From an uncultured Alphaproteobacteria bacterium (GTDB lineage: Bacteria > Pseudomonadota > Alphaproteobacteria > UBA11222): a stretch of 64,000 nt of DNA. Below are positions 1-64,000 of the stretch, piece after piece. How positions within the stretch are numbered: position 1 is the stretch's first letter; the number at the start of each line of letters is the position of its first letter. A program made the translations under genes and the position numbers. Location of the stretch: assembly GCA_947258435.1 (NCBI GenBank), contig CAMYID010000024.1, positions 62,001 through 126,000 of the forward strand. The letters are read 5' to 3'. The notes under the pieces were generated by a model. The model did not search any database. It saw only the letters and a list, made by a program, of their open reading frames with translations, and was not told where the DNA came from.

Positions 1-1023
1 TGGCGTACCGATATCCAGCATCCGCTGGACAGCCAGCCGCGCGCGGTCAGCGACTTCAGGCGCGATTTCCACCTGATGCTGCATCAGGCGCAGGCTGCGT
101 AAAATTGCCGGCAGGGTGATCTTCTTCATGTGCGGGCAAAGATTGCAGGGGCGAATGAAATCGACATTCGGCAGTTCGGCGGCGACATTATCGCTCATCG
201 AACATTCGGTGATCATTACAATTTGGGGAGGCTGTTTCTGTTTCGCATAGTTGATCATGCCCGATGTGGAGCCTGCATAATCGGCAACTTCCAGCACATC
301 GGGTGGGCATTCGGGATGTGCGAGCACGACGATGCCCGGATGGGCATCACGATATTCCTCGATCTCCTGAGCCGAAAACCGTTCATGCACCATGCAGCGC
401 CCGCGCCAGGCAAGAATTTCGACATCTGTCTGCCGTGCGACATTCTGCGCGAGAAACTCATCGGGCAGGAACAACACGCGGTCCACGCCCAGCGATTCAA
501 CGACATGCAATGCATTCGATGAGGTGCAGCAGACATCCGTCTCAGCCTTCACATCGGCGCTGGTGTTGACATAGGTCACTACAGGAACACCGGGATAGCG
601 TTCTTTCAGCAACCGCACATCGGCCCCTGTAATTGATTCAGACAAGCTGCACCCGGCACCAAGGTCTGGAATAAGAACGGTTTTTTCAGGGTTCAGCAAT
701 TTTGCGGTTTCGGCCATGAAATGCACACCGCATAGAATAATGATGTCGGCATCGACATCCACAGCTTCCCGGGCAAGCGCAAGGGAGTCCCCAACGATAT
801 CCGCTACACCGTGGAAAATTTCCGGGGTTTGGTAGTTATGCGCCAGGATAACCGCGTTCTTTTCTTTTTTCAGGCGGTTGATCGCATCGATATAGGGCGC
901 GAAAACCGGCCACTCCAATTCCGGAATGACATCTTTGACGCGGTCATAAGCTTCCCTGGTGGCGGCTGCCACTTCGGGTGTGTAGTCCAACCCGTCGCGG
1001 GCCATGTCTGCGACGCTTATCAT
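1..1023 (-). CDS. nadA: Quinolinate synthase NadA (3' end cut by window)
   Basis: Condenses iminoaspartate with dihydroxyacetone phosphate to quinolinate, the second step of de novo NAD synthesis; a cytosolic [4Fe-4S] enzyme. The 341 residues seen have no stop and run off the window, but the family is about 330-360 residues, so only a short tail is missing. The three expected cluster cysteines are visible: Cys98 (LCGVHF), Cys239 (HPEC) and Cys296 (CNLCPHMK). An early AHNYQ motif (about 61-65) is also typical. Start: ATG at 1023 has a good AGGGAGG ribosome site seven bases upstream. It lies downstream of nadQ on the same strand, with a large palindrome in the 181-bp gap, so NadQ control is likely. 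nadB and nadC would be expected beyond the left edge but cannot be seen. Confidence 0.96.
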
Positions 1024-1040
1024 TTTCCGGCCTCCCTGTA

Positions 1041-1077
1041 ACTCATATTTATGCTCTAATTGAGTATAAATATGAGT
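1041..1077. promoter_or_regulatory. 37-bp near-perfect palindrome, candidate NadQ operator for nadA
   Basis: Outer arms of 12 bp (ACTCATATTTAT at 1041-1052, ATAAATATGAGT at 1066-1077) are perfect inverted copies. The 13-bp centre is itself nearly palindromic (CTC..AATT.GAG); 16 of 18 base pairs match overall. It sits 18 bp upstream of the nadA start codon and overlaps or abuts the expected promoter. NadQ/NrtR-type regulators are known to control NAD genes from such sites; assignment to NadQ here is inference. Confidence 0.75.
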
Positions 1078-1110
1078 AAAAAAACGCCCGAATTCACATC
1101 GGGTAGATAA

Positions 1111-1125
1111 TGCTATATTTGAGCA
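1111..1125. promoter_or_regulatory. Second, smaller palindrome in the nadA upstream region
   Basis: TGCTATATTTGAGCA has TGCT/AGCA outer arms and resembles the centre of the larger palindrome (GCTC..GAGT). It could be an auxiliary site for the same regulator about 60 bp farther from nadA, just downstream of nadQ. Short, so it may be chance. Confidence 0.4.
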
Positions 1126-1204
1126 TTTCTCCCTGTCAATCAATTCTTTTCAGTGATGTTACGAAAATATTATTTCTGGGCGAAATGGCGGGGGAGAGGC
1201 TGTA

Positions 1205-2209
1205 TCAGCGCGATCCGGAAATCCGCACGCCTGCGGCCAGCCGTTCGCGCAGCACTTCCCGGCGGAAGCGGAATTTTGCCGCCGGTCGTCCACGGGTCTG
1301 TGGCTCTATTTCACCGGTGCTTTCCACAAGGCCGCTATTTTCCACAAGCCGCCGGAAATTCTGCTTGTGCAGATTACTGCCCAGAATGGCTTCGACGGTG
1401 CGTTGAAGTTGCAGCAATGTGAAACTTTCCGGCATCAGTTCAAACACCACCGGCCGGTATTTCAGTTTGGCGCGCAACCGCCCCATGGCGGTTGCCAGGA
1501 TCCTGCGATGGTCCGACATCATCGGCGTGCCGGGGGGTGGCACTGCTTGTCCGTCCAGCGCAAATGTGGCGGCCCCGTCGCGTTGCGCTTCCGCAGCCAG
1601 TCCCGCCTCATACAGCAGCTCAAACCGCTCAAGCACGATTTCTTCGTCCCAACCGCCGTTATCTTCGGGAAAGCAGATAGTCGCCCGGTCCTGGCGCCTT
1701 GCTCTCTCCGCAGGGGATTTGGGGGCGGCGATCCATTCCTTTAGAAGCGGTAGAATAAGTCTGTCGATCATGGGCGGGCGACCTTCACGCCAGTCTTCCC
1801 ATGGAAAATAGTCATACCATTGCCGCCAGGCGGTGCTTTCGGGTACAGGCATCTGCGTTTCGCGTGTCAGGGCCAGATAGCCGACCGAGATCACGCGAGG
1901 CCCGCCCTCACGTTCGCGCGGGTGCCGGCCCCGGTCCCCGAATGTGTAAAGCTGCTCGACATAACCAAGATTGACGCCGATACGCCGTGACACGGTTTCG
2001 CGCAGCCCCAGCTCCAATGTCCGGTGCCGCGTCGGATCAAAGGCACCTGACGGTAATGCGTCACCCGCAATATCGAAACCGCGCGCAATCGAACGTGCTT
2101 CTGCCGCATCGATCGCGGGGCCTTGCCGTGCAAGGGTCAACGGGCGCCCGTCGGTGACAGCAACGATGACCGCGCCAAGATCGATGACAACGCTGTTTGT
2201 ATCATTCAT
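1205..2209 (-). CDS. nadQ: NadQ-type NAD biosynthesis regulator (Nudix-like domain plus winged helix)
   Basis: Predicted transcription factor that senses an NAD-related metabolite and controls nad genes. The 334-residue protein has a Nudix-like N-terminal part with the strand VISVGYLALTRE (about 105-116), which matches NrtR-type regulators. The C-terminal part (about 245-334) reads as a winged helix, with the NrtR-like stretch around HKQNFRRLVENSGLVESTGE. The family is the alphaproteobacterial NAD regulator group (COG4111 as I recall it). It lies directly upstream of nadA on the same strand and its start overlaps the tyrosine phosphatase end by 8 bp, so it is probably co-transcribed with that gene. 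No clear Nudix box for hydrolysis is seen, consistent with a sensor. Alternative: another NrtR-like regulator with the same local target. Confidence 0.82.
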   Translation of the reverse strand: MNDTNSVVIDLGAVIVAVTDGRPLTLARQGPAIDAAEARSIARGFDIAGDALPSGAFDPTRHRTLELGLRETVSRRIGVNLGYVEQLYTFGDRGRHPREREGGPRVISVGYLALTRETQMPVPESTAWRQWYDYFPWEDWREGRPPMIDRLILPLLKEWIAAPKSPAERARRQDRATICFPEDNGGWDEEIVLERFELLYEAGLAAEAQRDGAATFALDGQAVPPPGTPMMSDHRRILATAMGRLRAKLKYRPVVFELMPESFTLLQLQRTVEAILGSNLHKQNFRRLVENSGLVESTGEIEPQTRGRPAAKFRFRREVLRERLAAGVRISGSR

Positions 2210-2849
2210 CGGATATGAGCTTGGCAGCGTTGTCGGCGACTGGATTGCCCTGACCCGGCGCGCTCATCCGCGTGGACATTGTACCCGGCGCGCTCATCCG
2301 CGCGGACATCGTAAATGTCGTGCCTTCGAACTCGATTTCGCCCGGACCCATGGCCTCAACCGCCGAAATCATGCGCCCCTGGCGCCCCATCAACCGGTCC
2401 GCAAGGGCAACAAGCCGGCGGTTTGGCTGGGCGTGACGCGCCTGCCGCCGCATCAGACTGGCTGCCGCGGTTTCATGCCCGTCCCACCTGTTGAGATGGC
2501 ATAAGGTAATGAAGGCCGCAGCGGTTGAACGGCTGATGCCTGCCCAGCAATGAATGATCATCGGTGCATCATGATCCCAGCTATCGACAAAGTCGAGCAT
2601 CTGCGAGATATGCGATTCTTCGGGTGCGACCAACCCCTCGCGCGGCGCGGCAATATCGTTGAGCGCAAGCTGTAAATGCCGGCCATGGCGGAACGAAGCC
2701 GGAGTGTCGACCATCGTATCGGGGCTGAGCAATGTCATCACATGCGAGGGCCGCACATCTTCAATCAGCATGTCGAGCTGGCTTAGCGGGCAAATGTAAA
2801 TCGTCGAACTACCGGTCATGGCTAATGCGCGGTCATCATGGTTGTTCAT
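2202..2849 (-). CDS. Protein tyrosine/dual-specificity phosphatase family protein
   Basis: The P-loop HCWAGISRS (residues 100-108) fits the HCxxGxxRS cysteine-phosphatase signature, with Cys101 as nucleophile and Arg107 binding phosphate; Asp65 is a possible general acid. At 215 residues it is a typical small cytosolic phosphatase; its substrate cannot be read from sequence. The C-terminus carries two copies of a ten-residue unit (MSARMSAPGT, MSTRMSAPGQ at 181-200), encoded by a 30-bp DNA duplication. The last 8 bases overlap nadQ, suggesting translational coupling. It follows the HD-domain gene after a 93-bp gap on the same strand. Confidence 0.85.
   Translation of the reverse strand: MNNHDDRALAMTGSSTIYICPLSQLDMLIEDVRPSHVMTLLSPDTMVDTPASFRHGRHLQLALNDIAAPREGLVAPEESHISQMLDFVDSWDHDAPMIIHCWAGISRSTAAAFITLCHLNRWDGHETAAASLMRRQARHAQPNRRLVALADRLMGRQGRMISAVEAMGPGEIEFEGTTFTMSARMSAPGTMSTRMSAPGQGNPVADNAAKLISDE
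2253..2312. repeat. 30-bp tandem duplication inside the phosphatase gene
   Basis: Two adjacent 30-bp units (2253-2282 and 2283-2312) differ at only two positions. They keep the reading frame and create the ten-residue protein repeat near the phosphatase C-terminus. Looks like a recent in-frame slippage or duplication. Confidence 0.85.
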
Positions 2850-2942
2850 TCTCCGGTTTGTGCCGGAACGGCATAGCGGGCGTTTGCTTTCCTGTCTCCC
2901 TCATCTGTCACTATCGCATGAATTTTGCAGAAATATGATTGC

Positions 2943-3548
2943 TCAGTCATCGGACAGCGCGGAAAACGCGGATAAATAGGCGCGCTTGGCACGTGTCGGC
3001 GACAGGGGGCTGATCGCGGGACAGTCGAGCCCGCGCGGCTTCTGAAATATTTTCTTTGCTTCTGCTTCGGAAAATCCGGCGACACAGATCGCCTCGAAAT
3101 AGGCGGCGGCCCGATCGGCACGCTTGATATCCTTGCGGATTTTGTCAGGCAGGTGCGCGGGTAGGCCGAACCGCAGGTGGATTGCGCTTTCCAGCCTGAG
3201 CTCAAGGGTCTTGTAGTCGCGCCCGACGGCGGCTTTGAACGGGCTGATCAGATCGCCCACGACATATTCCGCCGCATCATGCAGCAACGCGGCCAGAAGC
3301 CAGCGGGGGGCCGCATCGGGGCGAAAACCGAGATAAATATCATGAACCAGCAAGCAATGCTGTGCCACACTGAAAGCCCAGGCGCCGCTTGTCTGCCCAT
3401 TCCATCGGGCAACCCGGCTCAACCCATGGGCGATATCGTCAATTTCGACATCAAGCGGGGAGGGATCAAGCAGGTCAAGACGGCGACCGCTGAGCATGCG
3501 TTGCCAGGCTCTGCCTTGTGTTGAAGGGGCGTTACTGTTGCGCGACAT
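2943..3548 (-). CDS. HD-domain phosphohydrolase, YfbR-like
   Basis: Predicted metal-dependent phosphohydrolase, probably acting on a nucleotide. HD superfamily ligands are visible: His64 in AQHCLLVHD, His90-Asp91 in ALLHDAAEY, and Asp145 in KRADRAAAYFEA, at the spacing seen in YfbR-type 5'-deoxynucleotidases. Length 201 is typical. The upstream 165 bp is strikingly AT-rich and is shared as a divergent promoter region with the PAS gene. It lies upstream of the phosphatase-nadQ-nadA string on the same strand. The exact substrate is not determined. Confidence 0.82.
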   Translation of the reverse strand: MSRNSNAPSTQGRAWQRMLSGRRLDLLDPSPLDVEIDDIAHGLSRVARWNGQTSGAWAFSVAQHCLLVHDIYLGFRPDAAPRWLLAALLHDAAEYVVGDLISPFKAAVGRDYKTLELRLESAIHLRFGLPAHLPDKIRKDIKRADRAAAYFEAICVAGFSEAEAKKIFQKPRGLDCPAISPLSPTRAKRAYLSAFSALSDD

Positions 3549-3713
3549 AAATTCAGTCAGAAATATTATTATGTAAAAATTGAATAAATACAGTTGATAT
3601 CTGGATGATTAAAATACGAATTATTAACAAATAAGGTATTTTTGTGTTTACTATTGTTACAGATTGAATTCAACTCCGGAGTTTCTATATCCTGTTATTG
3701 GGAGGTGCTTGAG
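3549..3713. promoter_or_regulatory. AT-rich divergent intergenic region
   Basis: The sequence from about 3550 to 3680 is strongly AT-rich against the GC-rich surroundings and lies between divergently transcribed genes, so it should hold promoters for both. At its right end a GGGAGG box (3700-3705) stands eight bases before a TTG codon at 3714. No conserved operator was recognised. Confidence 0.55.
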
Positions 3714-4331
3714 TTGCACAATAACAGGATCCTATACAGTATTTTTAAGTATTGGCATGCGCGGATTCAAGCAGGCCATCTTCCCGCACGGGCGCAGATT
3801 TTTCCTGCCCAGATTTCAAATTTACTTCCTTTTCTGTTCCTGGCTGATGTCGAAAGCGACGGTGGCATTCGTCTGCGTCTGATCGGAACACATATCGAGC
3901 GGTTGCTGGGGTTCGATCTGACAGGCTGTGTACTTGATGCAAGAGACAGTTTCCATTCCGCTTGCGGGGTGCAGCGCGATTTTTACGACGCGGTAACGCA
4001 GCGGCTTGTCATCGGTTCGACCCACGAGCTGTACTATGACACGACGCTTGAGATGGGTATACACGATCAGCGGACCGCCGAAAATATCGAGCCAATCATG
4101 TTGCGCTACGATCGGCTGATTTTGCCTTTGTCGCGCGATGGGGAGCGGGTCGATATGCTGTTTGGCGGACTTGTAGCAGTACAACCGTGCCATTCGGTGC
4201 CGCACCGTGATGCGGAGCCGATTGTCTTTACCGAGGTTGAGCGTTTCTGTTTGCCGCCGCCCTATATCTGGCCGCAGCGGGAAGGCGTCTGGCAGGGCGA
4301 TCTTTCACAAAGCCGCGCGGTTCTGTCCTGA
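3714..4331 (+). CDS. PAS domain protein of the alphaproteobacterial PAS_5 type
   Basis: Single-domain PAS_5-like protein of unknown signalling role. The N-terminal pattern YWHARIQAGHLPAR, followed by a pro-leucine strand (LLPFLFLADVE) and IRLRLIGTHIERLLGFDLTG, is typical of this family, which occurs as stand-alone proteins in alphaproteobacteria. I chose TTG at 3714 because GGGAGG precedes it at ideal spacing and because it begins right before the conserved part; this gives 205 residues. An upstream in-frame start at 3642 would add a poorly conserved N-terminus lacking a ribosome site. No output domain (kinase, GGDEF) is attached. Confidence 0.75.
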   Translation: MHNNRILYSIFKYWHARIQAGHLPARAQIFPAQISNLLPFLFLADVESDGGIRLRLIGTHIERLLGFDLTGCVLDARDSFHSACGVQRDFYDAVTQRLVIGSTHELYYDTTLEMGIHDQRTAENIEPIMLRYDRLILPLSRDGERVDMLFGGLVAVQPCHSVPHRDAEPIVFTEVERFCLPPPYIWPQREGVWQGDLSQSRAVLS

Positions 4332-4362
4332 ACCGACTTTCCGTACAGCGTGCATCGACGGA

Positions 4363-4875
4363 TCAGCCTGCTGTTTGCTCCGCCGGCGGGGTGCCGTTGT
4401 CTTCGAGCGCAATTTCCACGCCCGGCTGCGATTTGGATGTGCGGATGGTCAGTGAGGTCTTCACACTTGCGACATTTGGCGCAGCGGTCAGATGTTCGGT
4501 CAGAAAAGACTGGAATTCCGACAGATCGCGCGCCACGCATTTCAGAATGAAGTCGATTTCTCCATTCAGCATGTGGCATTCGCGGACAATAGGCCATTTT
4601 GCGACACGTTGTTCAAATGTGGTCAGATCCGATTCCGCCTGACTGCGCAGCGACACCATGGCAAAGACCGTGACCTGATATCCCAGCAGTTTCGTATTCA
4701 CCTCCGCATGATAGCCGGTGATAAAACCCGCTTCTTCCAGCGCCCGTACCCGCCGCAAACAGGGTGGCGCGGAAATGCCGACCCGCCGCGCAAGCTCGAC
4801 ATTGGTCATCCGGCCGTCCGCCAGTAATTCGCGGAGGATGAGTTGATCGATTTCGTCGAGTTTTACCCGTTGCAT
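4363..4875 (-). CDS. Lrp/AsnC family transcriptional regulator
   Basis: Feast/famine DNA-binding protein. N-terminal helix-turn-helix (residues 5-60: LDEIDQLILRELLADGRMTN, then VELARRVGISAPPCLRRVRALEEAGFI) is the AsnC signature, followed by the RAM ligand-binding domain (about 70-150). The 170 residues include a short hydrophilic tail after residue 150, slightly longer than usual. It converges with the PAS gene and is divergent from the ELM1 operon; its upstream region holds an AT-rich palindrome at 5046-5058 that could be an Lrp-type site. Target genes unknown. Confidence 0.93.
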   Translation of the reverse strand: MQRVKLDEIDQLILRELLADGRMTNVELARRVGISAPPCLRRVRALEEAGFITGYHAEVNTKLLGYQVTVFAMVSLRSQAESDLTTFEQRVAKWPIVRECHMLNGEIDFILKCVARDLSEFQSFLTEHLTAAPNVASVKTSLTIRTSKSQPGVEIALEDNGTPPAEQTAG

Positions 4876-5045
4876 ATCCTGCGTCCGTTTGTGTCTGACC
4901 GATTAGCGCGCTGCCGCCATGCGTGTTATGAGTGGCGGCAGAATGAAGGGGGGATCGATCGAAGCTTTTTTAACTTTCATCATGTCTTTGGGCAGGTTGC
5001 TCCCGACGTCATGCTATTTCCTGGCGGTTGAATTGCATCCGGAAA

Positions 5046-5058
5046 GTAATAAAATTAC
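5046..5058. promoter_or_regulatory. AT-rich palindrome between lrp-type gene and ELM1 operon
   Basis: GTAAT-AAA-ATTAC is a perfect 5-bp-arm inverted repeat in the 234-bp divergent gap, about 50 bp before the ELM1 start. Lrp-type proteins favour AT-rich, loosely palindromic sites, so it may serve the adjacent regulator. Weak evidence. Confidence 0.35.
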
Positions 5059-5109
5059 CCAATTGCGCAAGTATATAACCCGCCGGCCGGGCTTTGGTAA
5101 CCCTCTTTG

Positions 5110-6147
5110 ATGCTTGATTCGGGAAATTCACCAACATGCTGGATCGTAACCGACGGCGCTGCCGGTATGGAGAATCAGTGCCTTGGCCTTGCCGAGCGGC
5201 TGGGGCTTGTGCCCGATATCAAGCGTATCGCATTGCGCGCGCCCTGGGGGTGGTTGCCACCGGCAATCGGGGCGCGGCGTTTGGCATTTCCGCTAGCCGG
5301 CATAGAAAACAGGCAGGCGGCGGGGCTTGTTCCGCCCTGGCCTGACCTGCTGATCGCGACGGGCCGACGCACGGTGGGAGCAAGTGTTGCGATCCGCCGC
5401 CTAAGCGCCGATGCGCGACCGGTGCCTACCCTGACGGTCCAGATCCAGAACCCGCGTTTCCCGCTTTCAGCCTTCGATCTGGTCGTGGTACCCGCCCATG
5501 ATCGGCTGTCCGGGCCCAATGTGCTGACGACACGGGGGGCACTACACCGGGTGACGCGCGCCAAGCTCGATCAGGCCGCCGCGCAATTTGCCGCAGCACT
5601 CGCCGAATTGCCCCGCCCGCTTGTGACGGTATCAATCGGCGGCCCCAATAGCGCTTATCGCATGACACCGGTGGAAATCGGGCGGCTTTGCGCGGGGCTG
5701 CGCGCTCTTGCCGTGGCGAGCGGTGCAGGCTTTGCGGTCACCGCGTCGCGCCGGACGGGGGATGCGAATATCGCCGCGCTGCGGCGCGGGCTTGCCGATG
5801 TGCCGCACACGCTGTGGGACGGGCAGGGGGCGGGCGAAAACCCCTATTTCGGCTATCTGGGGCTGGCCGATGCGATCATCGTCACCGGGGATTCGGTCAA
5901 TATGGTGACCGAGGCCTGCGCGGCGGGCAAACCGGTTTATGTGTTTGATCTGCCTGGCGGCTCGGTAAAGTTCGATATGTTTCACACGTCCATGCAGGCC
6001 TGCGGTGCGGTGCGCAAATTCGTGCCAGGCGAGGTGCGGCAGCTTGAATCATGGACCCTGCCTGATATTGATGATACCGGAATGGTGGCAGCGGCGGTGC
6101 GGCAGATGCTTGATGCCCACGCCCAAGGACAGGCGACCCATGGATAA
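5110..6147 (+). CDS. ELM1-family protein (bacterial 'mitochondrial fission ELM1' family)
   Basis: Belongs to the family named after plant ELM1, common in alphaproteobacteria and of unknown biochemical function; the fold resembles GT-B glycosyltransferases. The N-terminus WIVTDGAAGMENQCLGLAE is the family hallmark. The C-terminal half has the sugar-nucleotide-like stretch ADAIIVTGDSVNMVTEACA followed by GKPVYVFDLPGGSVKFDMFH (about 255-295). Start: ATG at 5110; a TTG directly before it is less likely. No strong ribosome site is seen. It is the first gene of a plus-strand operon whose next gene overlaps it by 8 bp. A role in glycan or envelope synthesis is inference only. Confidence 0.9.
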   Translation: MLDSGNSPTCWIVTDGAAGMENQCLGLAERLGLVPDIKRIALRAPWGWLPPAIGARRLAFPLAGIENRQAAGLVPPWPDLLIATGRRTVGASVAIRRLSADARPVPTLTVQIQNPRFPLSAFDLVVVPAHDRLSGPNVLTTRGALHRVTRAKLDQAAAQFAAALAELPRPLVTVSIGGPNSAYRMTPVEIGRLCAGLRALAVASGAGFAVTASRRTGDANIAALRRGLADVPHTLWDGQGAGENPYFGYLGLADAIIVTGDSVNMVTEACAAGKPVYVFDLPGGSVKFDMFHTSMQACGAVRKFVPGEVRQLESWTLPDIDDTGMVAAAVRQMLDAHAQGQATHG

Positions 6148-6778
6148 TTCCGTATCTAGATTTATGGATTTGCGGGCATTGCAGGCAAGCCCGCTTCATA
6201 CCGATCCGTTCGATTACATTGTCGTACCGAATTTCGTAAGCGGCGCGGCGCTTTCCGATGTCAATCGCGACTATCCGCAGGTGCCGGGTGCAGGTTCCTA
6301 TCCGCCGTCTGAATTATCTGTGGGTGGGGCGTTTGCCACCTTGCTTGCGGCGCTGGACGGCGCTGACTTCGCTGCGGCGATGTCGCAGAAGTTCGGGATC
6401 GATCTGTCTTCTTATCCGACGATGTTCACGGTGCGGGGCTATTGCAGGCTGGGGGATGGCAGGATCCATCCCGACAGCGAAAGCAAGATTATCACGGTTC
6501 TGCTATATCTGAACGATGAGTGGCGGGATTCAGGTGGCCGGCTGCGGCTGTTGCGCAGTGCTGAGGATCTGGAAGATTACGCGGCGGAGGTTCCACCCCA
6601 CGGTGGAACATTGCTGGCATTCCGCCGCTGCGATCATAGCTGGCATGGCCACGAACCGTTTGAAGGGCAGCGCCGTGCAATACAGATGAACTGGGTCACA
6701 AACGATGGCATTGTCCGGCGTGAACAAAGGCGGCACCGCGTTTCGGCACTGGCGAAGCGGCTTAACCCGTTTTCTTAA
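6140..6778 (+). CDS. 2-oxoglutarate/Fe(II)-dependent oxygenase
   Basis: Predicted dioxygenase of the prolyl-4-hydroxylase-like 2OG-Fe(II) type. Iron ligands are visible as His110-x-Asp112 (GRIHPDSES) and a distal His (169 or 171, in HSWHGHEPF), with Arg178/179 in GQRRAIQMNW as the 2-oxoglutarate anchor. Length 212. Start: ATG at 6140 overlaps the last 8 bases of the ELM1 gene (ATGGATAA), which implies coupling; an upstream in-frame extension lies inside the ELM1 gene and is unlikely. The substrate is unknown; related enzymes hydroxylate proteins, small molecules or lipids. Followed after 8 bp by the 658-residue protein gene. Confidence 0.87.
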   Translation: MDNSVSRFMDLRALQASPLHTDPFDYIVVPNFVSGAALSDVNRDYPQVPGAGSYPPSELSVGGAFATLLAALDGADFAAAMSQKFGIDLSSYPTMFTVRGYCRLGDGRIHPDSESKIITVLLYLNDEWRDSGGRLRLLRSAEDLEDYAAEVPPHGGTLLAFRRCDHSWHGHEPFEGQRRAIQMNWVTNDGIVRREQRRHRVSALAKRLNPFS

Positions 6779-6786
6779 GAGGTGGC

Positions 6787-8763
6787 ATGGCGCTTCGTAT
6801 CGAGACATTTTCCAATAGCGATCTGCGGCGTGGGTGGCGTCCGGGGAACAATGCCGGCGGACATGCCTTGTTCAAGGCGCTTGGACATCCGCTTGCGGCG
6901 CGAAAGGGGGCTGCGCTTGTTGATGCCTGCGCTGCGGCAGGTCCGGTGGCAATTTATGATCCGCGCGACACGGCAGCAGCATTTGATGCGCTGTTTCAGC
7001 TTTCCACCCGCTGTGAGATTGCGGAAGTGTTTGTGCAGCGCGTCGAGGATCGCGGGCTTAAGCGGCTCGGTCAGTCGGCAAAACTCATCAGTGAGCTGAA
7101 GAGTTCGCGCGCCGCTACCCTGCTTGTTCTGGCATTCGACAGTGCGCGTCTGATCGATCAGCTGCGTTCCCTGTTACCCGAAGGGATGCGGGTTTTTTCC
7201 CTCGATGGGATGCGGCTAGATGCGGATATGCTTACCAATGCGGATGATTATGTCGATCCGCTGAACTTTGCGACGAATTTCGCCTTGCTGCGCGATGTCG
7301 CACCCAGCGGAGCGTGCGCAGGTCTGCACACCCGTCTTACAACCGCAAATTACTGGTCGATGCATGGGGCGCCCGACCCTGAATTGTGGCTTTGCCTGTT
7401 CGATGCGCAAGGGGAGGTGCTGGCCGAATGGCGGCAGCCACTACCCGAAGCCGGCGCGCTCATCACTATCGACAGTCAGCAGATCCGCGAACGTTTCGGG
7501 CTTGGTGATTTCTGCGGCTCCTTGTTTATCCATGCGTTGCGGGTGGCGGGGCACGATATCGTCAAATATGCGCTCGATATTTACGGGGATGGGGGGCGCG
7601 CGCTGTCCTGCAGCCATGACGCCAATGCCTGGCCGGCAGATTATTTCGCGGGCATGCCTGCGCCGGGGCCCGATGAGCGTTTGATCCTGCATATCCAGAA
7701 CAGCCATCCGACCCCGATCCCGTCCGGGGCGGTCGGGCTTGGCATCATGGGCGGACAGCAGGTCAGTTTGCTTGAGCGCGAGATCGCGCCATTTGCGACC
7801 TATTCGCTCGATATTGCGGATTTGCTGCCCGATGCAGCCTGGCCCGATCAGATCGAAATTCACGCCGGCCGCTATTTCGTCCGGCCGCGTTATGAACTGG
7901 TGGGCGACAATGGCCGCCGTCGTATCGCGCATGCCAATGTGGAACGCACCGATCTTGTTCCGAACCCGGATATTCCCGACCTGTCTGAGGTGATGGGCAA
8001 GGGTTATATCATGCCGTTGCCGGTGTTGCCGATCGGGGAATTCAGCTCGACAATCCTGCCCACGCCCATGGCTACCGGGCAAATGGAACTGCCGGTGCGG
8101 GCCGATCTTTACGATATGAGCGGGGAATGTATCGTGCGCCGCTTCATGGGGCGGCTGCAGCGGCGCGACAGCGTGCCGCTTGCACTCGATAGCTGGCTTT
8201 CGGAAGCGGGCGCCGCCCTGCCCTCCGGTGCGGGGCATGTCGAGCTTGTCTACGATTTTCGCGAGGGTGGGGAAGCGGATGGCTGGCTGCACGCGCTTGG
8301 ACAGTATACCCAGCGTGCAAGTGGCCATATGGCGGAGACGATCTTTGGTGCGCATATCTATAACACGCCGATCATCTACAAGGATGAGCCGCAATCCTAT
8401 ACCGGATCCCCCCCAGGCCTGACGACGCGGCTGTTTTTGCGGCTTGGGCAGAATTACGGCTCCGGTATGGACGGGCTCTGCCATCTTATTTATCCCGCCT
8501 CGATGCCGTGGCACCCGCTGTCCGACACCTGGCTTATACTGCATGACGGTGATGGCAAGCCGGTCTGCGAACAGCATCTGCAGATCCCCTGTGGCGGCAG
8601 CCGTTTCTGGCGGTTCAGCGAGATATTCGCACCGTCAGAACGGGCAGCGGCAGGGCCGGATGCCTATGTCATCGTGCGCGATACAAGCTGCCGTCTGTTC
8701 GGGTTTCATGGCCTGCAGCAGGGGGATGCGGGGTTCTGTCTCGACCATATGTTCGGGTTTTGA
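6787..8763 (+). CDS. Unrecognised 658-residue protein with four internal beta-rich repeats
   Basis: I do not recognise this family. No signal peptide or membrane segment is seen, so it is probably cytosolic. After an N-terminal mixed region (1-190) I see four related modules at about 198-252, 298-371, 433-492 and 580-642. Each has a hydrophobic strand ending in a D/G-rich turn (LFDAQGEVL, LGIMGGQQV, LYDMSGECI, LHDGDGKPV), then a polar strand, a short helix or loop, and a closing hydrophobic strand (GSLFIHALR, DQIEIHAGR, GHVELVYDF, DAYVIVRDT). This suggests four tandem beta-sandwich-like domains. It starts 8 bp after the oxygenase stop with AAGAGGTGGC just before ATG, so it belongs to the ELM1-oxygenase operon. 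It could be an oxygenase partner or a ligand-binding protein; this is inference. Confidence 0.8.
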   Translation: MALRIETFSNSDLRRGWRPGNNAGGHALFKALGHPLAARKGAALVDACAAAGPVAIYDPRDTAAAFDALFQLSTRCEIAEVFVQRVEDRGLKRLGQSAKLISELKSSRAATLLVLAFDSARLIDQLRSLLPEGMRVFSLDGMRLDADMLTNADDYVDPLNFATNFALLRDVAPSGACAGLHTRLTTANYWSMHGAPDPELWLCLFDAQGEVLAEWRQPLPEAGALITIDSQQIRERFGLGDFCGSLFIHALRVAGHDIVKYALDIYGDGGRALSCSHDANAWPADYFAGMPAPGPDERLILHIQNSHPTPIPSGAVGLGIMGGQQVSLLEREIAPFATYSLDIADLLPDAAWPDQIEIHAGRYFVRPRYELVGDNGRRRIAHANVERTDLVPNPDIPDLSEVMGKGYIMPLPVLPIGEFSSTILPTPMATGQMELPVRADLYDMSGECIVRRFMGRLQRRDSVPLALDSWLSEAGAALPSGAGHVELVYDFREGGEADGWLHALGQYTQRASGHMAETIFGAHIYNTPIIYKDEPQSYTGSPPGLTTRLFLRLGQNYGSGMDGLCHLIYPASMPWHPLSDTWLILHDGDGKPVCEQHLQIPCGGSRFWRFSEIFAPSERAAAGPDAYVIVRDTSCRLFGFHGLQQGDAGFCLDHMFGF

Positions 8764-8866
8764 CAGCTGCACCCAATCCCGGGAAGATAGGCTGTATGCT
8801 GTGCCCGATTGTCAAAAGGCAGCCGGGCAGGGAGCTTGTCCAGTAAAAATGGCAGGGAGAATGGGG

Positions 8867-9883
8867 ATGCGAAACAGGCAGATGGTCATCGCGAAAATTC
8901 CGCGCGGGGCATTGCAGGTCTCCGACTTTGAGATGCGGGACACGGAAATCCCCGAACCGGGGGCGGGGCAACTGCTCGTCCGGACCTTGCGCTTGTCGAT
9001 GGATCCGGCAACGCGTGCGCGGATTTCTGATGCGGGATATCCCGGCATGCTGGGAGTTGGCGATGTGATGGCCGGTTCGGCGCTTGGGGAAGTGGTGACG
9101 GCGCACGCGGAGGGTTTCGGGCCGGGCGATATTGTTGAATGCCATACAGGCTGGCAGGACTATTCGCTGCAGGAGCCGGATGCGGTGGCGACATTCGACA
9201 GGCTCGGTACGCTGGAGGAACATCTCAGCCTTTATGGTGTCAGTGGGCTGACCGGTTATTTCGGTATGCGCGAAGTGGGGGAACCGGCGGCTGGCAAGAC
9301 AGTGGTGGTTTCGGCTGCTGGTGGCGCGGTCGGCCATATTGCGGGGCAGGTGGCAAAGCAGCTTGGCGCGCATGTGGTGGGTATCGTCGGTTCCGATGAG
9401 AAGGCGCGCTGGCTGACCGAAACGCTGGGGCTTGATGCGGCCATCAATCGCAGGGGAGAGCCATTGTCGGCGCAGTTGAAGGCCGCCTGTCCCGATGGGA
9501 TCGATATATATTTCGATAATGTGGGGGGTGAAATTCTGGAAGCTGTTCTGCCCCGGATGAACGAGCATGGCCGGGTCGTCTGCTGCGGCTATGCCTCGCA
9601 ATATGACGTGGCGGCGCCTGTGACGGAGACAAAGGGTGTGCCCGCGCTGCTTGTCCGCAAACGTTTGCGTATGGAAGGCTTTGTCGTGATGGATTATTAC
9701 GACAAGAAGCAGGCAGCGCGTGAGACACTGGCCCAGTGGCTTGGCGCGGGCCGGATCAAACTGTCGGTCGATATGCTTGAGGGGCTTGAGCGCGCGCCCG
9801 AGGCTTTTGTCGGGTTGTTTGGCGGTGACAATCGCGGCAAGCGACTGGTCAGGGTGGCCGACCCCTCGGCGAATGCCGGTTAA
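8867..9883 (+). CDS. NADP-dependent MDR-family oxidoreductase (prostaglandin/leukotriene reductase-like)
   Basis: Zinc-free medium-chain reductase of the CurA/leukotriene B4 dehydrogenase group, expected to reduce the C=C bond of enones with NADPH. Visible marks: the N-terminal NRQMVIAKIPRG, LSMDPATRARISD, the nucleotide-binding glycine motif AAGGAVGHIAGQVAKQLGA (about 150-170), and the DNVGGEILEAVLPRM segment. Start: ATG at 8867 has AGGGAG seven bases upstream; an ATG at 8861 is too close to it. The 103-bp gap from the previous gene suggests it may have its own promoter. Its last 4 bases overlap the convergent aminotransferase gene. Confidence 0.9.
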   Translation: MRNRQMVIAKIPRGALQVSDFEMRDTEIPEPGAGQLLVRTLRLSMDPATRARISDAGYPGMLGVGDVMAGSALGEVVTAHAEGFGPGDIVECHTGWQDYSLQEPDAVATFDRLGTLEEHLSLYGVSGLTGYFGMREVGEPAAGKTVVVSAAGGAVGHIAGQVAKQLGAHVVGIVGSDEKARWLTETLGLDAAINRRGEPLSAQLKAACPDGIDIYFDNVGGEILEAVLPRMNEHGRVVCCGYASQYDVAAPVTETKGVPALLVRKRLRMEGFVVMDYYDKKQAARETLAQWLGAGRIKLSVDMLEGLERAPEAFVGLFGGDNRGKRLVRVADPSANAG

Positions 9884-11043
9884 CGCTTTACCGCATAAGC
9901 CATGCGGTTCAGGATTTCGTTCAGCACGGTCGGGGTGGTCGCAAAATTGAGCCGCGCGAATTTTTCCGTGGCTGAGCTGAAATCCGATCCCGGATTAAGG
10001 CCGACTTTCGCCTGGCTGAGAAAAAACTCCTGCGGGCTTTCATTGAGCTCGATTGCTGTGCAGTCAAGCCAGGCAAGATAGGTTGCCTCGGGCATATGAA
10101 AGCCGATTTCGGGCAGGTTGGCGGACAGGAAGATTTCCACCCGCTGCCGGTTTTCATCAAGCTGGTCGCGCACCAGAGACAGCCATTCCTTGCCTGATTG
10201 CCAGGCTGCGCGGGTTGCCGCCATGCCCATGATCGATGGAGTGCCGAACAGCCGCAGATTGATCCCGGAGAATTCGCGACGCAGTTCGGGCGAGCCAAAA
10301 TGGGCAATGGCGCAACGCAAGCCGGCAATATTGAAGCTCTTGGTCGCAGCGCTCAGCGTGATGGTGCGGGCTGCGATTTCGGGCCCAAGGCTTGCGAAGG
10401 GGATATGCCTCAACTCGGGATAGACCAGATCCATATGAATTTCGTCTGAAACCACGATCAGATCATGTTCCAGCGCAATCGCGGCAAGCTTCTTGAGCTC
10501 CTTGCGGCTGAATGCCCGCCCCGTGGGATTATGCGGATTGCACAGCAGCAGCATTTTCGTGCGTTTGTCGATGACAGCGCGGAGCTGATCAAAGTCGATA
10601 CCATAGCCGTTCGTCTCGCGGATCAGCGGGCTCTCGTCAAGTCGGCGATTATTGGCTGACACTGCACCAAGGAAGGGCGGATAGATCGGCGTCTGCACGA
10701 TGAGCCCGTCGCCCGGCTCGCTGAAGCGCATGATAGCCGCATGCATGGCCTGCAAAACATCGCCAAGCAATAGCGTGTCGTCAGGATCGATGCGCCAGCG
10801 ATGCTCGCGTTTCACCCAGTCAGCAAAAGCTTCGCGAACCGCCATCCCGGCATCGAGCGCGGGGTAACCAAATTCGTTATCGGCCTGAATTTCGTCAATC
10901 GCCTGTTGAATGGCGGGAGCAACGGGAAAGTCCATATCCGCGACCCAGGCGCCGATGACATCGTCGCCATAGCGCGACCATTTCATGCCATGTTTGCTGC
11001 GCAGCCGGTCAAGCGAGATGTCGAGGAAAGACGCGTCCATCAT
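9880..11043 (-). CDS. PatB/MalY-type PLP aminotransferase (cystathionine beta-lyase-like)
   Basis: Fold-type I PLP enzyme, probably a C-S lyase or aminotransferase of the MalY/PatB group. The PLP lysine is Lys235 in SAATKSFNIAGLR; the Asn in CNPHNPTGR (about 168-176) and Asp200 in VVSDEIHMDL complete the cofactor site. The N-terminal WVADMDFPVAP segment is characteristic of the PatB subgroup. Length 387 is normal. Its ATGATG start overlaps the stop of purB by 4 bp, so the two are co-transcribed. Substrate: cystathionine or a related thioether is likely but not proven. Confidence 0.88.
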   Translation of the reverse strand: MMDASFLDISLDRLRSKHGMKWSRYGDDVIGAWVADMDFPVAPAIQQAIDEIQADNEFGYPALDAGMAVREAFADWVKREHRWRIDPDDTLLLGDVLQAMHAAIMRFSEPGDGLIVQTPIYPPFLGAVSANNRRLDESPLIRETNGYGIDFDQLRAVIDKRTKMLLLCNPHNPTGRAFSRKELKKLAAIALEHDLIVVSDEIHMDLVYPELRHIPFASLGPEIAARTITLSAATKSFNIAGLRCAIAHFGSPELRREFSGINLRLFGTPSIMGMAATRAAWQSGKEWLSLVRDQLDENRQRVEIFLSANLPEIGFHMPEATYLAWLDCTAIELNESPQEFFLSQAKVGLNPGSDFSSATEKFARLNFATTPTVLNEILNRMAYAVKR

Positions 11044-12335
11044 TCACCGAAAATGCGTTGGAACAATGTATCCACATGTTTGGTGTGGTAACCGAGGTCG
11101 AACAACTCGGCCAGCTCATCAGCGCTGAGTGCGGCGCTGACTTCACTATCCGCGCGCAGCAGGGTCAGGAAATCGGCCTGCTCGCGCCAGACTTTCATGG
11201 CGTTGCGCTGCACAAGACGGTAGGCATCCTCGCGGCTGACGCCAGCCTGGGTCAGGGCAAGCAGCACACGCTGGGAATGGATCAGCCCGCCCAGCCGGTC
11301 GAGATTGGCGCGCATATTTTCCGGATAGACGACCAGATTATCGATCAGACCCTTCAGGCGCATCAGCGCAAAGTCGAGCGTAATGGTCGCATCCGGGCCG
11401 ATCATGCGTTCGACGCTTGAATGCGAAATGTCGCGTTCATGCCACAGCGCGACATTTTCCATCGCCGGCAGCGCATAAGCACGAACCATGCGCGCCAGAC
11501 CGGTCAGGTTTTCCGACAGAATCGGGTTGCGCTTATGCGGCATGGCGGACGAGCCCTTTTGCCCTTCTGAGAAAAACTCCTCCGCCTCCAGCACTTCGGT
11601 GCGCTGCAGATGGCGAACTTCCACCGCAATCCGCTCCACCGAGCTTGCGATCACCGCAAGGGTTGCAAAAAATGCCGCATGCCGGTCGCGCGGAATCACC
11701 TGGGTCGAGATCGGTTCCACCGTCAGCCTCATTGCCTCGGCGACATGCGCTTCGACCTCGGGCGGGATATTGGCGAAGGTCCCCACCGCACCTGAGATGG
11801 CGCAGGTCGCGATTTCGGCCCTTGCCACCGACAGACGGTCACGGTTGCGCGCCATTTCCGCATAAGCCTGGGCAAGCTTGAGGCCGAATGTCGTGGGTTC
11901 GGCGTGGATGCCGTGACTGCGCCCGACGCAGACATCATTCCTATGTTCATAGGCGCGGCGCTTGAGGACCGTCAGGATCTGATCGAGGTCATCGAGCAGG
12001 ATATCGCTTGCGCGCGCGAGCTGCACCGCAAGACAGGTATCGAGCACGTCAGAGGATGTCATGCCCTGATGTACGAAACGCGCCTCGGGCCCGACATATT
12101 CGGCCAGGTTTGTCAGAAACGCGATGACGTCATGCTTGGTTTCACGTTCGATTTCATCAATCCGCGCGACCTCGAAATCGCCCCGTTCCCATACTGCTCT
12201 GGCGGCGTCTTTCGGGATGATACCCAGTTCCGCCAATGCATCGCAGGCATGCGCCTCGATTTCGAACCAGATGCGAAATTTTGCTTCCGGTGACCAGATG
12301 GCGGTCATTTCGGGACGGGAATAACGTGGGATCAT
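11040..12335 (-). CDS. purB: Adenylosuccinate lyase
   Basis: Cleaves SAICAR and adenylosuccinate in purine synthesis; a homotetrameric cytosolic lyase. Signature GSSAMPHKRNP is at 261-271, with MTSSD at 92-96 and the catalytic His141 in SHGIHAEPT. Length 431 is typical when ATG at 12335 (MIPRYSRPEM) is used; a longer in-frame start adds 20 unconserved residues. The N-terminus MIPRYSRPEMTAIWS matches the bacterial family. It is transcribed with the PLP enzyme gene downstream (4-bp overlap) and follows a 145-bp gap after radC. Confidence 0.97.
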   Translation of the reverse strand: MIPRYSRPEMTAIWSPEAKFRIWFEIEAHACDALAELGIIPKDAARAVWERGDFEVARIDEIERETKHDVIAFLTNLAEYVGPEARFVHQGMTSSDVLDTCLAVQLARASDILLDDLDQILTVLKRRAYEHRNDVCVGRSHGIHAEPTTFGLKLAQAYAEMARNRDRLSVARAEIATCAISGAVGTFANIPPEVEAHVAEAMRLTVEPISTQVIPRDRHAAFFATLAVIASSVERIAVEVRHLQRTEVLEAEEFFSEGQKGSSAMPHKRNPILSENLTGLARMVRAYALPAMENVALWHERDISHSSVERMIGPDATITLDFALMRLKGLIDNLVVYPENMRANLDRLGGLIHSQRVLLALTQAGVSREDAYRLVQRNAMKVWREQADFLTLLRADSEVSAALSADELAELFDLGYHTKHVDTLFQRIFGE

Positions 12336-12423
12336 CGATACGGCCTGGCTTGTTCGGTTGGCGCTTGAAAAAAGCGTCCGCGCGGGTAGAAACAAGCCGC
12401 ACGGAACGGCCTTTAACTAAGGC

Positions 12424-12452
12424 GAAAACGCGTTGTTTGTCAAAGACAACGC
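12424..12452 (-). terminator. Likely terminator of radC
   Basis: On the minus strand GCGTTGT (12446-12452) pairs with ACAACGC (12430-12436) around a 9-base loop, followed by a short GTTTTC stretch. It lies 29 bp beyond the radC stop and before purB. The T run is only four, so termination may be partial. Confidence 0.5.
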
Positions 12453-12480
12453 ATGCGCGATTTTCGGCCGGAAATATTGC

Positions 12481-13182
12481 CTAAAGAAGCCCAAGCTGCC
12501 GGAAGCTGGCACTGTTGCCGCGGCCGATTATGACATGGTCGTGCAGCGTAATGCCAAGCGGCTGACCCGCTGCGGCGATCTGCTTTGTCATTTCGATATC
12601 CTGTCGCGATGGTGTGGGATCGCCGCTTGGGTGATTATGGACAAGAATAAGTGCCGAGGCCGACAGCTCCATCCCGCGGCGGATCACCTCGCGCGGATAG
12701 ACCGGCGCATGGTCGATTGTGCCCTGCTGCTGCACCTCATCGGCGATCAGAACATTCTTGCGATCCAGAAACAGAATACGAAATTGCTCGCGCTTTTCGA
12801 ACGCCATTGCCGCATGGCAGTAATCGATCATCGCGGACCAGCTCGACAGCACCGGCCGCCCGATTACGGCAGCCTTGCTGAGCCGCAGGGATGCCGCCTG
12901 CACGATCTTGAGCTCGCGCACGACATTCTCGCTGTTGACGATTTCGCGCAGGGCGTTCGGTTCGGCGCTGATTACATCTGCAAAGCTGCCGAACCGGCTG
13001 ATGAGCTGCTTTGCAAGCGGTTTGACGTCGCGGCGCGGTATAGCCCGGAACAGCAGCAGTTCAAGCAGTTCGTAATCCGCAAGCCCTTCGCCGCCGGTCT
13101 CCATAAAGCGGGCGCGTAACCGCTCACGATGGCCGGCATGATGCGGTGCGTTGTCGCTGTTCTGGTCTTTGCCCTGCCCCAT
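12481..13182 (-). CDS. radC: RadC family protein (JAMM/MPN domain)
   Basis: Member of the RadC family, once linked to DNA repair but with no settled function. The N-terminal helix-hairpin-helix-like region (17-105) is followed by the JAMM metal motif at 182-192, [11 protein letters not shown], with His182, His184 and Asp in place. Length 233 is typical. It follows map after 33 bp on the same strand; the sfsA-map-radC order recurs in alphaproteobacteria. The stop is followed by a hairpin at 12424-12452. Confidence 0.92.
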
Positions 13183-13215
13183 AGGGAAAGATCTGTCCGT
13201 TAATGTCAGTTGATA

Positions 13216-14037
13216 TCAGTCGATAAATGGATGATGCAGCCCTGTGGGCGAGGTTGTGAAAATCTCATTACCGGTTTCGGTGATGCCAATGGAATGTTCG
13301 AACTGCGCTGAAAGCGATTTATCCCGTGTGACCGCAGTCCAGCCATCGCCCAGAATCTTCACTTGCCATTTGCCCAGATTGATCATCGGTTCGATGGTGA
13401 AGATCATGCCCGGTTTAAGCTCAAGCCCTTCGCCCGGATTGCCGTAATGCATGATGTTGGGGGCGTCATGAAATACCTGTCCCAGCCCATGGCCGCAAAA
13501 ATCCCGCACGACCGAGCAACGGTGGGATTCGGCATATTCCTGAATTGCATGGCCGATATCCCCGGTGGTCGCCCCCGGTTTCGCCGCCGCGATACCGCGC
13601 ATCAGGCATTCATAGGTCACCTCGATCAGCCGCTTTGCCTTGATGCTGGGTTTGCCGGCGACATACATCCGGCTCGAATCGCCGTGCCAGCCATCAAGCA
13701 GCGGGGTCACATCGATATTGAGGATATCGCCCTCGCGCAGTACCCGATCGCCGGGAATGCCATGGCACACAACATGGTTGAGCGAGATGCAGCTTGTCTT
13801 CGGGTAGCCGCGGTAATTGAGCGGTGCGGAAACGCCGCCGCGCGCCACGATGAATTCGTTGCACAGCCTGTCAAGTTCGGCGGTTGTGATGCCAGGTGCC
13901 ACATACGCCCCGATCATATCGAGGGTTTCCGCGGCAAGCCGGCCGGCGGCACGCATGCCGGCAAAGGCGTCCGCGCCATGCAGTTTGACCAGCCCGTTAT
14001 TACGCAGGGGCGCTTCGCGTGCATCGATGTAATTCAT
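13216..14037 (-). CDS. map: Type I methionine aminopeptidase
   Basis: Removes the initiator methionine from nascent proteins; cytosolic, two metal ions. The metal ligand segments are visible: NIDVTPLLDGWHGDSSRMY (Asp pair), GHGLGQVFHDAPN (His) and IFTIEPMINLG (Glu), plus the terminal QFEHSIGIT Glu. Start: ATG at 14037 is preceded by a GAAAG ribosome site; a GTG at 14049 is possible but poorer. 273 residues gives a slight N-terminal extension relative to E. coli. Lies between sfsA and radC. Confidence 0.96.
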   Translation of the reverse strand: MNYIDAREAPLRNNGLVKLHGADAFAGMRAAGRLAAETLDMIGAYVAPGITTAELDRLCNEFIVARGGVSAPLNYRGYPKTSCISLNHVVCHGIPGDRVLREGDILNIDVTPLLDGWHGDSSRMYVAGKPSIKAKRLIEVTYECLMRGIAAAKPGATTGDIGHAIQEYAESHRCSVVRDFCGHGLGQVFHDAPNIMHYGNPGEGLELKPGMIFTIEPMINLGKWQVKILGDGWTAVTRDKSLSAQFEHSIGITETGNEIFTTSPTGLHHPFID

Positions 14038-14180
14038 TGCTCTTTCCACATGTCACAGGCTTCTGGCCCGGTACGGATCTGCAAGCCTGCATCAGCCTGA
14101 AACGATTCTTACTATAATCGGTGAAGGCCGTGAACTCTCTCCACTTTCCACGATTTTTAAATTTCGCCGCTTTGTCCGGT

Positions 14181-14909
14181 TTATCCGGTCTGCCTGACTG
14201 TATCGGGTGCGGGATGGAAAGGTAGCGATGCATTCAGACTGATGCCTTCGGGTGAAATATCGCAGTCATAGCACAGTGTTTCAACGCCGCGTGCGCGCGC
14301 ATCGGCAAGTGCGGCGGCATAGCCGGGGTCGATGTCGGCTGCGATCGTGCAGCTCCGGCAATCGCTGCGTTGCACCAGATAGAACATGACGGCACGGTGT
14401 CCGGCTTCGGCCATCAATGCCAACTCCTCCAGATGTTTTGCACCCCGTGCGGTTTTGGCATCGGGGAATTCCGCCAGACCTGCTTGCCGCATCAGGGTGA
14501 CATTCTTCACCTCGACATAGCAGTCAGCCTTCTCATCGTCCTGCAGCAGCAGGTCGATACGGCTGTTTCTGCCATACTTTACCTCCCGGCGCAGTGTGCG
14601 ATAGCCCCGCAGTTCAGGTAGTTGGCCTGCGGTGATCGCCTCTTCCACCAGGCGATTGGGATGCGCTGTATTGATCCCCACCAATCCGTCGCCAACGGCG
14701 ATCAGTTCCCATGAATAGCGCAGCTTGCGCTTTGGGTTGTTGCTGTCCGAAAGCCAGACTTCGGAATCCGCCGCCGTCAGCCCCATCATGGAACCGGGGT
14801 TGGCGCAGTGGACGGTCATCTCAGTACCGTCATCGCAGGTGACATCGGCCAGAAAGCGTTTATAGCGCTTGTTCAGTTTCGCGCGGATCAGCGGTGTCGG
14901 GAATTTCAT
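14181..14909 (-). CDS. sfsA: Sugar fermentation stimulation protein SfsA
   Basis: SfsA family, with an OB-fold and a nuclease-like domain; in E. coli overexpression affects maltose use, but the cell role is unclear. Characteristic segments: VTCDDGTEMTVHCANPGSM, YVEVKNVTL and FPDAKTARGAKHL. ATG at 14909 (MKFPTPLIRAK) begins at the family N-terminus, giving 242 residues; an in-frame upstream start adds 13 residues not expected for the family. The 143-bp gap to map suggests a separate promoter for map. Confidence 0.94.
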   Translation of the reverse strand: MKFPTPLIRAKLNKRYKRFLADVTCDDGTEMTVHCANPGSMMGLTAADSEVWLSDSNNPKRKLRYSWELIAVGDGLVGINTAHPNRLVEEAITAGQLPELRGYRTLRREVKYGRNSRIDLLLQDDEKADCYVEVKNVTLMRQAGLAEFPDAKTARGAKHLEELALMAEAGHRAVMFYLVQRSDCRSCTIAADIDPGYAAALADARARGVETLCYDCDISPEGISLNASLPFHPAPDTVRQTG

Positions 14910-15034
14910 TGCGCGACCATAACGGCTGGCCGGCAAAGCGGCAAACACAAGCTTGAGATGGACTTCCCGCTTTAACGGCCGGGCGCTGGGGTCTATGATC
15001 CGCTTTCAGCCTGTTGGATAAACCAGAAAGCAAC

Positions 15035-15796
15035 ATGTCAGAGACAGTCAGACCAGCTCTTGTCACAGCCGCAGTACTCGTGATCGGAGATGAAATCCTG
15101 TCCGGCCGGACGCAGGATACGAACTCTTCCTATATTGCCAAATGGCTCGGTGAGGTGGGAATCCAGCTACGTGAAATTCGGGTTGTGCCTGATATCCAGG
15201 ACGAAATTGTTGCCGCGCTGAATGCGCTGCGGGCACGATATGCTTACGTTTTCACGACCGGCGGAATCGGTCCCACCCATGACGATATTACAGCCGATGC
15301 GGTTGCGACCGCCTTTGGTGTCGGAATCGATTATCATCCGCAGGCGATGAAAGCTCTGGGTGCCCATTACGCACCCGGCGAATTTACCGAAGCGCGCAAA
15401 CGCATGGCGCGGATACCTGATGGCGCGGAACTGATCGAAAATCCGATCAGCAAGGCACCTGGTTTTCAGATCGGCAATGTGTTTGTGATGGCCGGTATTC
15501 CGGTTGTTATGCATGCGATGCTGGAAAGCCTTCGCCACCGGCTGGTGGGTGGGGCACGGGTCTTGAGCCAGGCTGTCGGGGGTGCGGTTGCGGAAGGGCA
15601 GGTTGCCGAGGCGCTGGGCGTGCTGCATGCGGAGTTTCCCGAAGTGTCCTTTGGCAGCTATCCCTATTATCGCGACAATGGCTATGGCGTGAATTTTGTG
15701 ATGCGATCCACCGATAGGGAGCAGCTGGGCAAGGCTGTGGATGGCGTCAGGCAAATGATCCGCGCTGTTGGAGCGGAACCGGTTGAGGGCAACTGA
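15035..15796 (+). CDS. CinA-like molybdopterin-binding domain protein
   Basis: Stand-alone MoCF-type domain related to the N-terminal half of CinA. Visible marks: VLVIGDEILSGRTQDTN (about 15-30) and the phosphate-loop-like TGGIGPTHDDITADAV (about 78-94). Length 253 without the CinA C-terminal deamidase domain. Family members have been assigned nicotinamide-nucleotide or ADP-ribose hydrolysis, but for this short form the function is not settled. Start: ATG 15035 preceded by AGAAAG; a TTG seven codons upstream is possible. Divergent from sfsA. Confidence 0.85.
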   Translation: MSETVRPALVTAAVLVIGDEILSGRTQDTNSSYIAKWLGEVGIQLREIRVVPDIQDEIVAALNALRARYAYVFTTGGIGPTHDDITADAVATAFGVGIDYHPQAMKALGAHYAPGEFTEARKRMARIPDGAELIENPISKAPGFQIGNVFVMAGIPVVMHAMLESLRHRLVGGARVLSQAVGGAVAEGQVAEALGVLHAEFPEVSFGSYPYYRDNGYGVNFVMRSTDREQLGKAVDGVRQMIRAVGAEPVEGN

Positions 15797-15807
15797 CCGC
15801 TTTCGCG

Positions 15808-15853
15808 CCACCGGCACGACGTGCCATAATCCACCGGCACGACGTGCCATAAT
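15808..15853. repeat. Two tandem 23-bp repeats, each with a GGCACG/CGTGCC palindrome
   Basis: Two exact head-to-tail copies of a 23-bp unit lie at 15808-15830 and 15831-15853; each contains GGCACG-A-CGTGCC. No T run follows, so they are not simple terminators. They are followed by a second imperfect direct repeat (TTTGCAAGACTC at 15865-15876, TTTGCAAACTC at 15877-15887). All lie upstream of the small secreted protein gene and may be regulator sites. Confidence 0.8.
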
Positions 15854-16003
15854 ATTGGCAAATTTTTGCAAGACTCTTTGCAAACTCTTCGGTTAATGTA
15901 ACTTTTCGCTGGAATCGCGTAGGAAAGTAAGTATGGTCATGCCGCGATCTTGTGCGGAATAACGTGATGACAACGATAATTGGCTTATAGGGAGAAGCAC
16001 GGC

Positions 16004-16309
16004 ATGGTGAAAAAAATCGCTGCAGTAGCGGGCCTGGCATTTGGCGCCGCGATGATGGTTGGGGTTGCAAATGCGGAGCCGGGCTATGTTGCCGGCATGA
16101 TGGATGTGTCGCATTTGGATTCGTCGCGTGAAGCCTGGGAAAAAGCCGGCAAGCATGAATTCTACGTCAATTGCACAAGCATTGGCGACTATATCACGCA
16201 GGCTGACGGCCCGAACCGCGAAGCGGCTCAGAAGACAGCCTATGATGAATCGCTGGAGAAGGCGGGCGGCAACACCTGCTGGCCGGTCTGGCGCGGGCTG
16301 GTGAAATAG
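16004..16309 (+). CDS. Small secreted or periplasmic protein of unknown function
   Basis: 101 residues with a clear Sec signal peptide (KK at 3-4, hydrophobic 6-20, predicted cleavage after VANA at residue 24). The mature part is about 77 residues with just two cysteines (Cys57, Cys92), which could form a disulfide, and a tryptophan-rich C-terminus (CWPVWRGLVK). I do not recognise the family. ATG at 16004 follows AGGGAGAAG and gives the best signal peptide. It is a single-gene unit: tandem repeats lie upstream and a strong terminator downstream. Confidence 0.78.
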   Translation: MVKKIAAVAGLAFGAAMMVGVANAEPGYVAGMMDVSHLDSSREAWEKAGKHEFYVNCTSIGDYITQADGPNREAAQKTAYDESLEKAGGNTCWPVWRGLVK

Positions 16310-16361
16310 GAAATTTTATTGGCCGCTATCACCGCGGTCGATAAGCTATCCAGCGAAAGTT

Positions 16362-16394
16362 GGCGGGCGGTTTTTCAACGCCCGCCTTTCTTTT
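16362..16394 (+). terminator. Intrinsic terminator
   Basis: Stem GGCGGGCG (16362-16369) with CGCCCGCC (16379-16386), 9-base loop, followed by TTTCTTTT. Ends the transcript of the small secreted protein gene. Confidence 0.9.
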
Positions 16395-16548
16395 GTCCGT
16401 TTGACCGTCTTTCTCTATACCTGTCTCTGTTTATACCTGTTTCCGGGAAAGAGCTGTCTTAACGCGCTGTCCGGTTTTGATACATTGTTGAGGCCGGGCA
16501 TATGCTGCCCCCGCGTTGCTGATCAGGCAGCAGCGCGCAAATCATGCT

Positions 16549-16573
16549 ATGCAATGCATTCTATTCATTGCAT
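16549..16573. promoter_or_regulatory. Inverted repeat ahead of tRNA-Leu
   Basis: ATGCAATG (16549-16556) and CATTGCAT (16566-16573) are exact inverted copies separated by 9 bp, 33 bp upstream of the tRNA. Could be an operator or a minor hairpin in the leader; no regulator recognised. No gene is seen between the terminator at 16394 and the tRNA. Confidence 0.35.
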
Positions 16574-16605
16574 AAAGCCCCCCGTCATCGCATAAAGCGA
16601 GCTCA

Positions 16606-16693
16606 GGCCGCGTGGTGGAATTGGTAGACACAGCAGACTTAAAATCTGCCTCGGGAATACCGAGTGCCGGTTCGAGTCCGGCCGCGGCCACCA
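16606..16693 (+). tRNA. tRNA-Leu (anticodon UAA)
   Basis: Acceptor arm GGCCGCG pairs with CGCGGCC, followed by discriminator A and an encoded CCA (16691-16693). The anticodon stem GCAGA/UCUGC encloses loop CUUAAAA, giving anticodon UAA. A long variable arm (CUCGGGAAUACCGAG) makes it a class II tRNA, and the T-arm GCCGG-UUCGAGU-CCGGC is intact. It reads UUA and UUG leucine codons. Confidence 0.97.
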
Positions 16694-16910
16694 TCTTGCC
16701 CGCGAACGATTTCGCCCCGACTGTGCCAGTGTCCGTGTGATGGTTGGCCATGCGGTTGTTCCCATGACGGCTTCGTGATTTTCCCGGCGCGCAATTATCC
16801 GCTAATTCATGCCACAAATGCTGCGCTGCGCGCGGTTGCGGCTTATAATGCCTGAAATGGCCGGGATTGGTGAAAATACCTGGCGCGTAACAGTAAAAAG
16901 GGCAGGGAAC

Positions 16911-18749
16911 ATGGCGGCGGAAAAAACGATCAGGATCGGCGGGGCGACAGGTTTCTGGGGCGATACAGCGCTCGGCGCGCAACAGCTTATCCGCGATGGG
17001 GCCGTCGATTATCTGGTTTTCGATTATCTGGCGGAAATCACCATGTCGATCATGGCACGCGCGCGGGCGAAGAAGCCCGAGGCAGGCTTTGCGCTTGATT
17101 TCGTGTCGGGTGTATTGCGGACGATCCTGCCCGATGCGGCACAGCGCGGCATCAGGATTATCTCCAACGCGGGCGGGGTGAATTGCCTGTCGTGCGGGCA
17201 GGCGATCGAGGCGCTGATTGAGGAGCTCGGGCTTGATCTCAAAGTCGCGGTTGTTACCGGTGACGACATTCTGGATCAGGCGGACAGGCTGCGCAGCGCG
17301 GGTATCCGTGAAATGTTCAACGGCACCGATATGCCTGCCGATCTTATGTCGATGAATGCCTATCTCGGGGCGCCGGCAATTGCCACGGCGCTGGCGCAGG
17401 GGGCTGACATTGTCGTGACAGGGCGCTGTGTTGACAGTGCGGTGACCCTTGGCGCCTGTATTCATGAGTTTGATTGGCCGCTAGACAGTTATGATGCGCT
17501 GGCCGGCGGCAGTCTTGCGGGGCATATCCTTGAATGCGGGGCACAGGCGACCGGCGGGATCCATACCGATTGGCATCTGTCGCGCGACTGGGACAATATC
17601 GGCTTTCCGATTGCCGAAATTTCAGCCGATGGCAGCTTCATCGTCGGCAAGCCCGACGGGACGGGCGGGCTGGTCAGCTTCGGCACGGTTGCCGAACAGA
17701 TGCTGTATGAAATCGGCGATCCGCGGGCCTATTTCCTGCCCGATGTGACCTGCGATTTCACGCAGGTGACGATTGATGAGCTGGATCAGGACAAGGTGCG
17801 TGTGGCTCACGCCAAGGGGCGCCCGCCCACCGCGACCTACAAGGTCTCGGCGACCTATGAAGATGGATTTCGGGTGGGCATTTACCACACAATCGGCGGG
17901 ATCGATGCGCCGGCCAAGGCGGAACGGACCGGTGCGTCAATTCTCAAACGCTGCAGCCGCATGCTGCGCGACAGCAATCAGCCGGATTTTGCCGAAACGA
18001 GTATTGAAATCATCGGCGCGGAAGGCAGTTATGGCCCCCATAGCCGGGCGCGCGGGGCGCGCGAGGTTATCCTCAAGCTCGCCGCGAAACATGAAACGAT
18101 GCAGGCGCTGAACATGCTGGTGCGGGAATCGACGTCGGCAGCTACCGCAATGTCGCCCGGCATCTGCGGGATGGCGGGTAACCGCCCGAAAGTATCCCCT
18201 GTCGTGCGCTTGTTTTCCTGTCTTGTAGCGAAAGCCGATGTGCCGGTTTCGGTACATGTGGGCGGGCAGACTATAGCGGTCGATCTGCCGTTGGATGGCG
18301 GGTTCGATGCGGCCATGCTTGTGGAGCCAGGGGCTGCCGCCGCCGGTACCGCGGCAGATGCGTCAGAAGCGGTGGCCGACGCTGCCGCGATGGTGAAGGT
18401 GCCGCTTGTCGCGCTGGCCTATGGCCGCAGCGGCGATAAGGGAAACCACGCGAATGTGGGTATCATCGCCCGGCGGGCTGATTACCTGCCCTGGATCAGG
18501 CGCACCCTGACAGAGCAGGCGGTCGCAGATCATTATGCCCATATTCTTGAGGGCGAGGTCCGCAGGTTCGATCTGCCCGGCGTCCATGCTCTTAATTTCC
18601 TGCTTGAAAATGTGCTGGGGGGCGGGGGTACGGCCAGCCTGCGTAACGATCCGCAGGGCAAGGCTTTTGCGCAAATGCTGCTTGACTATCCGGTCGAGGT
18701 GCCGCGCGCCCTGGCCGTGGCGGACAAGCTTGAGGTGCTGGCTGCTTGA
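16911..18749 (+). CDS. AtuA-type acyclic terpene utilization family protein
   Basis: 612-residue member of the AtuA family. The N-terminal domain starts with IRIGGATGFWGDTALGAQQL and contains the SNAGGVNCLSCGQAIEAL and TGRCVDSAVTLGACIHEF segments; the C-terminal domain (from about 505) has LALAYGRSGDKGNHANVGI. In Pseudomonas, atuA belongs to the citronellol/geraniol catabolic cluster, but its reaction is not established and many bacteria have stand-alone copies. No other atu gene is adjacent here. Start: ATG at 16911 after GGCAGGGA; upstream in-frame starts lie in a non-conserved stretch. The next gene follows immediately (TGAATG). Confidence 0.85.
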   Translation: MAAEKTIRIGGATGFWGDTALGAQQLIRDGAVDYLVFDYLAEITMSIMARARAKKPEAGFALDFVSGVLRTILPDAAQRGIRIISNAGGVNCLSCGQAIEALIEELGLDLKVAVVTGDDILDQADRLRSAGIREMFNGTDMPADLMSMNAYLGAPAIATALAQGADIVVTGRCVDSAVTLGACIHEFDWPLDSYDALAGGSLAGHILECGAQATGGIHTDWHLSRDWDNIGFPIAEISADGSFIVGKPDGTGGLVSFGTVAEQMLYEIGDPRAYFLPDVTCDFTQVTIDELDQDKVRVAHAKGRPPTATYKVSATYEDGFRVGIYHTIGGIDAPAKAERTGASILKRCSRMLRDSNQPDFAETSIEIIGAEGSYGPHSRARGAREVILKLAAKHETMQALNMLVRESTSAATAMSPGICGMAGNRPKVSPVVRLFSCLVAKADVPVSVHVGGQTIAVDLPLDGGFDAAMLVEPGAAAAGTAADASEAVADAAAMVKVPLVALAYGRSGDKGNHANVGIIARRADYLPWIRRTLTEQAVADHYAHILEGEVRRFDLPGVHALNFLLENVLGGGGTASLRNDPQGKAFAQMLLDYPVEVPRALAVADKLEVLAA

Positions 18750-19334
18750 ATGGCTGAAAATCTGCCAGCGCTTGTCAGGGAGATCAGGGCATGCCGCGCC
18801 TGTGCCGAGACATTGCCGCATCCGCCGCGGCCTGTGTTGCAGGTATCCGCGCAGGCGAGGCTGTGTATTGTCGGGCAGGCGCCCGGCACGCGTGTTCATG
18901 AAAGCGGCATACCCTTTACCGATCCGAGCGGCGATCGATTGCGCGACTGGTTGGGGATCGACAAGGCAACCTTTTACGATGCCGATAAGCTCGCCATCAT
19001 ACCGATGGGTTTCTGTTTTCCGGGGCTCGATGCAAAGGGAGGCGATCTTCCGCCGCGCAGGGAATGCGCGCCACTGTGGCGTGCGCGTCTGTTTGCCGCT
19101 TTACCGGCCATGCAGCTTACCCTGCTTGTCGGGCAGTATGCGCAGGCCTGGCATTTAGGTGCGCGGCGGCAAAAAAACCTGACGGAAACGGTGCGTTGCT
19201 GGCGTGATTATCTGCCCGGCGCCGTGCCAATGCCACATCCTTCCTGGCGCAATAATAGCTGGTTGAAGCGGAACCCCTGGTTTGCGGCTGATCTGCTGCC
19301 CTATCTGCGGAAGCAGGTGCAAGAGTTGATATAA
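18750..19334 (+). CDS. Uracil-DNA glycosylase superfamily protein
   Basis: 194-residue UDG-superfamily protein. The pocket motif resembles VGQAPGTRVHESGIPFTDPSG (residues 40-60), and the C-terminal motif reads MPHPSWRNNSWLKRNPWF (about 164-181). An N-terminal CxxC (CRAC, 14-17) is seen, but the full four-cysteine iron-sulfur pattern of family 4/5 enzymes is not clear, so activity on uracil is not assured. It starts directly after the AtuA stop and lies 13 bp before the hydrolase gene, suggesting one transcript. Confidence 0.8.
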   Translation: MAENLPALVREIRACRACAETLPHPPRPVLQVSAQARLCIVGQAPGTRVHESGIPFTDPSGDRLRDWLGIDKATFYDADKLAIIPMGFCFPGLDAKGGDLPPRRECAPLWRARLFAALPAMQLTLLVGQYAQAWHLGARRQKNLTETVRCWRDYLPGAVPMPHPSWRNNSWLKRNPWFAADLLPYLRKQVQELI

Positions 19335-19347
19335 GGGAGCCGGTGGG

Positions 19348-20370
19348 GTGAGTGATAGTGGCGGCAGGAGACGCGTTGATCGGCTATTTTGGTTTCGCGT
19401 GCCGGTGGGCCGCCTGGCCGCGTTCTGGCTGCTGCTATTGATAGCGGCCTGCGCGCCGCGGGTGCAGGACACAGGTCCCGCACAGTATCGCCCGGCGCTG
19501 TCAGCCGAGCGGTATCTGACCGCAGATGGGCTGAAGCTCAAAGTAAAGCAGCATGTGGCGACCGCGCCGCGCGCCGCAATCGTGGCCTTGCATGGTTTTA
19601 ATGACTATCGCGCGGCATTCGATGCTGCGGCGGCGTGGTGGTCTGACAACAACATCACTGTCTATGCCTATGATCAGCGCGGTTTTGGCAGCGCACCGAT
19701 GCGCGGTATCTGGCCCGGGGATGCGCAACTGGTCGCAGATGCCCGGACGATGGTTGCCCTGGTTCGGGATCGTCATCCCGGTCTGCCGGTTTATCTTCTG
19801 GGCGTCAGCATGGGGGGCGCTGTGGCATTGGCAGCAGCGGCCGGGGAGCCGCCGCTTGCCGCCGACGGGATAATCCTTGTCGCGCCGGCCGTGTGGGGCT
19901 GGTCGACCCTTAATCCGGTCTATCGCGGTGCTTTGTGGTTGGCGGCCCATACCGTGCCCGGCAACAGGATGACGGGGCAGGGATTGGGTATCGTCGCTTC
20001 GGACAATCTTGCCATGCTGCGTGCACTGGGCAGTGATCCGCTGGTCATTAAAGAAACACGGACCGATGCGGTTTACGGCCTTGTCGGGCTGATGGAACGC
20101 GCCTACCGCTCGGCCGGGCATGTGCAGTTGCCCAGTTTGCTGCTTTATGGCGCGCGCGATGAACTGATTCCCAAAGCGCCGATAGACCGCGTCGCCGCAC
20201 AGTTGCCCGCGCCACGCAGGGTCGCCATCTATGCCGATGGTTACCATATGTTGTTGCGCGATCTGCAGGCTGAAATCGTCTGGCGCGATATCGCGGCCTG
20301 GATACTGAACCCGGATGCGCCGCTGCCGTCCGGTTATGAAAGGCTTGAACAACGCGCTGAACTTCCCTGA
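19348..20370 (+). CDS. Lipoprotein alpha/beta hydrolase (lysophospholipase-like)
   Basis: Hydrolase_4-type enzyme anchored by a lipobox (LIAAC, lipid Cys35) after a hydrophobic signal segment (21-34). Catalytic serine Ser154 in GVSMGG, oxyanion-side HGF (82-84), acid in GARDELIPK and histidine in ADGYHMLL complete a plausible triad. Substrates are probably monoacyl lipids, located in the envelope. Start GTG 19348 is preceded by GGGAGCCGG. 340 residues. Likely in one operon with the preceding two genes. Confidence 0.87.
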   Translation: MSDSGGRRRVDRLFWFRVPVGRLAAFWLLLLIAACAPRVQDTGPAQYRPALSAERYLTADGLKLKVKQHVATAPRAAIVALHGFNDYRAAFDAAAAWWSDNNITVYAYDQRGFGSAPMRGIWPGDAQLVADARTMVALVRDRHPGLPVYLLGVSMGGAVALAAAAGEPPLAADGIILVAPAVWGWSTLNPVYRGALWLAAHTVPGNRMTGQGLGIVASDNLAMLRALGSDPLVIKETRTDAVYGLVGLMERAYRSAGHVQLPSLLLYGARDELIPKAPIDRVAAQLPAPRRVAIYADGYHMLLRDLQAEIVWRDIAAWILNPDAPLPSGYERLEQRAELP

Positions 20371-20467
20371 GGCTGCCGGCTGGGCCTTAAGCTTTTGTTA
20401 GGTTCCGCTTGCTAACCTCACATGAGGGAGTAGGGATGACCAAAGTATAAATTCCGGGGTATTCGAC

Positions 20468-21436
20468 GTGAAGGCCATGCTGGAAGAGACATCCAGCCGT
20501 GTCCCAGGGTTCAAGCAGAAACTGGCCGCCTGGTGGCATGGTTATGACGTGGATGCAGTTGATGAAAAGACGCCCGAATCAGAACAGGATGCGGACGAGC
20601 CGCGTGTCGTTTCCGCGCCACGCTTCAAACAGGATTTGACGGCGCGCGCGGCTGTCCTGCAGGAGCTTTGGGGCTCTGGATGTGTGTCGCCGGGACCGGC
20701 TGAATTCATGCGTGAAATTACAGCTTATCTGGGGCTGACAGCCGAAATGAGCATGCTCGATCTCGGTGCGGGGCTTGGCGGACCGTCGCGGGCGATCAGC
20801 GAGGAATATGGCATCTGGGTCACGGCCTATGAAACCCGCGAAGACTGGGTCAGCGCCGGCATGGAACAGTCGAAAATGGCGGGCATGGCCAAGAAGGTCC
20901 CGATTGCACAGTTTGACCCTGAAACGCTTGAATTGCCGGAACGCAAATTTGACTGCGTCTTGTCAAAGGAGCTGTTGCACGCCCTTGGCGGCAAATCTAG
21001 GAAGCGCCTGCTTGGCGAGGTCAAACGGACCCTAAAACCCAACGGGCAATTGCTCATCACCGACTATATTGCGGCCGCAAAATCTCTCAACGATGAGATC
21101 ATCGGCGCGTGGAACGAAGATGCCGAACTTGAAAGCCGTTTCTGGACGAAAGACGATTATGAAGCCGCGCTTGCGGAAATCGGGCTTGAAGTTTGTGTGA
21201 CCGAGGATATTTCCGCAAGGCAGGTGGCATTTATCAGTGCGGGCTTCAGAACCCTGAGCCGTCGCATGGAAGAGCTGCTTGCTGACGAGGCGGATGCGGA
21301 AAAACAGTCGAATCTCCGGCGCGCGCTGGCTTTTGAGACACGGCGATGGGCGATTCGTTCCGAGATTCTGCAAGGTGGCGATGTTCAGCTGCTCAGGCTC
21401 AGCGCCATTAATCATGTCGAGCCTGAAATCCGCTAA
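20468..21436 (+). CDS. Class I SAM-dependent methyltransferase
   Basis: 322 residues. SAM-binding motif I is LDLGAGLGGPSRAI (97-110), with the GxGxGG type seen in small-molecule and lipid methyltransferases; later motifs LITDYI and FDCVLSKELLHAL follow. An N-terminal charged segment of about 50 residues (many Asp/Glu) precedes the fold and is not expected for a minimal enzyme. The substrate is unknown. GTG at 20468 is assumed; ATG at 20477 is an alternative. A four-codon open frame with a GGGAGTAGGG site sits at 20436-20450 upstream. Confidence 0.8.
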   Translation: MKAMLEETSSRVPGFKQKLAAWWHGYDVDAVDEKTPESEQDADEPRVVSAPRFKQDLTARAAVLQELWGSGCVSPGPAEFMREITAYLGLTAEMSMLDLGAGLGGPSRAISEEYGIWVTAYETREDWVSAGMEQSKMAGMAKKVPIAQFDPETLELPERKFDCVLSKELLHALGGKSRKRLLGEVKRTLKPNGQLLITDYIAAAKSLNDEIIGAWNEDAELESRFWTKDDYEAALAEIGLEVCVTEDISARQVAFISAGFRTLSRRMEELLADEADAEKQSNLRRALAFETRRWAIRSEILQGGDVQLLRLSAINHVEPEIR

Positions 21437-21542
21437 TTCGTCACAGCCGCAGCGATCTGAAAACAGGGAACTACACGGCCCGCACACCGGCCGCAGTGTT
21501 TTTACGCTTTGCGGAAAACCGGCGGCCAACTAGTCTCTGGGC

Positions 21543-22469
21543 ATGCAGAATGAACTCCCCGCCGATATTGCCGCAACACAGGCCATGCTTGAGGCTGGCG
21601 GCTATATTACCGACCGGCCGCTTGCAACCGTCCTTTTTCTTGCTCTGACGCTTGGCCGGCCCCTGTTCCTCGAAGGTGAGGCGGGCGTCGGCAAGACGGA
21701 GATTGCAAAGGTCCTGGCTGATGGGCTTGGCCGTCATCTGCTGCGTTTGCAATGCTATGAGGGGCTTGATACCGCCAGTGCTGTGTATGAATGGAACTAT
21801 GCCGCGCAGATGATCGAAATCCGTATGGCGGAGGCCGAGGGGGTGAGCGACCGGCAGGCACTCGGGCGTGATATCTTTTCGCAACGGTTTCTGATCCGCC
21901 GCCCGCTGCTGCAGGCGCTCAGCCCCGATGTCGACGGGCCGCCCGTCCTGCTGATTGATGAACTTGACCGCGCCGATGCGCCTTTTGAGGCTTATCTTCT
22001 GGAAATCCTGTCTGACTTTCAGGTGACGGTGCCCGAGATCGGAACGATCCGGGCCGCCAGGCCCCCGATTGTGATCATCACCTCGAATCGCACGCGGGAG
22101 ATACATGACGCGCTGAAGCGGCGATGTCTTTATCATTGGCTCGATTACCCCGATGCCGCGCGCGAGCTGGCGATCCTGCGGCAAAAGGCACCTGATGCGG
22201 CAGCCGACCTGTCGGCGCGGATTGTTGCGTTCGTTCAGGCGCTGCGCCGTCGGGATTTGTTCAAAATGCCTGGTATTGCCGAGAGCATAGACTGGGCACG
22301 CGCGCTCACCGCGCTCGACAAGCAGGCGCTTGAGCCTGGCGTGGTGCAAGACACGCTTGGTGTGTTGCTGAAATATCAGGACGATATAGCGGCGGTTGAT
22401 GGCGATGTGGTGAGCGAAATTCTGAACGAGGACAGTGATGCGGAACAGCGGACCGGCAATGCAGGCTGA
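21543..22469 (+). CDS. MoxR-type AAA+ ATPase (CoxD-like)
   Basis: MoxR-family ATPase with Walker A GEAGVGKT (45-52) and Walker B VLLIDELDRAD; sensor 1 IITSNRTRE follows. 308 residues. Next to a VWA gene and XdhC genes, which matches the CoxD/CoxE pair that in Oligotropha matures the Mo-Cu centre of CO dehydrogenase. The target here is unknown because no hydroxylase subunit lies within the window. Its 3' end overlaps the VWA gene by 32 bp. Confidence 0.88.
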   Translation: MQNELPADIAATQAMLEAGGYITDRPLATVLFLALTLGRPLFLEGEAGVGKTEIAKVLADGLGRHLLRLQCYEGLDTASAVYEWNYAAQMIEIRMAEAEGVSDRQALGRDIFSQRFLIRRPLLQALSPDVDGPPVLLIDELDRADAPFEAYLLEILSDFQVTVPEIGTIRAARPPIVIITSNRTREIHDALKRRCLYHWLDYPDAARELAILRQKAPDAAADLSARIVAFVQALRRRDLFKMPGIAESIDWARALTALDKQALEPGVVQDTLGVLLKYQDDIAAVDGDVVSEILNEDSDAEQRTGNAG

Positions 22470-23766
22470 GTCCGCCAGCCAGCCGCGCGAGGGGGAGTTT
22501 GCAGCCAATATTATTCATTTTGCACGGCTGTTGCGTGCGGCGGGGATTGTCGTTGGCCCTGACCGGGCGCAGCTGGCAGTGGCGGCGATCCGCGCGCTTG
22601 AGGTTCCGGCGCGCGATGATGTTTACTGGGCGCTGCATGCGGCACTGATTGGCAGGCATGCGGACAGGGCGTTGTTCGATCAGGCTTTTGAGCTGTTCTG
22701 GCGCGACCCGGATTTTTTGCAGCGTGCCCTTGCGGAAATTTTGCCGCAGCCAGCTTTGCCCGCTCATGCGCGCCCCGAGCGGGAGCTGTTCCGCCGGCTC
22801 AGCGAGGCGCTGTTGCCGCAAAAAGCCCCTGCGCCGCGCGAAACGTTAGCTGAGACCGAAGTCGCAGCACTCAGCTTCTCCGCCGAGGAACAGTTGCGCG
22901 GCAAGGATTTCGAGCAGATGAGCGCCGAAGAGTTTCGTCAGGCGCGACAGGCAGTGCGCCGGATCGCTGCGTCCCTGCCACCGGTTCGCACGCGGCGCTT
23001 TCGGCCTGCGGGTGCGGGTACGCGGTTCGATATGCCTGCCAGCCTGCGTGCGAGCGTGCGGGCCGGTGGCTTGTTCCGCCCGCGATTCAGGCGCGCCCCT
23101 ATGTTGCGGCCCCCAATCATTTTATTGTGCGATATTTCCGGTTCGATGAGCCGGTACAGTCTTATGCTGCTGAGTTTGATGCAGGGGTTCGCCGCGGCGG
23201 GCGAGCGGGTGCATAGCTTCGTTTTCGGGACCCGGCTGACCAATATCACCCGTGATCTTGCCGGCCGCGATGTGGATCTTGCGATCGACGCAGTTGCGCA
23301 ACGGGTGCCCGATTGGGATGGCGGTACGCGGATCGGTGCGTGTCTGCGTGCGTTCAATCTGCGCTGGTCTCGGCGGGTTTTGTCCCACGGTGCGGTGATA
23401 GTATTGATTACCGATGGGCTCGATCGGGATGGGGCAGCGAACATTGCGTCTGAAATCGACAGGCTGCACAGATCCTGCCGCCGACTGATCTGGCTTAATC
23501 CGCTCTTGCGCTACGCTGAATTCGCGCCCAAATCCATGGGAATAAAAGCGATATTGCCGCATGTAGACGAGTTTCGCCCGGCCCACAATATTGATAGTCT
23601 GGCAGCGTTGGCGGCGGCTCTGACATGTCCGCAACCGGGATTCGGTCTGGCGAAATATCGCGGCGCGGGGCAACTGAAAGCAGACGGCGTACCGTCACAA
23701 GAAGGCCGCAAGCAGCCTTATTGGCGGCAGCGGGTGCAAACCGCACAGGATAATGGGCGCGGGTAA
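22438..23766 (+). CDS. VWA domain protein, CoxE-like
   Basis: 442-residue partner of the MoxR ATPase. A long N-terminal region (1-220) rich in Arg and Pro is followed by a von Willebrand A domain with the metal-binding MIDAS motif DISGS (232-236) and later TDGLDRDG. C-terminal WLNPLLRY is typical of CoxE-like proteins. ATG at 22438 has GAGGA five bases upstream and lies within the MoxR gene; GTG 22435 is an alternative. Likely assembles the metal site of a molybdenum hydroxylase together with the ATPase. Confidence 0.87.
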   Translation: MRNSGPAMQAESASQPREGEFAANIIHFARLLRAAGIVVGPDRAQLAVAAIRALEVPARDDVYWALHAALIGRHADRALFDQAFELFWRDPDFLQRALAEILPQPALPAHARPERELFRRLSEALLPQKAPAPRETLAETEVAALSFSAEEQLRGKDFEQMSAEEFRQARQAVRRIAASLPPVRTRRFRPAGAGTRFDMPASLRASVRAGGLFRPRFRRAPMLRPPIILLCDISGSMSRYSLMLLSLMQGFAAAGERVHSFVFGTRLTNITRDLAGRDVDLAIDAVAQRVPDWDGGTRIGACLRAFNLRWSRRVLSHGAVIVLITDGLDRDGAANIASEIDRLHRSCRRLIWLNPLLRYAEFAPKSMGIKAILPHVDEFRPAHNIDSLAALAAALTCPQPGFGLAKYRGAGQLKADGVPSQEGRKQPYWRQRVQTAQDNGRG

Positions 23767-23780
23767 CGGGAAGAGTGGCG

Positions 23781-24116
23781 ATGGGCGAAACGGCACGTGA
23801 AAACCACGACAGGGTTCTTGAGCAGGCGGCTGAATGGCAGCGCGCAGGTGAGGGTGTTGCGCTTGCAACGGTGGTTGAAACCTGGGGCTCCGCACCGCGC
23901 CCGGTGGGCAGTCAGCTTGCCGTGCGCGCGGATGGTGCCTTCATCGGCTCGGTGTCTGGTGGCTGTATCGAGGGGGCGGTTGTCGTCGAAGCTCAGGACA
24001 TTATCGAATCAGGGGCACCCAGGCTGCTTGAGTTCGGCGTCAGCAACAGTCAGGCCTGGGAAGTCGGGCTTGCCTGCGGCGGCAGGATCCGCGTGTTTGT
24101 CGAACGGGTGGGATAG
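23781..24116 (+). CDS. XdhC/CoxI N-terminal domain protein
   Basis: 111-residue protein equal to the first domain of XdhC. The conserved SVSGGCIEGAV (57-67) carries the family cysteine (Cys62). XdhC binds and sulfurates the molybdenum cofactor before insertion. ATG at 23781 has GGGAAG at good spacing; GTG at 23775 would add two residues. The Rossmann domain is encoded by the next gene, 5 bp downstream in another frame. Such split forms are known and this is unlikely to be a frameshift since the break falls between domains. Confidence 0.88.
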   Translation: MGETARENHDRVLEQAAEWQRAGEGVALATVVETWGSAPRPVGSQLAVRADGAFIGSVSGGCIEGAVVVEAQDIIESGAPRLLEFGVSNSQAWEVGLACGGRIRVFVERVG

Positions 24117-24121
24117 TACCG

Positions 24122-24808
24122 ATGCGGCGCGACACACTTGCACAGATACTTGCCGCCAGGGCGGAAAAGCGCCCGGTTGTTCTTGCGACCAATCTGTTAA
24201 GCGGGGAAGAAAGGGTCATTGATCCTGCCTCTGCCGATCCGCGGGACCCGCTGGGTGATGCGGCAATGGCGGCAGCCCGTGATGACAAGGGGCGCATCGT
24301 CGAAACCGGGGCAGGCGAGGTGTTTCTCAACGTCTTCAACCCGCCATTGCGTATGCTTGTCGTCGGGGCTGTACATATTGCGCAGCCTTTGGCCGAAATG
24401 GCCGCGATCGCAGGATTCGACGTGACGATTGTCGATCCGCGCCGGGCATTTGCCACAGCCGCGCGCTTTCCCGATGTCGCGCTGCGCCATGACTGGCCTG
24501 ACGATGGTGTGGCCGATTTCGCCCCCGATCACCGGACCGCGATTGTCACTCTGACACATGACCCCAAGCTTGATGACGCCGCACTTCAGGGCGCGTTGTC
24601 GAGCGATTGTTTTTATATTGGCTGTCTGGGCAGCAAGAAAACGCATGCGGCGCGGCTTGAGCGATTGCACCGTGCGGGTTTTGAGGCGGCGGCGCTTGAC
24701 CGTATCCATGGCCCGGTCGGGCTTGCTATCGGCGCGAAAAGCCCAGCTGAAATAGCGATTTCCATTCTGGCTGAAATCGTCTGCCGACTGCGCGGCGGGG
24801 CGCTGTGA
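24122..24808 (+). CDS. XdhC Rossmann-domain protein
   Basis: 228 residues covering the C-terminal Rossmann domain of XdhC: MLVVGAVHIAQPLAEMAAIAGFDVTIVDPR (about 78-107) is the nucleotide-binding region and YIGCLGSKKTHAARLERL (about 162-180) the conserved strand. Works with the preceding CoxI-type protein in sulfuration or insertion of Mo cofactor. Only 5 bp separate the two genes, and 1 bp separates its stop from the next start. Confidence 0.89.
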   Translation: MRRDTLAQILAARAEKRPVVLATNLLSGEERVIDPASADPRDPLGDAAMAAARDDKGRIVETGAGEVFLNVFNPPLRMLVVGAVHIAQPLAEMAAIAGFDVTIVDPRRAFATAARFPDVALRHDWPDDGVADFAPDHRTAIVTLTHDPKLDDAALQGALSSDCFYIGCLGSKKTHAARLERLHRAGFEAAALDRIHGPVGLAIGAKSPAEIAISILAEIVCRLRGGAL

Positions 24809-24809
24809 C

Positions 24810-26438
24810 ATGGAGTTCGGGGATATAGCAACCGATAAGGCGCTGGGCGCGATTCTGGCGCATGCGCTGCAGCTCGACGGGCAGCGCTTTGCCAAGGGGC
24901 GCGTCCTGTCAGCGGAAGATGTTCTGGCGCTGCAGCAAGCTGGTATCACCCATGTTGTGGCAGCGCGGCCTGGCCCCGAAGATATGCCCGAGGATGAGGC
25001 GGCTGAGGCGCTGGCCCGGGCGGCGGCTGGCAAGGGGGTGGCGTGTGCCGCGCCCTTCACGGGACGTGCCAATCTGATTGCGGATTGTGACGGGCTTGCA
25101 CTGGTCGATATTGCCGCACTTGATCGTTTCAACATGCTTGACGAGAGCCTGACGATTGCGACCGTTGCATCTTATGAGCCGGTTGACGCGGGGCAGATGA
25201 TCGCGACCGTCAAGATCATCCCTTTCGCCGCGCCGCGCGCGGCCGTGGCGCGCGCGACGTCGTTGCTGCAGGATCTGCCGCAGGGGTTGCTGCGGGTTGC
25301 GCCCTGGCATGCGCACACGGTCGGGCTTGTTTCTACTTATCTGCCCGATAGCAAGCCATCATTGCTCAACAAGAACCGCAAGGGGCTTGAAGACCGGCTT
25401 GCGGCAATGGGCAGCCATGAGATTATCGAACGGCATTGCCCTCATGCGGTGCCTGATGTGGCAGCCGAAATTGAATCCTTGCGCGATGCCGGATGCAGCC
25501 TGATTTGTCTGTTCGGCGCGTCTGCTATCGTTGACCGGCGTGATGTGCTGCCTGCGGCGATCGGGCAGGCAGGCGGGGAGGTCGAGCATTTCGGCATGCC
25601 GGTGGACCCCGGCAATCTGCTATTGCTTGGCCGTTGTGGCACAGTGCCGGTAATCGGGTTGCCGGGATGTGCACGCTCACCCAAGCTGAACGGTTTTGAC
25701 TGGGTGCTGCAGCGGTTGGTCGCCGGGCTGCGGGTGCAGCCGCTGGATATCATGAAGATGGGTGGCGGCGGGCTGTTGAAGGAAATTGCAACCCGGCCGC
25801 AGCCGCGCGAAGGCGGGAAGGCGACAATCCGCAAGGCGCCGCGGATCGCGGCGGTTATATTGGCGGCAGGTCAGTCACGCCGGATGGGCGCGATCAACAA
25901 GTTGCTTGCGGAAATTGACGGTGAACCGCTGATCACCCGCATTGTCCGGGTGGTAGCTGAAAGCAAAGCCGGACCCCTTGTGCTTGTGACAGGACATGAG
26001 GCAGACCGTGTACGCGCGGCGGTGGCGGGCCTTCCGGTCAGCCTTGTCCATAATCATGACTATGCGGATGGGTTGAGCGGGTCGCTGAAAGCAGGCCTGT
26101 CGGCGCTCGGGCCGGATGTGGACGGGGCCATTATTTGCCTTGGTGATATGCCGGAATTGCGCGCCGATCATCTGGCCCGGCTGATGGCTGCCTTTGATCC
26201 GGGAGAAGGACGCGAAATCTGCGTTCCGACCTTTGAGGGAAAGCGCGGCAATCCGGTTCTTTTCGGCCGCCGGTTTTTTCCTGAAATGATGGGAGTGTCG
26301 GGGGATGTGGGCGCGCGGCATCTGATCGGCGAATATGCCGAGGCAGTCTGCGAGGTACCAAACCCTGACCGCAGCATCTTCCTTGACCTTGACACACCCC
26401 AGGCGCTTGCCGCTTATCGTCAAAATCGTCCCGAATGA
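24810..26438 (+). CDS. MoeA/MoCF-like plus MobA-like NTP transferase fusion (Mo cofactor maturation)
   Basis: 542-residue fusion. The N-terminal part (1 to about 335) resembles a molybdopterin-binding/MoeA-like protein. The C-terminal part (about 347-542) is a MobA-like nucleotidyltransferase with LAAGQSRRMG (351-360), the downstream Lys, and GDMPELRADHL. Expected to make molybdopterin cytosine dinucleotide for the xanthine-oxidase-type enzymes, as MocA does, in line with the XdhC and Cox genes upstream. Single-bp spacing to the XdhC gene indicates one operon. Transfer to GTP rather than CTP is not excluded. Confidence 0.85.
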   Translation: MEFGDIATDKALGAILAHALQLDGQRFAKGRVLSAEDVLALQQAGITHVVAARPGPEDMPEDEAAEALARAAAGKGVACAAPFTGRANLIADCDGLALVDIAALDRFNMLDESLTIATVASYEPVDAGQMIATVKIIPFAAPRAAVARATSLLQDLPQGLLRVAPWHAHTVGLVSTYLPDSKPSLLNKNRKGLEDRLAAMGSHEIIERHCPHAVPDVAAEIESLRDAGCSLICLFGASAIVDRRDVLPAAIGQAGGEVEHFGMPVDPGNLLLLGRCGTVPVIGLPGCARSPKLNGFDWVLQRLVAGLRVQPLDIMKMGGGGLLKEIATRPQPREGGKATIRKAPRIAAVILAAGQSRRMGAINKLLAEIDGEPLITRIVRVVAESKAGPLVLVTGHEADRVRAAVAGLPVSLVHNHDYADGLSGSLKAGLSALGPDVDGAIICLGDMPELRADHLARLMAAFDPGEGREICVPTFEGKRGNPVLFGRRFFPEMMGVSGDVGARHLIGEYAEAVCEVPNPDRSIFLDLDTPQALAAYRQNRPE

Positions 26439-26448
26439 TACGTTTTTT

Positions 26449-26462
26449 TCACATCCATGTGA
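26449..26462. promoter_or_regulatory. TCACAT/ATGTGA palindrome upstream of the SEL1 gene
   Basis: TCACAT-CC-ATGTGA lies just after the Mo-cofactor fusion gene and about 75 bp before the SEL1 start, resembling a CRP/FNR-type half-site pair but with a 2-bp spacer. A weak GGGCA/TGCCC hairpin follows at about 26470-26481. Regulator unknown. Confidence 0.35.
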
Positions 26463-26537
26463 TCACACTGGGCAACTGCCCGCTTTTGGGTCAATAATAT
26501 CCTTGCGGGTGGGCACACAAGAGATGGAGTGCGTGCC

Positions 26538-27146
26538 ATGGGGATGTTTGGTGGTTTCAGGCGTGCGGTCTTATCCGGCATTGCCCTGTTGGGCGTTCTG
26601 AGCAGCGCTGTTGCCGCGCAGGCGATGAGCTATGCCGAGGGTGAAGATCTTTATCGGCGCGGCTTTTATGCGGAGGCGCATGACGTCTGGCTTGCGCTTG
26701 CCCAAGCCGGTGATCGCGAAGCGCAATACAGACTTGGCGCATTGTTTCACGATGGCGTCACTGTACCGCAAGACTATGAAAAGGCGGCCTACTGGTACAA
26801 GAAAGCTGCCAATGCCGGCAACTATCACGCACAGTTCGACTTAGCCACGCTTTACGATATCGGGGCTGGCGTGCAGAAGAATCTGAAGCGGGCGGCCTAT
26901 TGGTACCGCCGCGCGGCGGATCAGGGGGCACCGGCAGGCCAGTATAATATGGCGGTCATGCTGGAAGATGGTGTCGGGGTCAAACGCGATTATCCCGATT
27001 CCTACTTCTGGTACGATCAGGCGCTGCGCCGCGACTTCTTCGATATCAGGGGCGGCAGTCGGGAGCGTGTGTCCGCCAAGATGACGATGGCCGAAATCCT
27101 GTCGACGCAAAAACGTGCAAGGAACTGGCAGCCGGTTCGCGAATAG
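26538..27146 (+). CDS. Secreted SEL1-repeat (TPR-like) protein
   Basis: 202 residues with a signal peptide (hydrophobic 10-27, cleavage near AQA) and three to four SEL1 repeats (AEAHDVWLALAQAGDREAQY, KAAYWYKKAANAGNYHAQF, RAAYWYRRAADQGAPAGQY). Such proteins act as periplasmic scaffolds; the partner is unknown. ATG at 26538 is preceded by GAGATGGAG eight bases upstream. Own transcription unit: rpsD faces it from the right. Confidence 0.85.
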   Translation: MGMFGGFRRAVLSGIALLGVLSSAVAAQAMSYAEGEDLYRRGFYAEAHDVWLALAQAGDREAQYRLGALFHDGVTVPQDYEKAAYWYKKAANAGNYHAQFDLATLYDIGAGVQKNLKRAAYWYRRAADQGAPAGQYNMAVMLEDGVGVKRDYPDSYFWYDQALRRDFFDIRGGSRERVSAKMTMAEILSTQKRARNWQPVRE

Positions 27147-27240
27147 CGCGGCGCCGCCAATGCTGCCCGACGACCCGCTGAGCTGACGACGTCACGCCGC
27201 ACCGCTGCCGCGCAACAGGATCGCTGAATTTATCGCACAA

Positions 27241-27273
27241 ATAAAAAGACAAGCGGCTTTGGGCAGCTTGTCT
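27241..27273 (-). terminator. Intrinsic terminator of rpsD
   Basis: On the minus strand AGACAAGC (27266-27273) pairs with GCTTGTCT (27247-27254) around an 11-base loop, followed by TTTTTAT. Located 68 bp after the rpsD stop. Confidence 0.92.
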
Positions 27274-27340
27274 CAAAATATGGCCTGTCCGCCGAGCTGG
27301 GTAGCCGGCCGAACAAGCCAGACAGGAACCGGTAGCCCGA

Positions 27341-27958
27341 TCAGCGCGAATAAAATTCGACGACGAGATTGGGTTCCATCATCACCGGATAGGGGATTTC
27401 GTCAAGCGCGGGGGTGCGAACGAATGTCGTCTTCAGTGCGCGCTGATCCACATCCAGATATTCCGGTACATCCCGTTCAGCCGATTCGGTAGCTTCAAGT
27501 ACCAGGCCGAGCTGACGCGATTTTTCCCGCACCTCGATCACATCGCCTTCAGAGATACGGTAGCTTGGAACCGTCACGCGCTGACCGTTCACCATGATAT
27601 GGCCGTGGCTGACGAATTGCCGCGCGGCAAAGACGGTGGGCACAAATTTCGAACGGTAGACGATCGCGTCCAGGCGGCGTTCCAGCAGGCCAACAAGGTT
27701 TTCACCGGTATCGCCACGGCGACGCGAGGCTTCCTCATATGTCCGGCGGAACTGTTTCTCGCTGATATTGCCGTAATAGCCTTTCAGCTTCTGCTTGGCG
27801 CGCAGCTGAATACCAAAATCCGACAGCTTGCTGCGACGGCGCTGGCCATGCTGACCGGGGCCGTATTCACGTTTATTGACCGGGCTTTTGGGGCGGCCCC
27901 AGAGGTTTTCGCCAAGGCGTCGGTCGATTTTGTACTTTGATTGCTGCCGCTTGGACAT
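27341..27958 (-). CDS. rpsD: 30S ribosomal protein S4
   Basis: 205 residues. Primary 16S rRNA-binding protein of the small subunit. N-terminal [19 protein letters not shown] is typical of the zinc-free alphaproteobacterial S4, and the S4 domain is seen as [38 protein letters not shown]. It stands alone rather than in the alpha operon, as is usual in alphaproteobacteria. ATG at 27958 chosen; the TTG just upstream is unneeded. Confidence 0.98.
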
Positions 27959-28080
27959 CAACTAATCCCGAGTTTTTGTGCTTACAGAAATGCGAAAAGC
28001 GACGCGGGCCCAATCAGGCCCGCGAGTGGGCGGTAATATACGTGCGCATTGCGCTGTGTCAAATGCATTTGTAGCAAATC

Positions 28081-29328
28081 TCAGGCTTTATAGTCTCTCG
28101 GGTCCGGAATCGGCAGAATAAATACATAGATTGCGATACCGAGTGAAATGAGAAGCGAGACGATATAGGGGATCTGCGGCATTATCTGGTAAAGCGCGGT
28201 GCCAAGTATCGGCCCCAGTGCGAATCCCAGTGAATTCGCCGCCATCGTAATGCCCGCAAGACTGCCCTGCTCATGCGGTGCGACAGAAAGGCTGGCCGCC
28301 GCCGAATTACCCGGCATTGTCATGCCAAGCCCCATCCCCGCCAGCACCATGCCCAGGATCAATCCCCATAGGCTGCCCGCAAACAGCAGAACGGTGCCCC
28401 CTGCGCAGGTCAGCGGTCCGCCCCAGCGCAGTAAGGTTTTGGGGCGCAGTTTGAAGGGCCGGATAATCAGGAATTGTATACCCATGGAGACAATCGCCAT
28501 GGCGGCAAGCGCCATACCGATGCGCTGGGCGGTTTGTGCCGCTGTTGTGCCCAGAACGTCCTGAAAGTAGAAGCCGCCAACCTGATGCACGGTTGCCATC
28601 GTATAGGCGGCGCAAAACCCGATCAGCAGTTGTGGACGGATGCGCGGATCAAAAAACCGCAAGGGCTTGCCGCCTTTGGGCATGGGCCGGCGTGGCGGTT
28701 CGGGCAGCAGCCACCAGATCATCAGCGCACATATCAGCGCCAGCAACGCCGCCACATAAAGCGGTGCGAGCAAGCTGATGAAGACCAGAACACCGCCGAG
28801 CGCGGGGCCAAGAATACTGCCAAGCCCGAATGCCGCCGCATTCAGCGCGACACCCGATGTCCGGTCCTCCGCCTTTGTGGTCGTGGCGACAAAGGCCTGC
28901 GCTGCGGGGAAGACACCGCTTGACAAGGCGGCGAACGCAACGCGTGTCAGGATCATCAACGGATATATCAGTAACAGGGTGACAGTTCCGCTCAGGCCCC
29001 ATTCAACGACCTGTGCAAAGGCAACTGTTGTTGCGGCATAGCCCAGAAATCCGATGACCATGACCGGGCGGCGGCCCATTTTCTCGCTGCGCCTGCCCCA
29101 GAAAGGCCCGCCGAAAAAGAACATGATTGCGGTGCAGGTTGAAATCGCCCCGATCTGGATTTCAAGCAGTCCCAGTTCGCGGCCGATCGGCGCAAGAACC
29201 GCCAGCGTCACCGACCGCCCGATGCCGACAGCGAGCAGTCCCCCAAACAACAGCCAGTATGACCAGGCCGGAACCGATGGAATTTCCCATTCCTGAGATT
29301 CTTGTGAGACAGATGAAGGGGAAGTCAC
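28081..29328 (-). CDS. MFS transporter, DHA1/multidrug-efflux type
   Basis: 415 residues with about 12 hydrophobic segments. Motif A between TM2 and TM3 is visible as FWGRRSEKMGRRPVM, and the TM5 segment FGLGSILGPALGG matches the efflux-type motif C. Inner-membrane drug/proton antiporter of the Bcr/TetA-like group is likely, but the substrate is unknown. Start GTG at 29328 without a clear ribosome site; the next gene is divergent. Lies downstream of rpsD on the same strand. Confidence 0.83.
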   Translation of the reverse strand: MTSPSSVSQESQEWEIPSVPAWSYWLLFGGLLAVGIGRSVTLAVLAPIGRELGLLEIQIGAISTCTAIMFFFGGPFWGRRSEKMGRRPVMVIGFLGYAATTVAFAQVVEWGLSGTVTLLLIYPLMILTRVAFAALSSGVFPAAQAFVATTTKAEDRTSGVALNAAAFGLGSILGPALGGVLVFISLLAPLYVAALLALICALMIWWLLPEPPRRPMPKGGKPLRFFDPRIRPQLLIGFCAAYTMATVHQVGGFYFQDVLGTTAAQTAQRIGMALAAMAIVSMGIQFLIIRPFKLRPKTLLRWGGPLTCAGGTVLLFAGSLWGLILGMVLAGMGLGMTMPGNSAAASLSVAPHEQGSLAGITMAANSLGFALGPILGTALYQIMPQIPYIVSLLISLGIAIYVFILPIPDPRDYKA

Positions 29329-29512
29329 AAATCAATCCGGTCGACAGCAGGTATGAAAGGGAGATCAGCAGACAATCATCGGCAAGCGCCCCCACGCATA
29401 TTCGATCGCGCGATCACGCGGCAATTATGCGTATCTTATAGTATATGCGAATGGTTTGGGGAATGCGCATGCATTATGTTTCTACCGTGGCGCGCGGAGA
29501 TCAAGGAATGAT

Positions 29513-30256
29513 GTGTTGAGCTGGTTCGGGCCTTCTGCAGTGCAACAGGATAAGTGCGCACGCCTGCTGTTCGTGCTTTGCACGGCTTTTTTGGTGCAGG
29601 GCTGTGCGGCGCGGGGACCGGCGTCCGACCCGGTCAGTCGGGTGTTGAGCTGGTTCAGCTATATGAACGGGGATGATTTGCGTAGCGCCTGCGCGCGTGG
29701 CGCCACCGACAGATACCGGCTGATCTATAACGGCCGGTGGACGGAGCAGGTGCGTAGTTACGATCTCGTTGCCGCGCGGGCCCTGCCGGGCACGCAGGGG
29801 CAGGCTGTGCCCGTCGATGCAAAGCTGATGGCGCAGTCTTTCACCCCCGCGCCCCTCTTCAATGCCTATCTTGAGCGGTTGAACGGGGGCGATGCGACAC
29901 AGGTTGAAGAGGTGAGGCTTGAGCCGGATGATTTCAGACGGCTTGAAGGCGCAATCTCGGAGATTGCTTCCCGGATGGACGGGGAGGGCAGCTGGTTGCG
30001 ATCGGATCGCTATTTCTGGCTGATCATGGGATGTCGCGACGGGGAGTTCCGCCTGACAGGATTTGAGGTCACCCCCGAAATCCATGACGGACTTGTTTTT
30101 CTGGCCCCGCTGATTGCGGTCGATCCGGTAGCAGGACCGCTTGCCCGTCCGCGTGCCTTGCCAGAGCAGCCTTACGCGCAGACCGCCGGCCAGCGGGAGC
30201 GCAGGGAGGTGCGCTTCCGTGTGCAGGTGCGGGACAATCGTTTGGTCGGGCAATAG
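29513..30256 (+). CDS. Lipoprotein of unknown function
   Basis: 247 residues. Signal peptide with lipobox LVQGC (lipid Cys31), then a mature domain of about 215 residues with no motif I recognise. GTG at 29513 has AAGGA at good spacing; an earlier in-frame start would add 19 residues of poor signal. The C-terminus is Arg-rich. Lies upstream of the phasin gene but with a 183-bp gap holding a palindrome, so not clearly one operon. Confidence 0.65.
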   Translation: MLSWFGPSAVQQDKCARLLFVLCTAFLVQGCAARGPASDPVSRVLSWFSYMNGDDLRSACARGATDRYRLIYNGRWTEQVRSYDLVAARALPGTQGQAVPVDAKLMAQSFTPAPLFNAYLERLNGGDATQVEEVRLEPDDFRRLEGAISEIASRMDGEGSWLRSDRYFWLIMGCRDGEFRLTGFEVTPEIHDGLVFLAPLIAVDPVAGPLARPRALPEQPYAQTAGQRERREVRFRVQVRDNRLVGQ

Positions 30257-30364
30257 CAAAGCCACAAGGACGTTGACTGTGGATCGATTCCGCCAGTCCT
30301 GATTTTTGTGCACCGCACAAAAAATTAACTTGACTTCTCGCTGTCGCGATATACGTTTGGGGTA

Positions 30365-30379
30365 TGTTGCACTGCAACA
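30365..30379. promoter_or_regulatory. Perfect TGTTGCA/TGCAACA palindrome upstream of phasin, PhaR-type
   Basis: TGTTGCA-C-TGCAACA is a 15-bp palindrome about 60 bp before the phasin start. PhaR autoregulators of polyhydroxyalkanoate (PHA) granule genes bind GC-type TGC...GCA palindromes of this general form; link to PhaR is inference. Confidence 0.6.
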
Positions 30380-30439
30380 ATATGTTTCGCGACGTTAATC
30401 GGGCCGGGATGAACCTGCCCATATCCGGAGAATTTACTG

Positions 30440-30853
30440 ATGCCTACCAAAGCGAAAGAAACAGTCCCTGGTTTTGACAAATCGACGATTGAGGCGGTTC
30501 AGCAGGGTGCTGAGAAGTCCGTCGATATGAGCAAGGACAATATGGAAGCATGGATGCAGTCCGTGTCCGCCACCGCGAAAGGGTTTGAAAAGCTGAGCGG
30601 CGAAAACCTCGAATTTGCAAAGCACACGATGGATGAAAGCATCAAAGCCAGCAAGGCAATGATGTCTGCCAAAACGATGCAGGAATTCATTACTCTGCAG
30701 ACCGATTTCACCCGCTCCATGTTCGATCAGTTCGTCAATCAGGCGACCAAGATCAATGATATGACGATGAGCATGGCCAAAGACAGCTATGCCCCCATCA
30801 ATGATCGGGTAACGGCATTTGCCGAACTGATGCAGAAGGCGCGCGCGGCGTAA
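30440..30853 (+). CDS. Phasin family protein
   Basis: 137 residues, all alpha-helical and without cysteine. Helices such as DNMEAWMQSVSATAKGFEKL and NLEFAKHTMDESIKASKAMM match the Phasin_2 type, which coats polyhydroxyalkanoate granules. ATG at 30440 has CGGAG upstream. Own transcription unit, with a TGTTGCA palindrome upstream and an intrinsic terminator after about 140 bp. No PHA synthase gene in the window. Confidence 0.88.
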   Translation: MPTKAKETVPGFDKSTIEAVQQGAEKSVDMSKDNMEAWMQSVSATAKGFEKLSGENLEFAKHTMDESIKASKAMMSAKTMQEFITLQTDFTRSMFDQFVNQATKINDMTMSMAKDSYAPINDRVTAFAELMQKARAA

Positions 30854-30994
30854 CCTGTGTGTCTGTGCCGCCGCGTGCTGACCTGTCACGAGGCTGTGTG
30901 GCGGCGAGTGTTGGCTTCCTGATCCGCGCGGATATTCGGCGCGTCGCGTAAGTTGGTTGCGATCGGGTAGGCCTGCCGAAAAAGAATAGTAGAG

Positions 30995-31037
30995 AGCCGG
31001 GGACCAAGATGCGTATCATCTCCCGGCTTTTTTTGTT
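30995..31037 (+). terminator. Intrinsic terminator of phasin
   Basis: AGCCGGG (30995-31001) pairs with CCCGGCT (31022-31028), a 20-base loop lies between, and eight bases of mostly T follow. The 385-bp stretch 30854-31238 holds this terminator and the 31152 palindrome, and no gene is supported in it. Confidence 0.8.
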
Positions 31038-31151
31038 TTCTGCACTGATCTTGTTTTCAGCACCGACCGCCCGGGGGCCGCGCATCCGCTTCGATGCTGT
31101 CGGGCGTTGCCGATATTCCGATAGCCACCCTCTTCATCTCTCTTTTCTTTG

Positions 31152-31169
31152 CTGTCTTCCGGAAGACAG
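31152..31169. promoter_or_regulatory. Perfect 18-bp palindrome upstream of CoA transferase
   Basis: CTGTCTTCC-GGAAGACAG is an uninterrupted 18-bp inverted repeat about 70 bp before the CoA-transferase start. Suits binding by a dimeric regulator (TetR- or GntR-like), but no neighbouring regulator gene is seen. It could alternatively form a hairpin in the leader. Confidence 0.55.
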
Positions 31170-31238
31170 GGTTACACTTTCCGCAAGCGCTTGAGAAAAA
31201 GCCCGGCGCAGGCAACAAAAAGAGTGGGAGGATGTGGG

Positions 31239-32456
31239 ATGCAGGATGCGGCGCCCATACTTGAGGGGATCAGGGTCCTTGATTTTGGCAGTTTCGTTGC
31301 CGGTCCGGCGGCGGCGACCATCATGTCGGATTTCGGTGCCGACGTCATCAAGATCGAACCGCCCGGAATTGGTGATACCTATCGCTATCTGCCGATGACG
31401 ACGGCGATGCCCGATTGCGATCTCAACTATTCCTGGCTGCATGTTGCGCGTAACAAGCGTAGCCTGGCACTCGATCTTAAAAAGCCCGGCGCGCGGGATC
31501 CGTTCGAACGGCTCGTCGCTGAATGCGATGTCTTTCTGACCAATCTGCCGCCCAATGTGCAGGAACGTCTGAATATACGCTATGACGATCTCAGGCCGCT
31601 CAATGAACGAATGATCCACGCATCGCTGACCGCCTATGGTGAGCAGGGCGAGGAGGCAAGCAAGCCTGGCTATGACGCGACGTCCTGGTGGGCGCGGTCG
31701 GGGCTGATGGAATATACCCGCGCCCAGGGCGCATCGCGCACGGTTATGCCGCCGGCGGCCGGAGACATGGTAACCTCAATGGGCATGTTGTCGTCGATCC
31801 TGATGGCGCTTTACCGGCGCGAACGCACCGGCAAGGGAGCGCGTGTGCATACCTCTTTGCTTGCCAACGGAATCTGGTCGAATGCGGTTGCCCTGCAGGC
31901 GGAGCTGTGCGGTGTGGAGGTCTTTGATCCTGAAAAGCCCGAAGTCAGCCCGCAAACGCTGGTCAATCACTATGAATGTCGGGACGGGCGTGCCTTTATC
32001 GTCGCGGTGCTGCAAAGCAATGCAAGCTGGGAGAGTTTTGCCTGCGCCATCGGCCGCCCTGATCTGGTGACCGACCCGCGCTATGAAACACCGGCGGGGC
32101 GGCAGGAAAATCTTGCGGGGCTGACCGCGGAGCTTGACGCTGTGTTTGCTGAAAAAGACTGGCCCGAATGGCGTCAGCTCCTGCTTGAGAACCGGGTTAC
32201 GACCGGCCCGGTCAACCGTAATTGCGACGTGATCAGCGATCCGCAGGTGCTGGCGAATAACATGCTGGTCGATCTGGATCTGCCCGGTGCCCGTTCGGTG
32301 AAGACCGTCGACAGCCCGATCTGGGTCGAGGGGGCGGTCAAGGTCAAGCCACGCCGCGCCCCCGAAGTGGGCGAGCATACAGAGCAGGTGCTGCGGGAAG
32401 CCGGTTGCAGCGATGCCGATATCGCCGCGCTGCGGGCGGCGGGTGCGATTATCTGA
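31239..32456 (+). CDS. CaiB/BaiF family CoA transferase
   Basis: Class III acyl-CoA transferase, 405 residues. N-terminal LEGIRVLDFGSFVAGPAAATIMSDFGADVIKIEPP is the family signature; the catalytic aspartate is Asp176 in AAGDMVTSMGML. Transfers CoA between organic acids. Start ATG 31239 follows GGGAGGA. The neighbouring crotonase and MaoC genes suggest breakdown of a branched, unsaturated or bile-acid-like acyl chain, but they run in different directions. A 15-bp minisatellite lies right after the stop. Confidence 0.9.
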   Translation: MQDAAPILEGIRVLDFGSFVAGPAAATIMSDFGADVIKIEPPGIGDTYRYLPMTTAMPDCDLNYSWLHVARNKRSLALDLKKPGARDPFERLVAECDVFLTNLPPNVQERLNIRYDDLRPLNERMIHASLTAYGEQGEEASKPGYDATSWWARSGLMEYTRAQGASRTVMPPAAGDMVTSMGMLSSILMALYRRERTGKGARVHTSLLANGIWSNAVALQAELCGVEVFDPEKPEVSPQTLVNHYECRDGRAFIVAVLQSNASWESFACAIGRPDLVTDPRYETPAGRQENLAGLTAELDAVFAEKDWPEWRQLLLENRVTTGPVNRNCDVISDPQVLANNMLVDLDLPGARSVKTVDSPIWVEGAVKVKPRRAPEVGEHTEQVLREAGCSDADIAALRAAGAII

Positions 32457-32475
32457 CGAAAAGCCCCTGTGTCCT

Positions 32476-32580
32476 GTCAGCCTGTATCCGGTCAGCCTGT
32501 ATCCGGTCAGCCTGTATCCGGTTGGCCTGTTGCCGTTCGGCAAGCATCCGTTCGCGCAGCATCCGGCCGGGCAGTGGGGG
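32476..32580. repeat. 15-bp minisatellite, seven units
   Basis: Three exact units (GTCAGCCTGTATCCG at 32476, 32491, 32506) followed by four degenerating units at 32521, 32536, 32551 and 32566. Lies between the convergent CoA-transferase and crotonase genes, outside coding sequence in both directions. Confidence 0.88.
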
Positions 32581-32612
32581 TGTGCTCCGGCCGGATGCGC
32601 CGGCTATTCTGT

Positions 32613-33452
32613 TCAGTCGAGCATACCGCCACGCACTGGCAGGATATCGTCGAACTCCGGTGTACGCTTTTCTTTCTGGGCGGCCATCGCCTCTTTCATA
32701 TCCTGAGAGAAATACATGCCTGCCTGCCAGGTCGCGATATGGTTGAGCCCGTCCTGTACGGAGTGGTCGCGCGCATAATTCAGCATTTCTTTCGAGCCCC
32801 AGATGGCAAGCGGCGATTTACCGGCGATTTCGCCGGCGATTTCCATCACCCCGGCAAGCATATCCTCATGGGTATCGAAGACGCGATTGATCAGGCCGCA
32901 GTCGCGTGCTTCTTCGGCCGGCATCCGCCGACCGGTATAGGCCAGTTCGCGGGCGATGCCTTCGGGTATGATCCTTGGTAAACGCTGCAAGGTGCCGACA
33001 TCGGCGGTGATGCCGATATTGATTTCCTGAATGCAGAAGAAGGCGTCGCTGGTACAATAGCGCATATCGCAGGCGGTAATCATATCGACGCCAGCACCGA
33101 TGCAGCCACCCTGAACGGCGGCGATGACGGGCATGCGGGCGCGCTCGAACAGGCTGAAGCATTCCTGAATCCGCAGAATATCCTGCCTGAAATGGGCGCG
33201 CTTGCGGCCCATTTCCGCATCCTTGTAGGGGCCAGGGCCGCCAAAAACACTCAGATCCATGCCTGCGGTAAAATGTTTGCCGGTTGACGAAAGCACGATA
33301 ACGCGCGCCGAGCCATCCTCGTCGATCTGGCGCACCGCATCGGGTAATTCGCGCCACATATCCTTGTTCATGGCATTCAGCGCTTTGGGGCGGTTGAAGC
33401 GCAGATGCGCGATCTTGTCCGAAATCTCCAGTTCGATTGCCTGATAACTCAT
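32613..33452 (-). CDS. Crotonase family, delta(3,5)-delta(2,4)-dienoyl-CoA isomerase-like
   Basis: 279 residues. Besides the crotonase oxyanion segments (KHFTAGMDLSV, GGCIGAGVDMIT), it carries the triad spacing of rat ECH1: Asp123, Glu143 and Asp151, matching Asp176/Glu196/Asp204, with the segment QEINIGITADVGTLQRLP close to ECH1. That supports isomerisation of 3,5-dienoyl-CoA in oxidation of unsaturated fatty acids. Start ATG 33452 preceded by GGGAGAA. Faces the CoA transferase and diverges from the MaoC hydratase. Confidence 0.85.
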   Translation of the reverse strand: MSYQAIELEISDKIAHLRFNRPKALNAMNKDMWRELPDAVRQIDEDGSARVIVLSSTGKHFTAGMDLSVFGGPGPYKDAEMGRKRAHFRQDILRIQECFSLFERARMPVIAAVQGGCIGAGVDMITACDMRYCTSDAFFCIQEINIGITADVGTLQRLPRIIPEGIARELAYTGRRMPAEEARDCGLINRVFDTHEDMLAGVMEIAGEIAGKSPLAIWGSKEMLNYARDHSVQDGLNHIATWQAGMYFSQDMKEAMAAQKEKRTPEFDDILPVRGGMLD

Positions 33453-33634
33453 TTGTCTGTTTCTCCCTTGCGCATTTCGCCAGCTTGCGGGCATATCTGT
33501 AGCATGTGCTGCTGTGTGCAAACAGCATTAGACATGCGCGGGAGATATGCGCGGGGCGATAACAGGCTTGCCCGCCACGCCATTTCGCGTTTTTCTAGGG
33601 CAAGATGACAACGAACCAACAGGGGAAGAAACCA

Positions 33635-34504
33635 ATGGCAATTGATTATGATCATATCATGTCGCTCAAGGTCGAAGGGCTGGAATCGAGCTATCGCGAC
33701 CGCGACAGTCTGCTTTATGCGCTGGGCGTCGGCTTCGGGCGCGATCCGATGGATGAGCGCGAACTGCCGTTCGTCTATGAAAAAAACCTCAAGACCGAAA
33801 ACATCCAGACCGTGCCGAGCATGGCCGTCGTGCTGCCGACAGGGGGGCGGATGCTGGCCGATGCAGGCATCAACTTCCTGATGGTTCTGCATGGAGAGCA
33901 GCGTGTCGAGCTGCACCGTCCGTTGCCTGCGGCGGGGACGATCGTTCATGACTCGCGGGTGATTTCGGCGGTCGACAAGGGCAAGGATAAGGGGGCTGTC
34001 GTATGTACGGAAACGACGGCGCGGCTGAAAGAAACCGGTGAGCCGCTCTTCACGCTTGGCAGTTCCATGTTTGCACGCGGCGATGGCGGTTTCGGCGGCC
34101 CGTCGGAAGGCGGGTTTGTGCCTCATGAGGTGCCCGGCCGCGCGCCCGACCAGAGCTTTGAAGCCGAAACCCTGCCGGGGCAGGCCCTGCTTTACCGGCT
34201 ATGCGGTGATCGTAACCCGCTGCACGCCGATCCGGCGGTTGCCAAGGCTGCGGGATTTGAGCGGCCGATTTTGCACGGCCTTTGCACCTATGGCACGACC
34301 TGCCGCGCTATTATCCAGAATGTCTGCGATTATGATGCAACGAAGATTACGGGCTTTGATGTGCGCTTTTCTTCGCCTGTCATCCCTGGTGAGACGATCA
34401 TCGTCGATACCTGGCGCGACGGTAATGTTCTGTCCTTCGAGTGCAAGGTGAAGGAACGTGACATCACCGTCATCAAGAACGGCAAATGCACGCTGAAGGA
34501 CTAG
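33635..34504 (+). CDS. MaoC family 2-enoyl-CoA hydratase (hydratase 2 type)
   Basis: 289 residues, double hotdog fold of the MFE-2 hydratase 2 group. The catalytic motif YRLCGDRNPLHADP (187-200) holds Asp192 and His197, and ERPILHGLCTYG follows. Hydrates trans-2-enoyl-CoA to the 3R alcohol in peroxisome-like or bile-acid-type side-chain oxidation. Start ATG 33635 is preceded by AGGGGAAG; an upstream ATG at 33605 is unneeded. Closed by a very strong terminator. Confidence 0.9.
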   Translation: MAIDYDHIMSLKVEGLESSYRDRDSLLYALGVGFGRDPMDERELPFVYEKNLKTENIQTVPSMAVVLPTGGRMLADAGINFLMVLHGEQRVELHRPLPAAGTIVHDSRVISAVDKGKDKGAVVCTETTARLKETGEPLFTLGSSMFARGDGGFGGPSEGGFVPHEVPGRAPDQSFEAETLPGQALLYRLCGDRNPLHADPAVAKAAGFERPILHGLCTYGTTCRAIIQNVCDYDATKITGFDVRFSSPVIPGETIIVDTWRDGNVLSFECKVKERDITVIKNGKCTLKD

Positions 34505-34575
34505 CGTTGGCATTTCCAGCATGAAGTGACCGGGCACGGCGGCGTGGAGGTGCGCTGCCGCCCGGTTTCCGACAG

Positions 34576-34626
34576 GCCCCGCAAAAGAGGCGCGCAACAG
34601 GTGCCTCTTTTGCGGGGCTTTTTTTT
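34576..34626 (+). terminator. Strong intrinsic terminator
   Basis: GCCCCGCAAAAGAGGC (34576-34591) pairs perfectly over 16 bp with 34603-34618, an 11-base loop lies between, and eight Ts follow. Ends the MaoC gene and insulates the dcw cluster. Confidence 0.95.
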
Positions 34627-34966
34627 GACAGGGCTGTGCCGGGCTTGCGAAACCGGCGCATTCTGCCTAGAATCCGGCGCGGAGCGGATGTGTTTGCGTC
34701 GACCCGGTTTCCGGCGCAGCCTGTAAACCGGGACAGCATGGGGAACCGATGGGAAATTCGGCGGTATCACCCGGAACCCGCTGGGCGCAACTGTGCCGAT
34801 CAGCGTCTATCTGGTCCGTCCCGTCGGGGGGCAACTCCCTGAGGACGGGGAAAAGCAGTTGTTTTTGCCGTTGTTTGCGCAAGCTTTGCAAGCGCGTCCG
34901 GCAAGGGGAGAGAACAGATTAAGAACATGTGATCAAAATCAACCTTTTCGAGGAATTCAGCGAGTT
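34627..34966. other. Noncoding stretch before the mraZ repeat array
   Basis: From the terminator to the repeat array I find no convincing gene: short open frames overlap on both strands without family signal. The sequence does not show rnpB-type signatures, although rnpB sits upstream of mraZ in some relatives. It probably holds the mraZ promoter leader or an unrecognised small RNA. Confidence 0.5.
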
Positions 34967-35025
34967 TCCCAGAAATTCCCACTTGATATCCATGGTTTAT
35001 CCATCGTATACCCATAGCTACTCCA
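34967..35025 (-). promoter_or_regulatory. Six phased CCA repeats, candidate MraZ-binding array
   Basis: Five-base units at 34967, 34977, 34988, 34999, 35010 and 35021 (TCCCA, TCCCA, ATCCA, ATCCA, ACCCA, CTCCA) repeat with 10-11-bp spacing. On the minus strand they read TGGGA, TGGAT or TGGGT. MraZ is known in E. coli to bind TGGGN repeats at a 10-bp period, so this array, 146 bp before mraZ, probably mediates autoregulation. Orientation opposite to mraZ is unusual. Confidence 0.7.
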
Positions 35026-35170
35026 TTGGGAGGCGTGGGCGTTGTGTGAGGCATTTGTAGAACGCGGGTAGGCGGGCATATCGTGCCGCGACCCTATACG
35101 GACACAAAAATCAGTCTCAGAATAAATCGGCCCGTCGCCTGTCGTGAAGAACGCATAGAGGGATTGCGGC

Positions 35171-35692
35171 GTGGCTGGGTTTCTGTCCTGCACAGTCAAC
35201 AAGATCGATCGGAAGGACCGGCTTTCGGTGCCGGCCCAGATCCGCATCGCGCTTGGGTTGATGCGGCCTGATGGGGGTACCGGCGGGACGAGCAGCAGCT
35301 TTATCTGCTTCCCCTCGCTCGCGGGGCCCTGGCTGCAGGCGGTGACGCCGCAGCAGATGCAGCAATTCATGGCCTTGCAGGATCCGCTCGCCCCCTTCGC
35401 AGCGGAAATAGACGCATTGGGTATCGCATTTTATGCGCAGGCGGCCGAGCTTGCGCCAGACAGCGATGGCCGTATTACGCTACCGGCGCATTTGCGCAGC
35501 TATGCGAATATTGACACTGAAGTCATGTTCGTGGGTCAAGGCACCAGCTTCAGTATGTGGAGCCCGGATATATTTGCCGAACATTCGGCGAAATTGCGGG
35601 ATCAGGCACGCGAACAATTTTCCGAACTGGCGGCGCGGCAGGCGCGCCCGCAGCTGGCGGAGCCCGTGCTGCAGGAAGCGCAAAATGGGTGA
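35171..35692 (+). CDS. mraZ: Transcriptional regulator MraZ
   Basis: 173 residues with two SpoVT-AbrB-type half domains, each with its signature: [13 protein letters not shown] (about 14-26) and [13 protein letters not shown] (about 98-110). MraZ forms a ring-shaped DNA-binding oligomer that regulates the dcw operon. It is somewhat longer than the usual 140-155, with a 20-residue Gln/Ala-rich tail. Start: GTG at 35171 after AGGGA. First gene of the cluster; its stop is overlapped by rsmH by 8 bp. The phased repeats upstream are likely its site. Confidence 0.94.
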
Positions 35693-36731
35693 GCGGCATC
35701 CGGATAAAGATGCAGAAAGGCCCGTTGCGGCACCCCACATTCCGGTTTTGTCTGCAGAAGTTGTTGCGGCGTTGCAGCCTGTCGCCGGCGGTGTCTATGT
35801 CGACGGTACGTTCGGCGCGGGCGGCTATAGCCGGAAAATTCTGGAGGCTGCCGATTGCACGGTGCTGGCACTGGATCGCGATCCGACGGTCAGGCCGGCC
35901 GCCGAAGCGCTCGGTCAGCGTTATCCCGCGCGGTTCTCATTTGCGCTGGCCCGGTTTGCCGAACTTGAGGCCGCAGTTGGTGCGGCCGGTCTGTCGCAGG
36001 TGGACGGGGTGACGCTCGATGTCGGGGTGTCGTCGATGCAGCTCGACCAGCCTGAGCGCGGTTTTTCGTTTCAGACGGATGGGCCGCTCGACATGCGCAT
36101 GGGTGACAGCGGGCCAAGCGCGGCAGATGCGGTCAATCACCTGTCCGAAAGCGATCTGGCCGATGTCATCTACTATTACGGGGAAGAGCGGCGTGCACGC
36201 CAGATTGCAGCCAGAATTGTGTCTTGCCGTGCAGTGCGGCCACTGACGCGGACAGCCGAACTTGCCGCGCTTGTGGCCGAGATTGTCCGGGGCGCAGGCC
36301 CGAAACATCCCGCGACCCGGACTTTTCAGGCCTTGCGTATATTCATCAATGACGAGCTGCGCGAGCTTTACGGGGCGCTTTGCGCGGCTGAGCGTGTCCT
36401 GCGTCCCGACGGGCGGCTTGCGGTTGTGTCATTTCACAGCCTTGAAGATCGGCTGGTGAAGGAATTTCTGGTGCAGCGCGCGGGCGCGCAAGGCGCAGGG
36501 TCGCGGCACCTGCCACCCGTCGAAAGCGATTTGCCCGAGCCGAGCTTCAAGCTGTTATGGCGGGGCGCAAAAAAAGCCGGCCGGCCGGAGCTGGCAGCCA
36601 ATCCGCGTGCGCGTTCGGCCCGGTTGCGCGCGGCGACACGGACAGCCGCCCCAGCCTGGCCCGCAACGCAGCAGGGGACGCGTCGTCCCATGCCTCAATC
36701 CGTTGCCGAATTGCTGGGGGAGGTGCAGTGA
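35685..36731 (+). CDS. rsmH: 16S rRNA m4C1402 methyltransferase
   Basis: 348 residues. N4-methylates C1402 of 16S rRNA. SAM motif [15 protein letters not shown] and the signature [26 protein letters not shown] are visible; [12 protein letters not shown] is the C-terminal family block. ATG 35685 overlaps the end of mraZ by 8 bp. A basic C-terminal tail of about 50 residues follows. Formerly called MraW. Confidence 0.96.
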
Positions 36732-36732
36732 T

Positions 36733-37116
36733 ATGAGCCGCTTCTTCATATTCTTCATGTTGCTTCTGGCGCTGGGCATCGCGGCGGGAGTCTATTACGG
36801 CAAGTATACGGTCGAACATATGCAGCAGGAAAATAGCGCGCTGCGGGCGGCGATCGCCAAAGAGGAAGAGGCCATAGCAATCCTGCGGGCGGAGTGGAGT
36901 TATCTGAGCCGGCCCGCGCGGCTGAAAGAGCTCAGCGCGCAGTTCCTCGACTTGCACCCCATTGAAGCGGGACAAGTCGTAAGGATGGCGAGTTTGCCGC
37001 CCCGGCTACCCGATCTGGACATACTGAACCGCTATACCGCGCAGGCGCCGGGTGGTCCGCGCCCCAACCCGCTGCGGTTGCAACAGCGAGCCGATGCCGC
37101 AGGAGGCCTGCGATGA
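36733..37116 (+). CDS. ftsL: Cell division protein FtsL
   Basis: 127 residues: one transmembrane segment (about 4-21) and a periplasmic coiled-coil region (about 30-60, MQQENSALRAAIAKEEEAIAI), matching the FtsL fold and the typical place between rsmH and ftsI. FtsL joins FtsB and FtsQ to activate septal peptidoglycan synthesis. Sequence identity within the family is low, so the call rests mainly on topology and position. ATG 36733 lies one base after the rsmH stop; overlaps ftsI by 4 bp. Confidence 0.88.
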   Translation: MSRFFIFFMLLLALGIAAGVYYGKYTVEHMQQENSALRAAIAKEEEAIAILRAEWSYLSRPARLKELSAQFLDLHPIEAGQVVRMASLPPRLPDLDILNRYTAQAPGGPRPNPLRLQQRADAAGGLR

Positions 37117-38831
37117 CCGCGACGGATATGCCGCGCCGGCGCGTTCATGTCCCCGCCGATATGGCGGGTGCCAATGGTCAACCGGTCGTTACCGGTCGCG
37201 TCAATCATGCGATTGAACGCGGGCGCAACCGGATTATTATTGTGGCGGGCCTGTTCCTGCTGATCTTTGGCGCGATTGCGGGACGCATTTTCGACCTGGC
37301 ATTGCCGGGACATGTCGAAATGGCCCGAAACGGGGGCTTGCATCAGCCATTGGGTAAAATTCCGCGCGCCGACATTACCGACAGAAACGGGCAGGTCATT
37401 GCAACCAATCTTGTCGTTGCAACACTTGAGTTCGATAAAGGTGAGGTGCCGGACACAGATGTCGCGCTGACGCGTATCGAAAAGGCATTGCCGGGGTTCG
37501 ATCGCAATCGCGCGCAACGGGCGATCGCAAATAGCGGTCGTTATGCGGAGATCGCTGATCGCCTCAGCCCGTGGCAGCAGCAGCAGATCAACGAGCTTGG
37601 TATTCCGGGGCTGCGGTTCAAGCGCAAGCTTGAGCGTATTTATCCGTCTAAAGAGCTTTTCAGCCATGTGGTCGGCTATACCGGCGATGATTATCGCGGC
37701 CTGAGCGGGGTTGAAAAGACCTATGACAGTTTGCTGGCCGCCGGGGCGGGGCCGCTGCAGCTGTCGCTTGATTTGCGTGTGCAGCATGCGTTGCATGACG
37801 AACTGCAGAAATCGATGACCTATTTCAGTGCCGTGGCCGCGTCCGGGGTGGTTCTGGATGTCCGTAATGGTGAGTTGCTGGGGCTTGTATCCTTGCCTGA
37901 TTTTGACCCCAATCATGTGCAGGATCCAAGGCACAAGCGCTATTTCAATCAGGTCACCAGCGGGCTTTACGAATTGGGTTCGACATTCAAGATATTCACG
38001 ACAGGCATGACGCTGGATGCCGGATTGGCGGCCCTTGACGATGTGTATGATGCGACCGATCCGATACGCGTCTCGCGTTTCTGGATCCGCGATTATCATC
38101 CCGAACGCCGCCCCTTGTCGGTGACTGAAATCTTTCTGCATTCTTCGAATATCGGCTCGGCCAAAATGGCGATGCAGCTCGGTGCCCGGGGACAGCAGGA
38201 ATTTCTGTCAAGGCTGGGAATGTTTGAACGTCTGCCTGTTGAGCTGCCTGGTGCCATGACGCCGCAGGTTCCCGGTTCCTGGGGTGATGCCAAGACCATG
38301 ACTGTTGCTTATGGGCATGGCATTGCGGTTACGCCCTTGCATCTGGCGACAGGCGTTGCGTCGCTTGTTAATGGTGGGCGGCGTGTCCACCCCACAATCG
38401 TACGGCGGATGGCAGAGGAAGACGGGCTTGGCGAACGCATCGTTTCCGAAGCAACCAGCCTCAGCATGCGGCGCCTGATGCGTTTGGCCGTCACCTCGAA
38501 GGAGGGTACCGGGTCGCGCGCGGATGTGCCGGGCTATTCGGTTGGCGGTAAAACCGGTACGGCGAATAAAGCGACAGCCGGGCGCTATGCGAAGAGGGCG
38601 AAACTCTCCTCCTTTGTCGGCATCTTTCCCGCAGAAGCGCCGCGTTATCTTGTTTTTGTCGTCATTGATGAGCCGCAGGGGCGGCCGGAAACCTTTAACT
38701 ATGCAACTGGCGGTTGGACTGCGGCACCAGCGGTCGGTGCGGTTATCAACCGTATCGCGCCGGTGCTGGGCGTGCGCCCACGGTTTGACGATGATCCTTT
38801 GCAGCTTGCTGCCATGCGCGGGGTGGAATAA
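37113..38831 (+). CDS. ftsI: Septal penicillin-binding protein (transpeptidase) FtsI
   Basis: 572 residues. Class B PBP that crosslinks septal peptidoglycan. Single N-terminal membrane segment (about 40-57), pedestal domain, then transpeptidase motifs: SxxK at Ser290-Lys293 (GSTFK), SxN at Ser344-Asn346, and KTGT at 480-483. Starts at an ATGA overlap with ftsL. Followed after 2 bp by murE. Confidence 0.96.
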   Translation: MTATDMPRRRVHVPADMAGANGQPVVTGRVNHAIERGRNRIIIVAGLFLLIFGAIAGRIFDLALPGHVEMARNGGLHQPLGKIPRADITDRNGQVIATNLVVATLEFDKGEVPDTDVALTRIEKALPGFDRNRAQRAIANSGRYAEIADRLSPWQQQQINELGIPGLRFKRKLERIYPSKELFSHVVGYTGDDYRGLSGVEKTYDSLLAAGAGPLQLSLDLRVQHALHDELQKSMTYFSAVAASGVVLDVRNGELLGLVSLPDFDPNHVQDPRHKRYFNQVTSGLYELGSTFKIFTTGMTLDAGLAALDDVYDATDPIRVSRFWIRDYHPERRPLSVTEIFLHSSNIGSAKMAMQLGARGQQEFLSRLGMFERLPVELPGAMTPQVPGSWGDAKTMTVAYGHGIAVTPLHLATGVASLVNGGRRVHPTIVRRMAEEDGLGERIVSEATSLSMRRLMRLAVTSKEGTGSRADVPGYSVGGKTGTANKATAGRYAKRAKLSSFVGIFPAEAPRYLVFVVIDEPQGRPETFNYATGGWTAAPAVGAVINRIAPVLGVRPRFDDDPLQLAAMRGVE

Positions 38832-38833
38832 CG

Positions 38834-40345
38834 ATGCGTCTGGCCGAACTGACAGCCGCGGATCGCGCCCCTTCATATGAGGGGGATGTCGATATTACCG
38901 GTATCGCGACCGATAGCCGTATGGTGCAGCCGGGCTATTTGTTCGCGGCCCTGCCGGGCAGCAAGGCCGATGGCGCCCACTATATAGAAGAGGCATTATC
39001 GCATGGTGCGGCGGCATTGCTCGTTTCGCCCAGAGTGATGAGTAGTTGTCCGCTGCTGGCCGATAATCCGCCGGTCGCCATTATTGTTGATTCAAATCCG
39101 CGCCGGCGGCTCGCGCGCATTGCCGCCCGCTTCTACGGTCCCCAGCCTGATGTCGCGGTTGCTGTAACCGGGACCAATGGCAAGACCTCAATTGTCGACT
39201 TCACGCGGCAGATCTGGCTGGCATTGGGGCGCAAGGCGGCGAGTATCGGCACGCTTGGTGTGCTGGGTGACTGTCAGCTTCCGGCGCAGGCCTATATCCA
39301 CACCACGCCGCCACCTGAAATTCTCTATAGCCAGCTTGCGGCCCTCGCGGCGCAAGGGGTAACCCATGTTGCTGTTGAAGCGTCAAGCCACGGGCTTGCG
39401 CAATACCGGCTTGACGGAATGCAGCTGCGCGCCGCTGCCCTGACCAACATCGCGCGTGATCATCTGGACTATCACGCTGATGAGCGCGCATATATGTATG
39501 CCAAGCTGCGTCTGTTCGGGGAAGTGCTTGCACCGGGCGGTGCGTCTGTTCTGAACCGGGAAGCAGACATTTTTTCCGAAGCGGAATCCCTGAGTTGGGC
39601 ACGCGGACAGCAAATTGTTTCCGTTGGAGGGCGGTTTGGCGATCTGCGTCTTCTGTCCTGCGAACCGGTGGGCGACCGGCAGCGTTTGCGTATCGGTTCC
39701 GGTTCGCGCGAATGGGAAATCGATCTTGGGCTGCCGGGCCGCTTTCAGGCAATGAATGCGTTGATGGCGGCTGCGCTTGTGATCTCGGGCGGTGAAGACC
39801 CTGAAGATGTTTTCAGGACGTTGCCAAAGCTTGTGGCGGTGCCCGGAAGGTTGGAGTTTGTCGGCAAGACACCCCATGGCGCACCGGTATTTGTGGACTA
39901 TGCGCATACTCCCGATGCCTTGCGTGCGGTGCTGGCAACCGTGCGGCCGCATTGCCTGGGGCGGCTTCATCTCATATTTGGCTGCGGTGGTGACCGGGAC
40001 CGGGGCAAGCGGCCGATGATGGGCGCTATTGCGCAGCAGCTTGCCGATGAAATCTACGTAACAGACGATAACCCGCGTTCGGAGATTCCGGCGGAAATCA
40101 GGGCGGCAATCTGTGCGCAGTGCCCCTCCGCGCGCGATATCGACGACCGACGCGCGGCCATTGCGCAGGCAATCGCCGCGATGGCAGCCGATGATTTGCT
40201 GGTGGTCGCGGGCAAGGGGCATGAGACGGGTCAGCAGTTTGCCGACCGGACCGAGCCGTTCGATGATCGGCTGGTTGCAAAGGATTGTCTGGCTGCATTA
40301 ACGGCTGCTTCGGCAATGCCGCCTGACCCGGGGAGGCGCGTATGA
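38834..40345 (+). CDS. murE: UDP-MurNAc-L-Ala-D-Glu:meso-DAP ligase
   Basis: 503 residues. ATP-binding TGTNGKTS at 112-119 and the DNPR motif (DDNPRSE) for meso-diaminopimelate specificity are both present. Adds the third amino acid of the stem peptide in the cytoplasm. C-terminal VVAGKGHETGQ closes the fold. Overlaps murF by 4 bp (ATGA). Confidence 0.96.
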   Translation: MRLAELTAADRAPSYEGDVDITGIATDSRMVQPGYLFAALPGSKADGAHYIEEALSHGAAALLVSPRVMSSCPLLADNPPVAIIVDSNPRRRLARIAARFYGPQPDVAVAVTGTNGKTSIVDFTRQIWLALGRKAASIGTLGVLGDCQLPAQAYIHTTPPPEILYSQLAALAAQGVTHVAVEASSHGLAQYRLDGMQLRAAALTNIARDHLDYHADERAYMYAKLRLFGEVLAPGGASVLNREADIFSEAESLSWARGQQIVSVGGRFGDLRLLSCEPVGDRQRLRIGSGSREWEIDLGLPGRFQAMNALMAAALVISGGEDPEDVFRTLPKLVAVPGRLEFVGKTPHGAPVFVDYAHTPDALRAVLATVRPHCLGRLHLIFGCGGDRDRGKRPMMGAIAQQLADEIYVTDDNPRSEIPAEIRAAICAQCPSARDIDDRRAAIAQAIAAMAADDLLVVAGKGHETGQQFADRTEPFDDRLVAKDCLAALTAASAMPPDPGRRV

Positions 40346-41784
40346 ACGGGCGTGAGCCGCTCTGGCATTGTGGCGATGTGGTGGCCGCGACAGGCGCGGA
40401 TGGCAAAGGGGACTGGACTGCAACTGGCGTTTCGATCGATAGCCGCACGGTTGAGCCGGGCGATCTGTTCGTTGCGATCCGCGGGCCAGCGCAGGATGGG
40501 CACCGGTTTGTCGGCGATGCGCTGGCCAGGGGTGCGGTGGGCGCGCTGGTGGATCATCTGCCTGAAGGGATATCTGGTGACGCGCCCTTACTGATTGTCG
40601 GCGATACGTTTGCGGCCCTGAACGCGCTTGGCGCTGCCGCGCGGCAGCGTATGGAGGGCAAGATTATTGCGGTCACAGGCAGCGTGGGCAAGACCGGCAC
40701 GAAGGAGATGTTGCGCGCCGCCTTCGGGGCAGTCGGCAAGACGCATGCCTCGGTTGCGTCTTACAATAATTTATGGGGTGTGCCGCTTAGTCTTGCGCGG
40801 ATGCCGGCCGATACGCGGTTCGGTATCTTTGAGATCGGTATGAACCACGCAGGTGAGATTGAGCCGCTGTCACGGCTTGTCCGCCCTGATATCGCGATCA
40901 TTACCGAAATCGCCGCGGCACATATCGGGCATTTCGCTTCAGTTGCCGAAATCGCGGAAGCCAAGGCGGAGATCTTTGCCGGTCTGGCGTCCGATGGTGT
41001 TGCGCTTGTCAACCGCGATAGCGAATTTTTCGATTTGCTGCGCCTGCGCGCCGGTGACGGGGTGCGTACTGTTCTGGGCTTCGGCCGGTGTGAGGCGGCT
41101 GATATCAGGTTGCAAAAGGCGGTGCCGCACAGTCACTGCACCTGCGTGGCCGCGACGATATCGGGGCAGGCTGCGACCTATAAGATCGGGCTGGTTGGCA
41201 CCCATTGGGCAATGAACAGTCTGGCTGTCATGGGGGCTGTTCAGGCCTGCGGGCAGGATCTCGCTTTGGCCGGCCTGGCATTGGGCGAACTCGTGTCGCT
41301 CGCGGGGCGGGGGAAGCGCCATCACTTGCCGCTCGCTGCGGGTGAATTCACGCTGTGCGATGAAAGCTATAACGCCAATCCGGCTTCGATGCGGGCTGCG
41401 ATCGAGAATTTGGCATATCCTTCGCCCGAAAGTTCCGGCCGGCGGATTGCCGTTATCGGCGATATGGCCGAGCTTGGCGCGCACAGCCAGGACTATCATC
41501 TGGAACTGGCCGATATCATGCAGCAGCAGAAAATCGATCTGGTATTTGCTGCCGGCCCTGAAATGGCGGCGATGTACGCGGCACTTCCGAAAAAGATGCA
41601 GGGCGGGCACCGGGGGGATGCCGCGGCGCTCGCACAGCCGGTCATCGATAATCTGCGCCCGGGTGATGTTGTAATGGTCAAGGGGTCGCTGTCCAGCGGC
41701 ATGTCGCAGGTGGTGAGCGCGCTTCTGAAACTGGGCGAACTGCAGCAGGCAGAAGATCCACGAGGTGCTGAAGATGTTGTATAA
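40342..41784 (+). CDS. murF: UDP-MurNAc-tripeptide D-Ala-D-Ala ligase
   Basis: 480 residues. Completes the pentapeptide. The P-loop [12 protein letters not shown] (about 113-124) and the family segment [17 protein letters not shown] are visible, and the C-terminal DSYNANP-like [16 protein letters not shown] block is intact. ATGA start overlap with murE. Its end overlaps the likely mraY start by 11 bp. Confidence 0.96.
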
Positions 41785-42862
41785 TCTGCTTGTTCCGCTT
41801 GCTGACGAGTTCGGGCCGCTGAATCTGTTTCGTTATCTGACATTCAGGACCGGCGGTGCATTGATGACTGCCCTGTTCATCAGCTTCCTGTTTGGGCCGG
41901 CCATTATCAGGCGCTTGAAACAATTGCAGCCTGACGGTCAGCCGATCCGCGAGGATGGGCCTGAAAGTCATATCGTAACCAAAGCCGGCACACCGACCAT
42001 GGGCGGCTTCATGATCCTGCTTGGTCTGACTGTCGGAACTTTGCTTTGGGCTGATTTGTCCAACCGCTATGTGTGGGCTGTCATGCTGGTGACGCTGGGC
42101 TTTGGATTGGTCGGATTTGCTGATGACTACCTGAAAGTGACAAAGCGCAACAGCCGCGGTGTGCCGGGCAGGATCAAGCTGCTGCTCGAAATCGCGATTG
42201 CCTTCGGGGCGGTCTGGTGGATCGGGCAGATTGCCGCTCCCGAACATGCCGACATTCTGGTCGTGCCGTTCTTCAAGAACGGTCTGGTCGATCTGGGCAT
42301 CTTCTTCCTGCCGTTTGCGGTATTTGTTATTGTCGGCACCTCCAATTCCGTCAATCTGACCGACGGGCTGGACGGGCTTGCGATTATGCCCGTCATGATC
42401 GCGGCGGCGAGTTTTGCGCTGATCGCCTATCTTGTCGGCAATGCGGTCTTCAGCAACTATCTGCAGATCGTTTCGGTGCCCGGCACGGGGGAGCTGGCTG
42501 TATTCTGCGGTGCGATGGTCGGTGCAGGGCTTGGTTTCCTGTGGTTTAACGCGCCGCCCGCCATGGTAATGATGGGAGATACAGGCTCGCTGTCGCTTGG
42601 CGGGGCGCTCGGCGCGATCGCGGTGGTGACAAAGCATGAAATCGTGCTTGCCATTATTGGCGGGCTGTTCGTTCTGGAGGCGGTATCCGTGATCGTGCAG
42701 GTCGCCTCGTTCAAATGGACGGGCAAGCGGGTTTTCGCGATGGCGCCAATTCATCATCACTACGAGAAACGCGGCTGGGCCGAGCCGACCATCGTCATTC
42801 GTTTCTGGATCATCGCGCTGATCTTGGCGCTGATCGGTCTGTCATCGCTCAAGCTGAGGTAG
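41774..42862 (+). CDS. mraY: Phospho-MurNAc-pentapeptide transferase
   Basis: 362 residues, polytopic inner-membrane enzyme that moves phospho-MurNAc-pentapeptide onto undecaprenyl phosphate (lipid I). The signatures [14 protein letters not shown] and [13 protein letters not shown] are visible, as well as the C-terminal [12 protein letters not shown] at 41774 is preferred, with GAGGTG upstream; a GTG at 41765 is possible. Lies inside the end of murF. Confidence 0.97.
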
Positions 42863-42865
42863 CCG

Positions 42866-44305
42866 ATGATCGACGTCACCACATATGCGGACCGGAATGT
42901 TGCGGTACTTGGCATGAGCCGAACCGGTATTGCCGCCGGTCATGCGCTGCTTGCCGGTGGCGCACGGGTGTTTGCCCTGGATGATATGCCTGCCGCCCGC
43001 GAACGGGCGCGCGAATGTCTTGGTGCGGCTGTGGTGGTTGATGATGCGGCGCAGATAAGCTGGTCCGATATTGCCACGCTTGTTGTCAGCCCGGGTGTCC
43101 CGCTGCATTTTCCCAAACCACACCCGGTGATCCGCAAGGCGCGCGCCGCCGGGTGCGAGATATTGGGGGACATTGAGCTGTTTGCGCGCGCGCGGGCCGA
43201 GCGCACGCGGCTTGTCCTGATCACCGGCACAAATGGGAAATCGACGACGACGGCGCTGCTTGGTCACATCATTGCGGAATCCGGCTTGCCGGTTGCGGTT
43301 GGCGGCAATATCGGCAAACCGGTACTGGAAATGCCCGGCTTGCCCGATCAGGGTGTTTATGTTGTTGAGATCTCATCCTTCCAGCTCGATCTGACCAGCC
43401 ATAGCCAGGCCGATATCGCCATTTTGCTGAATATCACACCGGATCATCTCGACCGGCATGGGGATATGGCCGGTTATGTCGCCGCGAAAAGGCGTATCTT
43501 CGATGGCTTATCGGTGGCGGCCGGCTGCATCGTCGGTGTCGACGATACCTATGGTGAAAATATCTGCAGCGATCTGCGCGCTGCGGGGCATTCGGTGGTG
43601 CCGTTGTCGATTGAGAATGAAACCGCCGAATCTGGTGAAGTCACAACTTGTGAAATCACAGAAGGTATCGTCGTCCGCGACGGCAAGCTGTGCGAGGTTG
43701 TGGCGGGAACAGAACATCCGCAAATGGATCTGCGTGATCTGTCGCACCTGCCCGGTTCGCATAACTGGCAGAACGTTGCCGCTGCCTATGCTGCTGCCCG
43801 CGGCCTTGGCCTGGCGCGCGCGGAAATTTGCACAGCCATTGAAACCTTCCCGGGCCTTGCCCACCGGATGGAGCAGCTGGGCAAGATCGGCACCGTTCGT
43901 TTTGTGAATGATTCAAAGGCGACAAATGCGGACGCAACAGCGCGGGCACTGGCATGCTACACCGATATTTTCCTGATCCTTGGCGGGGTTGCGAAATCGG
44001 GGGGCATTGAGGGGCTGAAGCCATTCTTTTCCCATATCGCGAAAGTCTATCTGATCGGGGAAGCCGCGGCGGCATTCGCGGCCGCGCTTGATGATGTGCC
44101 GCATATCATCTGCGGCGATCTGGAAACCGCTGTTTCCGCGGCCTTCGCCGATGCGTCCTCGCAGAAGAAAGAGGCCGTCATACTGTTGTCGCCCGCTTGC
44201 GCATCCTTTGACCAGTTTGAAAATTTCGAAGCGCGCGGCGCGGCGTTTCGCGCATGGGTCGAGCGATTGCGGCAGGATAACTCAATGGCCGGGGGGGCAG
44301 TATGA
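42866..44305 (+). CDS. murD: UDP-MurNAc-L-Ala:D-Glu ligase
   Basis: 479 residues. ATP-binding TGTNGKSTTTALLGH (about 118-132), HLDRHGDMAGYVAAK and the later NDSKATNADAT segments identify MurD. N-terminal NVAVLGMSRTGIA holds the UDP-binding site. Three bp after mraY; ATGA overlap with ftsW. Confidence 0.96.
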   Translation: MIDVTTYADRNVAVLGMSRTGIAAGHALLAGGARVFALDDMPAARERARECLGAAVVVDDAAQISWSDIATLVVSPGVPLHFPKPHPVIRKARAAGCEILGDIELFARARAERTRLVLITGTNGKSTTTALLGHIIAESGLPVAVGGNIGKPVLEMPGLPDQGVYVVEISSFQLDLTSHSQADIAILLNITPDHLDRHGDMAGYVAAKRRIFDGLSVAAGCIVGVDDTYGENICSDLRAAGHSVVPLSIENETAESGEVTTCEITEGIVVRDGKLCEVVAGTEHPQMDLRDLSHLPGSHNWQNVAAAYAAARGLGLARAEICTAIETFPGLAHRMEQLGKIGTVRFVNDSKATNADATARALACYTDIFLILGGVAKSGGIEGLKPFFSHIAKVYLIGEAAAAFAAALDDVPHIICGDLETAVSAAFADASSQKKEAVILLSPACASFDQFENFEARGAAFRAWVERLRQDNSMAGGAV

Positions 44306-45447
44306 GCAGCTTTGCCCGAACCGATACAAGTATCCTCAGCCAATGGTGGTGGACGGTAGATCGCTGGATTCTGGGTGCTGCGGTCACGTTGATCTTTTTT
44401 GGCATTATCATGTCTTTTGCCGCCTCGCCAGCCTATGCCGAGCGGATGGGTTTCGAGACATATATATTCGTCCGTAAGCATTTCGTATTCCTGCCCGCTG
44501 CGATCATCCTGATGATCGGCATGTCGACATTGTCGGTGCGCAATGTCCGACGGGTGGCGGTGGCGCTTCTGGTGCTTTCCGTGCTGGGTGTAATTTTCAC
44601 ACTGCTGTTCGGGGCAGAGCGTAACGGCGCGCAGCGGTGGATTTCATTTGCAGGCATGTCCTTGCAGCCATCGGAGTTCATGAAGCCTGCCCTTGTCATC
44701 GTGATGGCATGGATGTTCGCGGAACAGAATCGCGGCAATGGCGTGCCGGGATACTGGATTGCCTGCTTTCTGTGGGGCGGGGCGGCGCTGCTGTTGATGG
44801 CGCAGCCCGATTTCGGCCAGACGGTACTGATCACCGCGACATTCGGTGTGATGTTCTTTGTTGCGGGTATGCCGCGTATCCTCATTGTACTGAGCGGCGC
44901 TGTCATGGCGGCGGGTACGATGCTGGCCTATCTGTTCGTGCCGCATGTCACAAACCGGATCGACCGGTTTCTGGATCCGCAATCGGGTGATACCTATCAG
45001 GTCGACAAGGCGGTCGATGCGTTTTCGATCGGCGGGCTCCTGGGGCAGGGACCGGGGGAAGGCGAAATCAAACGCATTCTGCCCGATGCGCATACAGACT
45101 ATATCTTTGCTGTTGTGGGCGAGGAATTTGGCGGCATTGTCTGCCTGCTGCTTGTCGGTCTGTTTGCGTTTATTGTGTTGCGGGGGCTGGCGCGCGTCTT
45201 TGTCAGCGAGGATAATTTCGTGCAGATCGCTGCTTTTGGCCTGATCTTTCTGTTCGGTATGCAGGCGGCGATCAATATGGGGGTAAGCCTTGATCTGTTG
45301 CCCTCCAAGGGAATGACGCTGCCATTTATCAGCTATGGGGGGTCTTCACTGATTGCTGTATCCCTGACTGTCGGCATGTTGCTTGCCCTGCTGCGGAAAC
45401 GGGCGGGGATCGGCATTGGCGGTGTTTCGGTCAGGAGGGGCGAATGA
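44302..45447 (+). CDS. ftsW: Septal peptidoglycan polymerase FtsW (SEDS family)
   Basis: 381 residues with about ten membrane segments. SEDS signatures: NGAQRWISFAGMSLQPSEFMKPALV, AQPDFGQTVLI, and the C-terminal LPFISYGGSSLIAVSLTVGMLLAL. Polymerises glycan strands at the septum with FtsI. ATGA overlaps on both sides (murD and murG). Confidence 0.97.
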   Translation: MSSFARTDTSILSQWWWTVDRWILGAAVTLIFFGIIMSFAASPAYAERMGFETYIFVRKHFVFLPAAIILMIGMSTLSVRNVRRVAVALLVLSVLGVIFTLLFGAERNGAQRWISFAGMSLQPSEFMKPALVIVMAWMFAEQNRGNGVPGYWIACFLWGGAALLLMAQPDFGQTVLITATFGVMFFVAGMPRILIVLSGAVMAAGTMLAYLFVPHVTNRIDRFLDPQSGDTYQVDKAVDAFSIGGLLGQGPGEGEIKRILPDAHTDYIFAVVGEEFGGIVCLLLVGLFAFIVLRGLARVFVSEDNFVQIAAFGLIFLFGMQAAINMGVSLDLLPSKGMTLPFISYGGSSLIAVSLTVGMLLALLRKRAGIGIGGVSVRRGE

Positions 45448-46619
45448 AGACGCCTCAAAAAGCCCCTTATGTGATGCTGTGCGCCGGCGGCACCGGTGGG
45501 CATATGTTCCCCGCGCAAGCGCTGGCGCAGGAATTGCGCCGTCGCGGTGTCCCGATCGGACTGATCACCGATCGGCGCGGGGCAGCCTATGCGAATGTAT
45601 TCGGCACGGCAGATATCTCCGTGATAGCGGCCCGCAATCCGTCCGGCGGGTTGTTTGCCAAGCTGTGCGCCGCATTTGTGCTGGCCTGGGGTGCGCTCCA
45701 GTCGCTGGTGATCTTATGGCGCAACCGACCTGCGTTCATTGTCGGGTTTGGCGGCTATCCGGCATTGCCGGGGTTGCTGGCGGCGACGGTCTTGCATATT
45801 CCCGCAGTCCTTCACGAACAGAATGCGGTTCTGGGCCGGGTCAACCGGCTTCTGGCCAAACGCGTCCATGCGATTGCCGCATCTGTTGATGAGCTGTCAG
45901 GGCTTGGCGGTGCGGACCGGGCCAAAATTACAGTTACCGGCAACCCGGTCAGGGCGGAAATCGCGACCTGTCATTCCATCGCCTATTCCGCGCCGGCCGA
46001 AAACGACATGATCAATATCGTCGTCTTCGGTGGCAGTCAGGGGGCGCAAATCTTCAGCGATACGGTGCCCGCAGCACTGGCCAGTCTGCCACCTGCCGTA
46101 CAGAAGCGTGTTCGCATTCTGCAGCAATGCCGCGCGGAAACACTGGATTCAGTCAGGGCGCAATATGCCCGCACCGGGATCGTCGCCCGGTTGCAGACAT
46201 TTATCCGCGACATGCCCGCCGCACTTGCCGAGGCGGATTTGGTGATCGCGCGTTCGGGCGCAACAACCGTAAGCGAGCTGACGGTCGCGGGCCGCCCGTC
46301 AATCCTTGTGCCCTATCCCTATCATGCGGATCAGCAGCAATTGGCAAATGCCAGCCAGCTCGCACAGGCCGGTGCCGCTTGGCTTATGGAGGAAGTGGAT
46401 TTTACACCCGGCGCACTCGCCAAGCTTCTGCAAAAACTGTTTCGCCATCCCCAACAGCTTGAGTCCGCTGCCGTGGCAGCACACGCAATGGGCCGCCCCG
46501 ATGCGGCCGAGGCGCTTGCCGATATGGTGATGCGCCGGGTGCCTGCCAATGCCGGTTCAGATGCCGCGCGCTCGGTTGTCGATCCCTCGGGCAATGTGGT
46601 TAAGAGGGTGAGCGTATGA
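45444..46619 (+). CDS. murG: Lipid II synthase MurG
   Basis: 391 residues. Adds GlcNAc to lipid I at the inner face of the membrane. [11 protein letters not shown]-terminal motif, [16 protein letters not shown] and [24 protein letters not shown] are typical GT28 segments. The C-terminus has an extra tail of roughly 25 residues past the usual end. ATGA junctions at both ends. Confidence 0.95.
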
Positions 46620-48040
46620 GCAGAATTCCATTCGATATCGGTGCGGTGCACATTATCGGGATTGGCGGCATCGGCATGAGCGGCATAGCCGAGGTGATGC
46701 ATAATCTCGGTTATGATGTGCAGGGATCTGACGCGGCCGAAAACGCCAATGTCGAGCGATTGCGTGGCCTTGGTATTCCGGTTGCGATTGGTCAGTCAGC
46801 GGATAATTTGGCGGCAGCGGGAGTTGTGGTTATCTCATCCGCCATTCGCCCCGACAATCCTGAATTGCTGGCGGCGCGGGAGCGCTCCCTACCGATTGTG
46901 CGCCGCGCGGAAATGCTTGCTGAGCTCATGCGTCTGAAATGGTGTGTGTCTGTTGCCGGTACCCATGGCAAGACGACCACCACATCGCTGGTCGCCTGTC
47001 TGCTGGATGCCGGGGGTGCCGACCCGACTGTGATCAATGGCGGGATTGTCAACGCCTATGGCACAAATGCACGGCTTGGCACCGGCGACTGGATGGTTGT
47101 CGAGGCAGATGAATCCGATGGTACATTCGTCAAACTCCCCGCAACACTTGCGGTCGTGACGAATATCGATCCCGAGCATCTTGATTTTTATGGCGGTTTT
47201 GACGGGTTGCGATCGGCCTTCGAGGCTTTTGTCGAGAATATTCCCTTTTATGGCTGCGCGATCGTCTGTATCGACCACCCTGAGGTTCAGGCATTGATCG
47301 GCCGGGTGCGGGATCGCCGTTTCGTGACCTATGGCACCTCACCCCAGGCCGATTTGCGGGCAGTCAATATCTGTACCCAGGCAGGCGGATCGCATTTCGA
47401 CCTTCAGATCACGGATCGGCAGAGTGGGGAAGTGATTGAGATCGCCAATATCCGTACCCCTATGCCCGGTATGCACAATGTTCGCAACAGCCTGGCCGCG
47501 CTGGCCGTGGCGCGCGAGCTCGATATTTCCTGGGATGTTGCCCGTGATGCGTTGCGGGACTTTTCGGGCGTCAAGCGGCGGTTCACGCAAACCGGAACCT
47601 GGAATGGCTGTGCCATCATTGACGATTATGGTCACCACCCGGTTGAAATTGCCTCAGCTTTGCAGGCAGCGCGCGAAATCTGCAGCGGCAGAATTATCGC
47701 CGTGGTGCAGCCGCACCGCTATTCGCGTTTGTCGGAGCTGTTTGAGGAATTCTGCACCTGTTTCAACGATGCAGACACGGTGGTTGTTGCCGATGTGCAC
47801 GCGGCCGGGGAAAGCCCGATACCGGGGATTGACCGCGACGCGCTGGTGCAGGGACTGCGCGATCACGGGCACCGGCATGTGATTGCCTTGCCTGAACCCG
47901 GTGCGCTGGCTGCGATTGTCAGGGCTGAAGCCAATCCCGGCGATATTGTTATTTGTCTGGGGGCGGGCAGCGTCACCCAATGGGCGAATGCACTGCCAGG
48001 TGAGCTTGGCGACAGCGCGCTCAAGGCAGGTGCGGGATGA
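46616..48040 (+). CDS. murC: UDP-MurNAc:L-alanine ligase
   Basis: 474 residues. ATP-binding [14 protein letters not shown] (about 115-128), N-terminal [14 protein letters not shown] and [11 protein letters not shown] are diagnostic for MurC. First ligase of the stem peptide. ATGA overlaps with murG and murB. Confidence 0.97.
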
Positions 48041-49020
48041 ATGCCATCATGACCCGCAAGCCAGATTTCATCGATCTTTTGTCGGATATCGCCGGGGAGT
48101 TCACCGCCAATGCGCCGCTTGCACCGTTAAGCTGGTTTCGCGCCGGCGGCGCGGCGGAGCTGTTATATCGTCCCGCGAACAGGCAAGCGCTTGCCGCCTG
48201 TCTGGCGGCGCTGCCGGCGGAAATTCCGGTGACTGTCATTGGCGCGGGGTCCAACCTGCTTGTCCGTGAGGGGGGTGTACCCGGCCTTGTCGTGCTGTTG
48301 GGCCCTGAATTTGCGGGTATCGAACGACTTGCGGCCAACCGGTTCCGGGTCGGGGCGGCGGCGATGGATGTCAAGCTGGCGGTAGCGGCGCGCGATGCGG
48401 CAATAGCGGGATTTGAGTTTCTGCGCGGTATTCCGGGAATGCTTGGCGGTGCCGTGAAAATGAACGCAGGTGCGTATGGCGGGGAGATCTGCGATATTTT
48501 CGTTTCCGCTTCGGGCATCGACCGGCAGGGTATGCTGCGTCAGTTCAGTTTAGCCGATGCCGATTTTTCCTATCGGCATAGCGCAATCCCCGATGATGTA
48601 ATTCTGACCGAAGTGATACTGCAGGGTGAGCCGGGCGATGCGGATCGGATTTCCGCCCGTCTGGCAGCGGTGATCGAGGCACGTTCAGATGCGCAGCCGG
48701 TCAATCAGCGCACGGGTGGCAGTACATTCCGTAACCCGTCCACCGATCTGGCGGATGGCCAGAAGGCCTGGGAGCTGATCGATGCGGCGGGCTGCCGTGG
48801 GTTGCAGCTTGGCAGGGCGATGGTGTCTGAAAAGCATTGCAATTTCCTGATCAATACCGGCGGTGCGACGGCGGATGAGCTGGAAGCGCTGGGTGAGCTT
48901 GTGCGCGACAGGGTGCAGCAGGATTCAGGCGTCGATCTGATTTGGGAAATAAGGCGCATTGGCTTGCCGGCGGGTCATCCTTCCGAAGCGGCCCCGTTGC
49001 TGAAAAGAGGCCGCATATGA
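48037..49020 (+). CDS. murB: UDP-MurNAc dehydrogenase (enolpyruvyl reductase)
   Basis: 327 residues, FAD flavoenzyme of type II MurB. FAD-site segment [39 protein letters not shown] and the C-terminal GSTFRNP...[12 protein letters not shown] block are present. ATGA overlaps with murC and ddl. Confidence 0.96.
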
Positions 49021-49943
49021 GCGGCGGCGAACAGCATATCGCCGTCCTGAAAGGCGGTTGGTCGGCCGAGCGGGAGGTCAGTCTTGTATCGGGTGCGCAA
49101 TGCGCTGCCGCGTTGCGGCGTTGCGGTTTTACCGTAAGCGAAATCGACGCGGCGCCCGATCTGCCCGCGCGGTTGTCGGCAATAGCGCCTGACATCGTCT
49201 TCAACGCATTGCATGGCCGCTGGGGTGAGGATGGCTGCGTGCAGGGGCTGCTTGAGCTGATGGGCCTGCCCTATACCCATTCAGGCGTCAAGGCATCGGC
49301 CATCGCTATGGACAAACAGGTTGCCAAGTCATTGTTTGCCGCGGACGGGATCAGATGTCCTGAAGGCCAGCTTGTTCCCTATAGGGATATCAGCCTTAAG
49401 GATCTGCCCTACTTCCCCTGTGTGGTGAAACCCGTCACGGAAGGCTCGAGCGTCGGGGTCGCGATTATCCATGAAGGGCAGAACACTCTTCCTGCGGGGC
49501 TGTCGGGCGAAAGCTGGCAGTTCGGTGAAATGGCCCTGGTCGAACGTTTTATCCCCGGTCGCGAAGTCACCGTTGCGGTGATGGACGGAAAGGCACTGGC
49601 GGTCACTGAAATTGAGCCCAAAACACGCTTTTACGACTATGAGGCAAAATATGCCGATGGTGGGTCGCAGCATAATCTGCCTGCAGATCTGCCCGATGCC
49701 ATCGCGGAAATGGCCTGCGCAATCGCCGAGCAGGCGCATCGGGCGCTGGGGTGCCGGGGCGTAAGCCGGGCCGATTTCAGATATGACCCGGCAGAGGGTG
49801 GAGAAGGGCTGTATCTGCTTGAGATCAATACGCAGCCGGGTATGACGCCGACATCGCTGGTTCCCGAGCAGGCGGAGTTTCGCGGTATCGGTTTTGATCG
49901 GTTATGTCAGTGGCTGGTGGAGGATGCGTCATGCGCACGCTGA
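49017..49943 (+). CDS. ddl: D-alanine--D-alanine ligase
   Basis: 308 residues, ATP-grasp enzyme making D-Ala-D-Ala for MurF. Recognised by GGWSAEREVSL near the N-terminus, FPCVVKPVTEGSSVGV, and C-terminal LLEINTQPGMTPTSL with its metal ligands. ATG 49017 forms an ATGA overlap with murB; an in-frame upstream start lies inside murB and is not used. Confidence 0.96.
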   Translation: MSGGEQHIAVLKGGWSAEREVSLVSGAQCAAALRRCGFTVSEIDAAPDLPARLSAIAPDIVFNALHGRWGEDGCVQGLLELMGLPYTHSGVKASAIAMDKQVAKSLFAADGIRCPEGQLVPYRDISLKDLPYFPCVVKPVTEGSSVGVAIIHEGQNTLPAGLSGESWQFGEMALVERFIPGREVTVAVMDGKALAVTEIEPKTRFYDYEAKYADGGSQHNLPADLPDAIAEMACAIAEQAHRALGCRGVSRADFRYDPAEGGEGLYLLEINTQPGMTPTSLVPEQAEFRGIGFDRLCQWLVEDASCAR

Positions 49944-50851
49944 ATTTCTTCCGTAAACTGACCGGGCCGAAGGCTAAGGCAAATGGCCGTGCGCGGCGCG
50001 CCGGGCGTTTGAGTGCGCTTCTGCGCCTTGTGCGCACCTATCCGCGGGCAGGGTTTGCGGCGGGGTTTGTGCTGCTTGCTTTATGTGGCGGGGTGGCCGG
50101 TTTTGTTGCCGCGCAACTGGGATATATCGATTTACTGAAGCAGGAAAGCAGCCGGATCGCACGGCAGACATTGCTTGATCTGGGGCTTTCGGTCCGATCA
50201 GTAACCGTTGCGGGGCGCGAGCAGACCGAAACACAGGAAATTCTTGAGGCGCTGGGGGTTGCAGTCGGCGATTCTATTCTGCATACAGATATTGTCGCTG
50301 CGCAGCAGCGATTGGCAAAACTGCCCTGGGTCGGGCATGCCACCGTTTTCAGAAAATTGCCCGATACCCTGCATATTGAAATCGAGGAGCGGCAGCCGAT
50401 TGCGATCTGGCAAATCGATCGCAGGATGGTGTTGGTCGATCATCTGGGGGCACCGATCACCGAGAAAGATGTGCCTGAATATGTGCATCTGCCACTTGTG
50501 GTTGGAAAGGGAGCTGCGCAAGCAGCATCGGAATTGCTGACGATATTGTCGCAGGAGCGGTGGTTGCAGCGGCGCGTCGCTGCGGCCGTTCGTGTTGGCG
50601 GACGGCGTTGGGATCTGAGGCTGCAAAACGGGATCGATATCCGCTTGCCCGAAACCGATCCGCAGGCTGCCTGGCGGGCGCTTGCGGCATATGAGGCGCG
50701 CGAAGGGCTGCTTGGCCGCGATGTCGAGGTTGTCGATCTGCGGCTGCCCGACCAGCTGATCGTTCGCTTAAGCGAAGGGCGTGTTCAGCGTATCGGACCC
50801 GAGGGGCGGGAGGCCGGATTGCAGAAAGTCAAGATGCGGAGGTGGTCATGA
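49931..50851 (+). CDS. ftsQ: Cell division protein FtsQ
   Basis: 306 residues. Basic cytoplasmic N-terminus (1-40), one membrane segment (about 44-64), POTRA domain (about 80-150, SVRSVTVAGREQTETQEILEAL) and FtsQ domain. Bridges FtsBL to the divisome. Start ATG at 49931 after GGAGG at 7-base spacing, overlapping ddl by 13 bp. ATGA overlap with ftsA. Confidence 0.92.
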   Translation: MRTLNFFRKLTGPKAKANGRARRAGRLSALLRLVRTYPRAGFAAGFVLLALCGGVAGFVAAQLGYIDLLKQESSRIARQTLLDLGLSVRSVTVAGREQTETQEILEALGVAVGDSILHTDIVAAQQRLAKLPWVGHATVFRKLPDTLHIEIEERQPIAIWQIDRRMVLVDHLGAPITEKDVPEYVHLPLVVGKGAAQAASELLTILSQERWLQRRVAAAVRVGGRRWDLRLQNGIDIRLPETDPQAAWRALAAYEAREGLLGRDVEVVDLRLPDQLIVRLSEGRVQRIGPEGREAGLQKVKMRRWS

Positions 50852-52116
50852 GAATGCAACCTGTGCGTAATCGTCTTGTTTCGGTGCTTGATATCGGCAC
50901 CACAAAGGTGAGTTGTTTTGTCGCCCGTGTCGAACAGGAACGTAATCGTGGCGAACTCCGGCCCCGGATTGTCGGTGTCGGCAGTCATGCGGCGCGCGGG
51001 GTGCGCGCTGGCAGCATCGTCAATATGGCGGAAGCTGAAAGCGCTATTCGCGCCGCGGTCGATATGGCGGAAAGAATGGCCGGCGCGACAGTGCACCGCG
51101 TCACGGTGAATATCAGTTGCGGGCAACCGGAAAGCCATATGGCCCGCGCCGAAGTCACCCTGTCGGGACCGGAGGTGCGTGAATTCGATGTGAAAAAGGT
51201 GCTGCACCAGGCGCGCCAGCGCAACCGCGATCCGGAGGGGCATGTGATTCACGCTATTCCCGTTGGCTATGCACTGGATGGCAATAAGGGAATCGCCGAT
51301 CCACGGGGCATGTTCGGCACCCGGCTTGGCGCCTGCCTGCATTTCGTAACGGCGCTGGCAGGGCCGATGCGCAATCTTGCTATGTGTATCGAGCGGTGCC
51401 ATTTGGAAATAGTCGGCTGCGTCGCCTCGCCTTACGCGGCTGGTCTGTCCTGTCTGGTTGAGGATGAAACAGACCTCGGCGTGACCTGCGTTGATATGGG
51501 CGGCGGGCAGACCGGAATTGCATTATTTGCCGCCGGCAATCTCATTCATGTGGACCATGTGCCCGTTGGCGGCATGCATGTGACAAATGATGTGGCGTAT
51601 GGGCTGTCCACAAGCTATGCGACCGCCGAAAGGGTCAAGGCGCTTTATGGCAGTGCCACGGTCAGCCCGTCTGACGAACGCGAGATGATCGATATTCCCT
51701 GTATTGGCGAGGAAGAGCGTGACAGCGCCAATCATGTGCCCCGGTCGATATTGAACGGCATCATCCAGTACCGGCTTGAAGAGACATTCGAGATGGTTCG
51801 CGACCGCATTGCCGCCTCGGGAATGCAGGAAATCGCAGGCCGTAAAGTCGTGCTGACGGGCGGTGCGAGCCAGCTTTCGGGCGTTCGCGAACTGGCGTCC
51901 GAAATTCTGGGCTGCCAGGTCCGGGTCGGACGGCCGATCCGGCTGGACGGGTTGCCGGCCTCGGCGGAAGGCCCCGGAAGTGCAACCGCGGCAGGACTGG
52001 TCGGCTTTGCGATGAACGGACCTGTCGATAATGGCGATCTGGTGGAAACGGAATCAGCGCAGCTGCCTGCGGGGCGGCTGGCGCGGGTCGGGCAGTGGCT
52101 GCGGCAGAATTTGTAG
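50848..52116 (+). CDS. ftsA: Cell division protein FtsA
   Basis: 422 residues, actin-like ATPase tethering FtsZ to the membrane. Phosphate-1 VLDIGTTKVSCFVAR, the SHS2 (1C) domain region around SVRAGSIVN..., DMGGGQTGIALF phosphate-2 and VVLTGGASQLSGV adenosine motif are seen. C-terminal amphipathic helix (LARVGQWLRQNL) is the membrane anchor. ATGA start overlap with ftsQ. Confidence 0.96.
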   Translation: MRMQPVRNRLVSVLDIGTTKVSCFVARVEQERNRGELRPRIVGVGSHAARGVRAGSIVNMAEAESAIRAAVDMAERMAGATVHRVTVNISCGQPESHMARAEVTLSGPEVREFDVKKVLHQARQRNRDPEGHVIHAIPVGYALDGNKGIADPRGMFGTRLGACLHFVTALAGPMRNLAMCIERCHLEIVGCVASPYAAGLSCLVEDETDLGVTCVDMGGGQTGIALFAAGNLIHVDHVPVGGMHVTNDVAYGLSTSYATAERVKALYGSATVSPSDEREMIDIPCIGEEERDSANHVPRSILNGIIQYRLEETFEMVRDRIAASGMQEIAGRKVVLTGGASQLSGVRELASEILGCQVRVGRPIRLDGLPASAEGPGSATAAGLVGFAMNGPVDNGDLVETESAQLPAGRLARVGQWLRQNL

Positions 52117-52131
52117 CGGGGTGCCGGTGGC

Positions 52132-52146
52132 ATCTCATTTTGAGAT
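52132..52146. promoter_or_regulatory. ATCTCA/TGAGAT inverted repeat between ftsA and ftsZ
   Basis: ATCTCA-TTT-TGAGAT is a clean 15-bp repeat 15 bp past ftsA and about 45 bp before the ftsZ start, in the only sizeable gap inside the cluster core. It could be an operator or promoter feature for extra ftsZ transcription; no known site matched. Confidence 0.4.
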
Positions 52147-52191
52147 CAGATGTGTGATGACTGATGCGGGCAAAAGGTTGGAGGATTGAAA

Positions 52192-53928
52192 ATGGCTATT
52201 TCTCTTAGTGTACCTGAACAGCTGGAACTGAAACCGCGGATTACGGTTTTTGGCGTTGGCGGCGCTGGCGGCAACGCTGTCAGCAATATGATTGATTGCG
52301 GACTTGAAGGCGTCGAATTTGTCGTCGCCAATACCGATGCCCAGGCGCTGTCGCAGTCGCGCGCGGCGCGGCGTATCCAGATGGGTGAAACCGCAACCCA
52401 GGGTCTGGGCGCGGGGTCGCATCCCGAAGTCGGCCGGGCCGCCGCGGAAGAGGCGCTTGAGGAAATTACCGATCACTTGTCAGGCTGTCATATGGTGTTC
52501 GTCACCGCGGGCATGGGTGGCGGTACCGGCACCGGTGCTGCGCCCGTAATCGCCCGTGCCGCGCGCGAGCTTGGTATTCTGACGGTTGCGGTTGTGACAA
52601 AACCCTTCCAGTTCGAAGGCGCGCGCCGCATGCGGATTGCCGAGACGGGTCTGGCCGAACTGGCCGAGCATGTGGATACAATGCTGGTTATCCCCAACCA
52701 GAATCTGTTTCGGGTGGCCAACAAGCAGACCACTTTTGCCGAAGCGTTCGGCATGGCGGATCAGGTGCTGTTCTCCGGTGTCAGCGGAATTACCGATCTG
52801 ATGATTTCCCCGGGGCTGATCAATCTCGATTTCGCCGATGTGCGTGCCGTAATGGGGGGCGCGGGCGCAGCGATGATGGGCGCGGGCGAAGCGGAAGGTG
52901 AAAACCGCGCGACCGAAGCAGCCGAATCGGCGATTTCCAACCCGCTGCTTGAAGATGTCTCACTGGCCAGCGCCAAGGGGGTTCTGATCAATATTATTGG
53001 CGGTGCGGACCTGACATTGTTCGAGGTTGAGGAAGCAACAAGCCGGGTCAGCGCGGAAGTCGACCCCGAAGCCAATATCGTCGTCGGTTCGACGCTGGAT
53101 CCGAATCTGGAAGGGCGGATGCGTGTTTCTGTCGTTGCGACAGGGGTCGATAACCTGTCGGCACAAGACCGGAAGCCGAAGCTTGCTGTTTCCAATCCGG
53201 CGGTTGAAACGCGTGAGGACGCCGCCGGCCAGACAGAGATGCCAGGCCTCAGCATCGTTGCAGATGAAGCTGCTGCCGAAGCCGAGCTGAAAGGCGAATC
53301 CGAAGGCCAGCCCGAGGAAATGGCGGAGACAGGTGGAAACGCCGAATTCGTTGCTGAAATGCCTCAAAACAGTGCCGAGGCGGGCGAAAGTGCCGCAAAG
53401 GTCCCTGAAGGCCAGGCTGAGGCAGATGCGGCGCTTGCGGCTGAGGCGGAACTGGCGGCCGCTGCGGCGGCGTCATCTGCCGCCGCCACTGCGCCGGCAA
53501 CACCGCCGCGCAGTGAAACCGATATCGTGGCCGCCGCGGAAACAACCGGCTTTGTGATGCCGCCTGCCGCAACGGCGCAGACGGCGGCCCATCATGTGAC
53601 CCATGACCCGCTTGCCGGGCAGCCGGCCACAGATGTCGCGGTCGCGGAAAAAGCCGGCAAAAGCGGTAATTTTCTCGAACGGATGGGGCTGTTCGGGCGT
53701 CGCAAGCGGGTCCGGGAGGTTGCGTTTTCCGAAGCCGCGGAACAATCGCGGATTGAGCCTTACATGCAGGCGCAAATGCCGGCATCTGCCGCAGCCACCT
53801 CTGAAACGCCCCCTGCGACCGGCAAAGGGCGGGGCAACGCCGAAACCGAACCGGCACAGCAGCAAAAGAACCCCGGCGATATCGAACAGCTTGAGATCCC
53901 CGCCTTCCTGCGGCGAACCGCTGGTTGA
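52192..53928 (+). CDS. ftsZ: Cell division protein FtsZ (unusually long linker)
   Basis: 578 residues. Tubulin-like GTPase that forms the Z ring. N-terminal [13 protein letters not shown] (21-33), GTP-binding GMGGGTGTG (107-115), T7 loop [10 protein letters not shown] (211-220). The globular part ends near 320; a Glu/Ala-rich linker of about 240 residues follows, much longer than the typical 40-200, and the conserved tail LEIPAFLRR (567-575) that binds FtsA and partners is present. ATG 52192 follows GGAGG; TTG at 52186 is not used. Followed by a strong hairpin. Confidence 0.97.
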
Positions 53929-53946
53929 TTGATATAGAACCGGCAT

Positions 53947-53977
53947 GCCTGCGGCCCGGCTATCATGGGCCGCAGGC
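53947..53977 (+). terminator. Strong 11-bp hairpin after ftsZ without T run
   Basis: GCCTGCGGCCC (53947-53957) pairs with GGGCCGCAGGC (53967-53977) around a 9-base loop. No T run follows on either strand, so it is not a classic terminator; it may stabilise the ftsZ 3' end or slow read-through into lpxC. Confidence 0.6.
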
Positions 53978-54094
53978 GTCCGATTGCCGTAACAAAACGA
54001 AATAAAGAGTGATTTGAGGCAATTAGGTGGGGCTGATAGCAAGTAATCACGCATGAATCAGTGTGATTCGCTATGATCAGAGAATTGGAGTGCG

Positions 54095-55078
54095 GTGTTG
54101 GGTGAGGGGTTTGAAAAATCGGGGCAGGTAGAGTTTGGCGGCGTTTTTCAGACGACGTTGCGCAACCGCGTTAACTGTACCGGTATCGGCCTGCATTCGG
54201 GTCAGCCTGTGCAGATGAGCCTGCACCCGGCGGAAGCTGATCACGGCATCGTATTTCTGCGGAGCGATCTGGTCGGGGCCGAAGGGCGGCAGCACGCCGA
54301 CTGTCTTGTGCCTGCCCGGTTCGACGCAATCAGCGATACGACCCTGGGCAGCACTGTCGTCAACGCACAGGGTGTGAGTGTCGCGACTGTGGAACATCTG
54401 ATGTCTGCGTTCGCCGGGCTGCGGATCGATAATGTCCTTGTCGAGCTGGACGGGCCGGAGGTGCCGGTATTTGATGGCAGTGCCGAGCCGTTCCTGTTCC
54501 TGCTTGAGTGCGCGGGGATCTGCGCGCTTGATGCGCCGCGCAGCTATATCCGCATCTTGCAGCCGATCACCTTTGAAGAAGATGGCAAGCGTGTCACGCT
54601 AGCGCCTTATGACGGGTTTTCGGTTGGCCTGGAAATCGAATTCGACAGTGCCGCGATTGGCCGGCAATCCTATGAAATCGATCTGGAAACAGGCAGTTTC
54701 AAGAATGAAATCGCCCGCGCGCGGACTTTCGGATTTTTGCAGGATCTTGAATATATGCAATCCCTGGGGCTTGCGCAGGGGGGATCACTCGACAATGCGG
54801 TCGTGTTGGACAAGGATGTCGTCCTGAACAGCGACGGCCTGCGCTACAATGATGAATTTGTGCGCCATAAGATCCTTGATGCAATTGGTGATCTGTATCT
54901 GGCAGGGCATGCGATTATCGGCAAGTTCCACGGCGTCTGTTCGGGACATGCGATGAATAACAAGTTGCTGCGTGTATTATTCGCCAATGCCGACAAATGG
55001 GAACTGACGAACCGTTCAGTCGCGGGTATGCAGTTTGTTGCCCCCGGCCGCCTGCTTGAGCAGGGCGTCGCCGCCTAG
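54095..55078 (+). CDS. lpxC: UDP-3-O-acyl-GlcNAc deacetylase
   Basis: 327 residues. Zinc enzyme for the committed step of lipid A. Zn ligands His101 (VEHLMSAF), His258 and Asp262 (HKILD), and catalytic His285 (GHAMN) are at the E. coli spacing. GTG start at 54095 after GGAG. Located downstream of ftsZ as in many proteobacteria. Confidence 0.96.
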   Translation: MLGEGFEKSGQVEFGGVFQTTLRNRVNCTGIGLHSGQPVQMSLHPAEADHGIVFLRSDLVGAEGRQHADCLVPARFDAISDTTLGSTVVNAQGVSVATVEHLMSAFAGLRIDNVLVELDGPEVPVFDGSAEPFLFLLECAGICALDAPRSYIRILQPITFEEDGKRVTLAPYDGFSVGLEIEFDSAAIGRQSYEIDLETGSFKNEIARARTFGFLQDLEYMQSLGLAQGGSLDNAVVLDKDVVLNSDGLRYNDEFVRHKILDAIGDLYLAGHAIIGKFHGVCSGHAMNNKLLRVLFANADKWELTNRSVAGMQFVAPGRLLEQGVAA

Positions 55079-55282
55079 CAGCCTGTTTGTCGGATCTCTT
55101 TCCTTCATGAAATAGTTTGCCGCTTGTCGCCGGACGGGTGCTGCGGTAAGAATCATCCAGATTGACTTGGCGCCTATCGCTGCCGGAATGAGGTGGCGCG
55201 CGCAGAATATTCACATATCCTGTATCTGTGCGGAAGCAGCAGGCCAGTTTGTGAGGCAATAGGGATTGCATTTCGGTTGAAG

Positions 55283-56131
55283 ATGGTCCGCGCAAAAAAA
55301 TCAAGCCAACTACAATTCGTACAAGCTGGTGCGGCGTGTGCCGTTGCGCTTTGTATCTTGCTGCTTGCCGGGTGTAATTCGGCGGGTCCGAAGGAAGTCG
55401 AATATGTCGAGCGGCCTGTAGAGGTGATTTACAATCAGGCGATCGACGAGCTGCAGAAAAAACGCTACTTCCAGGCGGCCGAGCAGTTCGATGAGGTGGA
55501 ACGTCAGCATCCCTATTCGGTCTGGGCGCGCCGGTCCATGTTGATGGCGGCCTATGCCAAATATCAGATGAATGAATATGACACGGCGATTTTATCGGCG
55601 CAGCGCTTCATCTCGCTGCATCCGGGCAATCGTGATGTGGCCTATGCCTATTATCTGATCGGCGTCAGCTATTACGAACAGATTTCCGATGTCGGGCGCG
55701 ATCAACGGATGACCCGTGAAGCGCTGCGGGCCTTGCGGGAAGTTGTCCGCCGGTTTCCAAGTACCGACTATGCCAGGGATGCGCGTTTCAAGATCGATCT
55801 GACGCGTGACCATCTGGCGGGCAAGGAGATGGCGGTCGGGCGCTATTATCTCAAGCGTGGCGAGGTGCTGGCGGCGCTGAACCGTTTCAAGGCTGTCATT
55901 GCACAATATCAGACCACAACCCATACCCCCGAGGCATTGCACCGGCTGACCGAAGCATATCTTGCACTTGGTGTTATTGATGAGGCGCAGACCGCCGCCG
56001 CCGTTTTGGGATATAATTTCCCCAGCAGCGATTGGTATATGGACAGCTATGCCTTGCTGACAGGCCGTAATTTGCGTCCCGAGAAAAACGACAAGTCCTG
56101 GATCAGTCGTGCTTTCGATGGATTTGGATAG
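55283..56131 (+). CDS. bamD: Outer membrane assembly lipoprotein BamD
   Basis: 282 residues with signal peptide and lipobox LLAGC (lipid Cys31). TPR repeats follow (YNQAIDELQKKRYFQAAEQF and others). BamD works with BamA in beta-barrel assembly. ATG 55283; an earlier in-frame start would precede the signal by 30 unconserved residues. A 204-bp gap from lpxC holds a possible TTGACT-like -35 element near 55163, but no convincing -10. Confidence 0.93.
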   Translation: MVRAKKSSQLQFVQAGAACAVALCILLLAGCNSAGPKEVEYVERPVEVIYNQAIDELQKKRYFQAAEQFDEVERQHPYSVWARRSMLMAAYAKYQMNEYDTAILSAQRFISLHPGNRDVAYAYYLIGVSYYEQISDVGRDQRMTREALRALREVVRRFPSTDYARDARFKIDLTRDHLAGKEMAVGRYYLKRGEVLAALNRFKAVIAQYQTTTHTPEALHRLTEAYLALGVIDEAQTAAAVLGYNFPSSDWYMDSYALLTGRNLRPEKNDKSWISRAFDGFG

Positions 56132-56141
56132 GGGATATTAG

Positions 56142-59971
<3,830 letters not shown>

Positions 59972-59989
59972 CGGGATACGGCTTATCAA

Positions 59990-60679
59990 TCATGTAATGG
60001 CGGGTTTGAGAACTTCTGTCGTGATCGGGCGAAATTCGCGGGCGATATATTGCCGTGAGCGCCAGACAAAACCGGATTGCCTGTCTACCCAGTAGTAATT
60101 TTCAAACTTCCAGTTGGCATAGCGTGCTTCGCATTTTTCGCGCAGCACCAGGGTATTGAAAGTCATTTCCAGTATTTCGATTGCTTCTTCTCCGGCAAGT
60201 TCGAAAACCGAATCAATCGTATAGGTCTTTCTTTGCGCATTTTCGGCAATGGTCTGCGTGTGTGAAAAGCCGACGGCATTTCTGATCAGGTGGGGATTAT
60301 TCGCCAGCGGATCAGGGGTGAGATAGGACGTCTCCACCACTGCGCTGGGAATGCCGACCACCGTCACGACCCGCCCCGCACGGGTTACCAGTGAGATATT
60401 GTCGCCTGTAACCCAGATCAGGTTTTTGTTTCGTTTTGTATTCAGGACGACAAGAACCGGCGGACCGTTGCCGATCCGTGCGCGCATTGTCGCGTAAGGC
60501 AAGTCCGAAATATATTGCCGGCTGATCTCATCACCAGGCAGGCCTGTCGTCAGAAAACGCCCGGTATCGATAAGTGACTGTAGATACCCCTGATTGCCGC
60601 ATCCGGCTAGTGGAACCGAGGTCAGGCCTGACAGGAATAATCGTCGGCTGATCCGCGCCGGATTTGCGTGCTGGGCCAT
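59990..60679 (-). CDS. yjbF: YjbF/GfcB-type lipoprotein, surface polysaccharide export
   Basis: 229 residues with a signal and lipobox PLAGC (lipid Cys27). The mature domain, ISRQYISDLPYATMRARIGN to KPAIT, resembles YjbF of the E. coli yjbEFGH operon, an outer-membrane lipoprotein for extracellular polysaccharide. An ATG at 60679 fits the family N-terminus; upstream in-frame codons are not conserved. It is divergent from the yjbH gene. yjbE and yjbG are not seen. Confidence 0.82.
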   Translation of the reverse strand: MAQHANPARISRRLFLSGLTSVPLAGCGNQGYLQSLIDTGRFLTTGLPGDEISRQYISDLPYATMRARIGNGPPVLVVLNTKRNKNLIWVTGDNISLVTRAGRVVTVVGIPSAVVETSYLTPDPLANNPHLIRNAVGFSHTQTIAENAQRKTYTIDSVFELAGEEAIEILEMTFNTLVLREKCEARYANWKFENYYWVDRQSGFVWRSRQYIAREFRPITTEVLKPAIT

Positions 60680-60869
60680 AGACTGAAATTCTCGCGACGA
60701 AACAGACGTGTTTGGGCAACGCTTTCTCTCACAATAAGCAGGATTGCCAAAGTCTTTATAGCGGGCTTGGACGGTGTTTGCTATGAGAAGGGGCGAGATC
60801 ATATATCAGCAGGGGAGCCGGAAGGCATTGGCTACAGATTCAAGCAAAAATTCAGGGTAACATTACCAC

Positions 60870-63734
60870 GTGCCTGGACCCCTGTTTGATAATCTGTCGC
60901 GCCTATTACAGATAGCTGTTTTATCTGTGACAGTTGCTGTTTTTGTATCGTCAGCCACCCTTGCAGAAGAGTTTCCGCATTCACCAAGCGATCTCGGTCC
61001 CACGGGCTTGATGAACATGCCGACGGCGCGGATGGCTGACGATGGCGAATTCAATGCCGGTGTGTCATATGTCAGCCCGTTCCGGCGCTATTTTCTGTCC
61101 TGGCAGGTTTTCCCCGCAGCACAGCTGACTTTTCGCTATACAGACAAACGGCGTGAAAATGGTCAACCGCCGACTTCGTCGGTGCCAACCAATGAAGACT
61201 TTTTTAAAGGTATTGTCGGATCGAGTGAAACAGATATTTATCTGGACCGGGGGTTCGATCTGAAGTTGCGATTGCTGCATGAGGGCGAATATGCCCCCCA
61301 ACTCGTCTTGGGTTTTCAGGATTTTATCGGAACTGGTTTATTCAGTGGTGAATATCTGGTTGCCAGCAAGCGGTATCAGGATTTCGATTTTACGGGTGGG
61401 TTTGGCTGGGGGGTTTTTGCGGGGCGCAATCAGCTGTCCAATCCCCTTGCGGAATTTTCGGATGGCTTCCGCGACCGCCCAGGATTTGAAGGGCTTGGTG
61501 GGGAAGCCAATTTCGGTACGCTGTTTCGGGGAAATAATATCGGGTTTTTCGGCGGTGTTGAATATTATACGCCATTTCGCGGTCTCACGCTGAAAGCGGA
61601 ATTTGACAGTTCACCACAACGCCGTTTTGTTGTCGACCAGTTCATTGACAGGGACTCACCGATTAATTTTGGCTTTAACTACCGGCCATTCGACTTCCTG
61701 AATTTCGCGATGGGTTGGGAACGCGGGAATGCATTGATGGCGCGTGTTGCCGTTCGCGCAAATATGCATCAATCCGACATGACAAAGAACGATCCGGTGC
61801 CCAAACCAGTTGCGCCGCGCCCGGCTGCCTGGGGGAGCGTGCCGACAAATCCAAAACAGGCAGACTTGGCCCACATGCAGCGCTTGCCGCGCTATGCAAC
61901 AGCCAGCGGGCCGGTTTCTGTCACCGTCAGCCAGCCTCCGGCCGCAATGTCGACAGCTCAGACAGGCGATAGCGCGGGGGTTGATGCCGTTTTTGCACGT
62001 TTTTCGAAATCGGGTTTTGAAATACTTGATATCGAATATATCGCTGCAAGCGCAATTGTCACCTTGTCGGGCGCCGATCCGGCGCGCATAGAACCTGAGG
62101 ATGCTTTGGCGCTTCTGGATCTGGCCGGCGCTGGGCGGGCCAGTATCTGGCTTGTCAGTGCTGACCCGGCATACCGTGCGACCTCGCCAATTGAAATTCG
62201 CCGGCAGCAATTTGCGCAGGCACAATCAACGGACCGGTTGTTTGCCGCAGTCGCTGAAATGGGCATGGCGATCGATGCATTCGATATGACCGGCGACCGG
62301 GTATGGGTGACGGTACGTGCAGCATATCCGATTGAGACGTCACAAGCCCGGCAAGTTGCGCAAAATGTTCTGACGCATCTTGCGCCGATGGTGAGTGAGG
62401 TGACGTTGATCGCTTATGGCCCGGCGGCGGCGCAGCAGACAGTCGCGGTCATGCGTGAGGGGCACCGCGCACGGCAAGAGTATGGGCCATTGCCTGAAAC
62501 GCCGGAAATAGTCGCCAGAAAACAGCAGGTGGCGAAGGCAATTTTCGATGCGCTCGAAGGGGCCAAGTTCGGGGCGGAATCTGTTGCGCTGGAGCGCAAG
62601 CAGGCCACGATTTATGTCTCGAATGTCCGCTATCGGCAAAGTCATGAAAATATTATGCGAATCGCACGCATAGTTGCCAATGAGCTGCCGGCGGATATCG
62701 AGCGGATCACAATTGTGTTCGTCGTCGAGAATATCGCGGGTGACCGGATTACCCTGGCACGAAAAGATATTGAAGAGTTTGCCGTAACCCGCATCGGCGT
62801 AGCTGAACTTGTCGCGAATTCGCAACTGGAACGCTCCGCCAGGCACGACCCTGTTCGCAAGACGGCGTTCAGGAATGATCAATCATATCCCAACTTCCAG
62901 TATTTCATCCGGCCGAAGTTGCGGCAGCATCTGGGAAGCGTTGACGGTTTGATCCTTGCTGATTTGAATATCGCGCTTTCTGCCCGTGTCGGTCTTGCGC
63001 CGGGATTGTCATTGCGCGGCACGGCAGGCAAATTCGTGGCAGGTAATCTCGATGAGTTAACCACTGCCGGGACAAGCGCCCTGCCGCAGGTGCGGACGCT
63101 TATTCGCCGTTATCTTCAGGAAGGCCGGGATCATATTTCCAACTTGCAGATGGATTACATCGCAAATCCCGCCGACTATCTCTATACACGCCTGTCGGCG
63201 GGTATATTTGAATGGATGTATGGCGGTGTCGGCGGGGAGGTTCTTTACTGGCCTGATCAGTCCCCGATTGCGATCGGGGGTACCCTGAACTGGGTCAGGC
63301 AGCGCGATTTTGATCAGCTCTTTTCCTTCAGGGATTATGATACGGTCGAAGGGCATGCCACGATTTATTATCGTTTGCCATTCTATGACATGTTCACGCA
63401 GCTGCATGTTGGCCGTTTCCTGGCCAAGGACAAGGGCGCGACAATTGATATTTCGCGGCGCTTTGATTCAGGAATTTCCTTTGGCCTGTTCGCAACATTT
63501 ACCAATGTTTCCGCTGCAGATTTTGGGGAAGGCAGCTTCGACAAAGGCTTTTACATGAATGTGCCTTTCGATCTGTTCCTGAACCGTTCAAGTCGCAGGC
63601 ATGTTGCTTTTGCCTTCAAGCCCTTGACGCGTGATGGCGGGCAGCGTGTCGGCGTCGGGCCTGCGCTTTACAGTGTCGTTGAAAGTGGTAGTGCCGCTGA
63701 TTGGGGTACAAACTGGGGCAACGCACCCGATTAG
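60870..63734 (+). CDS. yjbH: YjbH-type outer membrane protein (exopolysaccharide-related)
   Basis: 954 residues, longer than E. coli YjbH (about 700). A signal peptide (about 1-33, cleavage after LAEE area) is followed by SDLGPTGLMNMPTARMADDG, the family entry block. The middle (about 300-480) has a Pro/Ala-rich linker and an extra domain before the C-terminal part, which reads as repeated beta strands ending in the outer-membrane barrel style. Start GTG 60870 is inferred from signal position; no ribosome site is seen. Likely partner of the divergent YjbF-type lipoprotein in polysaccharide secretion. Confidence 0.83.
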   Translation: MPGPLFDNLSRLLQIAVLSVTVAVFVSSATLAEEFPHSPSDLGPTGLMNMPTARMADDGEFNAGVSYVSPFRRYFLSWQVFPAAQLTFRYTDKRRENGQPPTSSVPTNEDFFKGIVGSSETDIYLDRGFDLKLRLLHEGEYAPQLVLGFQDFIGTGLFSGEYLVASKRYQDFDFTGGFGWGVFAGRNQLSNPLAEFSDGFRDRPGFEGLGGEANFGTLFRGNNIGFFGGVEYYTPFRGLTLKAEFDSSPQRRFVVDQFIDRDSPINFGFNYRPFDFLNFAMGWERGNALMARVAVRANMHQSDMTKNDPVPKPVAPRPAAWGSVPTNPKQADLAHMQRLPRYATASGPVSVTVSQPPAAMSTAQTGDSAGVDAVFARFSKSGFEILDIEYIAASAIVTLSGADPARIEPEDALALLDLAGAGRASIWLVSADPAYRATSPIEIRRQQFAQAQSTDRLFAAVAEMGMAIDAFDMTGDRVWVTVRAAYPIETSQARQVAQNVLTHLAPMVSEVTLIAYGPAAAQQTVAVMREGHRARQEYGPLPETPEIVARKQQVAKAIFDALEGAKFGAESVALERKQATIYVSNVRYRQSHENIMRIARIVANELPADIERITIVFVVENIAGDRITLARKDIEEFAVTRIGVAELVANSQLERSARHDPVRKTAFRNDQSYPNFQYFIRPKLRQHLGSVDGLILADLNIALSARVGLAPGLSLRGTAGKFVAGNLDELTTAGTSALPQVRTLIRRYLQEGRDHISNLQMDYIANPADYLYTRLSAGIFEWMYGGVGGEVLYWPDQSPIAIGGTLNWVRQRDFDQLFSFRDYDTVEGHATIYYRLPFYDMFTQLHVGRFLAKDKGATIDISRRFDSGISFGLFATFTNVSAADFGEGSFDKGFYMNVPFDLFLNRSSRRHVAFAFKPLTRDGGQRVGVGPALYSVVESGSAADWGTNWGNAPD

Positions 63735-63817
63735 AGCTTTACGCGGTCTGGCCAGGCAGGTGATCGCCCAGCTAGATTGACTTCAAATAAGAATAGGGCA
63801 GATCTGCAGAGAAAGCT

Positions 63818-64000
63818 CTAGCTTGCGCTGCGCAAAACGGAACTCACGATCCGCTCCAGATGGAACAGGGAGTTGCAAACCTGGACCTGATGGCAATAGG
63901 GAGTGAATTTCCGCATGACTGAGTCAGCATAGTTCCAGGTATTCTTTTCTTCCGGATTGAGCCACATGACCCATTTGGCACGGTCATAGATCTTCTTCAT
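63818..64000 (-). CDS. C-terminal fragment of a VWA/CoxE-like protein
   Basis: The last 60 residues of a gene that starts beyond the right edge. The segment RAKWVMWLNPEEKNTWN and the closing NSLFHLERIVSSVL resemble the C-terminus of CoxE-like VWA proteins, such as the one at 22438-23766, but the metal motif is outside the window. The stop lies within a 9-bp inverted repeat shared with the yjbH stop. Confidence 0.6.
   Translation of the reverse strand: MKKIYDRAKWVMWLNPEEKNTWNYADSVMRKFTPYCHQVQVCNSLFHLERIVSSVLRSAS

Follow-up and report, generated by a model that had tools for sequence, protein, structure and literature searches.

A tested relative of the ELM1-family proteins is known from A. 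baumannii, where addition of a third Kdo to the core requires A1S_2903, annotated as 'ELM1-like' (PMC10936431). This protein is now described as KdoT, the KdoIII transferase, with CMP-Kdo transfer demonstrated in vitro and a GT-B model of its structure (PMC12856342). In the SRRT motif of KdoT, mutagenesis of R180 has shown that this arginine matters, and a Rickettsia homologue gave partial replacement of KdoT (PMC12856342). The work on KdoT outdates the view, taken in an initial annotation of the locus studied here, that no biochemical role has been proven for the ELM1 family in bacteria (PMC12856342).

ELM1-family proteins are found in most of the alphaproteobacteria that we sampled (240 of 289 genomes, mostly without the two partner genes described below), and continue to be labelled mitochondrial fission proteins in annotations. 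A second described system of relevance is KdoO, an Fe(II)/2OG Kdo 3-hydroxylase (PF11004), which elsewhere performs the hydroxylation of Kdo to Ko.

Here we describe a locus from an uncultured alphaproteobacterium, lying in a 64,000-nucleotide stretch of DNA (the window), in which an ELM1 gene is followed by genes for a 2OG-Fe(II) oxygenase (OXY) and for a 658-residue protein (P658). The trio is a conserved, co-inherited unit. Its members are understood to different degrees: ELM1 has a biochemically tested relative, OXY has clear chemistry, and P658 represents an undescribed family that depends on ELM1.

Gene layout and occurrence in the class

The features of the locus are collected in Table 1. 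Read from the sequence, the ATG of OXY (6140) lies inside the final codons of ELM1 (ATG 5110, stop 6147), giving an 8-bp overlap, and 8 bp separate the OXY stop (6778) from the P658 ATG (6787). The coordinates and tight packing that the initial annotation gave for the three genes proved exact to the base. It had also recorded the 103-bp gap between the P658 stop (8763) and the ATG of an MDR reductase gene (8867), which is correct, while leaving the membership of that gene open; the reductase is conserved at this place only in a same-genus genome, and was rejected as a member of the unit. A simple scan for promoter and terminator sites gave a count not above that of shuffled sequence.

Table 1. 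Features of the ELM1-OXY-P658 locus, in positions of the window
Feature	Positions	Strand	Description
Lrp/AsnC regulator	4363-4875	-	Divergent from ELM1; PF01037/PF13412
ELM1	5110-6147	+	345 aa; PF06258 glycosyltransferase-like gene, E 5e-101
SRRT codons of ELM1 (S213-R214-R215-T216)	5746-5757	+	Read from sequence and alignment; motif tested in KdoT
OXY, 2OG-Fe(II) oxygenase	6140-6778	+	212 aa; PF13640, E 1e-10
P658	6787-8763	+	658 aa; undescribed family
P658 N-terminal alpha/beta (Rossmann-like) domain	6862-7260	+	Residues ~26-158; predicted from model secondary structure and confidence; boundary approximate
P658, four beta-sandwich domains	7261-8760	+	Residues ~159-268, 269-400, 401-530 and 540-658; predicted from model

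P658 was present in 14 of the 60 relatives first searched; in a sample drawn evenly from the class, 68 of 289 genomes carry it, representing 52 of 218 genera. Across 299 genomes sampled from the whole phylum, all matches were members of the class, with none outside the Alphaproteobacteria, and the idea of a mobile or phage-borne gene was rejected for want of any plasmid or phage match. Every one of the 68 genomes with P658 carries ELM1, and P658 without ELM1 was never met in the 289-genome sample. Strong matches to OXY occur in 56 of the 289 genomes. OXY and P658 are found together in 46 genomes and OXY alone in 10, while 22 of the 68 genomes with P658 have no strong OXY match; the co-occurrence of OXY and P658 has a Fisher p of 8e-27, a statistic that ignores the kinship of the genomes.

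The initial annotation had proposed that the trio forms one unit rather than three unrelated genes, and had named a genome-neighbourhood analysis as the check. The gene set turned out to be kept across many alphaproteobacterial families, and the proposal is borne out by the linkage of P658 to ELM1 together with the co-occurrence of OXY and P658. We are highly confident that the trio is also a functional unit.

The three proteins and their settings

The ELM1 of the window matches PF06258 (Mito_fiss_Elm1) over its full length (338 bits against a cut-off of 27; profile positions 1-304 of 304). Both R215 and T216 of its SRRT motif (residues 213-216) are invariant in the ELM1 alignment, as is the pair His130-Asp131, and almost all of the 66 ELM1 proteins compared from Alphaproteobacteria retain SRRT. 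The glycan link that the initial annotation suggested for the unit is plausible, and by its kinship with KdoT and the shared SRRT ELM1 is likely to be a glycosyltransferase of the lipopolysaccharide (LPS) core. The genome to which the window belongs (G000) has the Kdo transferase WaaA (PF04413, E 3e-55) and two heptosyltransferase-type genes, and WaaA is present in 66 of 68 genomes with P658 and in 55 of 56 with OXY; because 87% of the sampled genomes carry WaaA, its presence is weak evidence. Mismatches occur both ways, with 18 ELM1-carrying genomes lacking WaaA and 29 WaaA-carrying genomes lacking ELM1, so that ELM1 is not strictly tied to Kdo; for these reasons Kdo as the ELM1 sugar is an assignment that we infer from homology and context. 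Genes of heptosyltransferase type (PF01075) gave no clear separation of genomes with OXY or P658 from those without. Between ELM1 and P658, two genomes have genes for enzymes of types involved in lipid A modification, namely a PAP2 phosphatase and a PMT/ArnT-like transferase, and in most loci no LPS genes besides ELM1 adjoin the trio.

The trio could also be a real unit in which ELM1 takes another nucleotide sugar as donor and works on another acceptor, be it a different glycolipid or an envelope glycan, on which OXY and P658 would act. Several WaaA-negative genomes contain up to three divergent ELM1 copies, which suggests that PF06258 is broad and not solely Kdo-specific. Genomes with and without P658 are interspersed on the ELM1 tree, with 13 changes, a pattern that is consistent with repeated loss or gain of P658 and implies that the ELM1 substrate need not follow P658. 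However, the near-universal retention of the motif tested in KdoT, the partial replacement of KdoT by the Rickettsia homologue (PMC12856342) and the near-constant company of WaaA in genomes with P658 argue for Kdo, and we judge another sugar to be unlikely, though a serious possibility.

For OXY, the match to PF13640 scores 42.8 bits against a cut-off of 27. The initial annotation had noted an intact HxD and His/Arg, and the residues concerned, the facial triad H110xD112...H169 together with R178/R179, show no variation among 11 homologues. Judging by this invariant iron-binding triad and its accompanying basic residues, OXY very probably has oxygenase activity. Its closest solved relatives are 9blq, a 'putative hydroxylase' (E 1e-16), and 9ei6, with EGLN prolyl hydroxylases weaker; the literature on PDB entries 9blq and 9ei6 held nothing relevant to OXY. 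Membership in the KdoO family was rejected, as OXY gave no PF11004 match (E <= 1) and an hhalign probability of 0.2% against a KdoO protein; since the two are unrelated by sequence, Kdo-type hydroxylation by OXY would be convergent. True KdoO is rare in this setting (2 of 64 genomes). That OXY acts on a glycan is a possibility to which we give somewhat less than an even chance.

A second oxygenase subfamily, OXYb, is encoded directly before ELM1 in the genomes L087, where the two genes overlap by 8 bp, and L099, where they are adjacent. An OXY paralogue adjoins ELM1 in L071, and L027 has the order ELM1-OXYb-OXY-P658; no oxygenase of OXY or OXYb type was found near ELM1 in 40 loci from P658-negative genomes. 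On the OXY tree the proteins encoded next to P658 mostly cluster together, while the stand-alone paralogues form a separate clade, and no consistent functional theme was seen around the stand-alone genes, whose neighbours are unrelated.

Alternatively, OXY may be a protein hydroxylase of prolyl-4-hydroxylase/EGLN-like kind that modifies P658 or another protein, the unit then being a regulated protein complex in place of a pathway that hydroxylates a glycan. Its similarity to 9blq and 9ei6, and weakly to the EGLN enzymes, would fit such a role, as would three genomes of one genus in which OXY lies beside genes for an EpmA-like and a lysine-2,3-aminomutase-like enzyme. The Epm-type neighbourhood is nevertheless absent from a fourth genome of that genus (L083), the 2OG oxygenase superfamily also includes sugar and lipid hydroxylases, and P658 persists in those 22 genomes that have it but show no strong match to OXY, all of which speaks against a protein substrate; we judge such a substrate unlikely, but an alternative to be taken seriously.

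Searches of Pfam, NCBIfam and PDB returned no sequence match for P658, nor was there a convincing Pfam match for any of 20 homologues, in agreement with its initial description as an unrecognised protein. Its AlphaFold2 model, which is confident (pLDDT 88, pTM 0.89), has an alpha/beta domain at the N-terminus and after it four beta-sandwiches, of which sandwiches 1, 3 and 4 have weak profile similarity to one another. A Foldseek search of the model against PDB and viral structures found no global match, the best likeness being to serial Ig/macroglobulin-type sandwiches. The N-terminal domain folded alone from its single sequence gave a poor model (pLDDT 40), which was set aside, and its origin as a degenerate ELM1 Rossmann half was unsupported (hhalign probability 12% over 27 columns). 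Across 53 homologues, some 90 residues are invariant (>=97%), with many Asp, Arg and Trp among them as well as nine His (34, 249, 256, 277, 382, 484, 502, 523 and 654). So many invariant residues would be a strong constraint for a scaffold, and P658 may have an enzymatic role. No signal-like segment was seen by eye at its N-terminus, which makes placement in the cytosol alongside ELM1 most likely, and P658 is probably cytosolic. We lean towards P658 being a direct partner of ELM1.

An optional cassette in an older ELM1 locus

We scored P658 as linked where ELM1 lies upstream of it, on its strand and no more than 8 kb away. This arrangement is seen in at least 54 of 69 P658 places, some of the contigs being short, and OXY lies between ELM1 and P658 in at least 32 of those places. 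A comparison set of 40 ELM1 loci taken from P658-negative genomes has the common order greA-<lrp-ELM1>-trxB-lysR, often with carB ahead (trxB is a neighbour in 30, lrp in 28, greA in 22, lysR in 21 and carB in 19). Because carB-greA-<lrp-ELM1>-trxB-lysR exists without P658, the ancestral gene is ELM1, with OXY-P658 forming an optional cassette in this old locus between ELM1 and trxB. Distances among P658 proteins correlate with the corresponding CarB distances (r 0.83) and ELM1 distances (r 0.77), suggesting that inheritance has been largely vertical.

Lineages without the carB/greA/trxB surroundings still keep the genes together. The order Lrp-ELM1-OXY-P658 is found in the window's family and in L074, ELM1-OXY-P658 in L062, and ELM1-P658 in L030, L032 and L067; all three genes are retained in L022 in the permuted order OXY-P658-ELM1. 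This persistence away from the ancestral locus indicates that the linkage exceeds inherited order. Adjacency of functionally unrelated genes through intact inheritance of carB-greA-lrp-ELM1-trxB-lysR, although in line with the conservation of that locus in P658-negative genomes and with the vertical signal of the CarB distances, is therefore very unlikely, given also the constant presence of ELM1 wherever P658 was sampled, a co-occurrence of OXY and P658 far above expectation, and the pairing of ELM1 elsewhere with 2OG oxygenases of other subfamilies.

The Lrp gene, a constant neighbour of ELM1 that the initial annotation did not mention, is present in most ELM1-linked P658 loci as well as in the 28 P658-negative loci counted above. 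Being an old neighbour common to P658-negative loci, it was rejected as a unit-specific part, and is a candidate regulator of the ELM1 locus.

A possible inner-core module and its described counterparts

The explanation that we prefer, and to which we give about an even chance, is that the trio is an LPS inner-core module in which ELM1 would carry out a Kdo-type transfer, OXY a hydroxylation, and P658 would serve as the partner of ELM1. Beyond the conservation and linkage shown above, we infer the substrates and the role of P658 as follows. ELM1 would be a KdoT-like GT-B enzyme that adds Kdo or a related ulosonic acid to Kdo-lipid A at the cytosolic side of the inner membrane, the CMP-sugar being held by the SRRT arginines. 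P658 would be a cytosolic partner that many ELM1 enzymes require or are modulated by, and its beta-sandwich domains may hold or present the acceptor; alternatively, it might perform a further step through the numerous His, Asp and Arg that are invariant in the family. OXY would hydroxylate the transferred sugar or its acceptor, as a convergent counterpart of the Kdo-to-Ko hydroxylation of KdoO. ELM1 and P658 would then be the core pair, and OXY an optional decoration. A bolder and more doubtful proposal is that P658 represents a new family whose members are either cytosolic enzymes or cofactors on which KdoT-like transferases strictly depend, forming with OXY an undescribed alphaproteobacterial route for the addition and hydroxylation of an inner-core ulosonic acid.

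The link to KdoT, together with a consistent partner from an undescribed family and a hydroxylase, offers a direct route to testing ELM1 function across the class, which would reveal how the LPS core differs in Alphaproteobacteria and might bear on the origin of the plant ELM1 protein.

Among described systems, macroglobulin/Ig-type proteins resemble P658 at the general fold level in their serial beta-sandwich modules, but they have no sequence match to it and a TM-score of at best 0.18, and P658 has in addition its N-terminal alpha/beta domain. KdoO belongs to the same superfamily as OXY, and the two would be parallel in function should Kdo prove to be a substrate of OXY; OXY is, however, of PF13640 type and without detectable KdoO homology. 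KdoT of A. baumannii works with GnaT (GT4) in core synthesis, while the partner genes of the window's ELM1 are OXY and P658 and its Kdo transfer is putative; the two proteins are nevertheless alike in being ELM1-type and of similar size, in sharing SRRT and a conserved His-Asp, and in having a host with WaaA.

ELM1 copies and variant loci in relatives

Three divergent matches to ELM1, the glycosyltransferase-like family PF06258, occur in each of four sampled genomes (G042, G129, G282, and G303), in none of which was a match to the Kdo transferase WaaA found; this multiplicity of divergent copies in WaaA-negative genomes suggests non-Kdo roles for some ELM1 proteins. At two loci, L060 (6077-11905) and L061 (5169-11227), genes for a PAP2 phosphatase and a PMT/ArnT-like transferase lie between ELM1 and the gene for the 658-residue protein, P658, the latter on the opposite strand. 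P658 is seemingly split into two pieces in each of two genomes (G154:C55 and G115:C8), reflecting either assembly error or decay.

Features at the unit in the window

Only within the window's family was the PAS_5 gene seen next to the unit, and the open frame is probably a by-product of codon bias.

Additional features at the unit
Feature	Window position	Strand	Context
PAS_5 (MopJ-like) gene	3642-4331	+	adjoins lrp, the divergent Lrp/AsnC regulator gene
378-codon open frame	7441-8577	-	antisense to P658

Oxygenase genes in other settings

At L085, L089, L096, and L097, a paralogue of the unit's 2OG-Fe(II) oxygenase, OXY, forms a tandem pair with another 2OG oxygenase, OXYb, and at L089 a radical SAM gene follows; the one OXYb member tested had no Pfam match. 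These tandems possibly form a separate modification cluster. In three genomes of one genus (L080, L081, and L082), stand-alone OXY has an EpmA/EpmB-like pair of genes beside it: one resembles class-II tRNA synthetases (PF00152), and the other, a radical SAM gene, resembles lysine-2,3-aminomutase. This arrangement is absent from a fourth genome of that genus (L083). OXY in these three could be an EF-P hydroxylase.
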